Source: Gloeobacter violaceus PCC 7421
Lineage (GTDB): Bacteria > Cyanobacteriota > Cyanobacteriia > Gloeobacterales > Gloeobacteraceae
Assembly: GCF_000011385.1 (NCBI RefSeq)
Contig: NC_005125.1
Span: 4,030,001-4,094,000, forward strand
Reading direction: 5' to 3'
DNA: 64,000 bases
The position numbers were made by a program, and so were the translations under genes. Shown here in pieces: positions 1 to 64,000 of this stretch (position 1 is its first letter; every line of letters begins with the position of its first letter). A model generated the notes under the pieces. It was given only the letters and a program-made list of their open reading frames with translations. It searched no databases and was not told the DNA's origin.

Positions 1-1
1 C

Positions 2-1066
2 TGGAGCGACCCGGTGTTGCGCTGGCTGTTCTCGACGGTTTCGACGCTGATGATTTTTGACGACCACGACATGCACGACGACTGGAACATCTCTGCGTCG
101 TGGGTCGCCGAGATGCGCGCAAAACCCTGGTGGGACGCGCGGATCGTAGGGGGGTTCATGTCGTACTGGATCTATCAGCACCTGGGCAATCTCGCACCGG
201 CGGAATTGGAGGCGGATAGTTTGTTTGGGCGGGTGCGCGCGGAGGCGGACGCCGGGCCGCTGCTGCGCAAATTTGCTTTCCGTAGCGACCGGGAGGTGCA
301 GGGGACGCGCTGGAGCTACTGCCGCAGCTTTGGGGGAGTGCGGTTGGTGGTGGCCGACGCGCGGGCGGGGCGAGTGGTGGAGGGCACCAAGCGCTCGATG
401 CTCGACGAACAGGAATGGCAATGGCTCGAAAGCCAGGTCAGTGCTCCTTGTGAGCACCTGCTGATTGCCACCTCGCTGCCATTGTTGATGGCGCCGGGAA
501 TTCACCATCTGGAAGCCTGGAACGAAGCGCTGTGCGCAGGCGCCTGGGGCAAGACGGCGGCGAAACTCTCCGAAAAACTGCGCCGTGCCGTCGATCTGGA
601 GCACTGGCCCGCCTTCGAAGCCTCTTTTCATCGCCTGGTCGGACTGTTGCGCTCGGTGGCGGCCGGTGAGCGCGGCCGGGCGCCGGCTTCGATGGTGGTG
701 CTCTCCGGCGATGTGCACCATGCCTACCTGGCGCGGGCCGCCTTTGAAAGCGCCGCAGTGCAGAGCGCTGTCTACCAGGCGGTGTGCTCACCCATGCGCA
801 ACGCCCTCGAAGTGCGGGAGCGCACCGTTTTTCGGATCGCCTGGTCGCGGTGGGCGGAATCGGTGGGCAAACGCTTATCCCGCGCGGCCGGAGTCGCCCC
901 GCCACCTGTCGCCTGGCAGCTGACCCACCACGAACCCTGGTTCGACAATCAGATAGCCACGCTGGCCTTCGAACGACGCGAGGGTCACTTTTTACTCGAA
1001 AAAACGGCTCCGGACGACGCTGAAGGTTTTCACTTCGAGAGCATCCTTGTGCACCGGCTGGTCTAA
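2..1066 (+). CDS. PhoD-like alkaline phosphatase family protein (5' partial)
   Basis: The reading frame is open from base 2, so the N-terminus lies outside the window; the GTG at 14 is internal. The visible ~354 residues look like the C-terminal two thirds of a PhoD-type metallophosphatase. There is an acidic, His-rich metal motif near the start (DDHDMHDDW) and the LSGDVHHAYLA motif, typical of the metal-binding site, about two thirds in. The family hydrolyses phosphomonoesters or diesters, usually outside the cytoplasm; the export signal cannot be judged here. The next gene is convergent. The family call is good, the substrate unknown. Confidence 0.8.
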   Translation, partial: WSDPVLRWLFSTVSTLMIFDDHDMHDDWNISASWVAEMRAKPWWDARIVGGFMSYWIYQHLGNLAPAELEADSLFGRVRAEADAGPLLRKFAFRSDREVQGTRWSYCRSFGGVRLVVADARAGRVVEGTKRSMLDEQEWQWLESQVSAPCEHLLIATSLPLLMAPGIHHLEAWNEALCAGAWGKTAAKLSEKLRRAVDLEHWPAFEASFHRLVGLLRSVAAGERGRAPASMVVLSGDVHHAYLARAAFESAAVQSAVYQAVCSPMRNALEVRERTVFRIAWSRWAESVGKRLSRAAGVAPPPVAWQLTHHEPWFDNQIATLAFERREGHFLLEKTAPDDAEGFHFESILVHRLV

Positions 1067-1094
1067 TGCCGTTGGCCTGCGCTCCCTGGTGCAC

Positions 1095-1742
1095 TCAGGA
1101 AGAGGGTTTAAGGAGCATTCCGAAGACAAAATCCATAAATAACTGCAGCGGTTCGGTGCTCTTGGTGATCTTCATCTGGGTGATTGCCCCTTCCCAGCTA
1201 TTGACCAGAAAGGCCGCAAGGCTGTCGGGGCTCAGGTGCGCCGGGATCTCGCGCGCCTTCTGGGCCTCTTTGAGGCAACCGGCCAGAGCCGCGCACCAAT
1301 CGGCAAAAAACCGCTCGATGCGCACCCGAAAGGTCTCGTTTTGATCGGCAAGCTCCTGGCCGAGATTGCCGAGCAGACAACCCTCGCGGTGCCGGCGCGA
1401 CTCGAAATAGCGGCATTTGGCTTCAAAGTACCGGCGCAACCGCTCGACGGCACCACAGGAAGTATCGCCTAAAAAGCGCTCCATCTCCCGCTGGTGCTCG
1501 CCCGCGTCGTATTCGATGATGGCCAGGCCAAAATCTTCTTTGCTGGCAAAAAAGTGATAAAACGAGCCCTTGGGCACGCCGCTCGCCTGCAAAATCTCCT
1601 GAAGGCCGGAATTGTTGAAACCCTTTTCGCGGATAATGCCCAGCCCCGTACGAATCAGGGTCAACCGCGTGGTTTCCCTGATTTTTGCAGTTCCGGTGGT
1701 TTCTACGCTTCTGGTCATGGGCTGCAGGTAGGGCTGCTCCAT
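1095..1742 (-). CDS. TetR/AcrR-family repressor, NemR/AcuR-like
   Basis: A 215-residue one-component regulator. Residues ~25-70 form the TetR helix-turn-helix, with the GVPKGSFYHFFASKEDF recognition-helix signature; the rest is a ligand-binding helical domain. It is divergent from a YqhD-like reductase and an Old Yellow Enzyme gene. The intergenic region holds three copies of a 15-17 bp dyad resembling the TAGAC-type operator of E. coli NemR, and one copy lies just upstream of this gene, which suggests autoregulation. Cysteines near residues 110 and 120 could sense electrophiles, as in NemR. I chose the ATG at 1742 because a GGGAG sequence precedes it; a TTG directly upstream is possible. The NemR-type role is inferred. 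Confidence 0.85.
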   Translation of the reverse strand: MEQPYLQPMTRSVETTGTAKIRETTRLTLIRTGLGIIREKGFNNSGLQEILQASGVPKGSFYHFFASKEDFGLAIIEYDAGEHQREMERFLGDTSCGAVERLRRYFEAKCRYFESRRHREGCLLGNLGQELADQNETFRVRIERFFADWCAALAGCLKEAQKAREIPAHLSPDSLAAFLVNSWEGAITQMKITKSTEPLQLFMDFVFGMLLKPSS

Positions 1743-1764
1743 CAATCGCTAATCTCCCTCTAAA

Positions 1765-1781
1765 TTAGACTGGTCGTCTCA
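1765..1781. promoter_or_regulatory. Putative TetR/NemR-like operator, copy 1
   Basis: TTAGACTGGTCGTCTCA lies 23 bp upstream of the regulator start. Read on the minus strand it matches copies 2 and 3 except at about two central bases. It is placed to control the regulator itself. Confidence 0.7.
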
Positions 1782-1881
1782 TTTTTGCAAGGGTCGCAAG
1801 CACACTCCCCCGCCCAAAGACTCTCTGTCAGTACTTTGCAGCAGGCAGACGCGAATCTTGGCCGCCGGGATTGACTTTTCA

Positions 1882-1897
1882 GAGACGACTGGTCTAA
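1882..1897. promoter_or_regulatory. Putative TetR/NemR-like operator, copy 2
   Basis: GAGACGACTGGTCTAA is an imperfect dyad with AGAC/GTCT arms. It lies upstream of the YqhD-like gene, 29 bp before copy 3. Confidence 0.7.
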
Positions 1898-1910
1898 TCT
1901 GAGGGCAGTT

Positions 1911-1925
1911 GAGACGACTGGTCTA
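1911..1925. promoter_or_regulatory. Putative TetR/NemR-like operator, copy 3
   Basis: GAGACGACTGGTCTA is identical to copy 2 over 15 bp. It ends 31 bp before the ATG of the YqhD-like gene, close enough to block transcription or initiation when bound. Confidence 0.7.
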
Positions 1926-1956
1926 TTCGAGACCTTCTGGAGCAAGCCACAGCCCT

Positions 1957-3111
1957 ATGAAAAATTTCACGTTCTACAATCCGGTCAAGATTCTTTTCGG
2001 CAAAGGTCAGATTGCCCGTCTGGCTGCGGAGATTCCAGTTACAGCCCGCATCCTGCTCACCTACGGCGGCGGCAGCATCAAGGCCAACGGCGTCTACGAC
2101 CAGGTCAAAGCTGCCCTTGCCGGCCACACGGTTTTCGAGTTCGGCGGCATCGAGCCCAATCCGCACCTGGAGACGCTCCTCAAAGCAGTCGAGGTGGTCC
2201 GCGCCGAGAACATCGACTTTTTGCTCGCAGTGGGAGGCGGCTCGGTGGCTGACGGCACCAAGTTTATCGCCGCCGCCGCCCGCTTCGAAGCTGATCCCTG
2301 GGACATCCTGGCCAAGCAGGCACCGATCACCGCTGCCGTGCCCCTGGGAACGGTGCTCACCCTGCCTGCCACCGGTTCCGAGATGAACGGCACGGCGGTG
2401 GTCACCCGGGCCGCCACCCGGGAGAAACTCTACTTCGGCAGTCCCCTGGTCATGCCGGTCTTCTCGGTGCTCGACCCCGAGACCACCTTCTCGCTGCCGC
2501 CCAAGCAAATCGGCAACGGCATCGTCGATGCTTTTACCCACGTTGCCGAGCAGTACCTCACCTATCCGGTCGGGGCGCCTTTGCAGGACCGCATGGCGGA
2601 GGCGATTCTCAAGACGCTCATCGAGGAAGGACCGAAGACCCTGGCCAATCCCACCGACTACGCGGCGCGGGCCAATTTTATGTGGTGCGCCACCATGGCC
2701 CTCAACGGCATGATTGGTGCCGGTGTTCCCCACGATTGGGCGACCCACACCATCGGCCACGAACTGACCGCTTTGCACGGTATCGACCACGGCCGCACCC
2801 TCGCCATCGTGCTGCCGAGTGTCCTCACCCTCAAGCGCGACAGCAAGCGCGCCAAGTTGTTGCAGTACGCCGAGTGGGTCTGGGGGATCACCACCGGTAC
2901 CGAAGAAGAGCGCATCGACGCGGCCATCGGGCGCACCCGCGCCTTTTTCGAATCGGTGGGAGTGCCCACACGCCTGGGCGACTACGGTGTGCCCACCGAG
3001 ACGATCCCGCTCATCGTCGAGCGTCTCGAAAATCGTGGTGCGGTTGCCCTCGGCGAGCACGGCGACATCGACCCGGCGGCGGTCGACAAAGTCCTGGCCC
3101 TCAGCGTTTAG
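1957..3111 (+). CDS. yqhD: YqhD-like iron-containing alcohol dehydrogenase / NADPH aldehyde reductase
   Basis: 384 residues, full length for the group III Fe-ADH family. It resembles E. coli YqhD from the first residues (FNP-like start, ILFGKG, LLTYGGGSIK). The nucleotide-binding GGGSVADGTKF motif sits near residue 100 and a metal-binding His cluster (HDWATHTIGHELTALHGIDHG) near residues 255-275. YqhD reduces reactive aldehydes such as methylglyoxal and lipid-peroxidation products with NADPH in the cytoplasm. The ATG at 1957 follows a GGAG. It lies downstream of two operator copies and upstream of an Old Yellow Enzyme gene, which fits an aldehyde/quinone detoxification unit under the divergent TetR regulator. 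The family is secure; the physiological substrate is inferred. Confidence 0.9.
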   Translation: MKNFTFYNPVKILFGKGQIARLAAEIPVTARILLTYGGGSIKANGVYDQVKAALAGHTVFEFGGIEPNPHLETLLKAVEVVRAENIDFLLAVGGGSVADGTKFIAAAARFEADPWDILAKQAPITAAVPLGTVLTLPATGSEMNGTAVVTRAATREKLYFGSPLVMPVFSVLDPETTFSLPPKQIGNGIVDAFTHVAEQYLTYPVGAPLQDRMAEAILKTLIEEGPKTLANPTDYAARANFMWCATMALNGMIGAGVPHDWATHTIGHELTALHGIDHGRTLAIVLPSVLTLKRDSKRAKLLQYAEWVWGITTGTEEERIDAAIGRTRAFFESVGVPTRLGDYGVPTETIPLIVERLENRGAVALGEHGDIDPAAVDKVLALSV

Positions 3112-3279
3112 GCAGGTGTCAGGTTGCCGGTGTCAGGCGTCAGGGTTGGGAACCGTCGTATTGGGTTTTCGGTCGGCCTGCGGTTGTCTGGGCGACTGGA
3201 ACTGTTCTGGTCCATTGCCGCAGCCAGGATATGCTTCCTGATTGCGGGTATTTTCAAAACCTCTCACTCAGGATTCGCT

Positions 3280-4344
3280 ATGCACCTGTTTGCACCTTTG
3301 ACCCTGCGCGACATCACCCTGCGCAACCGCATCGCCGTCTCGCCGATGTGCCAGTACTCGAGCATCGACGGTCTGGCGAACGATTGGCACTTCGTTCACC
3401 TGGGCAGCCGCGCGGTGGGCGGGGCGGGTCTGGTCATTTTTGAAGCGGCGGCGGTCGAAGCGCGCGGGCGCATCAGCCCCCAGGACCTGGGCATCTGGAG
3501 CGACGCGCACATCGAGCCCTTGCGGCGGATCAACGATTTTATCCATCGCCAGGAGTCAGTGGCCGGGATTCAGATTGCCCACGCCGGGCGCAAGGCGAGT
3601 ACAGCCCGTCCCTGGGAAGGCGGCGGGCCACTTACCGAGGGTGAGGGCGGTTGGGCGGACAGCGTCGCCCCGAGTGCCCTCCCCTTCGACGCAGGGTATC
3701 CGGTGCCCGAAGCGCTCGATGAAGCGGGCATCGCCGCGACTGTGCAGGCGTTTGCTGCGGCGGCAAGGCGGTCGCTGGCAGCCGGATTTCGGGTGCTCGA
3801 AATCCATGCCGCCCACGGCTATCTGCTCCATTCCTTTCTTTCACCCCTGAGCAACCGGCGCACGGACCGGTGGGGGGGACTATTTGAAAACCGCATCCGG
3901 CTGTTGCTTGCGGTGGTGGAGGCGGTGCGCGGTGTCTGGCCCGAGCGCCTGCCGCTTTTTGTGCGCATCTCGGCTACCGATTGGACGGAGGGAGGCTGGG
4001 ATCTCGAGCAGTCGGTGCTGCTGGCCCAGGTACTCGCCCGCAGCGGCGTGGATCTGATCGATTGCTCCTCGGGGGGAGTTATCCCTGGCGTGCGCATCCC
4101 GGCGGGGCCGGGCTACCAGACCAGGTTTGCCGAGCGCATCCGGGCTGAGGCGGACATGCTCACCGGCGCTGTCGGGCAGATCACCTCGGCGGAGCAGGCC
4201 GACCACATCGTGCGCACCGGTCAGGCGGATCTGGTGCTCATCGGCAGACAATTGTTGCGCGATCCCTACTGGCCCCTCAAAGCGGCGGTCGAATTGCGCG
4301 CTCCCGGTCCCTGGCCCGAACAGTACCAGCGGGCCAAACCGTGA
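3280..4344 (+). CDS. NADH:flavin oxidoreductase, Old Yellow Enzyme family (YqjM/XenA-like)
   Basis: 354 residues. The frame is open further upstream, but the ATG at 3280 begins the family-typical MHLFAPLTLRDITLRNRI. The SPMCQYSS motif carries the active-site cysteine of YqjM-type enzymes. HAGRKA and HAAHGYLLHSFLSPLSNRRTD provide substrate/FMN-binding His pairs, and VLIGRQLLRDPYWP is the C-terminal phosphate-binding region. The enzyme uses FMN and NAD(P)H to reduce activated C=C bonds (N-ethylmaleimide, enones) or quinones. It follows the YqhD-like gene on the same strand after 168 bp and is probably part of the same stress module. A short direct repeat, GGTGTCAGG, occurs twice in that gap (about 3115-3140). 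Confidence 0.88.
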   Translation: MHLFAPLTLRDITLRNRIAVSPMCQYSSIDGLANDWHFVHLGSRAVGGAGLVIFEAAAVEARGRISPQDLGIWSDAHIEPLRRINDFIHRQESVAGIQIAHAGRKASTARPWEGGGPLTEGEGGWADSVAPSALPFDAGYPVPEALDEAGIAATVQAFAAAARRSLAAGFRVLEIHAAHGYLLHSFLSPLSNRRTDRWGGLFENRIRLLLAVVEAVRGVWPERLPLFVRISATDWTEGGWDLEQSVLLAQVLARSGVDLIDCSSGGVIPGVRIPAGPGYQTRFAERIRAEADMLTGAVGQITSAEQADHIVRTGQADLVLIGRQLLRDPYWPLKAAVELRAPGPWPEQYQRAKP

Positions 4345-4465
4345 GCCAGTAGGCAGACACAGGGTGATTGACGGGTAGCATCGCCTGCGCTATACCGGTC
4401 TCAACGTCGACGCCATCAGCCGCCAGGGCGTGCGCCGGACCCTAAAAAAACTTTCTCAAGCTTAA

Positions 4466-4657
4466 CGGGCATGGGCCGACGAGCACTTCTCAAGAGCGCA
4501 CAAGATCCATGTGGTGCTCGATAACCTGAACCTCCACACCCCGGCTTGCTCATACGGTGCGTGGGAGGAGGAGCGCAATCGGCAAAAAGTGCAGATTCAC
4601 TGGCGGTTCACGACGAAGGAGGCTCGCAAGAAACTGAAGCGCCTCTATCCATCATGA
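4466..4657 (+). pseudogene. IS630-family transposase relic (C-terminal)
   Basis: The frame starts after an in-frame TAA at 4463-4465 and encodes HKIHVVLDNLNLHTP, the second catalytic Asp region of IS630 transposases. It then jumps to the family C-terminus (RFTTKEARKKLKRLYPS) and a TGA. The stretch that should hold the catalytic Glu is missing, so this is an internally deleted, inactive scrap. The whole gap 4345-4670 holds nothing else that I can support. Confidence 0.7.
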
Positions 4658-4670
4658 GCGGCGTGTCTAC

Positions 4671-6410
4671 CTAGTAGATGTCCTCCCCGGCGGGGCTCCA
4701 GTCGCTGTGCAGACGGCCGTGCAGCGCAGCACTCCAGGCGGCCACGGTCTTCGGGCTCACGCCGCCCAGAAACGCCTGGTTGTCGGTGTAAAGCGCCAGG
4801 GCACCCTGCAGCCACCGGTAATGGTCCTGGGCCTGGGCGAACCGGCCGCACCGCTCCGCCGCCTGGGCCACTTCGAGCCGCAGGTCGGCCCGCCCCGGGT
4901 ACACCCGCAGCCAGCACTCGCCCGCTTCGAGATAGATCCCGGGATCGGCGCGCAGATCTTTGAGAAAGAGTTTGGAGATCTGCTCGAAGTAAAAATCGGC
5001 CGCGCAGCGCGGCAAACCGGCGAGCCGCTCGGCGAGGTCGCTCCACAAACCGGCGCGCTTGTGGAGATTTTTTTCGATGGCGAGTGCAAACAAAGCAAAG
5101 CGCGCATCTTCTGCAAAACGCTGCGCATAGGCGCTCAGGCGGGCGGGAACGTCGGCGAGTCCGGCCAGGTGCATAAAGCGCAGCTCGGCGAGCGCCAGAT
5201 CCGGGTGAAAAGGATTGGCCTGGACGGCACCCCCCAGCACCTGCAAAGCGGCCGGGTGGGCGCCGTGCTGCCAGAGGTTGCGCCCGTGCTGGAGCAATTT
5301 TTGCGAGGGGGTGCCGGGCTCGGGTGTCCCGGAAACTTCGTGGTAACCGGCGCTCTGGGGCCAGAAGTACTTCGAGGGCGTGGCGGCGAGCATAGTTGCG
5401 TACAGTTCGTAGCGCTCGCGCCGCTGTGATGCGAGCCGTTGCGCCTGCACGTAGCGGTGAGCGCAACGGGCGTCCGCTTCCAAACCGGCCGGGTGGAGCA
5501 AATAACCCACCAGTCGCTCGAACAATCCATCCAGGCTGCTGAAGCCCACGAGCCCCGTTTCGCTCAGAAAATCCCGATAGGGAAGGGCGTTCTGCAGAAC
5601 CGGCACCGCCCCCAGCGCGGCGAGTTCGACCGCTTTGACGTCGCTGCGGCAACGGTTGTAGCCGGTGTCCTGTAAGGGTGCGATGCCGATGTGCAGGGTT
5701 TTGACAAAGGCGTAGTAGTCGTGGATGGTCCCCCACTTGCGAAATTCGAGCTGCGCTTCGGGTACGCGGATGAGCGACGGGATCGCCTCGTTGCCCATCA
5801 GGCAGAGCTTGATCTCAGGGAAGCGCTCCAGGAGTTTTTTGAGGGTCGGCATCACCGCCAGCAGATCCGCCATATGCCCGAGTGAGCCTGCCCACCCGAG
5901 CCGGATTTGGTTGCCTTTGGCCTGCTGGAGCGCTGCAAAGGGCAGGGGATCTTCGGGAAAGTGATTTTTGAGGATGTGGATCGGTTTGGTGGTTTTGCTT
6001 CTGAACAGCCGCTCCAGGCCGGGGCCGGTCACCGCCAGGGCGTCGCCGTGCACCATGAAGCGCTCGTACATTTGCTGCAACAACGGCGAGGCCCACTGGT
6101 CCGCCGCCGGGGACCAGACCGGTGGGTCATAGTGGTTGTCGTTGTACTCGACGAGGGTCTGCCTGCCTTGTGCGCGGCGCTTCTCGATCACCGGCAGCAT
6201 GTCCGGGTCGGCGCACTGGATGAGCACGAGCAGGTCGGCCATCTCCGCCCAGACATAGCGCTCGCTGGCGGTCGCATCCAGATTGATGACCCGCCAGTGC
6301 GGCGCCTGGGCGGCCAGCTGCACCGCCGGCCAGCGCATCCGGTAGTACGAATCGCCCGTCTCGTCGAGGGCCACCAGTTGCACAATCGTGCGCGGGGTGA
6401 GATCCGGCAT
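4671..6410 (-). CDS. Glycosyltransferase (GT4-like) with TPR-like C-terminal region
   Basis: 579 residues. The first ~340 look like a GT-B glycosyltransferase: IRLGWAGSLGHMADL opens the nucleotide-sugar-binding half, followed by IGIAPLQDTGYNRCRSDVKAVELAALGAVPVL, the region that contacts the sugar nucleotide. The canonical E-x7-E is replaced by a KAVELAALG arrangement. Residues ~370-579 are Ala/Leu-rich helical repeats like degenerate TPRs. It probably acts in the cytoplasm on a polysaccharide or protein substrate. It starts 3 bp after the upstream ABM-domain gene ends, so the two are likely cotranscribed. Acceptor and donor are unknown. Confidence 0.75.
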   Translation of the reverse strand: MPDLTPRTIVQLVALDETGDSYYRMRWPAVQLAAQAPHWRVINLDATASERYVWAEMADLLVLIQCADPDMLPVIEKRRAQGRQTLVEYNDNHYDPPVWSPAADQWASPLLQQMYERFMVHGDALAVTGPGLERLFRSKTTKPIHILKNHFPEDPLPFAALQQAKGNQIRLGWAGSLGHMADLLAVMPTLKKLLERFPEIKLCLMGNEAIPSLIRVPEAQLEFRKWGTIHDYYAFVKTLHIGIAPLQDTGYNRCRSDVKAVELAALGAVPVLQNALPYRDFLSETGLVGFSSLDGLFERLVGYLLHPAGLEADARCAHRYVQAQRLASQRRERYELYATMLAATPSKYFWPQSAGYHEVSGTPEPGTPSQKLLQHGRNLWQHGAHPAALQVLGGAVQANPFHPDLALAELRFMHLAGLADVPARLSAYAQRFAEDARFALFALAIEKNLHKRAGLWSDLAERLAGLPRCAADFYFEQISKLFLKDLRADPGIYLEAGECWLRVYPGRADLRLEVAQAAERCGRFAQAQDHYRWLQGALALYTDNQAFLGGVSPKTVAAWSAALHGRLHSDWSPAGEDIY

Positions 6411-6413
6411 CGC

Positions 6414-7058
6414 TCAGTTCGGCCAGACGAGAGCGACATCGAACAGCGCCGGCTGGGCTTCGTACTCGGCCGCGGCGAACAGCTTGCGGATTGGGGCGGG
6501 CAGATCGCCTGTCACCGAGCGAAAGTCACTTTCTGAGCGCCACTGGCTGTAACCGATCACCCGCGTGCCGTCGAAGCTGCGGTGGATATGGGTCGAGACG
6601 AACCCCGGCCGCAGCCGCAATAGATCGATAGCTTCGCAGGCCATTGCCAGCGCCTGCTCCTGGGTGTCGGGGGTGGTCTTGAACACGGCCACGTCGGCCA
6701 GCACACCCGTATGCGGGGCCAGCACTGTGCCGGGACTCTCGGGCTCAGAAGCCGCCACTGCGTACAGGCGGCTGTCGGACGGGGCAAACAGCGATAGCCA
6801 GCCGGTGGCGGCCTGCACTTCGCTGTTGCGCACGAAAGCGTCGTAATCGGCTTCGGTGCGCCATTGGGCGTAATTGACCACGCGGGCGCCGTCCAGGCTT
6901 TTGTGGAGGGTGGCGGAGACGAAACCGGCCTGGTACTGGACCGTGGCCATCAAGAACCGTTCGATGTTGGCGAGCAAATCCGCCTGCCGGGATGGTTCCA
7001 CGGCGAAGATAATGATGGCGGTGGTCAGGCCGTTGCTTCTGGCAATGGTGGGCGGCAT
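6414..7058 (-). CDS. Protein with two antibiotic-biosynthesis-monooxygenase (ABM) domains
   Basis: 214 residues with two clearly homologous halves. Each half contains an AGFVSATLHKS- or PGFVSTHIHRS-type strand followed by DGARVVNYAQWRTEADYD or DGTRVIGYSQWRSESDF, the hallmark of the dimeric alpha/beta-barrel ABM fold. Fusing two domains gives an intramolecular pseudo-dimer. Such proteins act as cofactor-free quinol monooxygenases or haem-degrading enzymes, or have no known activity. Likely cotranscribed with the downstream glycosyltransferase. The domain call is firm, the substrate unknown. Confidence 0.8.
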   Translation of the reverse strand: MPPTIARSNGLTTAIIIFAVEPSRQADLLANIERFLMATVQYQAGFVSATLHKSLDGARVVNYAQWRTEADYDAFVRNSEVQAATGWLSLFAPSDSRLYAVAASEPESPGTVLAPHTGVLADVAVFKTTPDTQEQALAMACEAIDLLRLRPGFVSTHIHRSFDGTRVIGYSQWRSESDFRSVTGDLPAPIRKLFAAAEYEAQPALFDVALVWPN

Positions 7059-7111
7059 CGCGCTCTTCCTGGCGGCCCCCCGACGCTACCTTGAGCTTTA
7101 CCGCCGACGCA

Positions 7112-7822
7112 ATGCCTTTGTTGTGGATTTTGCTGCTGTTGTCGTGGACCGTTCCGGTCGCCGCCACTCCCCTGGCCGAGCGGGTGCGCGCTTTTCCGGC
7201 CGTGGGCGAGGCACTCAATCTGGCGGCGGCGCGGGGGGAGTTGGTCTATCCGGACTGGTTCGCGGGTACCTGGCGGGTGCGCACGACGCTGGCGGACCTG
7301 GCGGCACCCCAGGGTGAAACAGTAATCAACCGCCAGGCCTTTGCTGCGAGCCAAACACTCAAAGGCAAACCCGTAGATTTTCAAGCGCGCTTCGTGCGCA
7401 ACCGGCGCCAGCAAGTGGTGGCGGATCTGGCTTTTAACAATCGTTCAATCGCCGAGGCGTACTTCGGCCGCGCCAACGTGCTGGGCGTGGAGGTGCGCCC
7501 CGACGAGCCGAACCGCCAGGTGATCGCGCTCAAAGGCGACCGGCGCGGCGAACTGGTCACACTGCGGCGGCACAGCGAGAAGCCCGCAGCAAACCGCTTC
7601 GAGGTGGCGGAATTTTACCAGCAGACATTTACAGGTAGCCGCGTGCCCAACCTGCGCGCCATCGAAACGGTGACGCTCTATACCCGGCAGGGGGCGGGGA
7701 TCACTGCTGAGCAAATCACGGCGGTCTACCTCGACCCGCGCGATCCGGCCTATTTCGACGCCAAAGGCCGCGCCGTCACCGTCTACCGCTACCGGCTCGA
7801 ATTCAATCGTTCTATCCCCTAA
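7112..7822 (+). CDS. DUF6816 family secreted protein
   Basis: 236 residues from the ATG at 7112; the frame also opens at a TTG at 7091. The N-terminus is a signal peptide (MPLLWILLLLSWTVPVAATP). The body carries the YPDWFAGTWRV motif and long beta-rich stretches typical of the cyanobacterial/plastid DUF6816 family, whose plant members are thylakoid-lumen proteins. Here a periplasmic location is likely. It is divergent from the ABM gene with a very short shared promoter region and followed closely by a hydrolase. No enzymatic role is known. Confidence 0.75.
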   Translation: MPLLWILLLLSWTVPVAATPLAERVRAFPAVGEALNLAAARGELVYPDWFAGTWRVRTTLADLAAPQGETVINRQAFAASQTLKGKPVDFQARFVRNRRQQVVADLAFNNRSIAEAYFGRANVLGVEVRPDEPNRQVIALKGDRRGELVTLRRHSEKPAANRFEVAEFYQQTFTGSRVPNLRAIETVTLYTRQGAGITAEQITAVYLDPRDPAYFDAKGRAVTVYRYRLEFNRSIP

Positions 7823-7833
7823 GGCCCCTTGCC

Positions 7834-8724
7834 ATGCAGACGCTGCCCGCTTTTTTGCCCCCCGCCGCCGCCCTGCTGCGCGACCCCGCTTCGATCGGGC
7901 TGTTGCAGACCCTTCAGCGCGACCCGGTATCGGTGCCTTTTTTGCCCCAAACGGCCGAGACCGCCTGGACCTTCGCGGCCGGTTCGGACGACCCGCCTAT
8001 CTTGCTGCTGCACGGCTTCGACAGCTCTGCGCTTGAATTTCGCTTCGTGCTGCCCCGGTTGGGGCAGCGGCATCCGACCTGGGCGGTGGATCTGTGGGGA
8101 TTCGGTTTCACTGAGCGTCAGAGCGGGGCCGCTTACGGACGGGCCGAAATCCAGACCCATCTGCACGCTTTTTGGCAGGCGCATATCCGGCGGCCGGTGC
8201 TGGTGGTGGGCGCTTCGATGGGCGGGGCGGCGGCGGTCGATTTTGCCGTTAACCACCCGCAGGCAGTGCAGAAACTGGTGCTCATCGCCAGCACCGGCTT
8301 CACCGGTCCACCGGCCTGGCTTGCGGGTCTGGCGGAACCTCTGCGCGAAGCGGCGGTTGAGTATTTTCGCCAGCGTCGGCTCGCGGCCCTGGGCTGGAGT
8401 GAATTGGTGGGGGATCACACCACTGCCGAACTCATCCGTTGCGCCTCGCTGCCCATGGAAATGCCCTACTGGCGCGAGGCGATCCTCGATTTCAATGCCC
8501 GGGGCGGCTATCGCATCGCCGAGGAGCAGATCCGCGCGGTCAGCCAACCGACCTTGATTCTCTGGGGTGAGCGCGACGAGTCGATTCCACCTACCGACGC
8601 CCTCAAGTTCCTGGCAGCCATCGAAAATAGTGCCCTCGTCTGGATCGGCGCCTGCGGTCACGTTCCTCAGATCGAGCGTCCCGGCATTACCGCCGGGCAC
8701 ATTTTACGATTCGCGCTTCAATGA
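7834..8724 (+). CDS. Alpha/beta-fold hydrolase
   Basis: 296 residues. The oxyanion-hole motif LLLHGFDSSALEFR lies near residue 55, the nucleophile elbow VVGASMGGAA near residue 130 (Ser in GASMG), the catalytic Asp in LILWGERDESIPP, and the catalytic His in GACGHVPQIERP. All triad positions are present, so it should be active as an esterase, lipase or C-C hydrolase; substrate unknown. It starts 11 bp after the DUF6816 stop, consistent with cotranscription. Confidence 0.88.
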   Translation: MQTLPAFLPPAAALLRDPASIGLLQTLQRDPVSVPFLPQTAETAWTFAAGSDDPPILLLHGFDSSALEFRFVLPRLGQRHPTWAVDLWGFGFTERQSGAAYGRAEIQTHLHAFWQAHIRRPVLVVGASMGGAAAVDFAVNHPQAVQKLVLIASTGFTGPPAWLAGLAEPLREAAVEYFRQRRLAALGWSELVGDHTTAELIRCASLPMEMPYWREAILDFNARGGYRIAEEQIRAVSQPTLILWGERDESIPPTDALKFLAAIENSALVWIGACGHVPQIERPGITAGHILRFALQ

Positions 8725-8747
8725 AATTGGTGCTCGCAGACTGACCC

Positions 8748-9194
8748 ATGACCGTTTCGCTGCTGTTTGACGCGGCCAACCTGTTCGTGCTGCCCTTTTG
8801 GGCGCTGATGATCGTCGCTCCCAACTGGAAGGTGACTCGCAGGGTGATGGCCTCCTATCTACCCTTCATCGCCCTGGCGCTGGTATATCTTTACCTGGTG
8901 GCGGGAAGCCTCAACACCGAATCGCTCCAGGCAATGTCCAACCCAAAACTTGCCGACATCGCGCGCTTTTTTGGCACCGAGCAGGGAGCCGCCGCGGGCT
9001 GGGTACATTATCTGGTGTTCGATTTATTCGTCGGCCGCTGGATTTACTTCGAAGGTCAACGCACGGCAGTCTGGACGATCCACTCGCTAATTTTGTGTCT
9101 ATTTTTCGGCCCGTTCGGGCTGCTCTCCCACATCCTCACCGCCTGGGTCAGCCAAAAAGGTGCGCTCTCCGCTTCCGCCGATGCCCGACCCTGA
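8748..9194 (+). CDS. ABA4-like (DUF4281) membrane protein
   Basis: 148 residues, about four predicted membrane helices. The opening LLFDAANLFVLPFWALMIVAPNW and the later GWVHYLVFDLFVGRWIYFEGQ are characteristic of the ABA4-like family. In plants ABA4 is needed for neoxanthin formation; bacterial members have an uncharacterised, possibly carotenoid-related role in the membrane. The last 14 bp overlap the next gene, indicating cotranscription. Confidence 0.85.
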   Translation: MTVSLLFDAANLFVLPFWALMIVAPNWKVTRRVMASYLPFIALALVYLYLVAGSLNTESLQAMSNPKLADIARFFGTEQGAAAGWVHYLVFDLFVGRWIYFEGQRTAVWTIHSLILCLFFGPFGLLSHILTAWVSQKGALSASADARP

Positions 9195-9495
9195 GGCATT
9201 CCCGCCCGGAGCCGTGAGTGTCGATGCAGGCGGGATCACCCTCACTGTCTGGGCTCAGCCGCGCGCCAGCTGTTCTGAGGTGGTGGGCTGGCAGCAGAAC
9301 GCCTTCAAAGTGCGTCTTGCCGCCCCGCCGGTCGAAGGTAAGGCCAATGCCGAGTGCGTCGCTTTGATCGCCGCGTTTTTCGGTGTACCCCGCCGACAGG
9401 TAAGCCTTGTTCAGGGCCAGCAAGGACGTCATAAAAAAATCCGCATCGAAGCTCCTGCTGACTTATTACTTGTCGCTTTGCAAAAACTCTCGTAG
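9181..9495 (+). CDS. DUF167 / YggU-family protein
   Basis: 104 residues. The core VDAGGITLTVWAQPRASCSEVVG, then KVRLAAPPVEGKANAECV and the basic GRHKKIRIEAP define the YggU/DUF167 fold. The biochemical function of this widespread small protein is unknown. I use the ATG at 9181, which overlaps the ABA4-like gene by 14 bp; a GTG at 9160 is the alternative. The IS1182-type element begins ~85 bp downstream. Confidence 0.85.
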   Translation: MPDPEAFPPGAVSVDAGGITLTVWAQPRASCSEVVGWQQNAFKVRLAAPPVEGKANAECVALIAAFFGVPRRQVSLVQGQQGRHKKIRIEAPADLLLVALQKLS

Positions 9496-9582
9496 GCAGT
9501 AAGTCGCGAAAGGGATAGCAAAAGCAGTCAACTTAATTCCCAACTGGAAGCTCATCCTACCTGAGATGCTAAGCTGCCCTAG

Positions 9583-11244
9583 AGCATCGGTCCAGAACCT
9601 AAGCCGCCTGTGAACGCCCAGCGGCTTCCTGTCGGGCTAGCACATGCAGATTGTGCACCACCGCCACCCGACGCAAATCGAATAGATTCTTGCGCACGCC
9701 CAGGTAACGGGCTCGGCGTCCCTGCCACTGACCGATGTGCGCCAAACTGTGCTCGACACTCACGCGCTCACGCAACTTCGCTCGACCCTCCTTTGTCTGC
9801 TGGCGTTCGCGCAACTCGACCAGCAGAAGTTCGTCCGGATGGATCGAGACACTGCGACCTTTGGGGCTGGTCGTGCAGCGTTCCTGTAGGGGACAGCGCC
9901 GACAGCGCGCGGCCGGAAACCGCACTTTCCCACCCACCTCAAAAGGCTGGGTGACGCCCTGTGGACAACGAATCCGCATCGCCTCCCAGTCGAGCACGAA
10001 GGCCGTCTTCTGGAAGTACGGCCCATTTCTAACCGGCCAGGCTTTGCAGTAAATACGCAAGTCTTCTGGACGAAGTCTGACCCACTCGCTGCTCAGATAC
10101 GCCCGGTCGATGTGCAGTTCAATCAACTTCACCCGCTGAGGCTCCAGGTCCGCCTCGATGTCCCTTGTCACCGCCGCTTCCGGTCGGTTGGCCGCAGTAA
10201 TGCCCACTGCGCGCACCAGGCCGCTGTCGATGTCTTTGAGCACGTGGCGCTTGTAGCCATCGATGCGCACCGCCCGGCTTTTGCGGCCGTGGCGCATCGC
10301 GGGGTCTTCGATGCTGATGCGCCGCTCGCGGCTGACTCCACGCCGAAGGACAAACTGTCCGCGCGAGTTGAGTTGTACGTCCTGCTGGTGGACTTGCTCG
10401 GCCGCTTGCAGACACCGTGCGACCCCAGCCTGAGGGGGTTGAGTTTGCCCGTCCAAGTAACTTTCCAGCGATTCGAGCGCCCCGAGCAGCCTTCCCAGAG
10501 CTTCGGCACATTCGTCCGGTTGACTCCAATCGATGTCCAGGGCAGCCTTCAAACTGCTGCCCGCGACGAGTGTGGTGCCTGTCTGCTCAGCCCATTGCGC
10601 CAGTCCCACCCCCGTCTGGCACACCATGATCCTCAATGCCTTGCGCATTGCATGGCCCAACAAATTAAAAGAATCCTCGACTCTCCCGGCTCCCCACAAA
10701 GGGCTCGAATCGAGGGCCGCCCGCAACGCCCGTGAGCCGAACCCGCCGTCGCTGGTGGCCAACTCGATGGTCCGCTCAATCAGGCGACGGTCGAGGCCGT
10801 GGGCGATGAGCGCTTGGCGGAAGCGTATCAGGGTGGCTTTGCCGAAGGGGGCTTCCTCGCAATCGAGGCAGTCGAGCACCATCTGCCACCGGCGGTCCAT
10901 GGTGAGCACTTCAATGGTCTCGTCGTCGGAGATACCGGTGTAGGCCTGCAAGACAGTGGCCAGGGCCAGTTGAGCCGGTGGGATGGGCGGCTGACCGCAA
11001 GGGCTGTCTTTGTAGATGCCGGCCAGTTCGCTCTGGAAGGCGGCGTCGAAGAGTTGATGGCGGATGCGGCGCAGGAAAACGAACAGCTTGGCGCGACGGA
11101 TACGCTTGAGGATAGCCTGCTCAGCGGGTGAGGGTTCCACTGGCGGCTGCCAGACAGAAGGCTGCATAGGCGAAGGAGGTAGAGGTCGTCTCCAGAAAAG
11201 AGGATGCGGCTTCTACCGTCAACTGCTGGTTCTGGACCGATGCT
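9583..11244 (-). mobile_element. IS1182-family insertion sequence, complete
   Basis: A single long transposase ORF is bounded by a perfect 22-bp inverted repeat at 9578-9599 and 11228-11249. The outermost CTAG of each copy (9579-9582, 11245-11248) is probably a duplicated palindromic 4-bp target, as known for IS1182 elements, leaving AGCATCGGTCCAGAACC as the true terminal repeat. Perfect ends and an unbroken ORF suggest a recent, possibly mobile copy. Confidence 0.85.
9599..11167 (-). CDS. IS1182-family transposase
   Basis: 522 residues, usual length for the family. The N-terminal DUF772-like domain (QLFDAAFQSELAGIYKDSPCGQPPIPPAQLALATVLQ region) recognises DNA. The RNase-H-like DDE core follows (AALDSSPLWGAGRVEDSF near residue 150 with the first Asp; LIELHIDRAYLSSEW later). 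A Cys-rich segment (CRRCPLQERCTT) near residue 425 precedes the C-terminal VSVEHSLAHIGQWQGRRARYLG, which probably includes the catalytic Glu. No stop or frameshift is seen. Confidence 0.92.
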   Translation of the reverse strand: MQPSVWQPPVEPSPAEQAILKRIRRAKLFVFLRRIRHQLFDAAFQSELAGIYKDSPCGQPPIPPAQLALATVLQAYTGISDDETIEVLTMDRRWQMVLDCLDCEEAPFGKATLIRFRQALIAHGLDRRLIERTIELATSDGGFGSRALRAALDSSPLWGAGRVEDSFNLLGHAMRKALRIMVCQTGVGLAQWAEQTGTTLVAGSSLKAALDIDWSQPDECAEALGRLLGALESLESYLDGQTQPPQAGVARCLQAAEQVHQQDVQLNSRGQFVLRRGVSRERRISIEDPAMRHGRKSRAVRIDGYKRHVLKDIDSGLVRAVGITAANRPEAAVTRDIEADLEPQRVKLIELHIDRAYLSSEWVRLRPEDLRIYCKAWPVRNGPYFQKTAFVLDWEAMRIRCPQGVTQPFEVGGKVRFPAARCRRCPLQERCTTSPKGRSVSIHPDELLLVELRERQQTKEGRAKLRERVSVEHSLAHIGQWQGRRARYLGVRKNLFDLRRVAVVHNLHVLARQEAAGRSQAA

Positions 11245-11446
11245 CTAGGCGCGAGCGCTTGATGCGCCAAGCCCGGCCGAGCTTTCCAGCGCGTAGCTCC
11301 CCGGCGGCGATGGCTCGCTTTAGGTGATCGCGGCTCAGACCGGTGAGCGCCTGGGCCTCGCCGAGGGTGAGCAGAATTTTCTCGCCGAGCGCGGCGGCCG
11401 GCTGCTGCCGCTCGCGCCGGTATCCCAGTCCATCGAGGATCGCCAT
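11219..11446 (-). pseudogene. Excisionase/MerR-type HTH protein, 3' end replaced by IS1182
   Basis: The segment KILLTLGEAQALTGLSRDHLKRAIAAGELRAGKLGRAWRIKRSRL is a clear DNA-binding HTH of the excisionase family. After RSRL the frame enters the IS1182 terminal repeat and stops there, so the C-terminus is IS-derived. I place the start at the ATG at 11446 (75 residues). The frame is open much further upstream, but that part is a shadow of mfd. Removing the IS would extend the frame toward the end of the DUF167 gene, so the native C-terminus is uncertain. Confidence 0.6.
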
Positions 11447-11625
11447 CAGTCCCGCCAGTGCTTCGCCAGGGTTCGCCAAGGGCGCCAGTGCGTTGTCGGA
11501 GGCTGTCGGAGCGGCTGGCGGAGGGACGGTCGCCGACTTGGTGAGAGAAGTGCCAAGAGTGGATCGAAACCTGGACGGTTCTTCTCCAGTCCGATGTTTA
11601 ATTGGCTTTTCCTGCTTAAGCGAGA

Positions 11626-14600
11626 TTATCCCGCCATCTCCAGCGACGGCAACTGCACCTTGTCGAGCCACTGCACCAGATTTTCGAGTTGCTGGGCGCT
11701 GGGGAGAACACCCAGGTTGCGCACGGTGACTTTGCCGGGCTGAAAGAAAAAGCGTCCGCGCACCTCCGCCGGCAACGCCTGGTGAATTTGCTCCCAGGCG
11801 GGAGCCTCCATGGGAGTCTCCAGCACAATGTTGGTGCCTTCGGGGCGGATGCGGGCAAAGCCCAGGGCGCGGGCCACCTGCTTCAGTTCCATGACGCGCA
11901 GCAGTTGCTGGGCGGCAGGGGGCACAGGGCCGTAGCGCTCGGTCCATTCAAGGGCGGCAGCTTGCAGTTGGGCGCGGTCGGGGGCGGCGGCCACCTGGCG
12001 GTAGGCGCGCATCTTCTGTTCGAGATCCGGGATGTAGTCGGCCGGGATAAAGGCGGTGACGCGCAGGTCGATCTGGGTGTCCTCGACCTTGGGCAGCTTG
12101 CGGCCGCGGATTTCTTGAATCGCCTCTTCCAATAGTTCCATGTACAAGTCGAAGCCGATGGCGTTGAGCTGGCCCGACTGCTCGGCCCCCAGCAAGTTGC
12201 CGACGCCGCGGATTTCCATGTCGCGCATGGCGAGCTGGTAGCCCGATCCCAGTTGGGTAAATTCTTGGATGGCTCTCAGGCGCTTGCGCGCCTCGTCGGT
12301 GAGGGCTTCCTCCTGCTTGTAGAACATCCAGGCGTGGGCCTGCACCCCCGAGCGGCCCACCCGGCCGCGCAACTGGTAGAGCTGGGAAAGACCGAACTGG
12401 TGGGCGTTCTCGACCAGGATCGTGTTGACGCGGGGAATATCGAGGCCCGATTCGATGATCGTCGTACAGACGAGAATGTCGAATTCGCCGCCGCTGAAGG
12501 CGAGCATCGTCGATTCGAGTTCGCCCTCCTCCATCTGGCCGTGGCCGACGCAGACGCGGGCGGTGGGGATCATCGCCTGCAGGCGGGCGGCGACATCCTG
12601 AATATCTTCGATGCGGTTGTAGACATAAAAAATCTGGCCGCCCCGGCCCAACTCCTGCAAAATCGCCGTGCGCACATGCTCGGGGTCGTAGGGAGCGAGG
12701 TGGGTCTTGATCGGGCGGCGGCTCGGGGGCGGGGTAGTAATCAAGCTCATCTCGCGTACCCCGGAAAGCGACATGTAGAGCGTGCGGGGAATCGGGGTGG
12801 CCGTGAGGGTGAGCACGTCCACCTGGGTCTTGAGGGTCTTGATTTTTTCTTTTTGGGCGACGCCGAAGCGCTGCTCCTCGTCGATAACCAGCAGCCCCAG
12901 ATTCTGGAAGCGCACCCCGGCTCCCAACAGCTGGTGGGTGCCGATCACCAGATCCAGTTCGCCGGTGGCGAGGCGGGCGAGCAGGTCTTTTTTCTCGCTC
13001 GCGGTGCGAAAGCGGTTGAGTAGACCGATCGAAATCGGGTAGGGAGCGAAGCGCTCTTTAAACGTGTGATAGTGCTGGGAGGCGAGCACCGTGGTGGGCA
13101 CCAGCACGGCGCACTGGACACCCGAGGTGAGGGCTTTGAAGGCGGCCCGGATCGCCACCTCGGTTTTGCCGAAGCCGACGTCGCCGCAGACCAGCCGGTC
13201 CATAGGCCGCTCCGACTCCATGTCGATTTTCACTTCCTGGATGGCGCGGGCTTGATCCGGGGTGAGCGGATAGGGAAAGGACTCCTCCATCTCCCGCTGC
13301 CAGGGCTGGTCGGGCGGAAAGGGAATGCGGCTTTCCTGGGCGCGGCGGGCATAGAGATCGAGCAGGTCGAAGGCGATTTTCTGGATCGCTTTTTTGACTT
13401 TTTGCTTGGTCTTCTCCCAACTCTTGCTCCCCATGCGCGACAGCTGTACCGTTCCACCGGTGGAGCGGTAGCGCGAGAGCGAATTCATCTGATCGGCCGC
13501 CACCCGCAGGATGCCGTCGGCGTACTCGATGACCAGGTACTCGCGCGCCGAGCCGCTCACGGTCAGCTTCTCGAGCTTCGCGAAGCGACCAATCCCGTGG
13601 CTGCGGTGGACGACGAAATCGCCGGGGTTGAGCTTGTCGAGGTCGATTTGCTTGGAGGCGGCCCGGCGGCGCTTGCGCACGAAGTTGGGCGTGGCGAGCA
13701 CCCGCTGTCCAAAAAATTCGCGATCGGTGACCAGCACGACGCGCAGGGTGGCAAGGATGCTCCCCTCCATCTCGGCAAGGCCCGAGTACTTGAGGGCAAT
13801 GGGCGTGCGGGTGGAGCGCGCCTTTTCGATGGCGGGCAGATCCTGCGGGTTGGGGATGAACTGGGCGGGGCAGTCGTGATCGCCCAACAGGGCCACCGCC
13901 CGGCTCGGCTGGGCCGAGAGCATCCAGATTTGCAGCCCCTGGGCGCGGTACTGCCGCAGGTGCTCCGCCAGGTTGCCGAACTGGTGAGGCACACTCGGCA
14001 GCGGCCGGCCCCCCAGACCGAACGCCTCGCCCTCGGCAACCAGTTCGCGCATCTCGATGAGCGCGTAGCGCCCGAGGGACGCCGTGATCGCCGCAAAATC
14101 GGTGTGCAGCGGCCCCGGTCCCACCGGCTGGTGGGACCACTGCTCCTCGGCCTGCTCGCACCAGCGGTGCTCGGCGGAGCGCACCTGCTCGGGTTCATCG
14201 ACACAGACGGTGAGCGCGTCCGGCAGATAGTCCACCAGGGAGGCCGGTTGGTCAAACGCCAGCCCCAGCCAGCGGCGCAACCCCTCGGGAGCCTGGCCCT
14301 GCTGGATCTGGGTGCGCACGACTTCCTGCCAGCTATTGGGCAACTCGGCCACCCGCGCCGGGGTGAGCCGCAGCTGCAACTCCGGCAGGACCACCGGCCC
14401 GAAGCCCACCGGGGTAATCGCCACCTGCTGCACTGCATCGAGGGAGCGCTGGGTGGCCGGGTCAAATTCGCGCAGGCGCTCCAACTCGTCGCCGAACCAC
14501 TCGGCGCGCACGGGTATCTCGGCAGAAACCGGAAAGAAGTCCAGAATGTCGCCGCGGCGGGAGAATTGGCCCTCGGCTTCGACCTGGGGCACCCGCAGAT

Positions 14601-15090
14601 AGCCCAGCCGCACCAGTTCGCCGGTCAACTTCTCAATCGACAGACCCGCACCCGCCTCCAGCGACAGGCAATATTCCGCCAGATACTCCGGCGGCGGCAG
14701 GTGGGGATGCAGCGCCCGGCTGGTGCAGACGATCGCCCAGTGGGCGCTGCTGCGTCCGGTCAGCTCGGCAAGCACCTGCAGTTGTCCCCAGGTGACTTCT
14801 TCTTCCGGATCAAAAGGCTCGTAGGGGGTCGCTTCTGAGGACGGATACAGGTACACCGAACCCCAACCCATCGCTTCGAGCTGGGCGCTCCAGCGCGCTG
14901 CTTCCTCAAGATTGGCGGTGACGACCAAAAGTGGCGTGCCCTGGCGGCGGGCCAGGGCCGAGGCGGCAATGCCGCGGGCGACCCGGTTGCCGCCCTGCAG
15001 CCGGACAGGCAGGGCTTTGCCGAGGCGTTGGGACATCTCCTCAAGAAACGGAGAACCCCTAAGACTCTGGATGAGGGCGGTGAGCGGCAT
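11626..15090 (-). CDS. mfd: Transcription-repair coupling factor Mfd
   Basis: 1154 residues from the ATG at 15090 ([15 protein letters not shown]); the frame opens earlier but without family similarity. Mfd removes RNA polymerase stalled at lesions and recruits UvrA. The N-terminal third is UvrB-like. The Tudor-like RNA-polymerase-interacting region ([16 protein letters not shown]) is near residue 490. The SF2 translocase has Walker [10 protein letters not shown] near 635, DEEQRFG near 735, and [12 protein letters not shown] then [14 protein letters not shown] in the RecG-like module. The C-terminal TRCF/D7 domain ends the protein. All domains are present. An HTH remnant lies just downstream. 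Confidence 0.97.
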
Positions 15091-15211
15091 GAACGACAGG
15101 CAGCATCGGCAATCTATTGTAACGTTGAGCCCATCGGCCACGACACCCGTGCGGCGAACCCTCCTGGTGTGTAATAATTAGCGATTGTGTTCAAAATCCG
15201 GAGTGCGGACG

Positions 15212-15457
15212 ATGTCGCGCAAGTGCATGCTCACCGGCAAAAAAGCCAACAACGCCTACAGCGTTTCTTTTTCCCACCGCCGCAACAAGCGTTTGCAGAT
15301 GGCCAACTTGCAATGGAAGCGGATCTGGGACGATCAGCAGGGTTGCTTCGTGCGCTTGAAGCTCTCGACCAAAGCGATCAAGACCCTTGAGCACCGCAGC
15401 CTGCACGCTTTGGCCAAAGAAGCGGGTCTGGATCTAAGCAAATACGTTGTGAAATAA
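15212..15457 (+). CDS. rpmB: 50S ribosomal protein L28
   Basis: 81 residues, normal for cyanobacterial bL28. [20 protein letters not shown] followed by HRRNKRLQ is diagnostic, with [10 protein letters not shown] in the C-terminal half. I use the ATG at 15212; a longer frame from a GTG at 15185 lacks similarity. It is divergent from mfd; an A+T-rich TAATAAT at about 15172-15178 in the 121-bp gap could serve as a -10 element. No zinc-binding CxxC pairs are seen. Confidence 0.96.
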
Positions 15458-15487
15458 ATCAAGGCTTACGATTGCGCGCCGCACCGG

Positions 15488-16237
15488 TTAGATAAGCTGC
15501 CAGTGGCGCAATCCTTCGGCGATGCCTTCAGCACAGCGGCCCTTCGCAGCGTAGATAGGCAGCTTCGGCTGCCCCGTCATCCACGCGACCAGCTCGCTAC
15601 GGGCATTGCCGACGGCGATTCCCAGGTTGCCCGTCTCAAAGAGGCTTTGATCGTTGCCGGAATCGCCGCAGACCACTGTATTTCGACTGTCGAAGTTCCA
15701 GCGCTCCTGCAAGTAGCGCACCGCTGATCCCTTGTTGCCCTTGGCGGGCAGGATGTCAAGATCGCGAAAACTGGAGTAGACCACGCGCGTTCGCAACTGC
15801 GCCTTTAGTAACTGTGCTTCGAGTTCGGCGATGCGGTAAGCGTGGGCGGGATCGAGAAAATAACTGCGCTTGAACGGGCCTTGCTCAGCCGAAGGCTGGG
15901 GCCACAGTTCCGGGAAAAGCCCGGCGACAGCTTCGATTGCCTCCGTTTGCCATCCGTCCTTCAGAAGCTCCCACCACCGATGATCCGGCCTGTCGGGATC
16001 TTCTGAATAGTAGATGGCCGTCCCGACACTAGTCACCAGGGCATCGGGAATCAACAATTCGGCCTCGGCAATCAGGGTCAAAGCCGAAGCAGGCGAGCGT
16101 CCGGTGGCATAGATCACTGTGACCTCGGGTTCGGCGAGGACCGCGTTGAGCACCCGCAGCGCCTCGCGGTCCTCGGGAAGCGAACCGACCAGGGTGTCGT
16201 CGAGATCGCTGACGAACAAAAAAGGCAGGTTCGCCAT
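15488..16237 (-). CDS. Sucrose-phosphate phosphatase-like HAD hydrolase
   Basis: 249 residues. HAD motif I is FVSDLDDTL (Asp11 nucleophile, Asp13 acid/base), motif II YATGRS, motif III Lys in LPAKGNKGSAV, motif IV VCGDSGNDQSLFE. This is the class IIB cap arrangement of sucrose-6-phosphate phosphatase, which releases sucrose from sucrose-6-phosphate. It starts 3 bp after a GT4 glycosyltransferase that would make the substrate, so the two form a sucrose-synthesis operon. A related HAD-IIB activity (mannosylglycerate-type) cannot be excluded. Confidence 0.85.
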   Translation of the reverse strand: MANLPFLFVSDLDDTLVGSLPEDREALRVLNAVLAEPEVTVIYATGRSPASALTLIAEAELLIPDALVTSVGTAIYYSEDPDRPDHRWWELLKDGWQTEAIEAVAGLFPELWPQPSAEQGPFKRSYFLDPAHAYRIAELEAQLLKAQLRTRVVYSSFRDLDILPAKGNKGSAVRYLQERWNFDSRNTVVCGDSGNDQSLFETGNLGIAVGNARSELVAWMTGQPKLPIYAAKGRCAEGIAEGLRHWQLI

Positions 16238-16240
16238 CGA

Positions 16241-17488
16241 TCAGGCCACAGACTGCTGCTTTTGCGGGCGATTAGAAACCCGACGGGCCGCCAGGTTCGC
16301 ATAAAGGCGCCCGAGTTGGCGGCTCACCCCGGCCCAGGTGAAGTGGTCATGGATGCGGCGAACACCGGCGAGCGACAACCGCTCGCGCAACCCGGCATCG
16401 GTAATCACCCGGCGAATGGCCCCGGCGAAGCGCTCGGCATCGCGCGGCGGTACCAGCAGACCCGTCTCGTTGTTGACGACGCTGTAGCATAGCCCACCTA
16501 CCGCGCTGGCGATCACCGGTGTGCCGCAGGCCATCGCTTCGATGGCCACCAAACCAAACGGTTCGTAGTGGCTTGGCACCACGCACACGTCCGCTGCCGT
16601 GTAATAGTTGGGCAGATCCGCCTGGTCGATGCGGCCCGTAAACTCGGTCCGACCGGTTAGACCCACCTCCTCGACTACACTGCGGATGCGCTCGAACTCG
16701 ACGCCGTCGCCGCGATCGGGCGTATAGCCGCCGCCGATGACCAGACGCACCGGTTCCTCAATCTGGGCCACCGCGCGCACCAGGGTCTCGATCCCCTTGC
16801 GCTTGTCGAAGCGGCCCACGTAGAGCACCACTTTCTCCTGCTCAGCCCAGCCGAGTACCCGCCGCGCCTCGGCCCGATCGGTCTCCACGAAGTGGCCGAT
16901 GTCTACACCGCAAGGAATGACATCCACCGAGCCTTTGCGCGAGACGTAAGAGCGCATATGCTCCGCCTCTTGAGGGCTGGTGGCCACGACCCGGTCCGCC
17001 TGCTCCAGAATCCGGCGCTCACCGTTCAGGCGCAGCTGTGCCGAGGCGGGAATCTCTGCGACGTTCATGTATTTGACGGCACCCAGGGAGTGGTAAGTGT
17101 GTACCACGGGTATACCCAATTTCTCGCGCAGTGCCAGCCCCACCATCCCCGAATGCCAATAGTGGGTGTGTACCGCGTCGTAGGAGTGGCGCCGGGCGTA
17201 GGCCGTCAAGCTTTCCACAAAATGGGGAATATAGCTGTGTAAGTCGTCGCGCTTCACAAACTCCAAAGGCCCGGCGGCGAGGCGGATCGTGCGGCAGTTG
17301 GGAGCTTCTTCGACGACCTCTTCTTGTGACGGATCTATACGGCGAGTGAACATGTCTACCTGGTGGCCGAGACTTGCCAGATGCTTGCCGACCTCTCGAA
17401 CATAGACATTTTGTCCACCTGCTTCCTCTGCGCCGATGACCGCCGAGGGGTCGCCATTCACAGAGATCAGTGCAATCCGTCCGTACAT
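16241..17488 (-). CDS. GT4 glycosyltransferase, sucrose-phosphate synthase-like
   Basis: 415 residues, about the size of a minimal cyanobacterial SPS lacking extra regulatory domains. The N-half begins ISVNGDPSAVIGAEEAGGQNVYVREV, the glycine-rich loop of sucrose enzymes and MshA-like transferases. The C-half has VVLYVGRFDKRKGIETL and the E-x7-E donor motif EPFGLVAIEA near residue 310. SPS makes sucrose-6-phosphate from a sugar nucleotide and fructose-6-phosphate in the cytoplasm. The adjacent phosphatase supports that reading; from sequence alone another GT4 activity remains possible. Confidence 0.8.
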   Translation of the reverse strand: MYGRIALISVNGDPSAVIGAEEAGGQNVYVREVGKHLASLGHQVDMFTRRIDPSQEEVVEEAPNCRTIRLAAGPLEFVKRDDLHSYIPHFVESLTAYARRHSYDAVHTHYWHSGMVGLALREKLGIPVVHTYHSLGAVKYMNVAEIPASAQLRLNGERRILEQADRVVATSPQEAEHMRSYVSRKGSVDVIPCGVDIGHFVETDRAEARRVLGWAEQEKVVLYVGRFDKRKGIETLVRAVAQIEEPVRLVIGGGYTPDRGDGVEFERIRSVVEEVGLTGRTEFTGRIDQADLPNYYTAADVCVVPSHYEPFGLVAIEAMACGTPVIASAVGGLCYSVVNNETGLLVPPRDAERFAGAIRRVITDAGLRERLSLAGVRRIHDHFTWAGVSRQLGRLYANLAARRVSNRPQKQQSVA

Positions 17489-17776
17489 ATATAATCTCCG
17501 AGACGCCTGTCGTTGCTTTGTTATTTGGTAGCTTGACTATAGGATGGCTCACGCGATGCATGCAATTCTTCTGCCCCAGGGCTGAAATGGTCGAACCGTT
17601 CCAAATAGGCCGTTCTGCGTATGGGCAGGATTGAACCCGTCCCATCTCTCTTTAGGGGGAAGTGGCGGCGTCGCTGCCTTATCAGGATTAAGAATAGGTA
17701 AAGAAAGTAGCGCTCGTCCTGCCGGAGGCGAGCTTCCCGGGCGAGCCGACTTGGAGTCGATTCAAGGAGTGTCCCC
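17489..17776. other. Intergenic region with a hairpin; not a tRNA
   Basis: A 288-bp gap between the divergent sucrose operon and the DUF2808 gene. It contains an ATGGG...CCCAT hairpin (about 17621-17645) whose loop reads like a tRNA T-arm, but the rest of the cloverleaf is missing. An AAGGAG about 8 bp before 17777 is the DUF2808 ribosome-binding site. Nothing else can be supported. Confidence 0.4.
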
Positions 17777-18352
17777 ATGATGTACCGCGCACTTGTCCCT
17801 GCTGCCGCCCTCGGGGTGCTGGTCGCCGTTCCGGCCGGTGCCATTCAGTTTGCCGACGGCGAGACCGCCTTTGACCACATTCCGCGTCTGGTCGGTCAGG
17901 ATCTGGTCGACCGCGGATTCAATACCCGTGGTACCTACAACGTCCGCATCCAGGTTCCACAGCAAAGCAACACTGCCCTGGGACGGGTCGTCATCGGTCT
18001 GGCCAATCCCCTCAACTGCGACGTCATTGCGCCGGTACCCGGCAGTGGCGATGTGTCGGTGGCCCAGATGACCTCCAGCCGAACGATGCCGGTGCGGGTG
18101 CGTGTCGGGGACGGCACCGGTTTGCGCTACGGCGATGCCGTCTCCTCCGTGGCCCGCATCGAAGGGTCGCAGTTGGCGGTCACCTTCGATGAGCCGGTTG
18201 CCCCCGGCAGCACCGTCAATATCGAGTGGATGGCCTCCAACCCGGATGTCGAGGCCACCTATCTGTTCGACGTGGTCGCCTATCCGGCCGGGGACGCGCC
18301 GCGCGGCCAGTTTCTGGGCTTTGCCCGCCTCAATGTCGGGACAAACTTCTGA
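17777..18352 (+). CDS. DUF2808 family secreted protein
   Basis: 191 residues with a signal peptide (MMYRALVPAAALGVLVAVPAGA, cleaved about residue 22). The mature part is beta-rich, with TSSRTMPVRVRVG, VTFDEPVAPGSTVNIEW and TYLFDVVAYPAGDAPRGQFLGFARL, the recurring pattern of DUF2808, a cyanobacterial family of exported proteins of unknown function. AAGGAG precedes the start. The SLH-domain gene follows after 108 bp; both products are probably in the periplasm or envelope. Confidence 0.82.
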   Translation: MMYRALVPAAALGVLVAVPAGAIQFADGETAFDHIPRLVGQDLVDRGFNTRGTYNVRIQVPQQSNTALGRVVIGLANPLNCDVIAPVPGSGDVSVAQMTSSRTMPVRVRVGDGTGLRYGDAVSSVARIEGSQLAVTFDEPVAPGSTVNIEWMASNPDVEATYLFDVVAYPAGDAPRGQFLGFARLNVGTNF

Positions 18353-18460
18353 GGTTGTCCTGGCGGCCCTGCCGTGACCCGATTTCTTGCCTTCGGGAAC
18401 CCTGCCGCCGCACTTTTGTCTGGCTACACTATCAGTCAGGTAGTGCACGGATAGCAAGCC

Positions 18461-20260
18461 ATGAAACGCAACTGGGTTGTACATGTGGGTTTGTGGCTGG
18501 GATTGAGCGGGGGCATCTCCCAGGTGCTTGCCCAGGAGCCCGCGGCACCCCCAACAACCGACGGCGCACCGCCGCCGGAGTTACCCTCCCTCGCCCCGGC
18601 CCCGTCGGCCCCCGCCAGCGACGAGCTGGACGTGCGCTGGACGAAGCCTTACGCCGAGGCGGTGCAGAGCAAAAGCGATCTCATCATCCTGGGGGAATCC
18701 CTCGATGCGACGATGAGCCGCATCGAGCTGGCCCGCTGGCTCACGAACGTCTTTGAAATCCGGCCCGTCGCCAAGAAGAAGGACACACCGATCAAGGACG
18801 TGCCCAAAAACAGCCCCGATTATCTCAACGTCCAGGCGCTATTGCAGGCCGGGGTGATGTCCACCTATCCGGGCAATCTATTTAAGCCCCAGGGCGATCT
18901 CACTCGCCTGGAGGCGCTCGCCATCTTCGGGCGCGCCCTCAAGCTGGCTGCACCTTCCAAACCGGCGGTCGAAAGCTGGCTGGGTCTGTACAGCGACACC
19001 GCTTCTGTACCGCAGGCGGGGCGCGAATTTATCGCCGCCGCCGCCCAGGCGGGATTGGTAGTTAACGTGCCCGACGCCAAAAAGCTCGGCCCCGACGATG
19101 TGCTCACCCGCGGCGAGGTGGCGGTGCTGATGCACCAGTCGCTTGTCTATCAGAAGAAGCTGGCGGCTGTGGAGGCCCCGGTCGCTCAGATCAAGATCGA
19201 GCGGCCGACGATCGCCTCGATTCAGGTGCAGCCGGACGCCAAAGTCCCCCCCGGCCAGGCGGTGACGGTGACGGCCAAGGGCACCCCCGGCGCCCAGGCC
19301 AAGTTCGATCTGGCGGATCTGGCGACCGACGTGGCGATGCAGGAGAGTAGTCCCGGCGAATACACCGGCACCTACAAAGTCACCGACAAAGACGCCATTA
19401 TCAACCCGACGGTGACGGTGCGCCTCGATCGGGGCGGCCTCACCACCCAGGCGCAGCGGATCGCCAAGCTGGAGGTGGGCAATGCCCGCACCGCCCAGGC
19501 TCCCCGGGACACCTACCCCGACGACGAGCTGCCTCCGATGCCCTCGCGCTCGGCGCGGCGCGCCGGCGGCTTCGACGACAGCTACGGCTCGCGTTCAGCC
19601 GCCGCCCCAAGCAGCAGCCCCCGCCCCGCCTACGACGACGACGGCTTCCCGCCCGCCCCGCCCCCGAACAACAATGCGGGTGTCTCGGGCAGTTTTGACA
19701 GCTACAGCACCCGCGGCGGCTACGGCAACCCGAACCCCTACGGCGCCGGCCCCGGCAGCGGCAGCTTCGGCACCAGTCCCTACGGCAACCGCTCCCCCGG
19801 CAGCCTCGGCGGCAGCTTCGGTACCAGCCCCTACTACGGCACCCGCCCTCCCGGTTCCAGTACCTTCGGCACCCCCGGCTACGGCAACCCGCCCATCATC
19901 ACCCGCCGCAGCAGCGGCGATTTGTTCAGCCCGCCTTCGCCCTTCGACCCGGTGCAGCGTCCCAATCGCCTGCGCATCCGCCAGGTGAGCGTCGATCCGG
20001 CCAACCGGGTGCTCCACAGCGGCGATGTGCTCACGGTCTCGCTTGAGGGGGACGGCGGCGGCAAGGCCACCTTCCGCATCCTGGGCTACACCGGCCCGAT
20101 CACCATGAAGGAAATCACCACCGGCTTCTACGAAGCGACCGTGCAAATCGGCAAAAACATCAACGTCCCGGGCGGCACGATCGAGGTGGCCCTCGAACGC
20201 GAAGGTCAGCGCACCACCCGCAACATCAACGAATCGATCAACATCTCCTCGAACCGCTAG
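18461..20260 (+). CDS. SLH-domain envelope protein with Gly/Tyr/Ser/Pro-rich tail
   Basis: 599 residues. A signal peptide (residues 1-24, ending VLAQ) is followed by a Pro/Ala-rich linker. S-layer-homology-like repeats occupy about residues 60-225: SRIELARWLTNVF, then LTRLEALAIFGRAL, then LTRGEVAVLMHQSL. A beta-sandwich region comes next (IASIQVQPDAKVPPGQAVTVTAKG, residues ~245-340), then ~150 residues of low-complexity Gly/Tyr/Ser/Pro sequence with repeated GSFGTSPYG units. A second beta-sandwich resembling the first closes the protein (IRQVSVDPANRVLHSGDVLTV). This suggests anchoring to the cell-wall layer with an extended flexible spacer. The exact role is unknown. Confidence 0.8.
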   Translation: MKRNWVVHVGLWLGLSGGISQVLAQEPAAPPTTDGAPPPELPSLAPAPSAPASDELDVRWTKPYAEAVQSKSDLIILGESLDATMSRIELARWLTNVFEIRPVAKKKDTPIKDVPKNSPDYLNVQALLQAGVMSTYPGNLFKPQGDLTRLEALAIFGRALKLAAPSKPAVESWLGLYSDTASVPQAGREFIAAAAQAGLVVNVPDAKKLGPDDVLTRGEVAVLMHQSLVYQKKLAAVEAPVAQIKIERPTIASIQVQPDAKVPPGQAVTVTAKGTPGAQAKFDLADLATDVAMQESSPGEYTGTYKVTDKDAIINPTVTVRLDRGGLTTQAQRIAKLEVGNARTAQAPRDTYPDDELPPMPSRSARRAGGFDDSYGSRSAAAPSSSPRPAYDDDGFPPAPPPNNNAGVSGSFDSYSTRGGYGNPNPYGAGPGSGSFGTSPYGNRSPGSLGGSFGTSPYYGTRPPGSSTFGTPGYGNPPIITRRSSGDLFSPPSPFDPVQRPNRLRIRQVSVDPANRVLHSGDVLTVSLEGDGGGKATFRILGYTGPITMKEITTGFYEATVQIGKNINVPGGTIEVALEREGQRTTRNINESINISSNR

Positions 20261-20357
20261 TCAGCGGCACAGCCGTACATCCACACCAATATCCAAGCCC
20301 TCCAGCCGTGATCAGCTGTAAGCACCGGCAGAGCAGATTTCATGGCGAGAGCCGGAC

Positions 20358-20391
20358 AAGCCCGGTTCCCCAGCGAAAGACCCGGGCTTTT
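20358..20391 (+). terminator. Rho-independent terminator after the SLH gene
   Basis: AAGCCCGG (20358-20365) pairs with CCGGGCTT (20382-20389), followed by TT. It lies about 100 bp downstream of the SLH-protein stop. Confidence 0.6.
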
Positions 20392-20462
20392 GTGATCGGG
20401 CGCAATCGGGCCACAAGCAGTGCGTCTTCGAAGCGTTCTCACGGCTGCATAAATTTTCTCAG

Positions 20463-20720
20463 TTGCCTCTAGTGGTTTTCTGCGGTTGGCAGGAGGCTGT
20501 TCAGCAGAGCAAATTTCAATTGCTGCTGCGCCTACTGGAGCGCAAGTTTGGGCCGCTGCCGCAAGACCTGCGCACAAGCTTACAGACGATTACCGACGGA
20601 GACGCATTGGATCGTCTGGGCCTAGCCTTGATCGATGCCCCGGATCTAGAGACTTTCCAGATGCTTTCAGGTGAGAATCCAAACGAGCGCCAACCCCAGG
20701 CGCTCCCGCAGGATCCTTAA
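20463..20720 (+). pseudogene. DUF4351 C-terminal fragment (Rpn/PD-(D/E)XK nuclease family remnant)
   Basis: 85 codons from a TTG. The segment FQLLLRLLERKFGPLPQDLRTSLQTI and the following leucine pattern match the DUF4351 domain that normally ends ~250-300-residue Rpn-type putative nucleases. The N-terminal nuclease domain is absent and the first ~15 residues look random, so this is probably a decayed remnant. The gap upstream (20261-20462) holds only the terminator. Confidence 0.5.
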
Positions 20721-20795
20721 GAAATACTACTCCACGCTATGCCTGGCGTGGGCGGCGGGGCGAGGATAGAGAAGAATGACTATCCTGGTGCCGCG

Positions 20796-21380
20796 ATGCT
20801 CGATGCGAAGGACTGGCTCAAGATCGGTGCGGCCAAGTTCAAAAGCGCCGACTACGAGGGGGCAATCAAAGATTACAATCAGGCGCTCCTGTTGGATCCG
20901 CAATCGGCATCGGCCCACTGCCAGCGCGGCAACGCCTTTGCCCGTCTGCGCGTCGCGCAGCGGGCGCTCGAAGACTACAACCACGCCATTCGGCTCGACG
21001 CCGATTCCGCGGAGGCCCACTTCAACCGCGCCGACATGCGCAGCCGGATGGGCAGCACCAGCGGGGCGCTCGAAGACTACGCCTGGGTGGTACGCCTGCG
21101 TCCCTCCGATGCCTGCGCCAGGGGCAAACTTGGCAATGCCTTCTACCGCCTCGGGCAGCACCAGGAGGCCCTGGAGAGCTACGACGAGGCGTTGCGCCTC
21201 GACCCGGCTTACGCGGAGGTGTATTCCAACCGCGGCCTCGCCCGCCACAAACTCGGGGATCAGGTGGGAGCGGCGGCGGACTTCGCCGCCGCCGCCCGGT
21301 GGTTTGCCGAGAAGGGCGATTTCGCCCTGCACAAACAGGCGCAGGGCAACCTCGACAAAGTCCTGCGGCTGGTCGGCTGA
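20796..21380 (+). CDS. Tetratricopeptide-repeat protein
   Basis: 194 residues made almost wholly of about five TPRs, each ending in the usual Asp/Pro turn (ALLLDPQSASAHCQRG, AIRLDADSAEAHFNRA, VVRLRPSDACARGKLG, ALRLDPAYAEVYSNRG). There is no signal peptide or membrane helix, so it is a cytoplasmic protein-protein adaptor. I use the ATG at 20796, where TPR-like sequence begins; an upstream start at 20739 adds 19 unrelated residues. The partner is unknown. Confidence 0.85.
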   Translation: MLDAKDWLKIGAAKFKSADYEGAIKDYNQALLLDPQSASAHCQRGNAFARLRVAQRALEDYNHAIRLDADSAEAHFNRADMRSRMGSTSGALEDYAWVVRLRPSDACARGKLGNAFYRLGQHQEALESYDEALRLDPAYAEVYSNRGLARHKLGDQVGAAADFAAAARWFAEKGDFALHKQAQGNLDKVLRLVG

Positions 21381-21610
21381 GGTAAGCTGGCTGTAGCTCA
21401 TAGGGGTTCCTTTCAGTCTGGTAAACGTCAGGATACCTCTATGGGTCTCTCCAGGGAACCCTTTCAATCTGTGCACTTCATTTTTGAAGTGGCGTCTCAA
21501 AATAAATAGATGCTGGGCCGCTTTTGAGACCGTTGGCCAAACATTGCAACCGGCAAGTTCCCTAAACGCCCATTTTGCATCTGCAGATCTCTAAGCTTTC
21601 ATTCCTTAAA

Positions 21611-21844
21611 ATGGCGACACAGGAACCCCGCCCAGTGTTGGAAATGCCGCAGCTTTATCACGGCATACGGGTTCTCACCTCTCCCAAGGCTCTGATTGTT
21701 CAGGACAACAAGCCTGTCGCCACAGACGATCACGGCGAGCCTGTGCCGGATGTAACTATCGTGGTGCCGGATCCTGGACGCGGCTCGAAATCGCCCGATT
21801 TTTTCTGCCGGCCTGAGGCCACTGCGTCGGGATTGCACGCTTGA
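21611..21844 (+). CDS. Hypothetical small protein
   Basis: 77 codons from the ATG at 21611 (a TTG at 21575 would add 12). It begins MATQEPRPVLEMPQLYHG. I recognise no domain, signal or membrane segment. It ends 50 bp before the Uma2 gene and lacks a clear ribosome-binding site, so it may be a remnant or not a gene. The gap 21381-21610 contains an imperfect direct repeat sharing CCTTTCARTCTG (about 21407 and 21460). Confidence 0.35.
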   Translation: MATQEPRPVLEMPQLYHGIRVLTSPKALIVQDNKPVATDDHGEPVPDVTIVVPDPGRGSKSPDFFCRPEATASGLHA

Positions 21845-21894
21845 GAACGGGGCTTTGGCTAAGATGCTCTCAAAGCGCGACCGAGTGAGTTGCC

Positions 21895-22626
21895 GTGGTC
21901 CAGTACAATCCGCTCCAGCCCCTGCCCACCGATGAGGAACTGCCGGATTCCGACGGCAAGCCTGTGGACAACGAACTGCATGTCCTCATTCCCGCCCTGC
22001 TGCGCTCCATTCTGGCGCTGCTGTGGGTGGAGCGGACCGACTGGTTTTTTGGCGCCAATATGGGCGTCTACTATGACCCCAAGCAGCCGCCGCTGGTCCC
22101 GGACGCCTTTTTGAGCCTGGGGGTGGACCGCAACCGGCGCGCTCCGCAGCTGCGGCTCAGTTACGTGCTGTGGCAGGAGAACAATATCGTTCCACAATGG
22201 GTGCTTGAGATTGTCTCTCAAACCCCCGGCGGCGAGTACGACGCCAAGATGGCCAAGTACGCTGAACTTGGCGTGCTTTACCACCTCGTCTACAACCCCA
22301 ATTACACCAGGCGCGACCGGCACGAGCGCTTCGAGCTGTATCGGCTCACCGATGGGGCCTACGAACGTTTGCCGGGCTGCCCCGTGTGGATACCCGAACT
22401 TGAGCTGGGGATCGGCTACGAGTTGGGTCGCTTTGAAGGCCGCACCCAGGAGTGGCTGTACTGGTACGACCGAGAGGGTCACCGATTGGCCACGCCCGAG
22501 GAAGCAGCCGAATCTCAGAAGCGACTCACAGAACAGCAACAGCAACGCGCCGAGCAAGAGCGACAGCGTGCCGAGCGCCTGGCCGCCCGGCTGCGGGCGA
22601 TGGGTATCGAGCCCGACGAAAACTGA
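21895..22626 (+). CDS. Uma2-family (DUF820) putative restriction endonuclease
   Basis: 243 residues from a GTG. The PD-(D/E)XK core is visible: VPDAFLSLGVDR (Asp), then WVLEIVSQTPGGEYDAKMAKYAELGV, with the Glu of the E-x-V/K element and the lysine helix. The C-terminal 60 residues are a Gln/Arg/Glu-rich coiled coil (EQQQQRAEQERQRAERLAARLRAMG). Such genes are abundant in cyanobacteria, often as scattered paralogues; proposed roles are defence or transposon-related. Activity is unproven. Confidence 0.85.
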   Translation: MVQYNPLQPLPTDEELPDSDGKPVDNELHVLIPALLRSILALLWVERTDWFFGANMGVYYDPKQPPLVPDAFLSLGVDRNRRAPQLRLSYVLWQENNIVPQWVLEIVSQTPGGEYDAKMAKYAELGVLYHLVYNPNYTRRDRHERFELYRLTDGAYERLPGCPVWIPELELGIGYELGRFEGRTQEWLYWYDREGHRLATPEEAAESQKRLTEQQQQRAEQERQRAERLAARLRAMGIEPDEN

Positions 22627-22656
22627 AGCCGCAAGGAACCTGACGCAGTGCGGATT

Positions 22657-23339
22657 TTATTTTGCATCCCCCATGCCCCGGGCGACGTAGGTGACCAACT
22701 CCTCCACCTCCGAAAGATCCAGGCCCAGCCGGGGCAGCGCCAGACGACTCCGCCGGGGGCGGAAGTAATCCGTATCCACCCCATCGTGCAAAACCGCGAT
22801 CTTCGATCGCAAAGGGGCCGGAAACTGCGAGTGCTGCCAGACGGTGGGCGAGATGCCCAGATCGCAGGCGGCAAGGGGTCCATCAAGATGGGCGCGTTCT
22901 TGATGCGCAACTGCGCCAGGGTGTCGGGGCTCGCCGGGTCGGACAGGTCAAAATCGACGTCCGACCCGTGGGCGCGGTAAAACCATTCGAAGTAGCAGAC
23001 CAGCCGCGCGTCGGGCAGGGCGTCTTTGATGTAAAGGGTCGGCCCCCAGCCCGAGTGGCCGTAAACGAGGTCAGGGACAAATCCAAATTCTTTAAGACGG
23101 TTCACCAACCGGTAGACCGCCTGCCCCTGCAGCACGGCGTTCTCAAAGCCGCCCAGGTAGGGATGCACCTCGGCATGGGCCTGGCGCGACGGACCGTAGA
23201 GCACTTTGTGGACGCCGGGAAGCTCGCCTTCTTCCCGGTTGGTGCCAAAGACGACCTGGTTGCGGGGATCGGCCGCGAGGGCGGTTGCCAGGCGGCGAAA
23301 CTGGGCCGGGAAATTGGGGTGCAAAAAAAGAATGCGCAT
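22657..23339 (-). pseudogene. Glycosyltransferase (GT4-type) pseudogene, frameshifted and truncated
   Basis: The frame opens MRILFLHPNFPAQFRRLATA, typical of a cyanobacterial GT4 group of ~400 residues, and runs intact for ~150 codons to about 22884. The family sequence then continues in another frame (CDLGISPTVWQHSQFPAPLR, then IAVLHDGVDTDYFRP), implying a 1-base indel around 22878-22884. It breaks off after VTYVARGMGDAK with a stop at 22657. The donor-binding half is gone, so the gene is dead. Confidence 0.75.
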
Positions 23340-23443
23340 CGATCAAGATAGAGATTCCCCATGCCTAACATTCTCGGTGAGGGACAAACCATGGCCAAAC
23401 GGGCTGCCCCACTTCCTAAAGATAGGCGCCGAGACTGATCGCC

Positions 23444-24286
23444 CTATCCGGCTTTTTTGACCGCTACGGTGCGGTGCACGGCGGTCCAGTCGTCCTTGGG
23501 GTCGAGGGCGGTGGCGGCGTCGGGAACCTGGCCGGTCAGCGCGGTGCGAAAGTCCCGGTCGAAGCGCGAGCCGGTGCCGAACAGGTCGTCGACAGCAGTC
23601 GGTTTTTCGCCCAAAGCCGGCAGCGAAATGTTGCTCAGATCCGCCGCTCCCACCGAACCCACGATCACCAGATGGTCGTACCCTTCGGGCTGGTTTTTGG
23701 GCGCGCTCAGCGTAATAATCACCTCGGGACCGTAACCGATTTTGAGGGTCTCGCCGAGTTTGGTCGGTTTGCCGTAGCCGGAAAGCGGGTGCAAAGGCGC
23801 CAAACGCAGATCCTGATCGAGATCGACGATGTAGATATAAAGCGGCACTGGGGATTGGTTGGTGACTTCAATCACCAGCGAACGGCCGCTGGCGATTACG
23901 GTCGAATCGCCGTTCATCGGCAGCGGCTCGGCTTCGCCGGGCTTGTCTTTGCCGGCTTCACGGGTCAGACGCTTCAATTGGACGGCGAGGGCGTCCTTCA
24001 GTTTGGTGTAGCGGTTGGTGAGGTTGCGGATGTTGAGGTAGCCCGCCAGGTGTTCGAGGGTGACGAGCGCCCCCCGCTCCGGGCGCATCCCGGCGAAGCG
24101 CGCCGCGCCCAGAGGTCGCCCGTCCAGCACATAGACAAAGCGACCGTCCTGCACCTCGACCATGGCGGAAGCAGCCTCGTCCTCCGAAGCGATCAGTAGT
24201 GGCGAACTTTCGAGGCTCTGGCGCAACGCCTCGGCGACGCGGTTTTTGCCGTTGATGCGGATGGGCTGGGGACGGGGCGCGGGCAT
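23444..24286 (-). CDS. Orphan protein resembling the C-terminal region of caspase-like proteases (DUF4384-like)
   Basis: 280 residues, no signal peptide. The N-terminal part (AEALRQSLESSPLLIASEDEAASAMVEVQDGRFVYVLDG) and the later SLVIEVTNQSPVPLYIYIVDLDQDLRLAPLHP strand set resemble the beta-sandwich segments that follow the peptidase C14 (caspase) domain in cyanobacterial orthocaspases. The His-Cys protease domain itself is absent and no caspase gene is adjacent. It may be a stand-alone module or a relic. Divergent from the ALDH operon with ~106 bp between. The family assignment is tentative. Confidence 0.5.
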   Translation of the reverse strand: MPAPRPQPIRINGKNRVAEALRQSLESSPLLIASEDEAASAMVEVQDGRFVYVLDGRPLGAARFAGMRPERGALVTLEHLAGYLNIRNLTNRYTKLKDALAVQLKRLTREAGKDKPGEAEPLPMNGDSTVIASGRSLVIEVTNQSPVPLYIYIVDLDQDLRLAPLHPLSGYGKPTKLGETLKIGYGPEVIITLSAPKNQPEGYDHLVIVGSVGAADLSNISLPALGEKPTAVDDLFGTGSRFDRDFRTALTGQVPDAATALDPKDDWTAVHRTVAVKKAG

Positions 24287-24392
24287 GGGCTTGTCGGGGC
24301 AACTCCGTGCCTACATTAACGTGTTTTTCGCAAGCTTCGGGTTTGGCGGGTCCGGTCGCTACTATAGAAAAGTTTTGGCCCGGTGCATAAAA

Positions 24393-25892
24393 ATGATGTC
24401 CACACCCATCCACTGCCTCAACTACATCGACGGCCAGTGGCAACCCGCCCAATCGGGCGAGACGCTCGAAGACCTGAACCCTGCCGATCGCCGCGAAGTG
24501 GTGGCGACTTTTCCGCGCTCGGGCGCGGCCGACGTCGAGGCCGCCGTCACTGCCGCCCGCAAAGCCTACAGAGGCTGGCGGCTGGTGAGCGCCCCGGCTA
24601 GGGCCGAGATTGTCTTTCGCATCGGCGAGATTCTGCGCGGGCGCAAAGAAGCGCTGGCCCAACTGATGAGCCGCGAGATGGGCAAGACCATCGTCGAAGC
24701 GCGCGGCGATGTGCAGGAGGCGATCGACTGCGCCTTCTACTACGCTGGGGAGGGGCGACGGCTGTTTGGCCAGACCACCCCCTCCGAAATGGACAACAAG
24801 TTCGCGATGTCGGTGCGCTCACCGGTGGGGGTGTGCTCCCTAATTACTCCCTGGAACTTTCCTGTCGCTATTCCCTGCTGGAAGGCCCTTCCGGCCCTGG
24901 TCTGCGGCAACACGGTGATCCTCAAGCCCGCCGAGGACACCCCCGCCTGTGCCACAGCCCTCATCGACGTCTTTCGGGAGGCGGGCTTGCCCGCCGGGGT
25001 GGCCAATCTCGTGCACGGCACCGGCGAGGAAACGGGTCGGGCGCTGGTCGCCCACCCGGGGGTGGATCTGGTGTCTTTTACCGGTTCTTCGGTGGTGGGA
25101 GCGGAGGTGGCCTCGGTGTGCGGCCGCACCCACAAGCGCGTCTGCCTGGAGATGGGGGGCAAGAACGCCCAGATCGTCATGGAGGACGCCGATCTTGAAC
25201 TGGCCCTCAAAGGAGCGCTCTGGGGCGCCTTCGGCACCACCGGCCAGCGCTGCACCGCCACCAGCCGCCTGATCTTGCACCGCGACATCAAGCAGGTTTT
25301 TACCGAAAAGCTCATCGAGCAGGCCCGCCAACTGCGCCTCGGTCCCGGCATCGACCCAAATACCGAAGTCGGCCCGCTCATCAACGAAAGCCAACTGAGC
25401 CGCGTGCACGAGTACATCGAGATTGCCCGCCAGGAAGGGCTTAAGATCTTGCTTGGCGGCGAACCGGTCCGCTCCGAGGAACTAGTCCACGGCCACTTCT
25501 TTGAGCCCACGATTCTCGATGAAGTGCCCCCCGCCAGCCGTCTGGCCCGCGAGGAAGTGTTCGGGCCGGTGGTGGTGCTGATGACCGTAGATTCCTTCGA
25601 GCAAGCGGTGGAATTGCTCAACGACACGCCCTACGGGCTTTCTTCCTCGGTCTACACCCGCGATGTCAACCGGGCCTTCCGGGCCATCCGCGACATCGAG
25701 GCGGGGATCACCTACATCAATGGACCGACCACGGGGGCGGAGGTGCACCTGCCCTTCGGCGGCGTCAAGCAAACCGGCAACGGCCACCGCGAAGCCGGGG
25801 CCGCCGTGCTGGATGTGTTTTCTGAATGGAAGACCGTCTACGTCGATTTTTCCGGTCAACTACAGCGCGCCCAGATCGACAACCGTTCGTGA
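24393..25892 (+). CDS. NAD(P)-dependent aldehyde dehydrogenase, probably aminoadipate-semialdehyde type
   Basis: 499 residues from the ATG at 24393; a second ATG follows directly. It has all ALDH landmarks: SLITPWNFP, the FTGSSVVG nucleotide loop, CLEMGGKNAQ (catalytic Glu ~253), TTGQRCTAT (nucleophile Cys ~287), EEVFGPVV. The frame is open far upstream but that part overlaps the divergent gene. It is first in a three-gene operon with a class III aminotransferase and a DUF1338 protein. In that setting a role oxidising 2-aminoadipate 6-semialdehyde (AmaB-like) is the best guess. An alpha-ketoglutarate or succinate semialdehyde role is also possible. Confidence 0.88.
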   Translation: MMSTPIHCLNYIDGQWQPAQSGETLEDLNPADRREVVATFPRSGAADVEAAVTAARKAYRGWRLVSAPARAEIVFRIGEILRGRKEALAQLMSREMGKTIVEARGDVQEAIDCAFYYAGEGRRLFGQTTPSEMDNKFAMSVRSPVGVCSLITPWNFPVAIPCWKALPALVCGNTVILKPAEDTPACATALIDVFREAGLPAGVANLVHGTGEETGRALVAHPGVDLVSFTGSSVVGAEVASVCGRTHKRVCLEMGGKNAQIVMEDADLELALKGALWGAFGTTGQRCTATSRLILHRDIKQVFTEKLIEQARQLRLGPGIDPNTEVGPLINESQLSRVHEYIEIARQEGLKILLGGEPVRSEELVHGHFFEPTILDEVPPASRLAREEVFGPVVVLMTVDSFEQAVELLNDTPYGLSSSVYTRDVNRAFRAIRDIEAGITYINGPTTGAEVHLPFGGVKQTGNGHREAGAAVLDVFSEWKTVYVDFSGQLQRAQIDNRS

Positions 25893-25903
25893 GGACTACC
25901 CCG

Positions 25904-27223
25904 ATGCTCAGTCTGCCCACCAAAGAGGCTTCTTTGCCCCGCGTCCCGCGCCTGGTGGGACCTCTACCCGGCCCCCGCGCCCAGGCCCTTATTGCCCGCG
26001 ACGAAGCGGTCACCTCGCCTTCCTACACCCGCGGTTACCCACTGGTGGCCGCCCGCGGCGAAGGCTGCATGCTCGAAGACGTAGACGGCAACGTCTTTTT
26101 GGATCTGACCGCCGGGATCGCCGTCACCGCCACCGGCCACGCCCATCCGGTGGTCGTGCGCGCCATCCAGGAGCAGGCCGCCAATCTGCTGCACATGTCG
26201 GGCACCGACTTTTATTACGAACCGATGGCTGAACTGGCTGAGGCCCTGTGCGAGCGCGCTCCCTTCCCGACGGCGGCAGGCCGCCCCCGCGCCCGGGTGT
26301 TCTTCAGCAATTCCGGCGCCGAATCGAACGAAGGGGCGCTGAAGCTGGCGCGCTACTACACCGGCCGCCAGCAGGTAGTAGCCTTTTTGGGAGCCTTCCA
26401 CGGCCGCACCTACGGAGCGATGTCGCTCACCGGCTCCAGGGCCGTGCAGCGCCAGGGTTTCGGCCCGCTGGTACCCGGGATCAGCCACATTCCCTACGGC
26501 ACCCACGCGAGCCTCGACTACCTCGAAGACAAACTGTTCCCGGCGGTGTTGCCTCCTGAAGAGATAGCGGCCATCGTCGTCGAATCGATCCAGGGCGAAG
26601 GCGGCTATATCGTGCCGGAGGACGGCTTTCATGAGCGCATCCGCCAGATTTGCACCCGCCACGGCATCTTGATGGTGGTGGACGAGGTGCAGGCGGGCAT
26701 GGGCCGCACCGGCAAGCTCTTTGCCATCGAGCACTGGGGGGTCCAGCCCGATATCGTCACCCTCGCCAAGGGCATCGCGAGCGGCCTGCCCCTGGGGGCC
26801 ATCCTATCGCGGCCCGAGATCATGACCTGGCCCGCCGGGTCACACGCGACGACGTTTGGGGGCAACCCGGTCGCCTGTGCCGCCGCCAACGCCACGCTCA
26901 AGCTTTTGGAAGCGGGGCTCATCGAGAACGCCGAGCGCATGGGACGTGTCCTCCAGGCGGGGCTGGGCCAATTGGCCGATCGCTTCTCCTTTGTCTCGGC
27001 TTCTCGGGGCAAGGGCCTGATGGTGGCCGTCGATCTATTCGACGCGGCGGGCAACCTCGATCGCGAGCGGCGCGACCAGATCGTCGATCTGGCCTTTTAC
27101 AGGGGGCTGTTGCTGCTGGGTTGCGGCAAGGCGGCCATCCGCTTCTGCCCGCCGCTGGTGATCGACGCCGACCAGGTCCGGGTCGCCCTCGACATACTCC
27201 GTCAAATCTTCGAGGAGCAATAG
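25904..27223 (+). CDS. Class III PLP-dependent aminotransferase
   Basis: 439 residues. Class III features: GTDFYYEPMAELAEAL, the SNSGAESNEGALKLAR phosphate loop, FHGRTYGAMSLTGS, VVDEVQAGMGRTG with the pyridine-N Asp (~260), and LAKGIASGLPLGAI with the PLP-binding lysine (~289). It resembles 4-aminobutyrate, acetylornithine and lysine-6-aminotransferases. It lies 11 bp after the ALDH gene and 8 bp before the 2-oxoadipate dioxygenase-like gene. In this setting it would act on lysine's epsilon-amino group or on 2-aminoadipate. Which of these cannot be decided from sequence. Confidence 0.88.
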   Translation: MLSLPTKEASLPRVPRLVGPLPGPRAQALIARDEAVTSPSYTRGYPLVAARGEGCMLEDVDGNVFLDLTAGIAVTATGHAHPVVVRAIQEQAANLLHMSGTDFYYEPMAELAEALCERAPFPTAAGRPRARVFFSNSGAESNEGALKLARYYTGRQQVVAFLGAFHGRTYGAMSLTGSRAVQRQGFGPLVPGISHIPYGTHASLDYLEDKLFPAVLPPEEIAAIVVESIQGEGGYIVPEDGFHERIRQICTRHGILMVVDEVQAGMGRTGKLFAIEHWGVQPDIVTLAKGIASGLPLGAILSRPEIMTWPAGSHATTFGGNPVACAAANATLKLLEAGLIENAERMGRVLQAGLGQLADRFSFVSASRGKGLMVAVDLFDAAGNLDRERRDQIVDLAFYRGLLLLGCGKAAIRFCPPLVIDADQVRVALDILRQIFEEQ

Positions 27224-27231
27224 ACAGATAA

Positions 27232-28092
27232 ATGAACGCTCTTGCGGCACAACAACTGTGGGCGAAGCTATGGGCGAAGTACCAGGCGCGGGTCGCCTAC
27301 GCCCGCACTTACCAGCGGATGATCGAGCAGGCGGGCGGCACGCTCGCCAACGATCACATTGCCTTTCGCTCCCTTAGGCTGATCCTGGACGGCCAGGACT
27401 TCGGCCTCGGCTATCTGGAGCGGTTTTTGCTTCCCCTGGGCTACGAAGCAGCCGGTGAATACGTCTTCCCGACCCAATCGCTGTACGCCCGTCACTACCG
27501 CCACCCCGAACAGGACGCCCTCGACCTGCCGAAACTGTTCGTAAGCGAACTCGTCGTAGATGACCTGCCGCAACCCGCAGCCGGGATCATCCGCGCGAGT
27601 GTCGCGGGGGCAAAGCTAGTCGAGCGGGCCGACACACCGGAAGCTTTGGAGGCAGTCTTCGATCGCCCCTGGCAACCCCCACTGCGCTCGGCCGTCGAGG
27701 CGGTCAACGCCGCAAGCCAGTACGGCGCCTGGGTGCTGCTGCACGGGTACGCCGTCAACCATTTCACCGGCTACATCAACCGCCAAAACACCGCTGCCTA
27801 CCCGGATATCGAGAGCACCGCCCGGGGGCTGGCAGCCCTCGGAGTACCGATGAAAAGCGAGATCGAGGGCAGTTGGGGCAGCGGCCTCAGGCAGACCGCC
27901 ACCAAAGCGGTCAGCGAGCCTGCCACGGTGCGCGAGGATGCCACAGGCAAACCGGTGCAAATCCCCTGGACCTACGCCTACTACGAAATCGCCGAGCGCG
28001 GACCAATCGAAGTCGCCCCGGGCCGGATGGAGCGCTTCGAAGGGTTCCTGGGTCCGCAGGCTAAGAATCTCTTCGAGATGACCCGAAAATAA
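27232..28092 (+). CDS. DUF1338 protein, HglS-like 2-oxoadipate dioxygenase/decarboxylase
   Basis: 286 residues, the shorter form of the family. DHIAFRSL (His42, Arg46), LLHGYAVNHFTGYINR (His177) and AYYEIAERG (Glu252) are spaced like the two-His-one-carboxylate Fe(II) site and the substrate arginine of Pseudomonas HglS. HglS converts 2-oxoadipate to 2-hydroxyglutarate with loss of CO2, in lysine catabolism. It follows the aminotransferase by 8 bp. An ALDH/aminotransferase/HglS operon fits degradation of lysine or 2-aminoadipate. The family is well supported; the reaction is inferred from it. Confidence 0.85.
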   Translation: MNALAAQQLWAKLWAKYQARVAYARTYQRMIEQAGGTLANDHIAFRSLRLILDGQDFGLGYLERFLLPLGYEAAGEYVFPTQSLYARHYRHPEQDALDLPKLFVSELVVDDLPQPAAGIIRASVAGAKLVERADTPEALEAVFDRPWQPPLRSAVEAVNAASQYGAWVLLHGYAVNHFTGYINRQNTAAYPDIESTARGLAALGVPMKSEIEGSWGSGLRQTATKAVSEPATVREDATGKPVQIPWTYAYYEIAERGPIEVAPGRMERFEGFLGPQAKNLFEMTRK

Positions 28093-28096
28093 TGAT

Positions 28097-28747
28097 TCAA
28101 GCGATTATCGAGTGCGATGGCATTTTAATCGCGACAAACTGCTTCACTTCTTCTTCAAGAGCTTGAAAGGCAGGGAGTGCACGAAGCGCAGAAAAATCCT
28201 CGACAAATTCTGTGACGCGGACAGCTGCCCGTTTAGGATCAAACCTGATCCGCCTTCGCCCTTGCAACCCACACGCACTCCGCAATAAGTCGTGTAAGGT
28301 TTGCTTTGGATCAGCCAAATATTCGACTTGAGAAAGCCCTGGAAGCTCCAGAGGTACATTGCTCGATGGATTGCCGGCCGCATACCTGAGAGCAGCCACA
28401 TCAAAAAGAAGCCAGGCTTCTTGCATCCTTACAGGAATGACCCGAATTACAGGAGTACAAAGCGTGTTACAATTTGCAGCAGCACGATTTATTTCTTCAA
28501 GCCGCTTCTGCAAAGGTTCGCGCTCTGCATCCCTGTGAACGAATAGAATATCGCACGGGTACAAATAGATGCTTCTATCAATTTTTTCTACCAAAGTTCT
28601 TGGCCTTGTGCTTAATCTAGACAAGTCGGCCCACTGTCCTTGAATAGAAATGTCACATAGGTGCTGTTGAAGTAACCAGGACAATATCGGAATCAGTGCC
28701 CGATCCGAACTGCCGTCTGATAGCAGCGTGTACTTCAGCTCTTGCAT
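28097..28747 (-). CDS. TOPRIM-like/DUF4276-like effector candidate paired with ATPase
   Basis: 216 residues, cytoplasmic. The N-terminus KYTLLSDGSSDRALIPIL followed by CDILFVHRDAERE has the outline of a TOPRIM fold, with an acidic loop and then a D-x-D-like motif. The usual first Glu appears replaced by Ser/Asp. RMQEAWLLFDVAALRYAAGNP is a recurring motif in small nuclease-like proteins adjacent to AAA ATPases (AbiLii/RloB-type). It starts 2 bp after the ATPase stop. The pair is A+T-richer than its flanks, suggesting transfer. The function, probably phage defence, is inferred mainly from context. Confidence 0.5.
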   Translation of the reverse strand: MQELKYTLLSDGSSDRALIPILSWLLQQHLCDISIQGQWADLSRLSTRPRTLVEKIDRSIYLYPCDILFVHRDAEREPLQKRLEEINRAAANCNTLCTPVIRVIPVRMQEAWLLFDVAALRYAAGNPSSNVPLELPGLSQVEYLADPKQTLHDLLRSACGLQGRRRIRFDPKRAAVRVTEFVEDFSALRALPAFQALEEEVKQFVAIKMPSHSIIA

Positions 28748-28749
28748 AC

Positions 28750-30252
28750 CTATGATTGTGAAAACGGAATGAGCAACTGCAAATCTTCTCTATCCATTAC
28801 ACGGCGTACTTTGTGTTTACTTTGAGATCTATTTGAGCCATTATTTGACCCCTTAGTATCTACAGAAACAGGGTTTAAGTACGCCGACAGCTGACCTCGT
28901 GAAACGATGCTTGGTTTCTCAGAGGCTTTCTCTCTCCAAGTATCCGGCAAGCAACTGAAGCATACCCGTTTAAATCGATCACCTTTCTCAACAGTTTCTT
29001 TAAGTTCAGCCACCACCAGACTGTCATCTGGAACTTGTGCCACTACGGAAGGAGAATGGGTATTAATTATCACCTGTCGTAGAGGGTTGTCGTTGCCAAC
29101 TTCTTCATATGGATCCGTTGCAATGTCTTCAAGAAGCCTTAAAATGGCAGGAATGCGTTCAGGGTGTATACCATTTTCGGGCTCTTCTAAACAGAGCACT
29201 CCATTGGCTTCTGGATCAAAAGCAAGTACAGATAGTGCCAGAAATCTCAACGTTCCATCAGAAAGAGATTTGGCAGCATGAGGTGTACCGTCACGGCCGG
29301 AGACATGGACAGTTAGCAACTCTCTCTTGTCGTCTCGATCAACCCAAATTCTTCTGACATCATCGATTAACTCGGAAAGTCGATTGGCAATTTGCGCAAA
29401 AGTTCTCGATCTCGCGGTCTCTTCGGTCTCGCCTTCAATGATTCCACTCGTCCGTTCGAGACGGGCCAGGGTTGCTGCTAGGTGTGAGCCGTCTGAGCCA
29501 AGCCTTGCGGAAGATGTGAATTCATCAGGTTTACGCAAAGCTGCCGGTTCTAACTGCAACAAGCTCCAGGACTGCATTTCTCTTCTGGTTAATAAAGCGG
29601 TTGGCGACTCGGCTGCGCTCGCTGTAGAAAGTACAGTTCTTGGGAGACTTGCAGCAGACCGAGAGAAGGGCCTACCTGGTATTTTATCCTGATGTAATTT
29701 AACGATTCTATCTTTGCCTGAGCCCTCTGTAGAGATGAAAGATGAGGTGCGTCGTCCTGTGATTGCAGAGCGACGCCAGTGTTGCGAACTATGTGGAAAA
29801 AGAATATGTTTTGGGGCTTCACTAACATTGATATGGGTTAACTCCTCACTCAAAACCTCGATCGTGCCCTGTGGTCTTGAAGGATGTTCAGCCCTGTATG
29901 CAAGAGCGAGCGAATACCGAACGAACGTGGTACTCGCTTTTGCTTCTTGGCCTAAGTCGTCGCTGCCAATCGGAGGGATTATCATTTCCGCTTCAAAAGA
30001 CATTTCATCGGTATGCCTATCGCCAACTCGATGAAATATACTCCGCAAGTCTGCTGTCCTCGCTCCCTCGTCACGTACTCGAAGGGCCGCTTCAATTAGA
30101 GAGTAGCTAGCCAATGAACTTAGAAAAGTAATCGCGTCAAATAAATTAGATTTGCCGACGCCGTTTGCTCCGGCTATACATGTGAAAGGGCCGAAGCGAA
30201 CATCAACATTTACCAAGTTCTTGAATCCGGAGATTTTGAGCCGAGTGAGCAT
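28750..30252 (-). CDS. AAA/ABC-type ATPase (OLD/AbiL/RloA-like)
   Basis: 500 residues from the ATG at 30252 (MLTRLKISGFKNLVN). It has SMC/ABC-like features in order: Walker A GANGVGKSNLFDAI near residue 30, a long helical insert, signature LSDGTLRFLAL, Walker B LCLEEPENGIHP, and H-loop INTHSPSV near residue 400. This is the AAA_21/AAA_15 architecture of OLD, RloA, AbiL and PARIS ATPases. There is no TOPRIM domain in this polypeptide; the next gene may supply it. The unit is separated from neighbours on both sides and has atypical codon use. An ATP-dependent sensor of infection is the likely role. Confidence 0.8.
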   Translation of the reverse strand: MLTRLKISGFKNLVNVDVRFGPFTCIAGANGVGKSNLFDAITFLSSLASYSLIEAALRVRDEGARTADLRSIFHRVGDRHTDEMSFEAEMIIPPIGSDDLGQEAKASTTFVRYSLALAYRAEHPSRPQGTIEVLSEELTHINVSEAPKHILFPHSSQHWRRSAITGRRTSSFISTEGSGKDRIVKLHQDKIPGRPFSRSAASLPRTVLSTASAAESPTALLTRREMQSWSLLQLEPAALRKPDEFTSSARLGSDGSHLAATLARLERTSGIIEGETEETARSRTFAQIANRLSELIDDVRRIWVDRDDKRELLTVHVSGRDGTPHAAKSLSDGTLRFLALSVLAFDPEANGVLCLEEPENGIHPERIPAILRLLEDIATDPYEEVGNDNPLRQVIINTHSPSVVAQVPDDSLVVAELKETVEKGDRFKRVCFSCLPDTWREKASEKPSIVSRGQLSAYLNPVSVDTKGSNNGSNRSQSKHKVRRVMDREDLQLLIPFSQS

Positions 30253-30575
30253 CTTTGGGATGTCCTGAGTTACTTGCAACGAAAATGTTGCACTATCCTT
30301 CAGATTTTATCGCCTGCGGCAAGAATTCCGAGCGTGAACTCGCAGAGTACCGCTGGGAAGCTAAAAGGTTTCCAAGGTCGGCAGCCCGGCGGACCGTTCA
30401 AAAGCTCACTCGGGATCTGCCATCGACCAACTCATGAGAATCTGCCTAGACAGACACGGAATGGCCAGCTACGGAGCCACCCGAAGAGGATCGTGACCAG
30501 ATTTGCGAACCCGCGTCACCATCGGCAGACCCACTCACCGTGGGTTCGGCCACCTGAGGCCGCCCGCAGCCGGCC
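30253..30575. other. Gap without a recognisable gene
   Basis: 323 bp between the ATPase and the ferritin-like gene. Small frames here have no family features. The only structure seen is the hairpin at 30550-30582. Confidence 0.5.
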
Positions 30576-30582
30576 TCAGTGG
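30550..30582 (-). terminator. Hairpin overlapping a stop codon, probable terminator
   Basis: TGAGGCCG pairs with CGGCCTCA inside flanking CCAC/GTGG arms. It overlaps the stop codon of the minus-strand gene ending at 30576. No T-run follows, so termination is likely but unproven. Confidence 0.45.
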
Positions 30583-31169
30583 TTGCGCACGACCTCGTTT
30601 TTCCAGGCCGTTTGGGTATTGCGCACAGCCTCGGGACCGACGGTGCTGTCCACAGCTTCGCCGTCGTCCGCCAGTTCCCTGGCCACCACCAGGGGAATTA
30701 CTTCGCTGATCTCGACAATCAGCGGACTGAGATCCGTCAGATGGCGCAGGGCCAGATCCGCCGTGGCCGCGCTTTTGAGAGCAAGACCGGTGGTGTGCAG
30801 CATCGTGTAGCCGATAGCGTCGAGCCCCAGGCCCGCATAATCGTCGCGCAGCATCTTTGAGACGGTGTTGACGGGCCGGACCCGATCGATCACCCCGGCG
30901 GCAATCCCCGCCACCGTCGAGATTGCTGCTTTGATCCCCGAACCGGGATCGCCCCCGAGGGCACCCAGATGCTGTTCGGTCTCCTCGACGTGGCCGCGCA
31001 GGACGCCCTCGATTTTGCCGATCAGGTTGATGGCCTCGGCGTAACGGTTGGCGTTTTCGTCCTCGCGCTGGTGTTTGACGGCTTCGAGCAGGTGCTTCTC
31101 GAGGGCCAGCATGTCGCCAACGTAATTCTGCAGCGTGCTGCGCTGCTGGGAATTCAAACTGTCTGCCAC
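30576..31169 (-). CDS. Ferritin-like helical protein (DUF892-type), tentative
   Basis: 197 residues from a GTG at 31169 that follows AAGGTGAG at good spacing; GTG at 31178 or an ATG at 31220 are alternatives. The sequence is almost all helix: MLALEKHLLEAVKHQRED, then IEGVLRGHVEETEQHLGALGG, then a Gly/Ala-rich segment and DDYAGLGLDAIGYTMLHTTGLAL. E-x2-H-type pairs (ALEKHLLEAV; HVEETEQHL) resemble a ferritin-like four-helix bundle such as YciF/DUF892 stress proteins. Metal binding is inferred. A Crp-type regulator lies upstream on the same strand. Confidence 0.55.
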   Translation of the reverse strand: MADSLNSQQRSTLQNYVGDMLALEKHLLEAVKHQREDENANRYAEAINLIGKIEGVLRGHVEETEQHLGALGGDPGSGIKAAISTVAGIAAGVIDRVRPVNTVSKMLRDDYAGLGLDAIGYTMLHTTGLALKSAATADLALRHLTDLSPLIVEISEVIPLVVARELADDGEAVDSTVGPEAVRNTQTAWKNEVVRNH

Positions 31170-31264
31170 GGTACTCACCTTTTCCAGCGGTCTACCTGTC
31201 CAGTCTGGGCGGTATGGCATTCTGCCCTCATCTTCCTGCGGAGAGAAGCTCTAGCAAGGGCCGC

Positions 31265-31975
31265 TCAGCGCTTGGGGTTTTCTTCATCCCCTGAGGCAAT
31301 GACCTCCAGCAACCCGGCATCGAGGACGGCGATTTGCCCACCCCGGCCGTAGGCGAGGGCAGGCTTGAGCTGTTTGAACAGCCGCACGCACTCTTCGTAA
31401 GTGATCCCGATACTGCGGGCAATCTGGTAATAAGAAAGTCTCGATTTCAGTTGTTGCCTGCCGTCCACCATCTCGGTGCCGTGGCGGGAGGCGGCGTACT
31501 GCACGAAGCGGGCCAGGCGCACGATCGCCCGCTCCGAAACCAGACCGTGGACGATGTCGTGCAGTTGCTGAAGGCGCTGGTTGAAAACGGCGAGCAGCCG
31601 CAGGGTGATCTCCGGAGTTTGGCGGACAGCGGCAAGCAACGCCTCGCGCTCGATGAGCAAGACCCGGCAGTCGCCCGCGGCCGTCACCGTCGCCGGGGCG
31701 ATCCCATCCCCGAACAAAGCCGGGGCGGCAAAAATCTCCCCCGCCCCCAGCGCACGGAAGATGGTCTCTTTACCGGTGGCGGCGGTCCGGGTGATGCGCA
31801 GAGAGCCTTCGAGCAGGGCGTGGAGTGCCGCAGGGAGCGGATCGCCCTCGTGGATAACGATCTCTCCTGAGCGGTAGATGTGCACGCGGGCATGGGAGCA
31901 CAGTTGTCCCAACTCTTTCTGGGTGAGGGCTGCGAATACGCTCACTGCCGCCAGTTGCTCAACAGTCACCTGCAT
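31265..31975 (-). CDS. Crp/Fnr-family transcriptional regulator
   Basis: 236 residues. Residues ~10-125 form a cyclic-nucleotide-binding-type beta-barrel (IYRSGEIVIHEGDPLPAALHALLEGSLRI; GEIFAAPALFGDG). A dimer helix follows, then a C-terminal winged HTH (LSYYQIARSIGITYEECVRLFKQL). The phosphate-binding GELA...RS-A signature for cAMP is not intact, so the ligand may differ or be absent. There is no Fnr-type cysteine cluster. Targets are not evident; the ferritin-like gene downstream is a candidate. Confidence 0.85.
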   Translation of the reverse strand: MQVTVEQLAAVSVFAALTQKELGQLCSHARVHIYRSGEIVIHEGDPLPAALHALLEGSLRITRTAATGKETIFRALGAGEIFAAPALFGDGIAPATVTAAGDCRVLLIEREALLAAVRQTPEITLRLLAVFNQRLQQLHDIVHGLVSERAIVRLARFVQYAASRHGTEMVDGRQQLKSRLSYYQIARSIGITYEECVRLFKQLKPALAYGRGGQIAVLDAGLLEVIASGDEENPKR

Positions 31976-32024
31976 CTATAGACCCGCTTCAGCGGATCTA
32001 TCCTGCCCGAGTTTGCCTGCCGTG

Positions 32025-33593
32025 TCAGCCGCCGAATAGATACACCACCGGCGGCCAATCGCACAGACCCTTCCAGCGCACCGGTACCAAGCCGCGCACC
32101 AGATCGAGATCGCCGGGCTCGAAGAAGCGCACCAACCGCAGTAGAGCAAGCAGAATACCCACATACGCGGCCAGCAATGCAGCCAGGACCGCCATGCCCC
32201 CCAACCGCTCCGCAAACCACACCCCCGGCAGCCAGGTGACGACAGCGGCCAGGGTGGCCGCCGACAACCCCGTAGGCAGCACCACCCGCCACAGCCAGCT
32301 GCCCAAAGCGACCCACCAGCCGAGCTTCCGGTCGAAGTGGTAGAGCCACAGGAAAAGCAGCGAGCCGATGAGCGATCCCAGGGCGGTGCCGCCCAGGATG
32401 CCCGCCAGCCCGAAGCGCGGCGCCAGAGCGAGGGTGATTCCGACGTTGAGCGCCGCTCCCGTGAGGGCATAGTACGACTCGTAGCGGGGGCGGCCGAGGG
32501 CGCGCAGCAAGGTCGTGCCGGGACCGGTGAGGTTGTTGACGGCGTAGCTCACCACTAATAATGCCGTCATCGCAGGCACCCAGGCAAAGTCGCGGCCGAT
32601 CCAGACGCGGGCCAGCGGGGCGGCGGCTCCGGCGATGAAACCTCCCAACGCAAAGGTCGCGAGGGCCAGAAAACGGCTGGTGCGCAGGTAGATCCGATCA
32701 AGTCTGTCTGGATCGCTCGCGGCCACCGCTGCTGCCGAAGGTAACAGCGCGCTCAACAGGGTCAGCGGCAGGGCGCGGGCGAGCAGGGCCATTTTGTTGG
32801 CGACTTCGTAGGCGGTGACGCTCGCAACGCTCACAAAACCGGCGATGAGCAACCGGTCCGCCTCCAGATTGACGATGGCGGCGGTGTTGTTGACCTGCAT
32901 CCAGCCGCCGAAACCCAGGAGCGGTTTGAGCACTGCTTTTTCGAGGCGCAGGGGATTGGTGAAGATAGGACCAAACAGCCGGCGGGTGCTCAGGTACAGA
33001 CCCACCAGGTACAAAGCCAGGTACACACACAGCCCGAAGGCCATCGCCCAAAGACCAAACCTGGGCAGCAGCAGGGCGGCCGAGGTCGCACCGCCCACCT
33101 GGCTTGCCACTTGCAACAGCGCACCGATGCGCATTTTTTCGAGCCCCGCGAGCAAAGCCGCAAGCACACTCGCCACACTGGCTGCGAAGGCGCAGACATA
33201 CACCAGCACGAACAAACGGCTGCCTTCTATCGCTAGTGCCGGGCTCAACTTCAACCAGCCCATCAGCACAGGGGCACAGGCCACCGCCAGAGGCGAGAGC
33301 GCCAGACCGGCCAGCACAAAAAACAGTACCCCCGCGGTGATCACCTGCCGCACCCGCGCGGACTCGCCGCGGGCTGTGTAGGTGGCGACCGCCTGGATGC
33401 AGGCGGTGCCCAGACCCAGGTCCAACAGGGCGATATAGGCGACGGCGGAACTGAGCACCGCCCAAAGACCGTAGGCTTCGCTGCCCAAGATGCCAATCGC
33501 GTAGGGTGCGAGGGCCAGGCCGATGAGCAGGGCTCCCAGCCGGGCTCCCAGCGTGGCGACGGCGTTGAGCAATACCCGGCGGGTGCGATCCAT
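32025..33593 (-). CDS. Wzx-type polysaccharide flippase (MOP superfamily)
   Basis: 522 residues with about 12-14 hydrophobic segments. The opening RVLLNAVATLGARLGALLIGLALAPYAIGILGSEAYGLWAVL is the typical first helix and Y-G-x-W motif of polysaccharide exporters. It would flip lipid-linked oligosaccharides across the cytoplasmic membrane. The substrate is unknown. It is divergent from a second, different flippase gene 50 bp away; no glycosyltransferase is adjacent now. Confidence 0.85.
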   Translation of the reverse strand: MDRTRRVLLNAVATLGARLGALLIGLALAPYAIGILGSEAYGLWAVLSSAVAYIALLDLGLGTACIQAVATYTARGESARVRQVITAGVLFFVLAGLALSPLAVACAPVLMGWLKLSPALAIEGSRLFVLVYVCAFAASVASVLAALLAGLEKMRIGALLQVASQVGGATSAALLLPRFGLWAMAFGLCVYLALYLVGLYLSTRRLFGPIFTNPLRLEKAVLKPLLGFGGWMQVNNTAAIVNLEADRLLIAGFVSVASVTAYEVANKMALLARALPLTLLSALLPSAAAVAASDPDRLDRIYLRTSRFLALATFALGGFIAGAAAPLARVWIGRDFAWVPAMTALLVVSYAVNNLTGPGTTLLRALGRPRYESYYALTGAALNVGITLALAPRFGLAGILGGTALGSLIGSLLFLWLYHFDRKLGWWVALGSWLWRVVLPTGLSAATLAAVVTWLPGVWFAERLGGMAVLAALLAAYVGILLALLRLVRFFEPGDLDLVRGLVPVRWKGLCDWPPVVYLFGG

Positions 33594-33643
33594 CCTGGCG
33601 GCATCTTATCGCAGCAGAGAGACTGTGCTTTCGCGTTATCTTT

Positions 33644-35134
33644 GTGCCTGTGGAGAAAGATGCGGCGCAGGCGCAAGGTCTCAGTAGGCAGGCGGCCCGC
33701 GGTGGGGTGGCGCTGGTGGTTCGCCAGATTGTCACCCAGGCTCTGACGCTGGTAGGTGGTCTGGCGCTGTTGCGCTTTTTGCAGCCGGAGGATCTGGCGC
33801 TCTACGCGGTCATCGCGATCCTGCGCGATTGGTACGCGCTGGTGGCGGACTTGGGGCTGGGGGCAACGCTCATCCGCTGCTCCGAGCCGCTCGCGCGCGC
33901 TCAACAGCGGGGTCTGTGGTCGCTGCAGTGCCTGGTGAGTCTGGCGGTGGCCCTCGCTTTGACCCTGGCCGATCCGTGGGCGGTCGCCAATTTTGGCTGG
34001 CCCGCGCCCTACGCGGGGGTGCTCACCCTGGTGGGTTGGGGACTATTGCTGGTCCCCTTTCGCGCCGTTCCGGCGGTGCTGCTGCAGCAGCGGCTCGCCC
34101 TCGATCGCTTTGCCCTCATCGAAGTGAGCGAATCGGTGGCCTTCGTGGCGGTGGCCCTGGGGGGAGCGATCGCCGGGTGGGGCAGTTGGGCAATCGCCTG
34201 GGGTGTGGTGGCCCGCTTCGCCACAGGTGCGCTGGTGGCAAACGCCCTGTGCCGCTGGCCGATCGGCTGGTGCTGGCCGTGGCAGGTGCACTTCAGCTGG
34301 CGATTGGGGCTTGCCTACCAGGCGGGCAACCTGCTCACGCTGCTCAAAGAATCGACGCTGCCGCTGCTGTTGGCGCTGGTCTTCGCTCCCCGGACCGTCG
34401 GCTATCTCAAGTGGGCTCTGACCGTGGCGCTACTGCCGCTGGTGCTGCCCCTCAGCCTGGATCGGTTGTTTTTTCCGCTGCTGAGCCGCGTACGCGACGA
34501 GCCTGAGCAGTTGCGCCGGTGGGTGGTGCGCTCGGTGCAGGCCAATTGCCTGGTAGTCGTCTGGCTATGCGCGCTGCTCGCCGTGCTGGCCGAGCCGCTG
34601 GTGCGCTCGGTGCTGGGCAGCCAGTGGCAACCGGCCTTGCCTTACTTCTACGGATTGCTGCCCACCTCCCTCGCCTTCGCGCCGGTCTTTGCGCTGATTC
34701 AGGCGTATCAGGCCCAGGGCCGCCCCCAGGTCAACTTCGCGCTCAACTGCGGCTGGCTGGGGCTTCTGTGGCTGGGTACCTGGCTTGCCGTACCGGCGAT
34801 AGGTCCAATGGGCTTCGTGGCGGCAAGCCTCGCCGTGCACATCGCCAGCCTGGCCTTGATGGCGATGGCCGCCCGCGATTTTCGCATCAACTTTCTGCGG
34901 GAACTCTGGCCGCTCGCGGTGGCCGGGACGCTGGCCACACTGGCCGGTTTCGCCCTCACACGGCTGCTGTCGCTGCCGGATCTGCCCCGCCTCGCCCTGG
35001 TCGGTGTGGCGGTGAGCACCGTCTACGCCGCCGGGTTGTGGCTTCTGTGGCGAAACGTACTGGAGCAGGGAGTTTTGGCTCTACGAGCCGGGTTCGGCAC
35101 CGAACCACCCGAAGCGGGATCGTCGGTGGGCTGA
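33644..35134 (+). CDS. Second MOP-superfamily polysaccharide flippase
   Basis: 496 residues from a GTG at 33644 (another GTG at 33650). Multiple membrane helices, with N-terminal ARGGVALVVRQIVTQALTLVGGLALLRFLQPEDLALYAVI typical of the Wzx/MviN-like group. Sequence and probable specificity differ from the divergent neighbour, so this is not a simple tandem copy. The stop is 5 bp before the left end of the IS630 remnant. Confidence 0.83.
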   Translation: MPVEKDAAQAQGLSRQAARGGVALVVRQIVTQALTLVGGLALLRFLQPEDLALYAVIAILRDWYALVADLGLGATLIRCSEPLARAQQRGLWSLQCLVSLAVALALTLADPWAVANFGWPAPYAGVLTLVGWGLLLVPFRAVPAVLLQQRLALDRFALIEVSESVAFVAVALGGAIAGWGSWAIAWGVVARFATGALVANALCRWPIGWCWPWQVHFSWRLGLAYQAGNLLTLLKESTLPLLLALVFAPRTVGYLKWALTVALLPLVLPLSLDRLFFPLLSRVRDEPEQLRRWVVRSVQANCLVVVWLCALLAVLAEPLVRSVLGSQWQPALPYFYGLLPTSLAFAPVFALIQAYQAQGRPQVNFALNCGWLGLLWLGTWLAVPAIGPMGFVAASLAVHIASLALMAMAARDFRINFLRELWPLAVAGTLATLAGFALTRLLSLPDLPRLALVGVAVSTVYAAGLWLLWRNVLEQGVLALRAGFGTEPPEAGSSVG

Positions 35135-35694
35135 TCCTAGTGCAGCAGGGCTGAGCTAAGCGAGTAGTTCATGCCTCCAGTGGCTTGCCCTGATAGGTCC
35201 ACTTAAATGGCCTCGCCCATTGCGCGTTGTAGTACTCAATAAACGACCACACCTTCTCGCGCAACTGCTCGACCGACTGGAACGAACCGCGCTTAAACAC
35301 CTTGCGCGCCAAGATAGAAAGCCATATCTCCACCTGATTCATCCACGAGGCGTGTTTGGGCGTGTAGTGGAACACCAACCGGTGACTGGGGTTGCGCAGA
35401 TACTCTGCACGAGTGGCCATCGACTACAGGATGCCGCACTTGCCCTTGCTCCCCAGGGCTACGGGCTGCTCTTCCAACAAAGCCGCAAGCCGCACCAGCA
35501 ACTGTTGAGTCCTGAATCGGCGGCAAGGATGAGGCGGGAGCGCTGGGCAAGTTGCTGGAAGGTACCGTGACGGGCAACCAGTTTTTCAAGCAGGGCGCGT
35601 TGTTCATCACTGAGCACGAGGGCAGGTGGTTGAGGTTGAGCTTGCCCGGGTTATGTGGACACTCCCTGTAGACTCAATAGCTAAGGAGGAGTCC

Positions 35695-35997
35695 ATGACC
35701 GCAAAACCACAACCACAATACACACCCGAACAACGCGCCGAAGCCGTCCGCATTAGCGAGCAATCCGGCAAGTCCACCTACCAGGTCGCCCGTGACCTCG
35801 GCATCTCCCAAACCACCCTCAGCCGCTGGCGACGGCAGGCCCGCGCCGAGCACAAGCACGCCAACGACCCCGACGCTCCCCTCGGTAGCGACGAACGTCG
35901 GGAGTTGACCCGCCTGCGTCGAGAAAACAAACAACTGCAACTGGAGCGTGACTTTCTAAAAAAAGCGGCTGCTTTCTTCGCCAAAGACCACTCGTAG
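35695..35997 (+). CDS. IS3 OrfA (HTH/leucine-zipper protein)
   Basis: 100 residues from the ATG at 35695, 4 bp after AAGGAGGA. The HTH (YTPEQRAEAVRISEQSGKSTYQVARDLGISQTTLSRW) binds the IS ends. A leucine-zipper-like helix follows (DERRELTRLRRENKQLQLERDFLKKAAAFF). OrfA alone usually represses; the OrfAB fusion made by frameshifting is the transposase. Confidence 0.93.
   Translation: MTAKPQPQYTPEQRAEAVRISEQSGKSTYQVARDLGISQTTLSRWRRQARAEHKHANDPDAPLGSDERRELTRLRRENKQLQLERDFLKKAAAFFAKDHS
35958..35965 (+). promoter_or_regulatory. Programmed -1 frameshift site (A7G)
   Basis: Seven A followed by G near the end of OrfA. Shifting back one base leads into a frame that stays open through SGCFLRQRPLVERYRAM into OrfB at 36012, as in other IS3 elements. 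Confidence 0.8.
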
Positions 35998-36011
35998 AAC
36001 GCTACCGGGCG

Positions 36012-36908
36012 ATGGAAGCACACAAAGACGATTATCCGGTAGCGTTGATGGCTAGGGTGCTGCAGGTGTCGCGTTCGGGCTACTATGCCTGGCGGCGGCG
36101 TGTGCCCTCAAAGCGTCAGTTGCACAACCAGAAACTTGCTGAGTGCATCGAGGAAGTCTTCACTGCCTCCCGGGCGACTTACGGCAGCCCGCGCGTGCAC
36201 GCCACGCTGCGCGCGCAGGGGATTGCAGCCGGTCGGCATCGCGTTGCCAGACTGATGCGTCGGGCGGGTTTGGTGGCTCGGGTGCGCAAGCGCCGCTATC
36301 CACGGACCACCGACAGCCGCCATGGGTACCCTGTCGCGGACAACCTGCTTGCCCGGCAGTTCGGTGCTTGCGAAGCGGACAGCAAATGGGTGGCGGATAT
36401 CACTTACCTGCCCACCTGCGAAGGTTGGCTGTATCTGGCGGTGGTGATGGACTTGTTTTCCCGGCGGGTGGTCGGTTGGTCGATGGCGACGCACTTGCGC
36501 ACTGAATTGGTGCTGACGGCCCTGCAGGCCGCCCTCGCCAAGCGCGTCCCGGCGTCTTCGGGGCTGTTGTTCCATTCGGACCGCGGCAGCCAATACGCCA
36601 GTTGGGCCTACCAGCAGGCGCTCTCAGCGGCGGGTATCACCTGCAGCATGAGCCGTAGCGGCACCTGCCTGGACAATGCGGTGGCCGAAAGCTTCTTCGG
36701 CACCCTCAAAGTCGAGTTGGTGTATCGGTTGGGTCCTTTGGACCGCCGGCAGATGCGCACGACGGTGGCCGAGTGGCTGGAGGTATTTTACAACCGGCAA
36801 CGTCGGCACTCGGCGTTGGGGTACAGGAGCCCAGACGAATACGAACGCCACTACTGTAAGGAGGTCAAGCTGAGCAAGACAGCCGTTCACCAGCCCACTG
36901 TCCACTAA
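36012..36908 (+). CDS. IS3 OrfB (DDE transposase domain)
   Basis: 298 residues from the ATG at 36012. A short HTH_21 region (RATYGSPRVHATLRAQG) precedes the rve integrase core: SKWVADITYLPT (Asp), LLFHSDRGSQYAS (Asp), SGTCLDNAVAESFFGTLKVE (Glu). The C-terminus WLEVFYNRQRRHSALGYRSPDEYE is typical. The triad is complete. Normally produced as the C-terminal part of an OrfAB fusion. Confidence 0.95.
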   Translation: MEAHKDDYPVALMARVLQVSRSGYYAWRRRVPSKRQLHNQKLAECIEEVFTASRATYGSPRVHATLRAQGIAAGRHRVARLMRRAGLVARVRKRRYPRTTDSRHGYPVADNLLARQFGACEADSKWVADITYLPTCEGWLYLAVVMDLFSRRVVGWSMATHLRTELVLTALQAALAKRVPASSGLLFHSDRGSQYASWAYQQALSAAGITCSMSRSGTCLDNAVAESFFGTLKVELVYRLGPLDRRQMRTTVAEWLEVFYNRQRRHSALGYRSPDEYERHYCKEVKLSKTAVHQPTVH

Positions 36909-36989
36909 AGCCGGGCAAGCTCAGGTCCAGGCATGGGTACGTATCAAACGGCCTCTACTAAACTACCCCCTCAACTCAGCCTTGCTGCA

Positions 36990-37364
36990 CTAGGAGGCGT
37001 CTTGAATGTCGAAGCGGGTGAGCTTGCCCTCCTGAAAGCGGAACACGTGCCCGACCACTTTGTCCTGCAGCCCGTGCGTTTGATCCTGCAGTGGCCTGCC
37101 TTCGAGATCGCGGACGGACTGTTGGACCTTCACGACAACCGACCCGTCCGCAGCCTTGTCGAAGCTCACCGGCTCGACGTGCGTACTGACGATGGCCAAC
37201 TGGCGTGTCCAGTATTCCCGAACGGCCTCGCGGCCGTGAACGTGGCCGCCTTCCATTCCGTTGGCCCAGGTGACGTCGTCGGCGAGCGCGGCAAGGACGC
37301 CGTCGATGTCTCTCGCGTTGAAGCGGTCATACAGGCGTTTGAGAACGTCTATGTCTGCGTCCAT
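36990..37364 (-). CDS. SnoaL-like / NTF2-fold protein
   Basis: 124 residues from the ATG at 37364, preceded by AGGAGG. It begins MDADIDVLKRLYDRFNARDIDGVLAALADDVTWANGM, the classic SnoaL-like cone fold with DDVTW, and continues with HVHGREAVREYWTRQ. These proteins act as polyketide cyclases, isomerases or ligand binders; the function here is unknown. Divergent from a MarR regulator that likely controls it. Its TAG stop is formed by the TA target plus the first base of the IS630 end. Confidence 0.85.
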   Translation of the reverse strand: MDADIDVLKRLYDRFNARDIDGVLAALADDVTWANGMEGGHVHGREAVREYWTRQLAIVSTHVEPVSFDKAADGSVVVKVQQSVRDLEGRPLQDQTHGLQDKVVGHVFRFQEGKLTRFDIQDAS

Positions 37365-37522
37365 TGAGGTTTCCTCCTGTCGATATGACGTGGGGCGCGT
37401 GGGTTTTGAACACGGCCACTGGCCGGATGTGGTCGTGCAGAATGCTCGCGACGGCAGACCGGTCAGACCAGCCTGCTCGACGAGAACGCAGGGGCGACTG
37501 CATACCGCAGCTCGTGCTATAC

Positions 37523-37554
37523 ATAGGTAACTATATAACAAGATAGGCACCTAT
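37523..37554. promoter_or_regulatory. Twin MarR-type operators
   Basis: Two 12-bp palindromes, ATAGGTAACTAT (37523-37534) and ATAGGCACCTAT (37543-37554), lie 20 bp apart centre to centre between the divergent SnoaL-like and MarR genes. Together they also form a larger inverted repeat (CATAGGT...ACCTATG). Two helical turns of spacing would place two MarR dimers on one face. Confidence 0.65.
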
Positions 37555-37570
37555 GCAAGCGGGTGAGTCA

Positions 37571-38029
37571 ATGTCGGGGGTGCTTTCGACACCAGGGCAC
37601 CTGATCAGCCTGGCGGCGCGTGGGTTCGCACGTCTGAGCGAGGCACGTCTCAAGCCGTTGGGATTCGGTGTCGGCCAGCTGCCGGTGCTGGTCGCGCTTC
37701 AGGACGGGCAGGCCGCTTCGCAGCGGGATCTAGCCCGGTTCGCTCGGATCGAGCAGCCCTCAATGGCGCAGATGCTGGCCCGCATGGAGCGGGACGGACT
37801 GATCTGCCGGATGCCCGACCCGGCCGACGGGCGCAGCAGCCGAATCTCGTTGACGGAGACTGCACGAACTCGCCTGCCGGACGCCTGCGCGGTGCTGTTC
37901 CAGGGCAACCGCGACGCATTGAACGGCTTCACGGATGAGGAAGCCACCCAGCTTGTTGTCCTGCTCACCCGGCTGATCGCCAACCTCGACCGTGTCGCAA
38001 GTGCAGAGGAACCATCTCACAGCTCTTGA
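37571..38029 (+). CDS. MarR-family transcriptional regulator
   Basis: 152 residues from the ATG at 37571. An ATG at 37553 lies inside the second operator and is less likely. The winged HTH reads ASQRDLARFARIEQPSMAQMLARMERDGLICRMPDPADGRSSRISLTE, the MarR signature with the wing DPADGRSSR. Helices at both ends form the dimer. It is expected to repress itself and the divergent SnoaL-like gene, with release by a small aromatic or oxidant ligand. Confidence 0.9.
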   Translation: MSGVLSTPGHLISLAARGFARLSEARLKPLGFGVGQLPVLVALQDGQAASQRDLARFARIEQPSMAQMLARMERDGLICRMPDPADGRSSRISLTETARTRLPDACAVLFQGNRDALNGFTDEEATQLVVLLTRLIANLDRVASAEEPSHSS

Positions 38030-38208
38030 AATCTGAGGGGCCGGTCGAAGGGTCAGATCTTCCACTTCGGGTCGGCATCGGTTCTGTAGCTACTGCCGTC
38101 CGCCCGGCTGAAATGCAGTTACGGTTCCTCTGCTACCGTCCCCCCGTCGAGGACGGCTCCCCGCTGCAGATAATGCTGGCCTGCCGGGACGATTGCAGGC
38201 CCAGTTGC

Positions 38209-38261
38209 ATCTAATCCTGGTCGAGAAGCGCCTTATTGCAGGTTTGGGCCTCTGCTATTGC
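38209..38261. repeat. Dispersed repeat, copy A
   Basis: Begins ATCTAATCCTGG and contains ATTGCAGGT and GCCTC before a final ATTGC. It matches copy B at 40897-40950 in the same order and orientation with substitutions. The surrounding gap (38030-38267) holds no gene I can support. Confidence 0.55.
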
Positions 38262-38267
38262 TGGTTC

Positions 38268-38612
38268 TTACAGGTACGTCTCCAGTTCCACCAGGTTGAT
38301 GGCGAGCAGCTTGTCGCCCACCGGGTGAAATTCCACGACACCTGGGTACCAGCGCTCACCGACGAGGATGTAGGCGTCCTTCGATAACTCCACCGTGCCT
38401 GCGTGGGTGGTGTCCAGGGTGAACCACCTGCCAGGGGCTAGCTCGTGGATTTTGCCGATGCGGGTGACCAACTTTGCTGGGTGAGTGACGGTGATTGATT
38501 TGGTTCGGCTGGGCGAACCGATCGCAACCCGCAGTGTCAAAGCTCCCGCAGCGGTGCCCGAAAGCCCCCAGCCCAGAGCAAGGGGTAACAACATCCATAA
38601 TGCTCGTTGCAT
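38268..38612 (-). pseudogene. Truncated SpoIID/LytB-domain protein
   Basis: 114 residues with a signal peptide (residues 1-22, ending GTAAGA). LTLRVAIGSPSR and YPGVVEFHPVGDKLLAINLVELETYL match the N-terminal part of SpoIID-type amidase-enhancer/lytic transglycosylase proteins. The family normally continues directly with a GVV-x-EM catalytic motif, but here a stop follows ETYL. The catalytic part is lost. The repeat copy A lies just past the break, suggesting a deletion there. Confidence 0.6.
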
Positions 38613-38726
38613 TTTCGCGGGGTCGAGCAGACTGCTTTACTCTACGACAGGCATTTAGAAGTTTGGATCTCCCAATATCTGTCGACGGCCGCAGCATCCG
38701 GGCAAGCAAGGAGGTTCCCCAGCCGT

Positions 38727-39155
38727 TTACCTGTCAATGTAGAACTCCTGGATGTAGTCGGCCTCGTCGGTTTTGCCTGCTGCCAGATACATGTTTCGCA
38801 TCTTGATGTACTCGCTGCGGGCTAAGGATTTGCGGCCCTGGGCTTTGTACACCGTACCCCGCCAAAGATAAGGATCGGTGGATGACGGATCGGTGGCACT
38901 GGCCCGATCAAGGGCGACAAGAGCTTCTTTAAACTCGTTGTCGGCAAAGTGACCGATTCCGATCTTTACCAATTTCTCCGCCTGCTGCGCCGGCGTCAGC
39001 GGCGGCTGGAACAAGGAAAAAACCGAGGAGACGGCGGAGTTGATCGTGACCACGACAAAAAGTACGGCCACAACCGCCAGGGTTGCCCAAGGAGACAAGA
39101 TGCGGCCCAGGCCGTAGTGCATATGGAGGAGTGCTGCAAGACGCTGCATATCCAT
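38727..39155 (-). CDS. Small membrane-anchored TPR protein
   Basis: 142 residues from the ATG at 39155; longer starts exist up to 39428 but add sequence with no recognisable pattern. One membrane helix (LSPWATLAVVAVLFVVVTI, about residues 22-42) is followed by a soluble domain with one or two TPR-like units (AEKLVKIGIGHFADNEFKEALVALDRASATDP and PYLWRGTVYKAQGRKSLARSEYIKM). Function unknown. The gap 39156-39542 upstream shows no clear gene. Confidence 0.55.
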   Translation of the reverse strand: MDMQRLAALLHMHYGLGRILSPWATLAVVAVLFVVVTINSAVSSVFSLFQPPLTPAQQAEKLVKIGIGHFADNEFKEALVALDRASATDPSSTDPYLWRGTVYKAQGRKSLARSEYIKMRNMYLAAGKTDEADYIQEFYIDR

Positions 39156-39542
39156 CCCGTTCACAATCAACCCCCTTTGCCGGTCATTCCAGGCCGACAC
39201 CTGTATCCGAAGACGCACGCCTTTGAGTGTGTGTGATTCTCGGACCTCTATGGACATCATAGCTATAGCCAGGTGAACAATACAACTCGACATCGCCAAC
39301 CATCCGGCATCGGCTGCAGATCCGGCAAGATCAAGACGTGTGATTGGGAAAAAATACGCGAAAGCCTGCTCTGGCAAAGGATTGGATGACGTGCCGCCGA
39401 CTTTGTATTCGAGAAAGAGTCGCGCCACCTTGAGTGTGAAGGTTCACTTAGTTAGCGAGCCAAACGACCCAAAACATAGACATTTGTACTCATTGACAAT
39501 AAAAATTTTGTTTCTTGGCCTAACTTTATAACCCGCACGTGT

Positions 39543-40259
39543 ATGCTTGATTGCAACAATACGGGTGCAAATCGCATGGTCGCAGAACATTTCAAACGGT
39601 TTACAATGCCGATTCTGGCCGGGATGCTGGTGACCTGTGCCGGCCCCAACGAATTGAGTGCCGACAAAGCCGCCCTGGTGCTGGGCAGTTCTGAGCAGTT
39701 CGCAACCCGTTCGGCTTCAGCGTTGTTTATCGAGCAGTTGAAGCTTTCTGCAGCGGGTATGACGGCGGTGGATGAGGCCCTGGTGGAAATGGGGTTGGCC
39801 CAAAAAGTGGATGTTCCCAAGCGCGGGGTGTTTATCCAACTGACGCCCAAGGGTTTGCAAGCGGCGAAGGCAGGCGCGTGGGTGGAAGATCCCAACCGCA
39901 TGGATTACATGAGTCGATTGGGCATGGCGGCCGTGGCCAGCATGGGCGGAACGCCCGATCCCTACTTGGGGGATCGAAGCTGGAATATCCCGATGGCCAC
40001 CGCCAGGGTGGACAAGGTGAACGCGGTGAAAAAGTCTGAAAACCTTGCCGAGGTGAGCTTTCGCTACGACTGGGTTCCCAACGAAATTGGCCAAAAGATT
40101 CTCGAATTGGCACCCTCCGATGACAAGCAGTACGGCCAGAAAAACTGGGGACAGGACAATGACGGCGGCGAGGCCGAGCTTCGGTTGACCGAGGACGGCT
40201 GGAGGGTCGAAAGTTTGTCGCTCGGTACATACGAAGATTTTGCGGCCGGACGCCAGTAG
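39543..40259 (+). CDS. Hypothetical exported or lipoprotein-like protein
   Basis: 238 residues; starts at 39543, 39576 or 39606 are possible. The N-terminus has a basic patch then MPILAGMLVTCAG, a short hydrophobic stretch ending in Cys. The residue before that Cys is Thr, so it is a poor lipobox. The rest is soluble (LFIEQLKLSAAGMTAVDEALVEMG; VFIQLTPKGLQAAKAGAWVEDP) and ends in a probable beta region. I do not recognise the family. The stop lies 2 bp before the MITE-like element. Confidence 0.5.
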   Translation: MLDCNNTGANRMVAEHFKRFTMPILAGMLVTCAGPNELSADKAALVLGSSEQFATRSASALFIEQLKLSAAGMTAVDEALVEMGLAQKVDVPKRGVFIQLTPKGLQAAKAGAWVEDPNRMDYMSRLGMAAVASMGGTPDPYLGDRSWNIPMATARVDKVNAVKKSENLAEVSFRYDWVPNEIGQKILELAPSDDKQYGQKNWGQDNDGGEAELRLTEDGWRVESLSLGTYEDFAAGRQ

Positions 40260-40261
40260 CT

Positions 40262-40551
40262 GGGGTCAGGGCAGAGAAGCTGCAACCAGAAGTCGTGGGG
40301 TATTACTACTGTCACAAGTTTTTTCTCAAAAGCATTGCCAGCAGAGGATTCCAGGCTCTGCTAATGTTTTGACCTTGAGCACCCTTGCTTTTACAAATAC
40401 TAGGAAATTCTCAGGAATCTCTTGCAGAAGGTATTATTCTGCGTCTCACGCCCAAAGCGCTACAAGTCCCTCCAAGAAAGCATTCTGGAGATTTTGACTG
40501 AGGAGAGCAATAACCGGCGACTTCTGGCTGCAGCTTCTTTACCCTGACCCC
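40262..40551. mobile_element. MITE-like element with 34-bp terminal inverted repeats
   Basis: Left end 40262-40295 begins GGGGTCAGGG and contains AGAAGCTGCA and CCAGAAGTCG. The right end 40518-40551 is its reverse complement with three mismatches in 34. The 222-bp interior is A+T-richer and has no convincing ORF, so mobility would need a transposase in trans. No clear target duplication is seen. It abuts an IS110 fragment. Confidence 0.6.
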
Positions 40552-40740
40552 TACATGCCGGCGATGTCGGCCTTGCGGTGCAATGGCGTGTTGGAGAGGG
40601 TATGGAAGCGGCTGCTGGAGCGGGGCAAGAGCAAAATGGCCGCCCTGGTGGCGGTGATGCGCAAAATGGTCCACTCGATGTACGGGGTGTTGAACTCGCA
40701 AAGGCCTTTCGATCCGAATTACGGGAGCAGCACCGCCTGA
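40552..40740 (+). pseudogene. IS110/IS116-family transposase fragment (C-terminal)
   Basis: About 60 codons: YMPAMSALRCNGVLERVWKR, then LLERGKSKMAALVAVMRKMVHSMYGVL and RPFDPNY. The G-K-x-K-M-x-A-x-V-A-x-M-R-K motif is characteristic of the IS110 C-terminus. The N-terminal RuvC-like catalytic domain is missing; the fragment begins where the MITE-like element ends. Confidence 0.65.
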
Positions 40741-40806
40741 GTGGCAAAAGGAATTGCCTTTCCTAGAAGCAAGTTTTTGGTGCCCATGAGGGCACACGCA
40801 GCGCGC

Positions 40807-40824
40807 GTCCGGCGGTAGCCGGAC
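40807..40824. terminator. Perfect hairpin, possible terminator
   Basis: GTCCGGC-GGTA-GCCGGAC is a perfect 7-bp stem with a 4-base loop, followed by AACTTT. It lies in a gene-free stretch (40741-41095) that otherwise holds only repeat copy B. Confidence 0.3.
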
Positions 40825-40896
40825 AACTTTGCTGTGGAAATTTACAGCAAGTCCAGAGAGGAGAAGACTGTCCAGACCCTTGACAGCCACCACGGT

Positions 40897-40950
40897 ATCT
40901 AATCCTGGCCCACGAGGGCGCTGATTGCAGGTCCGGCCTCCGATGATTGC
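40897..40950. repeat. Dispersed repeat, copy B
   Basis: Matches copy A (38209-38261): identical ATCTAATCCTGG, then a variable block, ATTGCAGGT, a GCCTC and ATTGC. The two copies bracket the 2.6-kb scrap zone. Confidence 0.55.
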
Positions 40951-41095
40951 AAGCCGCTACAGTTAGGACAGCCTTTGTGTATAGATCAATCTTCATTAGA
41001 GTTATGCAAAGCAGTTCATCACCCATTCAACACGCAGACTGGTTCGACTGGTTTCACAAAGCGCTATGGTGGGCTTGTTCAGGCTTTTGGGCGGC

Positions 41096-41986
41096 ATGGA
41101 AAGCGAATACTCCAATCTCATCCAGTGGTACCCGGGCCATATCGCCAAGGCTCGCCGCCAGCTTGCCGAGCAGCTCAAGCAGGTGGACCTGGTGCTGGAG
41201 GTGCTCGATGCGCGCATTGCCCATTCCTCACGCCACGACGAGATCCAGAAACTGGCCGGTGAGCGCCCGCGCCTGGTGGTGCTCAACCGCGCCGATATGA
41301 TCCCGCAGGGGATGCTTCGCAGCTGGCTGAAGTGGTTCGCCGCCCGGGGCGAAGCGGCCTACCCGACCAACGCCCAAAACGGCGACGGGGTGCGCGCCGT
41401 GCTCAAAGCCGCCCAGCAGGGGGCCGTGGCCGTCAACCAGCGCCGTGCCGGGCGGGGGATGCGACCCCGGGCGGTGCGCGTGGCGGTGATCGGTTTTCCA
41501 AATGTCGGCAAGTCGGCCTTGATCAACCGGCTGGTGGGCAAGCGGGCCGTCGAAAGTGCCGCCAAACCCGGGGTGACCCGTGCCCTGCGCTGGGTACGCA
41601 TTGCCGATGTGATCGATTTACTCGATAGCCCCGGCATTTTGCCGCCGCGCCTGAACGATCAGCGCGCGGCGGCCAAACTCGCCATCTGCGACGACATCGG
41701 CCAGGCGGCCTACACCACTTCTCGGGTGGCAACCCTCGCGGCTGAGTTGCTCACCCCGCTGGTGCCGCGACGGCTCGCCGAGCGCTTCGGGGCCGACCCG
41801 CTCGCCGTCACCGCCGAGGAGTGGCTCGAACAGGTAGCCCGGCACAAGTACCATGGCAATCTCGACCGTGCCGCCGAGGCGCTATTGGGCGATTTTCGCC
41901 GCGGTCAGTTGGGAGCAATTGCCCTGGAGGCACCGCCGGAGGAGCCGCTGGTACCGCAGGCAGAGGCCGAATGCGAGGAGGGATAA
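41096..41986 (+). CDS. rbgA: Ribosome biogenesis GTPase, RbgA/YlqF-like
   Basis: 296 residues from the ATG at 41096 (MESEYSNLIQWYPGHIAKA); the frame opens at 41066. A circularly permuted GTPase: G4 NRAD (64-67) precedes G1 GFPNVGKS (133-140) and G3 DSPG (177-180). The C-terminal helical domain contacts rRNA. RbgA promotes late 50S subunit assembly. The gene overlaps none of its neighbours but is directly followed by the DUF924 gene, suggesting cotranscription. Confidence 0.9.
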   Translation: MESEYSNLIQWYPGHIAKARRQLAEQLKQVDLVLEVLDARIAHSSRHDEIQKLAGERPRLVVLNRADMIPQGMLRSWLKWFAARGEAAYPTNAQNGDGVRAVLKAAQQGAVAVNQRRAGRGMRPRAVRVAVIGFPNVGKSALINRLVGKRAVESAAKPGVTRALRWVRIADVIDLLDSPGILPPRLNDQRAAAKLAICDDIGQAAYTTSRVATLAAELLTPLVPRRLAERFGADPLAVTAEEWLEQVARHKYHGNLDRAAEALLGDFRRGQLGAIALEAPPEEPLVPQAEAECEEG

Positions 41987-42571
41987 GTGCACCGAATCAA
42001 CAAGGCGGTCGATATTGTCGACTTTTGGTTCTGCGAGCCGGAACACCCCGAGTACGGCCAGTTTCGCTGGGAGTGGTTTACCCAGGATGAAAGTTTCGAT
42101 GAGCAGATCCGCGGACGCTTTGCGGAGGACTACGAGCAGGCGGCAGGGGGAACTTACGACGAATGGCGGCAGATGCCCTACAGCGGCCTGGCGCTGATTT
42201 TGCTGCTCGACCAGTTCCCGCGCAACCTCTTTCGCAACACTCCACAAAGCTTCGCCACCGACCCCAAGGCCCTCGCCGTCGCCGAATCGCTGGTGGCGCG
42301 CGAACTCGATCAGGTGCTCATCCCGGTGCAGCGGATGTTCGTCTATTCGCCCTTTGAGCACAGCGAAAATCTTGCCCACCAAGAGCGCTGCGTGGAGTTG
42401 TTCGAGCGTCTGGCGGCCGAACCCGGCATGGAAATCCCGATCGACTACGCCCGCAGGCACCGGGACGTGATTGTCCGCTTCGGCCGCTTCCCGCACCGCA
42501 ATGCGATCCTCGCTCGCCCCTCGACCCCGGAGGAGATCGCTTTTCTCCAGCAGCCGGGCTCGTCGTTTTGA
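41987..42571 (+). CDS. DUF924 family protein
   Basis: 194 residues from a GTG abutting the rbgA stop, with GAGGAGGG upstream inside rbgA. DIVDFWFCEPEHPEYGQFRWEWFTQD, ILLLDQFPRNLFRNTPQSFATDPKAL and RFPHRNAILARPSTPEE are the family's signature motifs. DUF924 folds as a TPR-like helical protein; no function is established. Confidence 0.9.
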   Translation: MHRINKAVDIVDFWFCEPEHPEYGQFRWEWFTQDESFDEQIRGRFAEDYEQAAGGTYDEWRQMPYSGLALILLLDQFPRNLFRNTPQSFATDPKALAVAESLVARELDQVLIPVQRMFVYSPFEHSENLAHQERCVELFERLAAEPGMEIPIDYARRHRDVIVRFGRFPHRNAILARPSTPEEIAFLQQPGSSF

Positions 42572-42738
42572 GGCCTTTCGTTAAAGCTAGGGCCATTGCA
42601 CTTCTAGGCCGAAAATTAGTCTACAAGTAATTATGTTGCTTACAAGCGTGCGTATAATGGTGGGCATAGATCGTTTGGCTTCATCGGTTCTACAAGCCAA
42701 GATCCTAACTAAGGAACTAGAATCAAACTTGCTGAGAT

Positions 42739-43893
42739 ATGAACTTAACTGATTGGCTTGCAGGAGGGTTGCCCTCAATATTCAAGAGCGTACTTGGCAG
42801 TATTTTAACTGCATTTACTCTTTATTTGTTCAACGAAGCTTCCAGGTGGTTGAGGGCACAGCCAAGCTTCCAGCTCAACTTTCTCTTAAGACCACAAGAA
42901 TTTATCCGTATGTTTCGACAACAGGATGAGAGGTTAGATATTTCTAATGAATGGCCGCTTTTTGTGAAAAAGTATCGCCAACCTCCAATAGGTAGACCTG
43001 ATTTTCGAGAAGAGCTTGGCCTTTGGTTCGCGACCAAAGTTTTAGCTTTTTCAGCTTTGTTCATGTTTGTAATTGGAGGTCTGTGCCTATGGGTCTGGTT
43101 CAATCTTTATACGGATCCAAAAGCAGGCATTTTCTTGATTTTTTTTGCTGCTTGTACTTTTCAAGCATCTGCTCTTTCATACAGTTATTTTTCTGTGATA
43201 ACAGAACGTGGTACACAAGTCGAATTAGAACTGAAAACCACAAAGGACAATATAGTCAAAGTTTGCTTGAAACTTTTCGCAGAACGAGGAATTGAACTGC
43301 CTGAGCTGGAAACCCGTGAATCATTAACAACTATTGAGGGTATTGTTGGCAAAGGTTTTCTATCGCTCGGACAAAAACTAAGAGTCCGTGTTTGGCAAGT
43401 TGATGACAGCACCTGCTCGATGTCAATAGATAGTGTTGCTTTAATAGCTGAATTAATGCCTGAAGGAGCCAAAAAACGTAGAACGGGCAACCCTAAAATT
43501 GTTAGCAGCTTTGTCAGAGAGTTTATTGCACTAGGAATTCAAGAGTTTCCGGTTCCGAGAGGCTCTATGCAACAAATGCTTGAGGAAGCGACTGGTTTTA
43601 CGAGTAACTCGCGAAATCAAATTGTTCTCTTAGAACGCGTAGAAATAGCTTTGCTTGCTGTTTCAGAATCAGATGCACAGCAAATCCTTTGGCTTATTCG
43701 ACTCATTCAAAATCAACCCTTGAGTCAAATATTTGCTAGAAAGGACATTAGAGAGTTGAAAGGAGAAGAAAGACGCTATTTACTTCCTACTCCCAATCAC
43801 TACGCAATATTATTTTCTGTCGCAGACAAGAGTACGGTTACAATTCTGGATATTATTAGCGAGAAAATGTCTTACATGCTTGCGAAGAAGTAA
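42739..43893 (+). CDS. Membrane protein of unknown function, partner of Shedu-like nuclease
   Basis: 384 residues, visibly A+T-rich compared with flanking genes. A first hydrophobic segment is near residues 10-32 (LPSIFKSVLGSILTAFTLYLF), and a membrane hairpin lies at ~95-150 (VLAFSALFMFVIGGLCLWVWF; IFLIFFAACTFQASALSYSYF). About 230 cytoplasmic residues follow, with helical and mixed segments I do not recognise. Its TAA overlaps the ATG of the next gene (TAATG), so the two are translationally coupled. A membrane sensor or anchor for the nuclease is an inference from that coupling. Confidence 0.65.
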   Translation: MNLTDWLAGGLPSIFKSVLGSILTAFTLYLFNEASRWLRAQPSFQLNFLLRPQEFIRMFRQQDERLDISNEWPLFVKKYRQPPIGRPDFREELGLWFATKVLAFSALFMFVIGGLCLWVWFNLYTDPKAGIFLIFFAACTFQASALSYSYFSVITERGTQVELELKTTKDNIVKVCLKLFAERGIELPELETRESLTTIEGIVGKGFLSLGQKLRVRVWQVDDSTCSMSIDSVALIAELMPEGAKKRRTGNPKIVSSFVREFIALGIQEFPVPRGSMQQMLEEATGFTSNSRNQIVLLERVEIALLAVSESDAQQILWLIRLIQNQPLSQIFARKDIRELKGEERRYLLPTPNHYAILFSVADKSTVTILDIISEKMSYMLAKK

Positions 43894-44525
43894 TGTCGAG
43901 CACGAAGGTGTTCTCAAATTTTGATTTCAATATTCAGAATTGTCGCTCCCAGCTATTTGAGTTTAGAAGGTTGTTAGAGAACGGTCCATTCCTCTCAGAG
44001 CGAGATCATATTCAGCCTTTCTTCGAGCAAAGCCCAGACTTGTCGTCATTTATTGGTAAGTATCATCCCGACATTGCTAAGATCGATCGTCTCGCATTCA
44101 GATTAAATCTATTTGGTGATTTTTGTTGTGACATCGCAATCGGCGATTCTACAAGACATACGTATTGTTTTGTTGAATTTGAAGATGCTAATTCAAACAG
44201 TATCTTTTCTGTAAGAGGCAGGAGTACTCCCGAGTGGTCGCGAAGGTTAGAACGTGGATTCAGCCAAATCGTCGACTGGTTTTGTAAGTTGGACGAACTA
44301 AAAAATACTCCTGACTACGAGAATCTATTTGGCAGCAGAATGATCGATTACATTGGATTATTAATTGTAGGTCGAAGCATGAATATGGAAGTCAGAGAGC
44401 AGAGAAGATTGAAATGGAGAAGCACTAACACTGTAGTTAACTCAAAAAGAGTCATCTGCTTAACCTTCGATCAGCTTTACAACGACTTGGCTGACAGACT
44501 CACTTATTTTTCAGGTGGAGAGTAA
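43893..44525 (+). CDS. Shedu-like (DUF4263) PD-(D/E)XK nuclease
   Basis: 210 residues. GDFCCDIAIGDSTRHTYCFVEFEDANSNSIF supplies the Asp and E-x-E of a PD-(D/E)XK site. WSRRLERGFSQIVDWFCKLDEL is the following helix, and IGLLIVGRSMNMEVREQRRLKWRS the IGR element seen in DUF4263 (SduA) proteins. The canonical Lys of E-x-K is Glu here, as in some Shedu members. Shedu is a single-gene anti-phage nuclease in its described form; here the nuclease is coupled to a membrane protein. A+T-rich, suggesting transfer. Confidence 0.65.
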   Translation: MSSTKVFSNFDFNIQNCRSQLFEFRRLLENGPFLSERDHIQPFFEQSPDLSSFIGKYHPDIAKIDRLAFRLNLFGDFCCDIAIGDSTRHTYCFVEFEDANSNSIFSVRGRSTPEWSRRLERGFSQIVDWFCKLDELKNTPDYENLFGSRMIDYIGLLIVGRSMNMEVREQRRLKWRSTNTVVNSKRVICLTFDQLYNDLADRLTYFSGGE

Positions 44526-44538
44526 ATATTGTTGAGAC

Positions 44539-45561
44539 TTAACTGTACCCCTTATCGATATCGCGTATGAATTCATGGAGAAGCTGCAAATCGACGTTGC
44601 CACCGCTAATAATGACTCCAACGCGCCTGTCCGCTGCCTGCACCCGGCCTTCGAAAAGGGCTGCCGCCCCAAGGGCACCGGTGGGCTCCACGACGATCTT
44701 GAGCCGCTCCCACAAAAACAGCATCGCCCGCACGATCGCTTCCTCCTCCACGGTCACCATCTGATGAACGTAGTGGCGCACCAGTGGAAAGGTGACGGCT
44801 CCCAGCGATGGAGTGCGCGCCCCATCGGCGATCGTGGCGGGGTTGTGGACTGTGTGCAGGACGCCCGTATAAAACGAGCGCATCGCATCGTCCGCCTGCG
44901 CGGGTTCGACCCCGACTACCTGACAACCGGGGCTCACGGCCGCCGCGGCGATGGCGCATCCTGAGAGCAAGCCGCCCCCGCCGCAGCAGACGACGAGCAC
45001 ATCGAGCGCCCCCACCTGCTCGAAAAGTTCCAATCCGGCGGTTCCCTGCCCTGCTACCACCTGGGGGTGGTCAAAGGGCGGGATCACCGCCAGTCCCCGT
45101 TCGCGCGCCAGTTGGTCGGCGAGGGCTTCGCGGGTGGTTTCAGACCGCTCGTAAAGGATCACCTCGCCGCCGTAACCTTCGGTGGCACGCCGCTTGACCG
45201 CCGGAGCGTCGCTGGGCATCACGATCGTCGTTGGAATCTCCAGGATTTGTCCCGCCAGGGCAATCGCCTGGGCGTGGTTGCCGGAGGAGTAGGCGAGCAC
45301 CCCGCGCCGCCTTTGCGCTTTGTCCAGTTGCGAGAGGGCATTGTAGGCTCCCCGGAACTTGAACGCCCCCATGCGTTGGAAATTTTCGCACTTGAAGAAG
45401 ACCTGCGCTCCAGTCAGGTCGTCCACCGTACGCGAAGTCAGAACCGGCGTGCGGTGAGCGACTCCCCTCAAACGGTCAGCAGCCGCCTGGATATCGCCGA
45501 AACTCACCGGCAAAGTGGGGGCGGATGAGGACATCGCAGCACTTTTTGGTAACGGGATCAC
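44539..45561 (-). CDS. Threonine/serine ammonia-lyase or racemase (PLP fold type II)
   Basis: 340 residues, no C-terminal ACT domain. The PLP lysine is in GAFKFRGAYNAL. YSSGNHAQAIALAG is the substrate loop and CCGGGGLLSGCA the phosphate-binding glycine loop. Without the regulatory domain it belongs to the catabolic threonine dehydratase / serine racemase / 3-hydroxyaspartate ammonia-lyase group, which cannot be separated by eye. An ATG at 45534 is an alternative start. It lies immediately downstream of the A+T-rich island, convergent with it. Confidence 0.88.
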   Translation of the reverse strand: MIPLPKSAAMSSSAPTLPVSFGDIQAAADRLRGVAHRTPVLTSRTVDDLTGAQVFFKCENFQRMGAFKFRGAYNALSQLDKAQRRRGVLAYSSGNHAQAIALAGQILEIPTTIVMPSDAPAVKRRATEGYGGEVILYERSETTREALADQLARERGLAVIPPFDHPQVVAGQGTAGLELFEQVGALDVLVVCCGGGGLLSGCAIAAAAVSPGCQVVGVEPAQADDAMRSFYTGVLHTVHNPATIADGARTPSLGAVTFPLVRHYVHQMVTVEEEAIVRAMLFLWERLKIVVEPTGALGAAALFEGRVQAADRRVGVIISGGNVDLQLLHEFIRDIDKGYS

Positions 45562-45743
45562 CTTATTCTGACGGATTTCCTCCGCAGGGCGGAGAGCGTT
45601 GATGCGAAATGCATTCTATGATTTTTATGTTTTTGGCCTTCCGGACGGGGGGCGACGACGGGTCCGGGGGATGTTGGAAGTCCGCCGCGGGCTGACCGGA
45701 TTCATTGCGCAAGCAATCGGCCGACTTTTCAGGAGACATCCGG

Positions 45744-46865
45744 ATGACATTGAACGAAATTTTTGATTTTCCAATTTTGGGCCAGACGCTGCTTGCCTGG
45801 CTGGTGGCGGTGGCGGTGGCCGTTGGTGTCTATGGGCTGCTGCAGACGTTGCGCTACTTGATCGGACGGCGCGTTGAAGCTTTGCCCGATGGGTGGGGAA
45901 AATTGACGGGCCGGCTGCTCGAAGTGACCCAGCCGCTGTTTCTGGCCGCGGTGGCGCTGTATTTTGGGGCGCAGGTGCTGGCGTTGCCTGCAGGTCAGGT
46001 ACGGGTGCTCGATGGAGCCGTGACGATCGTGGCCCTGCTGCAGGTGGGGTTGTGGGGAAACGCCCTGTTTGGCCACTGGTTTGAGAATTATCGCCAGTCG
46101 CGCGGGGCCGGACAGGGAGCCGCCACCCTCGGCATTTTGAGCTTTCTGGCCCGGCTGTTGCTCTGGTCGGTGCTGCTGTTGGTGGCCCTGGCCAACCTCG
46201 GCTTCGACATCACGGCGTTGGTGGCAAGCCTCGGCATCGGCGGCATCGCCGTCGGCCTCGCGGTGCAGAACATTCTTGGCGATCTGTTCGCCTCGCTGTC
46301 GATCGTGCTCGACAAGCCCTTTGAAGTGGGCGACTTCATCATCGTCGGCGAGCTGATGGGCACCGTCGAATACATCGGTTTGAAGACCACCCGGGTGCGC
46401 AGCATCTCCGGAGAACAATTGATCTTTGCCAACGGCGATCTGGTCAAAAATCCGATTCGCAACTTCAAGACCCTCAGCGAGAGGCGGGTCTGTTTTGAGA
46501 TCGGCCTCACCTACCAGACCCCCGCCGCCAAACTCGAACAGGTGCCCGCCATCGTCCGCGCGATTATCGAGAGCCGGCCGGAGGTGCGCTTCGACCGTGT
46601 TCACTTCAAGGCACTTGCCGATTCGGCCCTTACCTTTGAAATCGTCTATTTTGTGCTGAGCGCCAACTACACCCTGTTTATGGATGCTCAGCAAGCCATC
46701 AACCTGGCCATCTTCAAGCGCTTCGAGCAGGAGCAGATTGCTTTTGCCTATCCCACGCGGACCTTGTTTATCGACCAGGCAGCTGCCAATGTAGCGGTGC
46801 GGATGCTGAACGGCAACGGCGTTCAGTCGGAGCGCTCCCGCCGGCCTACTGCAGATGGCGGCTAA
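45744..46865 (+). CDS. MscS-family mechanosensitive ion channel
   Basis: 373 residues from the ATG at 45744, preceded by AGGAGA. Four to five hydrophobic segments precede the pore helix GFDITALVASLGIGGIAVGLAVQNILGDLFASLSIVLDKPFEVGDFI, the hallmark of MscS, with the beta domain VEYIGLKTTRVRSISGEQLIFANGDLV after it. It relieves hypo-osmotic stress in the cytoplasmic membrane. The 3' end overlaps the convergent peptidase gene by 20 bp. Confidence 0.92.
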   Translation: MTLNEIFDFPILGQTLLAWLVAVAVAVGVYGLLQTLRYLIGRRVEALPDGWGKLTGRLLEVTQPLFLAAVALYFGAQVLALPAGQVRVLDGAVTIVALLQVGLWGNALFGHWFENYRQSRGAGQGAATLGILSFLARLLLWSVLLLVALANLGFDITALVASLGIGGIAVGLAVQNILGDLFASLSIVLDKPFEVGDFIIVGELMGTVEYIGLKTTRVRSISGEQLIFANGDLVKNPIRNFKTLSERRVCFEIGLTYQTPAAKLEQVPAIVRAIIESRPEVRFDRVHFKALADSALTFEIVYFVLSANYTLFMDAQQAINLAIFKRFEQEQIAFAYPTRTLFIDQAAANVAVRMLNGNGVQSERSRRPTADGG

Positions 46866-49095
46866 AAAAGCGGGCGGTGCGCTCCTCCAGACGCACGCGC
46901 ACGACCGGATCCGGCACCATGTGGGTCAGGCCGCTCAAGGGCAGGACCTCGTGCTCCCGTCCAGCGCGAAAGAGGGCGTCGGAGAGTTTGAGGGTGTGCA
47001 GGAAAAAAACGTTGTCGTCGCTGGTGCCGTGAATCAATAGCAACGGTCGCTCCAGATTGGCGGCGTGGGTGAGCAGCGAACTTTCGCGGTAACCCTCGGG
47101 GTTCTTTTGGGGCAGTCCCAGATAGCGCTCGGTGTAATGGGTGTCGTAGTCGAGCCAGTCGACCACCGGGGCGCCTGCCACTGCCGCTTTAAAAACGTCC
47201 GGCCGCCGCAGCACCGCGAGGGCCGCCAGATAACCGCCGAAGGACCAACCGGTGATCCCGACGCGCTTCAGATCCAATTCGCCATAGCGCTCGCCCAGAA
47301 GGTGGAGGGCATTGACCTGATCGTCGAGGGGAATTGTGCCGAAACTGCCGTAGATGGCCCGCTCCCAGTCGCGGCCCCGGCGGGGGGTACCGCGGCCGTC
47401 GATGGAGACGACCACAAAGCCCTGGTCGGCAAGCCACTGGGCGCGCAGGTAGCCGCCCATGGCGGCGCTGACTTTTTGGGCGCCGGGTCCGCCGTAGACA
47501 TCGACGACCACCGGGTAGCGCTTCGCAGGGTCAAAATCCTGGGGGCGCACCAGGCTGCAGTAGTAGCCGGGGTTTTGCAGCCCCGCCCCGACTCTCACCA
47601 ATTCGACTTTCGGAACAAACGGCGGCTCCAACGCCACCGAGGGCAGCGTTCCAAGACGCCGGCCGTCGCGCTCGGCCACCTCCCAGGCGGGCATTGCCCC
47701 AGAATCTGTGAAACTGCGTGCAACGAGCGAAAAATTGCGGGCGTAGACCGCCAGGTGCTGGCCCGGCCGATCGGTGAGGGCCACCGGCTCACCCCCATCG
47801 AGCGAAACGCGCCACAGCCCCACGGCCGTAGGCGTTGCTCCTGCCTGAAAATACACCTCCCGGCGGGTTTCATCGACGGCCAGGTCGCTTTTTTCAGGAA
47901 CATAGCCGATGGTCGGCGCCACCAGCAGGCGCACGAACTGGCCCTGCCGGTCGCGCAACTCCAGTTGGGGCGCTCCCTGCCGCTCGCTTGTCCATAAAAA
48001 TCCCGACCCGTCGCCCAGCCAGCGGGGGGTCTGCTGATCGAGGTTCAGCCAGGCAGGATCGCTCTCGGTGAGCAATACCGCCGTCCTGCCGGTATCGGTG
48101 TCGGCTGTGAGCACCGCTTCCTGCTGCTGCAGCCGGTCCTGCACCACCAGCGTCAGCGGTCCGCCCTTGTCCCATTTGACGGTGGCCAGATACGGATAGC
48201 GCTCCCGATCCCAGTCCACCCAGGTGGTCCGGCCGCCATCTGCCCCGACGACGCCGAGGCGCACTTCGACATTGGCCTTGCCCGGGCGGGGGTAGTGCTG
48301 GGCGTGGGGGGATGCTTCCGGCCTGGCCGGGTCCGCAGGCCGCCAGATCTCGACCGGGCGCGCATCGGCCTGTTCGTAAGCAACCCAGCGGCTGTCGGGA
48401 GACCACCAGTACCCCGAAAAGCGTCCCATCTCCTCCTGGGCCACAAATTCAGCGAGGCCGTTACTGACCTGTCCATTGCCCCCGCTGGTGATCTGCCGCT
48501 CCTTGCCCGCGGCCAGGTCGATCGCATAGATATCGGCGTTCAACACATAAGAAACCTGGGTGCCGTCCGGGGAAAATTTCGGATCCAGCACGGTGCCGGG
48601 GCTGGTGGCCAACTCCTGCACACGGCCCTCGGGGCGCGCATAGACGAACAGCCTCCCCGAAAGGCTCACCAGCACCCGCTTGCCGTCCGGCGAAAGCTCG
48701 AAGCTGGTGATGCCGGTGGTGCTGACGCGCTGGCGCTCGCGGCGGGCTTTTTCCTCCGGGCTCAATTGCTCCTGGTCACTCCCCAGCAACTGGGCGGGGG
48801 TAAGTAGTTCGCGGATCTTGCCACTGGTGGTGTCCCATTCGTACAGTTTCAATTGCGCCGAGCGGGCCTCCGAGCGCAGAAAAAGCACCGCATCGCCGTC
48901 GGGGGTCGGGCGCGGCCGAACCGGCCGCCCCAGGCTGAAGCCGCGGGTGACGGCAAAATCGCTTAAAAATTCATTGTTCACTTTCGAGGAAAGACTGGAG
49001 ACGACTTTTTGGGCAGTGGGCTGGGCCAGAACAGGGGTTGCTGCGCCCAACAGCAGGCTGGTACCGGCCAACACAACAGATAAAGTTGCTCGCAT
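46846..49095 (-). CDS. Secreted S9-family prolyl oligopeptidase (DPP-IV-like)
   Basis: 749 residues with a signal peptide (residues 1-24, ending VLA). The first ~480 residues form the DPPIV-type beta-propeller (FELSPDGKRVLVSLSGRLFV and similar blades; AEFVAQEEMGRFSGYWWSPDS contains the Glu pair that binds the substrate N-terminus). The C-terminal hydrolase has GITGWSFGGYLA (Ser ~617), GTSDDNVFF (Asp ~695) and GLTHMVPD (His ~723). It likely removes X-Pro dipeptides in the periplasm. Confidence 0.92.
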   Translation of the reverse strand: MRATLSVVLAGTSLLLGAATPVLAQPTAQKVVSSLSSKVNNEFLSDFAVTRGFSLGRPVRPRPTPDGDAVLFLRSEARSAQLKLYEWDTTSGKIRELLTPAQLLGSDQEQLSPEEKARRERQRVSTTGITSFELSPDGKRVLVSLSGRLFVYARPEGRVQELATSPGTVLDPKFSPDGTQVSYVLNADIYAIDLAAGKERQITSGGNGQVSNGLAEFVAQEEMGRFSGYWWSPDSRWVAYEQADARPVEIWRPADPARPEASPHAQHYPRPGKANVEVRLGVVGADGGRTTWVDWDRERYPYLATVKWDKGGPLTLVVQDRLQQQEAVLTADTDTGRTAVLLTESDPAWLNLDQQTPRWLGDGSGFLWTSERQGAPQLELRDRQGQFVRLLVAPTIGYVPEKSDLAVDETRREVYFQAGATPTAVGLWRVSLDGGEPVALTDRPGQHLAVYARNFSLVARSFTDSGAMPAWEVAERDGRRLGTLPSVALEPPFVPKVELVRVGAGLQNPGYYCSLVRPQDFDPAKRYPVVVDVYGGPGAQKVSAAMGGYLRAQWLADQGFVVVSIDGRGTPRRGRDWERAIYGSFGTIPLDDQVNALHLLGERYGELDLKRVGITGWSFGGYLAALAVLRRPDVFKAAVAGAPVVDWLDYDTHYTERYLGLPQKNPEGYRESSLLTHAANLERPLLLIHGTSDDNVFFLHTLKLSDALFRAGREHEVLPLSGLTHMVPDPVVRVRLEERTARFFSRHLQ

Positions 49096-49149
49096 GTAAG
49101 GAAGTGTAACCCGCCCGGGAAAGTCGAACGGTATCGGATGAACGAGCGT

Positions 49150-49548
49150 TCAGTGCGTTGTTTTCCGCTCGAATACGTAAAACTCTTCGCCGCTCTCGTC
49201 GGTGGCAAAGCGCGCGTCGAGGGCAAGCGCCTTTTCATCGAGGTAGCGCTTCGCCTCCGCCTCGGCGATCCCGGCTGCCTGGGCCAGGCGGCCGGCTGAA
49301 ATCCGCCACTGGTTCTGCTTGAGGGTTGTGGCAAAGGCGATATCGAGGTCGCTGTAGCGCCCTTGCGCTGTTTGCTGCATGCGGGTGCTTCTGAGTAGAT
49401 AAAAGCCGCCCACCGCGGCCGGAAAAGCGACGACCCAGGCGGTGAACGCCGTCTGAAAATCGTTGTAGGCGACCGCATAGACGACAAAAGGCAGCAGCAA
49501 CACCCCCAGCAACAACAGTGCCGCTCCTGCGATTCGTTTGATGCCCAT
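49150..49548 (-). CDS. Small membrane protein with C-terminal winged-helix-like domain
   Basis: 132 residues. Two membrane helices at residues ~5-27 and ~35-53 (ALLLLGVLLLPFVVYAVAY; AWVVAFPAAVGGFYLL) are followed by ~75 cytoplasmic residues. ISAGRLAQAAGIAEAEAKRYLDEKA reads like a winged HTH, followed by EEFYVFERK. It resembles other cyanobacterial two-TM proteins with a PCI/HTH-like tail. Function unknown. Confidence 0.6.
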   Translation of the reverse strand: MGIKRIAGAALLLLGVLLLPFVVYAVAYNDFQTAFTAWVVAFPAAVGGFYLLRSTRMQQTAQGRYSDLDIAFATTLKQNQWRISAGRLAQAAGIAEAEAKRYLDEKALALDARFATDESGEEFYVFERKTTH

Positions 49549-49606
49549 TTGGAAGCCGGGTAGCGTTCTTGCTCCGTTGTAACGTAATTCTTGCGCGCGA
49601 ACGGAC

Positions 49607-50218
49607 TCATCCCCGTTTGCGCAGGATCAACGAGAAATTGTTGGCGGGCATGGGGATCACCTGTTCGAGAAACAGTCCCTGTGCCTCCGCCGCCTGCTCC
49701 ACCCCTTCGAGATCGCGCACACCCCAGGTCCGATCCTGAGCACGCAGCGACTGGTCGAACGCTTCATTGCTGGGTGCGGTGTGGCCGCCTGCTCGCTTGA
49801 AGGGGCCATAGAGCACCAGGGGACCGCCCTCGGGCAACAGCCTTCCCGCCCCGGCCACTAACCCGAGACACGCCTGCCAGGGAGCGATATGGATCATGTT
49901 GATGCAGACTATCGCGTCAGCCCGCGGAACCTGCCACTGCTTGGCAGCGGCATCAAGGGCAATCGACGGGAGGATGTTGGCGGCACCGGCTTCTGCGCAC
50001 CAGGCGGCGATGCTCTCCAGGTGCAGCGGCTCGGGATCGCTGGGCTGCCAGATCAGCGCCGGGAAGTGGGCGGCAAAGAAGGCGACATGCTGACCAGTGC
50101 CGCTTGCCACCTCAAGCACCGTCCCCTCCTCCGGCAGCACCGTTTGCAGAACCGTGAGTATGGGTGCGCGGTTGCGCTCGGTGGCAGGGGCGTACAGACG
50201 GGCTTGTGGGTCCGGCAT
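49607..50218 (-). CDS. DUF938 SAM-dependent methyltransferase-like protein
   Basis: 203 residues. PATERNRAPILTVLQTVLPEEGTVLEVASGTGQHVAFFAAHFP holds the SAM-binding E-V-x-S-G-x-G loop. IVCINMIHIAPW and LYGPFKRAGGHTAPSNEAFDQSLRAQD are DUF938-specific motifs. The substrate is unknown. Its first 23 bp including the start codon are duplicated at 51479-51501. Confidence 0.88.
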   Translation of the reverse strand: MPDPQARLYAPATERNRAPILTVLQTVLPEEGTVLEVASGTGQHVAFFAAHFPALIWQPSDPEPLHLESIAAWCAEAGAANILPSIALDAAAKQWQVPRADAIVCINMIHIAPWQACLGLVAGAGRLLPEGGPLVLYGPFKRAGGHTAPSNEAFDQSLRAQDRTWGVRDLEGVEQAAEAQGLFLEQVIPMPANNFSLILRKRG

Positions 50219-50219
50219 G
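50197..50219 (-). repeat. 23-bp repeat, original copy at the DUF938 gene start
   Basis: This sequence spans the ATG and first codons (MPDPQAR) of the DUF938 gene. An identical 23-bp copy lies at 51479-51501 on the same strand. Confidence 0.7.
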
Positions 50220-50322
50220 GTGCAATACTCGGCGAGGCAGGGGAATCCAGCCTGCCCAGATCAATATATACGGAATTGCCCGTAGCTCTGGCCGATGACG
50301 CCGATCATGGACACACATCAAA

Positions 50323-51291
50323 TCAGGGAGTCACTTCAAACTCATCTGGACTAATCGCTGTGAATCGAACCGAGCCGGTATCGGATCTTTCGGATGTGAT
50401 GACCTTGATACTGCCTGTGGTTGCTTCCACCGGTACGACTGTCCGAATTTGGTTATCAGAATCGACAGTGAAGCTTGCTTTCACCTTGCCGAATTTCACA
50501 CCCGTGATTGCGGCGAGGTTCTTGCCCGAAATGGTCACCATCGCACCGATTGCCCCGCGCTCAGGTGAGAAGCCGACAATGACTGGGGCAGTAGTGTCTG
50601 TCTGCGCGACGATCGAAAGTTCGACTCCTACGAAATCCCCGTAAGTGTCTGGGCTTGTCTGTTCAAATTGGAGTTTGACAATATCACCGATTGCAATCGG
50701 AATATTGCTCAATACGCTACTGGCCCCAGAACCGGTTGCCAAGTCGAAAGGATTGGTACGATTGTAAGGATCGCCAGAAGCAACACTGCCGGAGGAGACG
50801 AGGGAGCCACGAACAAACAATTTCCATTTGTTACTTCTGCCGATGTCTCTTCCGAGCCAGACCCTACCGGAGATGTTGATCGTACCTTCGACGGGACTCG
50901 TCCAGGTGACGTTAGCAGTTCCATTGCCGACGCCGCTGGACGTGTCTGTGCTATGCACAACGACGTCTCCGGCCAACCAGTCGTGCTCGAAAGCTTCGGT
51001 TCCGTTGCTCTGGTACCAGATAGGAACGAAGGTATTGCCGTGCTCGGAAGCAGCCCAGCCGGATTGAGGAGTGTGATATTCATCTCCCTGCCAGTCTGCA
51101 ACGTACGGGAGAGGATTATTTCCCTCGTTCAACGACCACGGCCCGTTGGGATTGGAGAGCAACCGCCAGTCGGTTTTCAAATCGTAAAAAACGGTACCTG
51201 CCTGCGCGCCACCGGCAGCACAAACCCACAAAAAGATACTCGATGCCGCCAAGGAAAGCACCGTGTGTCGAGCCAATCGTTTCTTTGGCAT
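50323..51291 (-). CDS. Secreted IPT/TIG-domain protein
   Basis: 322 residues with a signal peptide (LSLAASSIFLWVCAAGGAQA, cleaved about residue 31). Residues ~32-230 are beta-rich, including SPVEGTINISGRVWLGRDIG and VKLQFEQTSPDTYGDFVGVELSI, a jelly-roll-like domain seen in exported proteins. Residues ~237-322 are an IPT/TIG immunoglobulin fold (TTAPVIVGFSPERGAIGAMVTISGKNLAAITGVKFG). It is less GC-rich than neighbours and sits between two copies of a 23-bp repeat, suggesting insertion. Confidence 0.7.
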   Translation of the reverse strand: MPKKRLARHTVLSLAASSIFLWVCAAGGAQAGTVFYDLKTDWRLLSNPNGPWSLNEGNNPLPYVADWQGDEYHTPQSGWAASEHGNTFVPIWYQSNGTEAFEHDWLAGDVVVHSTDTSSGVGNGTANVTWTSPVEGTINISGRVWLGRDIGRSNKWKLFVRGSLVSSGSVASGDPYNRTNPFDLATGSGASSVLSNIPIAIGDIVKLQFEQTSPDTYGDFVGVELSIVAQTDTTAPVIVGFSPERGAIGAMVTISGKNLAAITGVKFGKVKASFTVDSDNQIRTVVPVEATTGSIKVITSERSDTGSVRFTAISPDEFEVTP

Positions 51292-51478
51292 TTCTTTTTA
51301 CCTATACGATATGTTTTCACTGGAAGGCATTCACGGGAGACCGAAACCGGTACTGCGCTGTTGAAGATAGCCCCTACAGCATCATTCCAGCTTCAAGAGA
51401 AATTTATCCAAGTTTGCAGCCATTGTTCACACACGCGGAACCTACTACCGCTCGGCTATAGCGTCGAGGGGGTATAAA

Positions 51479-51501
51479 GACGGGCTTGTGGGTCCGGCAT
51501 G
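51479..51501 (-). repeat. 23-bp repeat, second copy
   Basis: Identical to 50197-50219. Downstream of it the similarity to the DUF938 gene continues weakly for several more codons. Confidence 0.7.
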
Positions 51502-51597
51502 ACACAACCTATCGTCAACGCTGGGAAACGGCGACTCTCGATCGATCGTACGCGGATTTGTCGGCACTGTCAGCGGGCCTGACGACTTGCAATAATG

Positions 51598-51612
51598 TAC
51601 ACTCAGAGTGTA
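51598..51612. promoter_or_regulatory. Probable VapBC operator
   Basis: TACACTCAGAGTGTA is a perfect 15-bp palindrome, 21 bp before the antitoxin start, with AATAAT (a candidate -10) directly upstream. Autoregulatory operators of VapBC usually sit here. Confidence 0.55.
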
Positions 51613-51633
51613 TACCAATGCAGTAGGTAGACG

Positions 51634-51882
51634 ATGTCCGACTCTGGTGTTGCCAAAATTTTCTGGCATGGGCGCAGCCAGGCTGTGCGTCTTCCCATGG
51701 CTTTTCGCCTGCCTGGAGACCGAGTGCGGGTGCGTAGAGTCGGAGATGGCATCCTGTTGGAGCCTATCGTTACCGACATCGATGCGTGGTTTGGTGCAAT
51801 GGATCGTTTTGCCGATGTCCCTTTTATGGAAGAGGGTCGTCAGCAGCCGCCTATGCCCGAGGCAAAGACTTTGTTTGAGTGA
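51634..51882 (+). CDS. vapB: VapB/VagC-type antitoxin (AbrB fold)
   Basis: 82 residues. AKIFWHGRSQAVRLPMAFRLPGDRVRVRRVGDGILLEP is the swapped-hairpin AbrB/SpoVT DNA-binding domain of VagC antitoxins. The acidic C-terminal tail would bind the toxin. The stop overlaps the toxin start by 4 bp. Confidence 0.88.
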   Translation: MSDSGVAKIFWHGRSQAVRLPMAFRLPGDRVRVRRVGDGILLEPIVTDIDAWFGAMDRFADVPFMEEGRQQPPMPEAKTLFE

Positions 51883-52292
51883 ACTACCTTCTCGATACAA
51901 ACGCTGTGATCGCAGTGATCAAAAATGCCCCGCCCGGCGTCCGAATTCGACTACGAGAAGTTCTTGCGGCGGAAGCTTCGGTGGCAATTTCCACTATTGC
52001 CTTGTTCGAGCTTTGGTATGGCGTGGCTAAGAGTGCACGGCGCAAAGAAAATACCGAACGCCTGCGCGCCTTTCTATCCGGCAGTGTGGAAGTGTTCGCC
52101 TTTGAGGAGGAGGATGCTGTCCGTGCGGGCGAATTGCGCGCTGTATTACACGCGGCCGGCACCCCTATCGGTCCTTATGACCTGCTGATGGCTGCCCAGG
52201 CGCAGCGGCACAGCGCAACACTTGTAACCGCCAACGTTGTGGAGTTTGCCCGCGTACCCGGTCTCATCTGGGAGGACTGGACCGGCACCTGA
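51879..52292 (+). CDS. vapC: VapC-type PIN-domain toxin
   Basis: 137 residues from a GTG overlapping vapB. The PIN-domain acidic residues are LLDTNAVIAV (Asp6), STIALFELWYG (Glu), PYDLLMAAQA (Asp) and TANVVEFARVPGL near the end. The family cleaves specific RNAs, often tRNA, when free of antitoxin. The last acidic position appears as N rather than D, common in this subgroup. Confidence 0.9.
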   Translation: MNYLLDTNAVIAVIKNAPPGVRIRLREVLAAEASVAISTIALFELWYGVAKSARRKENTERLRAFLSGSVEVFAFEEEDAVRAGELRAVLHAAGTPIGPYDLLMAAQAQRHSATLVTANVVEFARVPGLIWEDWTGT

Positions 52293-52298
52293 TCGATC

Positions 52299-53213
52299 TC
52301 AGCGCTTCGCCTGGCTGGCCCAATCCTGGGGCACCAGGAACACTTCGTACAGTTCAGCCTCCGCTGTACCGGGCTCGGGGCGGTAATTATACTCCCAGCG
52401 CACCAGCGGCGGCATCGACATCAAGATCGATTCGATCCGGCCGTTGGTCTGCAGACCGAAGATGGTGCCGCGATCCCAGACAAGGTTGAATTCGACGTAA
52501 CGTCCGCGGCGGTAGAGCTGAAAGTTTCGCTCGCGCTCTGCGTAGGGCAGGGTGTGGCGCCGCTCGACAATCGGCAGGTAGGCGGGCAAAAAGGCGTTGC
52601 CGCAGGACTGGGCAAAGGCGAAGATTTTTTCCCAATCGCCCTGCACGTAATCGAAGAAGATCCCTCCCACCCCGCGCGGCTCCTGGCGGTGTTTGAGATA
52701 AAAGTACTCGTCGCACCACTTTTTGAAGCGCGGATAGTACTCGGGGTCGTGGGCGTCGCAGGCGGCCTTGAGGGTGGCGTGAAAGTGGGCCGCATCCTCA
52801 ACAAAGCCGTAGTAGGGCGTCAGATCCGCACCGCCCCCGAACCACCAGACCGGCCCCGCCTCGAAGTAGCGGTAGTTGAGGTGCACCGTCGGGACGTAGG
52901 GATTGCGCGGGTGGAGCACCATCGAGGTGCCGGTCACATAAAAAGGGTGCCCTTCGGCCTCCGGGCGCTGTTGGAGGATCGAGGGGGGCAGGTGGGAGCC
53001 GTGCACTTCCGAAAAACCGATCCCAGCGCGCTCGAAGACGCGGCCCTCGGTGAGTATTCGCGAGCGGCCCCCGCCCCCTTCCTCGCGCTCCCAGAGATCT
53101 TCAACAAAGCGCCCTTCTCCATCGACCGCTTCAAGGCGGCTGGTGATGTTGTCCTGGAGCGACTGCATGAAGACGCGCACGCGTGCGCGCCGGTCGGTCA
53201 TAACGGCGGTCAT
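52299..53213 (-). CDS. hemF: Oxygen-dependent coproporphyrinogen III oxidase
   Basis: 304 residues. [14 protein letters not shown]-like segment, [35 protein letters not shown] and [13 protein letters not shown] are HemF signatures. It converts coproporphyrinogen III to protoporphyrinogen IX using O2, for haem and chlorophyll. The start overlaps the hemE stop by 4 bp (ATGA), so the two sequential pathway enzymes are translationally coupled. An alternative start lies 4 codons in. Confidence 0.95.
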
Positions 53214-54253
53214 CGGGCGCTCACTGGGGCGAGGGATTTGACGGTCTCAAAGAAGAATCGAGCATTGTCTTCGGGTGTCGAAGGCAGAATGCCGTGGCCC
53301 AGGTTCATGATGTGACCGGTGGGACCGGCTTTCTCGACAATATCGAGGATGCGGGAGCGAATCTGGGCTTGATCTCCCAGCAGCACGCACGGGTCGAGGT
53401 TGCCCTGAACCGCCATATCCGGTCCCAGGATCGCCCGCGCCTCCGCCATATCAACTGTCCAGTCCAGGCTCATCACATCGACGCCGCTCTCGCCGACGTG
53501 CCGCAGCAACCCGGCGGAGTGATTGATGTACAGAATCAACGGTGTCTCGGGGTGCACCTGGCGCACCTGCTCGACGATGCGCCGCTCGTAAGGCAGCGCA
53601 AACGCCCGATAATCGGCGGGATTGAGTTGCCCCGCCCAGGTGTCGAACAGCTGCACCGCCTGCGCTCCCGAGTCGATCTGAAAGATCACATAGCGGGCGA
53701 TCGCATCGGCGAACTTGGTGAGTAGCGCGTGCAGCAAGTCCGGCTCGCTGAAGGCCATCTGCTTGATGAGGGCATAATCTTTGGAGCTTTTGCCCTCGAC
53801 CGCGTAAGCAGCCAGCGTCCAGGGCGCTCCCACAAACCCGAGCACCGTCGCCGCTTCGCCCACCTCGCGGCGCAGCGTCTGCAAGATCGTGCGTACAAAA
53901 GCCAGCGACGCCTCCGGATCGAGGGGCCGCACCGCCTCGACCTGCTCGCGGGTGCGAATCGGCGGATCGATCACCGGGCCGCGGCTTTCCACCAGTTCAA
54001 AGGGAATACCCATCCCATCGAAGGGCGTGAGGATATCGGAGAACATGATCACCCCATCGGGCCTGAAGGCCCGAAAAGGTTGCAGCGAAATCTCGACGGC
54101 CAGATCCGGATTTTCGCAGCGCTCTTTAAAGCCGTACTTATCGCGCAGGGCGCGGTACTCGGCCATATAGCGGCCCGCCTGGCGCATCATCCAGACGGGA
54201 GGCCGAGCCACAGGTTTACTGCGGGCGGCGTCGAGCAACAGCGATTGGGTCAC
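53210..54253 (-). CDS. hemE: Uroporphyrinogen decarboxylase
   Basis: 347 residues. [18 protein letters not shown] is the HemE N-terminal signature, [16 protein letters not shown] and [17 protein letters not shown] the active-site motifs, and [18 protein letters not shown] the C-terminus. It decarboxylates uroporphyrinogen III to coproporphyrinogen III, the substrate of HemF encoded next. Cytoplasmic. Operon with hemF. Confidence 0.96.
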
Positions 54254-54324
54254 AGCCAGTTCATCCTCTCATCGATTCGCGCCACCGATTATAGCCCCCA
54301 CCCCGATCCCACCCACAGCATCAA

Positions 54325-54354
54325 GCGGGAGGGCGAGGCAACGAGCCCTCCCGC
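54325..54354. terminator. Strong GC hairpin between glucan phosphorylase and hemE
   Basis: GCGGGAGGGC (54325-54334) pairs perfectly with GCCCTCCCGC (54345-54354) around a 10-base loop. There is no T-run, so terminator function is probable rather than sure. Confidence 0.5.
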
Positions 54355-54368
54355 AAACTGCCCAACCA

Positions 54369-54389
54369 CCCCCCCTTTCCAAGGGGGGG
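54369..54389. repeat. C-run/G-run hairpin, dispersed-repeat type
   Basis: CCCCCCCTT-TCC-AAGGGGGGG, a 9-bp stem with 3-base loop, just past the phosphorylase stop. The same C7/G7 design recurs as intergenic repeats in many bacteria; it may help terminate the phosphorylase transcript. Confidence 0.5.
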
Positions 54390-54399
54390 CAGGGGGGGA

Positions 54400-56352
54400 T
54401 CAAACCCCCACCAATGCCGGTAGCCGATAAATCATCTCGGCGTACTGCGAGACCATGCGGTGGGTGTTGAAGAAGGCGGCGGTGGCGACGGCGGCCTTCA
54501 TGCGGACGGTCCAGTCGGCGGGGCGATTGTAGAACTCATCGAGGATCTGCTCGGAGAGCAACTGGGCGATGCTCGCCGCATCGAATTCGTCCTCGTCCTC
54601 GATGCCGTCGACGTAGTCTTCGCCCACGGCCCAGCCGTTCTTGCCGTTGTAGCCTTCCACCCACCAGCCATCCAGCACCGAGAGGTTGGGGATGCCGTTG
54701 AGGCTCGCCTTCATGCCGCTGGTGCCGCTCGCCTCCAGGGGACGGCGGGGGGTATTCATCCAGATGTCGACGCCTGCGACTAGCTTGCGCGCCACCGACA
54801 TGTCGTAGTTCTCGACGAACACCAGCCGGATGCGCCGCTCCTCCATCAAGTCGTGGATCTTCTGGATGTACTCTTTGCCGCCGTTGTCGCGGGGGTGGGA
54901 TTTGCCCGCGAAGACCAGCTGGATGCGGTCGCCCACCTCCGGCGGCAGCTTGTCGATGGCGCGCACGATCAAATCGCCGCGCTTGTAGGTGGCAAAGCGG
55001 CGGGCAAAGCCGATGGTGAGCAGACCCTCTTCAAAGTCGACGCCGTGGGCGCGCTCGTTGATGAACTGGACCAATCGGGCTTTCGCCTGGGCGTGGGCAG
55101 CGCGCAGCGCTTCGCCGTCGAGGTTGTCCGCTTCGGAGAGTAGAGTCGGGTCTTCGCGCCAGCCGGGGATTGCAGCGTCGAGTAGACGGGTCACTTCGGG
55201 GCTGGCCCAGGTGAGGTGGTGGATGCCGTTGGTGACGTGGGTGATCTGGCGGTACGGAAACATCCGCTGGGAGACTTCCTGGTGCCTGAGGGCGACGGCG
55301 TTGGCGGTGCCGCTCAAGTTCAGGGCCAGTTCGGTCATCGAGAAGCGGCCCCGGCCCCCCAGCACCAGCAAGTCGAACTGCGAAATGCCCAGTTCATCGT
55401 GGCGATAGGGTTCGAGCACCTTCAGCAACAATTCGTGCGAAAAAGCGTCGTGGCCCGCCGGCACCGGCGTGTGGGTGGTGAACACGCAGGCGTGGGCGAT
55501 CTCGGCGCGGGCCAGCACGTAGTTGGACCCGGCCTGCATGCGCTGACGCATCAGTTCGAGGGTCAAAAAGGCCGCGTGCCCCTCGTTCATGTGGAAAATG
55601 TCGATGTCGAGCCCCAGGGCGTCCAGCAACCGCACCCCGCCGATGCCCAGCAGCACTTCCTGCTTGATGCGGGTGTCCTGGTCGCCACCGTAGAGGTGAC
55701 CGGTGATCCAGCGGTCAATCTCGCCGTTTTGCTCGACGTTGGTATCGAGCAGATAAAGCGGCGTGCGGCCCACCTGGGCGAGCCAGGCGCGGGCATAGAC
55801 CTGCCGGTCTTCGATCGGGATGGTGATCTGCAGCGGGTTGCCGTCGCCGTCGCGCACCAGGCTCATACAGGTCAGATCCATGATCTGATCGACGTAGCGC
55901 TCGACTTGCCAACCTTCGGGGCTCAGTTGCTGGTTGAAATAGCCCTGCCGGTACATCAGGCCCACGGCCGCCAGGGGCAAGTTGAGGTCGCTTGCCGATT
56001 TGACGTGGTCGCCCGCCAGCACGCCAAGACCGCCGGAATAGATAGGCAGCGTTTCGTGGACGCCGAACTCGGCGCTGAAGTAGGCGATGCGCCGCTCACC
56101 GGCGGCAGCGAGGTACTCGCGCTGGAAGTCGACCGCCTGTTTGAGGCGGGCCATAAACAGCGGATCGTCGCCCAAAGCTTCACTCTGGGCCGGACTCAAC
56201 TCGGCAACCGCCACATTGGGATGGCCTTTAAAGGTGGGCAACGCCTCGAAAACCTGCTGGAGCTGGTCCTGCCAGACCCAGAGGTAGTTGGTGATCAACT
56301 CGCGCAGAAGCGTACGCACCTGCAATACTTTACTACTTACTTCCGTGTTCAT
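54400..56352 (-). CDS. glgP: Alpha-glucan phosphorylase (short GT35 type)
   Basis: 650 residues from the ATG at 56352 (MNTEVSSKVLQ); the frame opens 13 codons earlier. It is the shorter form lacking the regulatory N-terminus of long GlgP. RIAYFSAEFGVHETLPIYSGGLGVLAGDHVKSASDL is near residue 95, FTTHTPVPAGHDAF near 295, FARRFATYKR near 450, and the PLP lysine in EASGTSGMKASLNG near 550. It releases glucose-1-phosphate from glycogen or maltodextrin. It is preceded by an unusually long leader (~150 nt). Confidence 0.9.
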   Translation of the reverse strand: MNTEVSSKVLQVRTLLRELITNYLWVWQDQLQQVFEALPTFKGHPNVAVAELSPAQSEALGDDPLFMARLKQAVDFQREYLAAAGERRIAYFSAEFGVHETLPIYSGGLGVLAGDHVKSASDLNLPLAAVGLMYRQGYFNQQLSPEGWQVERYVDQIMDLTCMSLVRDGDGNPLQITIPIEDRQVYARAWLAQVGRTPLYLLDTNVEQNGEIDRWITGHLYGGDQDTRIKQEVLLGIGGVRLLDALGLDIDIFHMNEGHAAFLTLELMRQRMQAGSNYVLARAEIAHACVFTTHTPVPAGHDAFSHELLLKVLEPYRHDELGISQFDLLVLGGRGRFSMTELALNLSGTANAVALRHQEVSQRMFPYRQITHVTNGIHHLTWASPEVTRLLDAAIPGWREDPTLLSEADNLDGEALRAAHAQAKARLVQFINERAHGVDFEEGLLTIGFARRFATYKRGDLIVRAIDKLPPEVGDRIQLVFAGKSHPRDNGGKEYIQKIHDLMEERRIRLVFVENYDMSVARKLVAGVDIWMNTPRRPLEASGTSGMKASLNGIPNLSVLDGWWVEGYNGKNGWAVGEDYVDGIEDEDEFDAASIAQLLSEQILDEFYNRPADWTVRMKAAVATAAFFNTHRMVSQYAEMIYRLPALVGV

Positions 56353-56749
56353 AATCCTGTGCCTTTCCCGCCATTGGCATTGCTGCAGCAAGACGCTCTG
56401 ATCGGCTGCAATTGTTCATCGAATGCTGTCGTCTCCAAAAAGCGTCCAACGTGTCAAACGCATTGAGCGCATACGTCTGATACCTCCGGCTGCGGAGATT
56501 ATATTCCTTAATTGGCGCGATTGGCCAACGAATATGCAAAGGCTAGGCGACCCCGCAGCAAGGCGCTTTGCAGGGGCCTAAGGATGCATCTGGCCCATAG
56601 CGGGCGATCCCGCGATTTTGCCCGGCCATATTGCCTGTGCACTCCCAACAAAGATTTAAGGTGCAATAGCAGTTTTCAATCGATCAGGAGATCGTGCTGG
56701 CCAGGCTTGTCATCTGGTTTAAACTGGCGATTGTAATTATAAATTTAGG
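56353..56749. other. Long leader/intergenic region upstream of glgP
   Basis: 397 bp between glgP and the pilus operon end. It contains the glgP promoter candidate and a small CGATC-AGGA-GATCG hairpin at 56681-56694. No gene seen. Confidence 0.4.
56498..56503 (-). promoter_or_regulatory. Candidate -10 box for glgP
   Basis: TATAAT on the minus strand, with TTGGCC about 19 bp upstream as a weak -35. It would give a leader of about 140 nt. Confidence 0.35.
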
Positions 56750-57220
56750 CTATTGAGGAATCCGCATCTCGGGGAAGTCTCTGACGAACACACCCATATC
56801 GCTGCCGAGCGGGTAGCTCCAGCCCGGTTCGCAGCGGCCGACCACCATCGAGACGCGCCGGAAATGATCCGGGTAGCGTCCAGGATCGCACACGTACACC
56901 CAGGGCGCTTTGATCACCGGCCAGAACATCGCTTTGCCTTCGTTGAGCACCCCGGGTACCGGTACCGTCTCCGGTGTGCCGTCTCCGGTGCAATCGACGG
57001 CAAGGTCGGCTTGATTCCAGCAGGTGGTGGTGCCCGAGCGGTTGAACGTCGCCACCTGGGATCGCCAGTGGGCCAATAGTTCGACCCCCTGGGCGGTTGC
57101 TTCCACGTTGGCATCGCGAATGACGCCTACGGTGGTGGTCGCGGCCACCGCCCCCAAGATCGACAGCGCCGCGAGGGCAATCACCATCTCGAAGAGCGTA
57201 AAGCCGTGGGAACTTCTCAA
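56750..57220 (-). CDS. Minor prepilin / pseudopilin
   Basis: 156 residues from a TTG that overlaps the upstream stop (TTGA). The class-III-like leader is short: SSHGFTLFEMVIALAALSILGAVAA, with cleavage after Gly6 and Glu5 of the mature helix. The globular part contains Cys residues (TTCWNQADLAVDCTGDG and YVCDPG...GRCEPG) that could form disulfides. Last gene of the pilus operon; a minor (tip or adhesin) subunit is likely. Confidence 0.75.
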   Translation of the reverse strand: MRSSHGFTLFEMVIALAALSILGAVAATTTVGVIRDANVEATAQGVELLAHWRSQVATFNRSGTTTCWNQADLAVDCTGDGTPETVPVPGVLNEGKAMFWPVIKAPWVYVCDPGRYPDHFRRVSMVVGRCEPGWSYPLGSDMGVFVRDFPEMRIPQ

Positions 57221-57759
57221 GGTGAGCCTCCTTGGGGAGTGCGGGTCAAAAAGAGTATGGCCACCCGCAGCTGCACCTTGCCCGCCTCGGTGGAGTCGAA
57301 CTCATAGGAACGCAAGGAGACGCTGCCGCGGCTACGGGTGTGCAGCTCGTCCAGATTGGCCAGAAAATTCCAGATATTGCTCTCGCTGCCAACGGTGCTT
57401 GCGGTGCAAAGCAGCTCGCCCGCCTTGGGTTGACGGTGAAACTGCACCGCGAGCACCAACGATTCGCGCGCGGCAAGGCGGGTGAGCAGCTGCAGCGCCT
57501 GGACTTGGCTGTTGAGCTTGAGCGTTTCCAACCGGCTTGTCCGGCGGCGCAACTGGCCAAGGCGCTGTTGCAGCCCGACGGCACTGAGGCCCGCATCTTG
57601 GGCAAGGGTCTGCTCTTCGCGGACGGCATGGTCGATCTGTACGTAGAAGTAGCTGCTGAGCAGCAGGGCGAATGCCCCGCTTGCCAGCGACAGCCAGCCG
57701 ACCCAGCGGTAAAGTTCAAGAACCCTTGGGCCGCTGCTGGGTCTGGAGGTGGTTGGCAA
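57217..57759 (-). CDS. PilO/GspM-like assembly protein
   Basis: About 180 residues. The frame is open upstream but that part overlaps the previous gene; I take the TTG at 57759. One membrane helix lies near residues 18-40 (WVGWLSLASGAFALLLSSYFYV), followed by a coiled coil (VGLQQRLGQLRRRTSRLETLKL) and a ferredoxin-like C-terminal domain (FLANLDELHTRSRGSVSLRSYEF). This is the PilO/GspM plan of an inner-membrane alignment protein. Start uncertain. Confidence 0.6.
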   Translation of the reverse strand: MPTTSRPSSGPRVLELYRWVGWLSLASGAFALLLSSYFYVQIDHAVREEQTLAQDAGLSAVGLQQRLGQLRRRTSRLETLKLNSQVQALQLLTRLAARESLVLAVQFHRQPKAGELLCTASTVGSESNIWNFLANLDELHTRSRGSVSLRSYEFDSTEAGKVQLRVAILFLTRTPQGGSP

Positions 57760-58762
57760 GGTCGATTTCGATGGGGATAGAAACCTGGTCACGGGTGCGG
57801 ACCCCAAAATGAAGGTCGCCAAGCTTGCCGAGGTGCTCGAATTTGCCCAGCGACTGCAGCACGGCGATTGGGCTGCCGACGACGGTGAGTTGGAGTTTGC
57901 GCCGCTCGGTGAGGATAACCTTTTGGAGGTAGGCACCTTCACCGACATGACGTCTCAGCAAACCGGCCAGCCGGGTGCTGGGAATGTGCCCGGAGCGAGC
58001 ACGGCTAAATTCGCTCTCCAGGCCGGAGTGGCGGGTTTTGCTCGCTTTTAGCTGCTCCTTGAGCGGGGTCAGTTCCGGCTGCAACAGGCCCGGCCCATAG
58101 GTGGCCAGGGCTTGCCGGATCTGCCACCATTGCCCGGCACTCCAGCCCCACAGGCCGATTCCCACGAGGGCAAGCGCCAGGGTCTGCTGGCGGGCGCTCA
58201 GCAGCACCAGCGGCAGCGTCCGCTTGCGATTGGTGCCCGCCTCCAACAGGGCCGCGAGCGTGACCGGATGGCCGGCGAGCGGAATGACCAAGGCTCCCAG
58301 TTTGGAGTCTTCCCCTTCCGGAAAGCGGCGATTGCCCAGGTAATACACCGGCTCGCCGTCGTCGGTGCTCAGTAACTCCACAGCCCGTGCCAGGCTGCCG
58401 GCGCTGCGCGAGCGCAGGGCGCCCAGTCGTTCGATACCGCCGTCGCCGATGCGGGCCACCTCGACGTAGGCCTCCTGGGCTGTGGACAGATCGACAATCG
58501 CCACGAAAGGCGGCAACCGCCGCACCTTACGGACCACCGCCCGCAGCGCGGCCAGCATCAGCGGGTAGGCAAATTCCGGACCTTTAACCGGCGGGCGGGC
58601 CGCCTGCCAACGGATGTCGACCGGCCCCACCGCGTCGGGGCGCCAGGAGCCCGGCGGCTCCGGCGCCTCCGCCGGCGGTGTCTCCCACTGGGAGGTCGCC
58701 AGGTAACAGGCGGCTCCGAACCGACAGCCCACGACGTCTTCCTCGGTGCGCAGCAGTTGCAT
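57716..58762 (-). CDS. PilN/GspL-like inner-membrane assembly protein
   Basis: 348 residues from the ATG at 58762, 5 bp after the prepilin stop; the frame further upstream is a shadow. About 185 cytoplasmic residues precede one membrane helix (LALALVGIGLWGWSAG, near residue 195). Then a coiled coil (LTPLKEQLKASKTRHSGLESEF) and a ferredoxin-like domain (AYLQKVILTERRKLQLTVVG) follow. This matches GspL/PilN or R64 PilO-type proteins linking the ATPase to the periplasmic frame. It overlaps the next gene by ~44 bp. Confidence 0.6.
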   Translation of the reverse strand: MQLLRTEEDVVGCRFGAACYLATSQWETPPAEAPEPPGSWRPDAVGPVDIRWQAARPPVKGPEFAYPLMLAALRAVVRKVRRLPPFVAIVDLSTAQEAYVEVARIGDGGIERLGALRSRSAGSLARAVELLSTDDGEPVYYLGNRRFPEGEDSKLGALVIPLAGHPVTLAALLEAGTNRKRTLPLVLLSARQQTLALALVGIGLWGWSAGQWWQIRQALATYGPGLLQPELTPLKEQLKASKTRHSGLESEFSRARSGHIPSTRLAGLLRRHVGEGAYLQKVILTERRKLQLTVVGSPIAVLQSLGKFEHLGKLGDLHFGVRTRDQVSIPIEIDLANHLQTQQRPKGS

Positions 58763-58767
58763 GGCAC

Positions 58768-59283
58768 TTAGAGCGCCGCTGTAAAAGGCGAGGTGCCGAC
58801 GCCGCCGGTCTGGCTGACCACCGGGTAGGCTCCCTCCCCGAAACCGGTGCCGCTCACCGAAGAGGCGGAGCAGGTGTTGGTGGCGCTCGCCTGCCCGAGG
58901 GCCGCCGCTGCCCGGTTTTTGATGTTGCCGGGGACTTTGTTGTCGGGGTTGCACAGGTCGGTGAGTGAAATTTGCATCGGCAAGGGCCGGAAGTTGGTGC
59001 CCAGAACCGGTTTGAGAATTTCGATATTCGCTGCATCCTCCGGACCGCTCAGGGCGTTGAAGGCACCGATGGAGGTGGTGTCGCCGCGGGCGACTACCGA
59101 GTCTCGCCATTGCATCATCTTTTCGAGGGCGGCGACGGTCGCTTCTGCCTTCGAATCGCTGCTCAGGCTGCTCAAGGTAAAGAACGAGGCCAGGGCCAGG
59201 AAAATCAGCACGATCATCGCGATGGTCAGTTCGATGACCGTGACACCGCGGCGGTTGCGCTTGCGGACGTTCAGCTGAGACAT
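58768..59283 (-). CDS. Major prepilin, type IVb-like
   Basis: 171 residues. The leader RKRNRRGVTVIELTIAMIVLIFLALASFF has a basic n-region, cleavage after Gly13, a non-Phe residue (Val) at +1 and Glu at +5, features of type IVb pilins. The C-terminal domain (VPGNIKNRAAAALGQASATNTCSASSVSGTG) has one Cys pair spanning DLCNPDN and TNTCSAS. Probably the main pilus subunit, processed by a prepilin peptidase encoded elsewhere. Confidence 0.78.
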   Translation of the reverse strand: MSQLNVRKRNRRGVTVIELTIAMIVLIFLALASFFTLSSLSSDSKAEATVAALEKMMQWRDSVVARGDTTSIGAFNALSGPEDAANIEILKPVLGTNFRPLPMQISLTDLCNPDNKVPGNIKNRAAAALGQASATNTCSASSVSGTGFGEGAYPVVSQTGGVGTSPFTAAL

Positions 59284-59310
59284 GGTGGAATCCTCACTTG
59301 TTGGGTAACG

Positions 59311-60405
59311 TCACTGGAGTTTGGGCAGCACAACCGAGAACTGGATAATAAAAGCTTCCAGAAATACGACTGTCGCTGCGATGGGCAGATAACCCAGGCC
59401 CTCAAAGATCAAAGCGGTGGTGCCGGCCCCCCGCAAGGTCTGGTCGACCAGGGCTTCGCGCCGCGCCTCGATAGCCCCGATGCGGGTCTGGGGTTCCATC
59501 GATTCGAGGGTGGCAAGAAAGGCGCGCATCTCCGGGCGGATGCGCTCCAGGCACAGGCCGCGCCGCAAAAAAGAGCGCACGGTGTTGCCTTCGATCTGCA
59601 TGTGGCGGCCGATCCCGGCCAGCGAAGCGCTCAGATAGGGACCGGCCACCCCCGCCGCCCGCTCGAGACAGTCGCCGAAGAGCACCCCAGATTTCAACAG
59701 CACCTGCAAAGCCCCCAAAAAGCTCAGCCAGCGCAGGTCGAGGAGCACCTGCAAACTCGAAAGGCGGGCGGAGAGCGCTTCGAGTTGATGCAGCACGCGC
59801 GGCTGTTTGAGCCCCCATAGTCCGCCGACGAGCAACCCCGCCTGCAGGAGCACCCACAGCCAGGGCCAGTCGTGGATGAAGCGGATGATGTCCGCCTGCA
59901 GGGCAAAAATGGCGTACTGAGAAAGATCCCGCCCTTCGATTTCCTTGAGGATAGTGCCCAGTTGGGTGGCGCTCACCCCCACCAGGACCGCCTGCGAGAG
60001 CAGAAAAATAAATAGGATGCGCCGGAGTGGACCGAAGACCTTGCCGCTCAATTCGACCTCGACGCGCAGCGAGCGCTCGAGTATCGGTACGATGCCGTCG
60101 AGTTGACCGCGCAACTCCGCCTCGCGCACGCAGCCGGTGAGCATTGCCGGAAAGCGCTTCGGAAAGCTCTGCATCGCCCTGGAGACAAACACTTCCGAGC
60201 CCTCGCGGGCGTAGCGGAACATCAACTGGGCGACCTCCAGCCAGGCGGGATCGTTTTTGGCTTGGCCGATCTCCACCAGTACCCGGCAGCGATCGATGGG
60301 CTTGCCCAGGGCCGCATTCCAGAGGTATTGCTGCAATAAGTCCAGCGTTTTTCTTTGACTCCAGGTCCTGATTTCAAAGCGGCGCCAGGAGGAGGCAACG
60401 GTCAC
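59311..60405 (-). CDS. GspF/PilC-like inner-membrane platform protein
   Basis: 364 residues from a GTG overlapping the ATPase stop (GTGA). T2SSF pattern: two repeated helical domains with membrane segments (RILFIFLLSQAVLVGVSATQL; WLWVLLQAGLLVGGLWGL; LGYLPIAATVVFLEAFIIQF). AMLTGCVREAELRGQLDGIVPILERSL is the first-domain motif. It couples ATPase motion to pilin assembly. The frame is open upstream but overlaps the ATPase. Confidence 0.82.
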   Translation of the reverse strand: MTVASSWRRFEIRTWSQRKTLDLLQQYLWNAALGKPIDRCRVLVEIGQAKNDPAWLEVAQLMFRYAREGSEVFVSRAMQSFPKRFPAMLTGCVREAELRGQLDGIVPILERSLRVEVELSGKVFGPLRRILFIFLLSQAVLVGVSATQLGTILKEIEGRDLSQYAIFALQADIIRFIHDWPWLWVLLQAGLLVGGLWGLKQPRVLHQLEALSARLSSLQVLLDLRWLSFLGALQVLLKSGVLFGDCLERAAGVAGPYLSASLAGIGRHMQIEGNTVRSFLRRGLCLERIRPEMRAFLATLESMEPQTRIGAIEARREALVDQTLRGAGTTALIFEGLGYLPIAATVVFLEAFIIQFSVVLPKLQ

Positions 60406-62267
60406 AGCGTCACCTCCTCCTCGCGCCGCGACAACAGCCGCATCGCCTGCCGGTCCTCCTGCAGATGGGGTGCGACTTTTTGCCAACTCACCAGCCCGCC
60501 GTGGCGGCGCTCGGCGTCGAGCATCCAGGCGGCGGTGCGCCGGTAGGTCTGCTGGTGCTGAACCTCGGCTGCTGCCAACAACTCAAAGACGGTGATCTCG
60601 GGGCGCAAAAAGTGCTCGGCCAAAGCCGGCACATAGATGGCCTCGGTGAGGGGAACGCGGTCGGCCAGATAGCCCAACAGCGGTCCTTCGCTGCGGCAGG
60701 TGCCCCGGCCGCAGCCGGGACCGGGCCGCCGCCATAGTCGGATCTGCCATTGCAATGCCTCGCGCAGAGGCTCCGGTACCGCTTCGACGGTCGAGCAGTG
60801 GGGGCAAACCCGCGGCAGGAGTCTCTGGCAGTACACATAGCCGGTGGTCGAGACGAAGGCGGCGATCTGGGCGTGGCCGTCGCGCTCCGATTCGCCGCGC
60901 AGCAAGTTGCGCAGCCGCTCGGTAAAACGCACTGCCCGGTTGGTGTGCAGCGTGGTGAGCACCAGTTTGCCGTTGGCGAATCCGAGGATGCGTTGGGCGG
61001 TGTCGCGGTCGTTGATCTCTCCAAAGATAATGTCGCCCGGGTCGTTGCGCGTGGCAAAACGCGACCAGCCCAACCAGTCGTTTTGCTCGGTGACTTCGTA
61101 TTGAAAAATGCCCTCGACCAGCCGTTCGATGGGGCTCTCGAAGCTGTGCACATGGTGGCCGCGGCGGGCGCGCAGCAACCCGACATTCTGCAGCAGCATC
61201 GACTTGCCGGAGTTCATCGAACCTGCCACCAGGCTGATGGCCGTCTCCAGATCCAACAGACACAGCATCTCGGTGTCGGCGATGCGCTCCATCTCGCTTA
61301 AGACCTGCTCAGGCGGCTCCTCCTGGGTAGGCCACCGACCGGTGATGCTGCGGTAGATGCGCGGGTGCAAGTTCATGCGCTCCAGGGGAATAAACCCCGC
61401 CTGGCTGATCACCCGCAAGCCGATTTCCCAGTCGCCGCCGTCGCCGGGACCGAGGGGCGCCATCACGAGGCGCATCGTCTGCAACTGGCCGCTGCGATCG
61501 GCCAGGGTGACGTTGCCGTACTGGATGCGCCGCTGGGAAATTTCGCAGTCGGCCGCCGAGGCGAGGCGGGCGAACATCTGGCGGCCGCGGCCTTCAAGAT
61601 CGACGCTTCCCCAATCGAGTTCACCGATTTCTTCGCTGATGAGCACGCGCTCCTCGCCGATATGGGCAGCGACGTGGGCGCACCGGCCGCCGCGGGTAAA
61701 AAGCCGTACATCGGACGCTTCGTAGGCCAGCAGCACTTCGTAAAGCTGAATAATCAGGCTGTCGGCGGGCGACTCGCCCCAGCGGAGAATCTTGTCCGCC
61801 GATTTGGCGGAGGTGGCCTGCAGCGTGGCCTGGCTGCCGCTTGCAATCTGGCGGCGCAACAGGTTGAACAACTCGATTTTCTCTGGGACATAGACCGGTA
61901 GCGCCTGCAGTTCGGCCTGCTCAGCGACCGTAAGGGGGCTTACGGTGAGCACCGAGCGGCGGCCTCCGTGGGGGATGACCAGGTGCCCGAGGCTCGCCCA
62001 GTTCTTCTCGATTTGCTGCACTTCGATTTGATCGATCTGCTCTGCACGCACGATCCCGTCCACCGAAAAGAAGACGGCGGCGCACTGCTCCCAAAAGCGC
62101 TTTTCATCGGCTACCTGCTGACAGGCGAGCTGAAAAAAGCGCGTACCACTGGTGCGGTAGAGTTCTTCGAGAACCTGGCGTTCGGTCTCGCCGGCGCTCA
62201 CCGCGCCGATGAAGCGTTCGATACGATTTTGAGTTCGGGTGGATGGGGAACTTTTCATGGCTGTCAC
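60402..62267 (-). CDS. GspE/PilB-like assembly ATPase (type IVb/R64 PilQ class)
   Basis: 621 residues from a GTG overlapping the secretin stop (GTGA); an ATG lies 3 codons in. A ~330-residue N-terminal part precedes Walker A GSMNSGKSMLLQNVG, the Asp/Glu box HSFESPIERLVEG, Walker B DPGDIIFGEINDRDTAQ and the His box VLTTLHTN. A C-terminal Cys cluster (CPHCS...GCGRGTC) probably binds zinc. Powers pilin or pseudopilin assembly at the cytoplasmic membrane. Confidence 0.9.
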   Translation of the reverse strand: MTAMKSSPSTRTQNRIERFIGAVSAGETERQVLEELYRTSGTRFFQLACQQVADEKRFWEQCAAVFFSVDGIVRAEQIDQIEVQQIEKNWASLGHLVIPHGGRRSVLTVSPLTVAEQAELQALPVYVPEKIELFNLLRRQIASGSQATLQATSAKSADKILRWGESPADSLIIQLYEVLLAYEASDVRLFTRGGRCAHVAAHIGEERVLISEEIGELDWGSVDLEGRGRQMFARLASAADCEISQRRIQYGNVTLADRSGQLQTMRLVMAPLGPGDGGDWEIGLRVISQAGFIPLERMNLHPRIYRSITGRWPTQEEPPEQVLSEMERIADTEMLCLLDLETAISLVAGSMNSGKSMLLQNVGLLRARRGHHVHSFESPIERLVEGIFQYEVTEQNDWLGWSRFATRNDPGDIIFGEINDRDTAQRILGFANGKLVLTTLHTNRAVRFTERLRNLLRGESERDGHAQIAAFVSTTGYVYCQRLLPRVCPHCSTVEAVPEPLREALQWQIRLWRRPGPGCGRGTCRSEGPLLGYLADRVPLTEAIYVPALAEHFLRPEITVFELLAAAEVQHQQTYRRTAAWMLDAERRHGGLVSWQKVAPHLQEDRQAMRLLSRREEEVTL

Positions 62268-63334
62268 TTGAGCGGCGTGATCCCGGAGGCGGGTTTGTGG
62301 CTGGCAAATTCAGGGGGCAGGTTGCGGGGACTGTCGGCGGCCGGAGCTTCCGCTTCGAGCAGTTCCGCCCCAGCGAGGGGCTGCTCCTGGATGACCGGCT
62401 CGATCATCACCAGCAGCCGCTGGTCCTTGACCACCCGGTTGGAGGATTTGAACAGATCTCCCAAAATTGGAATGGCACTCAGCACCGGCACCCGGTACTC
62501 GATATTCGCCTCGTCGTGGCGGGTGATCCCACCCAGCAGGGCGACGCCGCCGCTGTCGAGGCGCAAATTTGGGATATCGATCGAATTGGTATTGATCACC
62601 AGGCCCTCCCCGGATCCCTGGGGATCGGAAAAATCGCCGCGCACCGAGATGGCGACCTGCTTTTTGGAGGGCAAGACCATCGGGGTGAGGTTGAGGGTGG
62701 TGCGGGCGTTGATCGCCTGGGTAGAACTGAGGGCGGTGCCGTTGGAGACGATGGTCTGGGGAATGCGAAACTGGACATTCTGGCTGATGGTCGCCGTTTC
62801 ACCGTCGCTGACCACCAGTTGTTGATCGATGAGCGTCTGCAGGGCGTTGACCTGCTGAAGCAGCTGCAGCTGTAGAACAATATTTGCAAATGTCAAAGTA
62901 AGGGCGGAGCGGTTGGGCAGTACGCCGTTGTTGCCCAGAGGAGCGGTGCTCAAGGCCCCGGCCCCGGCCGCAAGCCCCGAGTACTGTGGAAACGTGCTGC
63001 CTCCCAACGCCCCGCCGTTGCCGAGATCCAGGCCGAAGCGGCCCATCGCCACCGGGCGGCCGAAGGCGTCGTAGGAACCGGAGGTGATCCCGGTGCCCAG
63101 GCTGAGGCCGCGTTCATTGGCGACGCTGTCGTTGACCAACAGCACCCGCAGCCGGATGACCACCTGGGCGGGAGCACTCAGCTTGTCGGAGACATAAATG
63201 ATGTTGCGGCTAGCCCGAGAGCGAAAGGCCCGAAAGCCGATGATTTCAAGAATTTCCTTGAGTTGGGCGTAAGCGTCGAGGCCCTGGAGGTTGCTGAAGC
63301 AAAAGCTTCCAATAGTGGTAAAATTTTCCCAGTG
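62264..63334 (-). pseudogene. Secretin (GspD/PilQ/BfpB family), 5' end missing at a recombinase element
   Basis: 356 codons in frame back to an in-frame TAA at 63335-63337; no start codon or signal peptide is present. LDAYAQLKEILEIIGFRAFRS then NIIYVSDKLSAPAQVVIRLRVLLVND is the N3/secretin N-terminal part. VQFRIPQTIVSNG, VLPSKKQVAISVRGDF and NLRLDSGGVALLGGITRHDEA are the beta-barrel motifs of the outer-membrane ring, and GDLFKSSNRVVKDQRLLVMIEP is the C-terminal signature. The 5' part is cut off next to the serine recombinase gene. If the element excises, the gene may be restored, so it may be an interrupted gene rather than dead. Confidence 0.8.
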
Positions 63335-64000
63335 TTAGACGGAGCCCGGGAATGGGAAAGCTGGCGCGGTTGCCGATTGGTGCGGCGGGTCTGGTGTACG
63401 GGTATGCGCGCGTGAGCACTGCCGAGCAAGCGGACAGTCAGCACGCGCTTACTCAGCAGTGCGAGCGCCTGAAGCGGGCTGGGACGGATGAGCTTCTGAT
63501 TGATGTGCAGTCGGGCCGCAAGGATGACCGGCGCAACTTTCAGAAGCTGCTACGTCTGGCAGAGGGTGGGCATGTACGGGAAATCGTGGCGACGCGGCTT
63601 GATCGGTTGGGCCGCAACGTCCGGGCGATCCTGGAATTGGTGGACAAGCTTGACGATCTGGGTGTTGCCCTTCGCCTGCTGGATGAGAAGGTGGACACTT
63701 CCACCGCATCGGGGCGCATGTACCTGACGATCCGGGCTGCCGTCGATGAGCAAGAATCGCGTTTGTTGAGTGAACGGGTCAGCCACGGCATGAAACACCG
63801 GCGATTGCGGGGTGCGGCCCACCCGAAACCACCCTTCGGCTACCGTATGGGGGCAGACGATCGCTATGTGCTCAACGTGACGGCTTTGTGTCGTATTGCC
63901 GATCACTCCGAATGGACGATCGAGGGCATTGCGCGGTGGCTGATCGCCGAATTCTTGAGAACCGGCCGGGTGCGCGGCACCCTCAAAGGTTGTGTCGAGA
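63335..64000 (+). mobile_element. Left part of an integrated element carrying a large serine recombinase
   Basis: From about 63310-63340 the secretin sequence gives way to unrelated DNA that begins, within ~45 bp, with a recombinase gene pointing inward. The exact attachment site and the other end are not visible; the element runs past base 64000. Confidence 0.6.
63352..64000 (+). CDS. Large serine recombinase, XisF-like (3' partial)
   Basis: 216 codons from the ATG at 63352 to the window end, still open. The N-terminal resolvase domain has GYARVSTAEQ (catalytic Ser22), the REIVATRLDRLGRNV arginine motif and TASGRMYLTIRAAVDEQES followed by the long helix. The Recombinase domain then begins (HRRLRGAAHPKPPFGYRM, residues ~160-175). 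This layout matches XisF, which excises the fdxN element in heterocystous cyanobacteria, and phage integrases of the same class. The gene starts ~20-40 bp from the secretin break. Excision activity is inferred, not shown. Confidence 0.85.
   Translation, partial: MGKLARLPIGAAGLVYGYARVSTAEQADSQHALTQQCERLKRAGTDELLIDVQSGRKDDRRNFQKLLRLAEGGHVREIVATRLDRLGRNVRAILELVDKLDDLGVALRLLDEKVDTSTASGRMYLTIRAAVDEQESRLLSERVSHGMKHRRLRGAAHPKPPFGYRMGADDRYVLNVTALCRIADHSEWTIEGIARWLIAEFLRTGRVRGTLKGCVE

Follow-up and report, generated by a model that had tools for sequence, protein, structure and literature searches.

Short SduA nucleases of the Shedu family are accompanied in nearly every genome in which we found them by a RelE-fold domain encoded immediately upstream, and this domain is shown here to be a near-obligate genetic partner of short SduA. 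The pair that led to this result lies in a window of 64,000 nucleotides from Gloeobacter violaceus PCC 7421, whose genome is a single contig of 4,659,019 bases. It consists of a 384 amino acid partner protein (gene 1), with an N-terminal membrane module, an alpha/beta domain and a C-terminal RelE-fold domain, and a 210 amino acid SduA (gene 2). The best explanation for these data, to which we give about an even chance, is a two-gene Shedu anti-phage system in which a RelE-fold adaptor with swappable sensors would gate the nuclease in trans.

Gene 1 (42739..43893) and gene 2 (43893..44525) are both on the + strand, and both open reading frames are intact with one base common to the stop of the first and the start of the second, so that the TAATG junction noted when the sequence was first read is real. 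The pair is also A+T-rich in GC-rich surroundings as was then claimed, with a GC content of 0.40 (40%) against approximately 62%, and 0.56-0.69 in the flanks. Both genes lie within an inserted segment (42570..44583) between a DUF924 gene and a threonine-dehydratase-like gene. A congener (G001) has only 19 bp between these two genes, and a second congener (G003) holds a different segment of about 0.7 kb with a Uma2-type gene at the same site (L120:676-1836); the pair is therefore an insertion specific to this strain, at a site whose content varies. Strain specificity, together with the fragments to which other cyanobacterial copies have been broken, might suggest a recent acquisition that is no longer functional in this strain, but both frames are open and the junction and catalytic residues are intact, and we consider loss of function distinctly improbable.

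Judged by its sequence and its structural model, the product of gene 2 is a genuine nuclease core of the Shedu type that lacks a sensor, and a predicted nuclease. Its assignment to the Shedu-family PD-(D/E)XK nucleases, made originally from the translated sequence, agrees with Pfam, PADLOC, the AlphaFold model and the fold matches. The SduA_C/DUF4263 family of Pfam was matched with 104.4 bits (cut-off 27; 9e-30), and the PADLOC SduA model matched residues 5-206 (1.5e-81). The D...E-x-E core and the IGR element described by the sequence-only reading were found at D80, E95-x-E97 and G160-R161 ("IGR/VGR") and are invariant in 43 homologues, among which E36 and Q125 are invariant as well. Since other cyanobacterial Shedus have either E-x-K or E-x-E at the active-site motif, E-x-E alone is no sign of inactivity. 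An AlphaFold model based on a 43-row alignment (pLDDT 95.8) gave the nuclease fold that had been expected for 43893-44525. Searching the PDB by sequence with SduA profiles found no Shedu, and the Shedu structures were recovered by fold comparison alone. The closest PDB match to the model was E. coli SduA 8ps4 (Foldseek 1.5e-6), and Z was 13.5 to both 8ps4 and 8ti9, the B. cereus Shedu nuclease domain, with the next family at 7.9. Gene 2 aligns to residues 182-380 of BcSduA and 202-408 of EcSduA, which is the C-terminal nuclease domain only, and approximately 200 N-terminal residues are therefore missing. With 210 amino acids and no N-terminal extension, gene 2 lacks the regulatory domain in the same chain that marks type I Shedu.

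No family in Pfam, PADLOC or NCBIfam was matched by gene 1, which had been described as a three-helix membrane protein with a cytoplasmic domain of about 230 residues. The membrane module (42739..43203, + strand) is defined by hydropathy, by the structure model and by a paralogous module in the same genome (G000:C1:2143526-2144041). Two clear transmembrane helices (residues 102-120 and 130-148) are apparent from hydropathy, while the third, N-terminal helix (residues 13-40) appears in the model only, where confidence is low at residues 44-88 and 142-158. The supposed single cytoplasmic domain did not hold up and is in fact two: a low-confidence alpha/beta domain (residues ~157-267; 43207..43539, + strand), delimited by alignment and common to the MazF-linked paralogue discussed below, and a confident RelE/HigB-fold (BECR) domain (residues ~290-384; 43606..43890, + strand). 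The alpha/beta domain has weak structural similarity to Flpp3/KA1-type folds (Z ~8-9), and a function based on this likeness was dropped because such values are too weak.

The RelE-fold domain connects gene 1 to the genes found upstream of short SduA elsewhere. Relatives carry a gene of about 100 amino acids before short SduA, and its products align with the C-terminal ~90 residues of gene 1. A profile of the partner proteins, built with the window excluded, matched residues 296-377 of gene 1 with an E value of 6e-13, and the runner-up among 910 open reading frames of the window had an E value of 2.0. This part of the gene 1 model has a pLDDT of ~95. Fold comparison of residues 290-384 gave a Z of 11.1 to HigB (6kml) and 10.3 to RelE (2khe), numerous further structures of the RelE/ParE family also matched, and the RelE-like topology was evident from Z values of 9-11 to HigB, RelE, YafQ and ParE, above those for unrelated structures. 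Since the C-terminal domain matched the upstream partners, we dropped the idea of gene 1 as a plain membrane sensor without relatives. A search of a plasmid collection with gene 1 itself gave no match.

The proposal that a membrane protein and a nuclease form a co-occurring pair was right in that function appears to be split over two co-occurring genes, and wrong as to the conserved part, which is the RelE/HigB-fold domain of approximately 82 residues and not the membrane protein. This domain was directly upstream and on the same strand in 62 of 72 short-SduA loci from 9 phyla, with junctions to SduA that mostly overlap or lie within ~50 nt. Eight other loci had a divergent open reading frame of 84-118 amino acids with a weak profile score at the partner position; seven of these had E values <0.01 when scored in an eight-sequence set, and HHalign gave 91% for the Methylobacterium group. 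The last two loci are affected by a contig edge or a broken frame. Only one further copy of the RelE fold exists elsewhere within the 72 loci. Among 292 cyanobacterial genomes sampled without selection, 14 hits to this SduA family were obtained and 13 had the partner beside them; the one that lacked it is a fragment. None of the five longer Shedus in this sample had the partner (best E value 0.11).

The PADLOC model for this SduA comprises a single gene, and types I and II are described in a review as single-protein systems (PMC12409362), as would suit an ordinary single-gene Shedu whose upstream gene is an unrelated neighbor or a chance fusion. Against this, almost all loci, from 9 phyla, have the partner upstream of SduA, and none of the long Shedus has it as a neighbor, so that a single-gene system is very improbable and close to refuted. 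Because the RelE-fold tail accompanies short SduA in nearly every genome, this branch of Shedu seems to be built from two genes and to have exchangeable sensors. The partner diverges faster than SduA (mean identity 22% versus 44%), and the distances of the two proteins correlate with a Mantel r of 0.84 overall and 0.27 between phyla; since the between-phylum value is modest, the high overall r partly reflects shared descent. No natural single-chain fusion of RelE and SduA was present in the 72 loci. Long SduA frames at four of them (L045, L050, L052 and L070) were considered as fusions and rejected, as they overlap the partner gene out of frame.

SduA and its partner were also found on plasmids of Aliarcobacter, Enterobacter and R. 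rhizogenes. The partner on the R. rhizogenes plasmid (L094:2654-3001) overlaps the start of SduA but is absent from the gene table of the plasmid collection, and annotation tools seem to miss it. A Vibrio phage (L093:2714-5952) carries the pair, annotated as "RelE-like" and "Shedu__SduA", beside a Gabija GajB-like gene, and this region is possibly a phage-borne defense spot. The three genes sit between replication and lysis genes. A first scan of viral contigs found no match, and a second found one contig (L148), whose 99 amino acid upstream open reading frame scored only E 0.57 against the partner profile. At one locus (L029:6584-8126), a second copy of the RelE-fold partner has an extra C-terminal extension and is followed by a 241 amino acid protein instead of SduA; this protein has no Pfam match and has a HEPN-like motif by eye. 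Single genes matching the DISARM DrmD, ZorD, DpdE, PD-T4-6 and MADS models occur within 5 kb of short SduA at some of 26 loci, uncontrolled for background.

A fold shared with HigB, RelE and ParE raises the question of whether the domain is itself a working toxin, either a ribosome-dependent RNase or a gyrase inhibitor, acting as a second effector beside the nuclease or restrained by SduA as in toxin-first HigBA. RelE domains do act as effectors in Cami1 (8phj), a toxin-first gene order would be compatible, and the "R..IF" and "DI" positions are common among partner domains. However, there is no invariant residue, polar or otherwise, in 64 partner domains (the best columns being L at 0.90, R at 0.80 and D at 0.81), and the copy in the window has A in place of the common R. 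Gene 1 matched no curated toxin family and its relatives fall below the Pfam ParE/RelE cut-offs, so that neither the conserved functional residues nor the curated family match of an active RelE/ParE toxin was found. Invariant acidic residues are kept by the nuclease and not by the RelE fold. On the basis of its sequence, the RelE-fold partner looks like a regulator and not a toxin, and we regard a working toxin as unlikely. The regulator-first gene order fits antitoxin-first modules, and also fits toxin-first HigBA types.

What precedes the RelE fold varies. Most partner domains have no N-terminal addition, and other extensions exist in Planctomycetota. Partners from Nostocales have an AHJR-type REase (Pfam 1e-21 to 8e-24) and a further helical region before the RelE fold. 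Seven loci have this arrangement (L030, L031, L033, L040, L043, L048 and L072), one more (L032) has lost the REase part, and the helical part contains an R-N-x-x-x-H-like motif that is HEPN-like by eye. When the N-terminal module labels were placed on the SduA tree, a quick tree with many weak forks, 9 changes were needed. No other partner gene has the membrane module of gene 1, nor was it found in the 385 other cyanobacterial genomes sampled, and it was therefore rejected as the conserved partner. Both copies found among the 386 cyanobacterial genomes are in the genome of the window, and distant cyanobacterial relatives gave only weak matches to it (E values 6e-4 to 0.01).

The second copy is in a 324 amino acid gene, with 27% identity over residues 91-268 (E value 7e-12). 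The stop of this gene overlaps the start of a PemK/MazF toxin gene (Pfam 1.3e-17; pair at G000:C1:2143340-2144694, also L083:1324-2672 and L090:4350-5698). Elsewhere, homologous MazF genes come after short soluble proteins with tails that resemble that of the 324 amino acid protein ("PYDWG..DP"; phmmer 4e-4), and the pair is possibly a membrane-tethered MazEF. That the module occurs in one Shedu partner and in one antitoxin-like protein is the chief indication that gene 1 may play the antitoxin-like role, with SduA as the effector. The same fusion would also suit a toxin-antitoxin-like maintenance module, in which SduA would be a DNA-damaging toxin and gene 1 its antitoxin, selected for persistence of the element and not for phage defense. 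Small two-gene operons with a coupled start and stop, sporadically distributed and present on plasmids and a phage, are what such a module would look like. Shedu relatives, however, are demonstrated anti-phage nucleases (PMC12137116), and several nearby genes are components of DISARM, Zorya, Dpd and MADS-type systems, although uncontrolled for background. Persistence and phage defense are not mutually exclusive, and maintenance as the selected role seems to us rather doubtful.

Returning to the two-gene anti-phage system, the RelE-fold domain would bind SduA and do in trans what the N-terminal domain does in single-chain Shedu, so that the nuclease would be either held inactive or directed to its target. 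The membrane module may place the complex of SduA and partner at the inner membrane and relay an envelope signal or the entry of DNA, whereupon SduA would cut incoming linear phage DNA. The full architecture (membrane module, RelE fold and SduA) was seen in one genome only, and for this reason the suggestion of membrane sensing comes from hydropathy and a low-confidence model. A broader idea, which we put forward tentatively and at somewhat less than an even chance, is that short Shedus are an unrecognized two-component class. The toxin-inactive RelE-fold protein would then be an obligate trans regulator and a docking platform for interchangeable sensors (the membrane module, the AHJR-type nuclease and others), with modules traded with ordinary toxin-antitoxin systems.

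These possibilities bear on how such systems are found and studied. Defense-finding tools treat short SduA as complete in one gene, and its partner is either listed as a hypothetical protein or not annotated at all; if the partner is needed, SduA cloned alone would give false negatives or toxicity. If the proposed arrangement is true, a toxin fold has been turned into a regulator, a Shedu system and a MazF module of one genome share a sensor module, and the choice of target by short Shedus becomes directly testable. A literature search found no link between Shedu and RelE, within a reach that did not extend to the primary Shedu classification, where the partner may have been listed earlier; the novelty of a two-gene short Shedu with a RelE-fold partner is provisional.

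Among known systems, single-chain Shedu (B. cereus 8ti8/8ti9, E. coli 8ps4/8ps5 and V. cholerae VcSduA with its GHKL domain) has the same core fold (Z 13.5) and Pfam family, and likewise includes a sensor or regulator. The N-terminal domain controls single-chain Shedu, with DNA ends sensed by E. coli SduA (PMC12904381), and VcSduA requires both its ATPase and nuclease parts (PMC12137116). Here, in contrast, the core of 210 amino acids stands alone, the RelE-fold partner is a separate protein and the motif is E-x-E. Shedu type II is likewise based on DUF4263, is distinguished from type I and its N-terminal domains, and is described as single-protein (PMC12409362), whereas short SduA has a conserved partner gene; this comparison is by description, and the two may be the same set. 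RelE/HigB/ParE (BECR-fold) type II toxins share the fold of the gene 1 C-terminal domain, but gene 1 is without the usual antitoxin, does not conserve the catalytic positions and is partnered with a DNA nuclease. BECR-fold toxins are known with transmembrane segments and inside a defense operon (Gerdes 2025, PMC11980606). One of these, ToxM, resembles gene 1 in the fusion of a BECR-fold domain to transmembrane segments, but consists of an N-terminal BECR domain, central transmembrane segments and an extracellular C-terminal domain, with an upstream RHH/HTH antitoxin and no Shedu (PMC11980606); in gene 1 the order is reversed, with the transmembrane segments first, the BECR domain last and SduA downstream. 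In ptuXYZ a BECR-fold domain lies beside a nuclease in a defense operon, as here, but that system uses DUF262 and an ATPase and has no Shedu (PMC11980606). The MazEF (PemK/MazF) system is linked to gene 1 by the antitoxin-like gene that carries the same membrane module before MazF in this genome, and differs in that its effector is an RNase toxin and not a Shedu nuclease.
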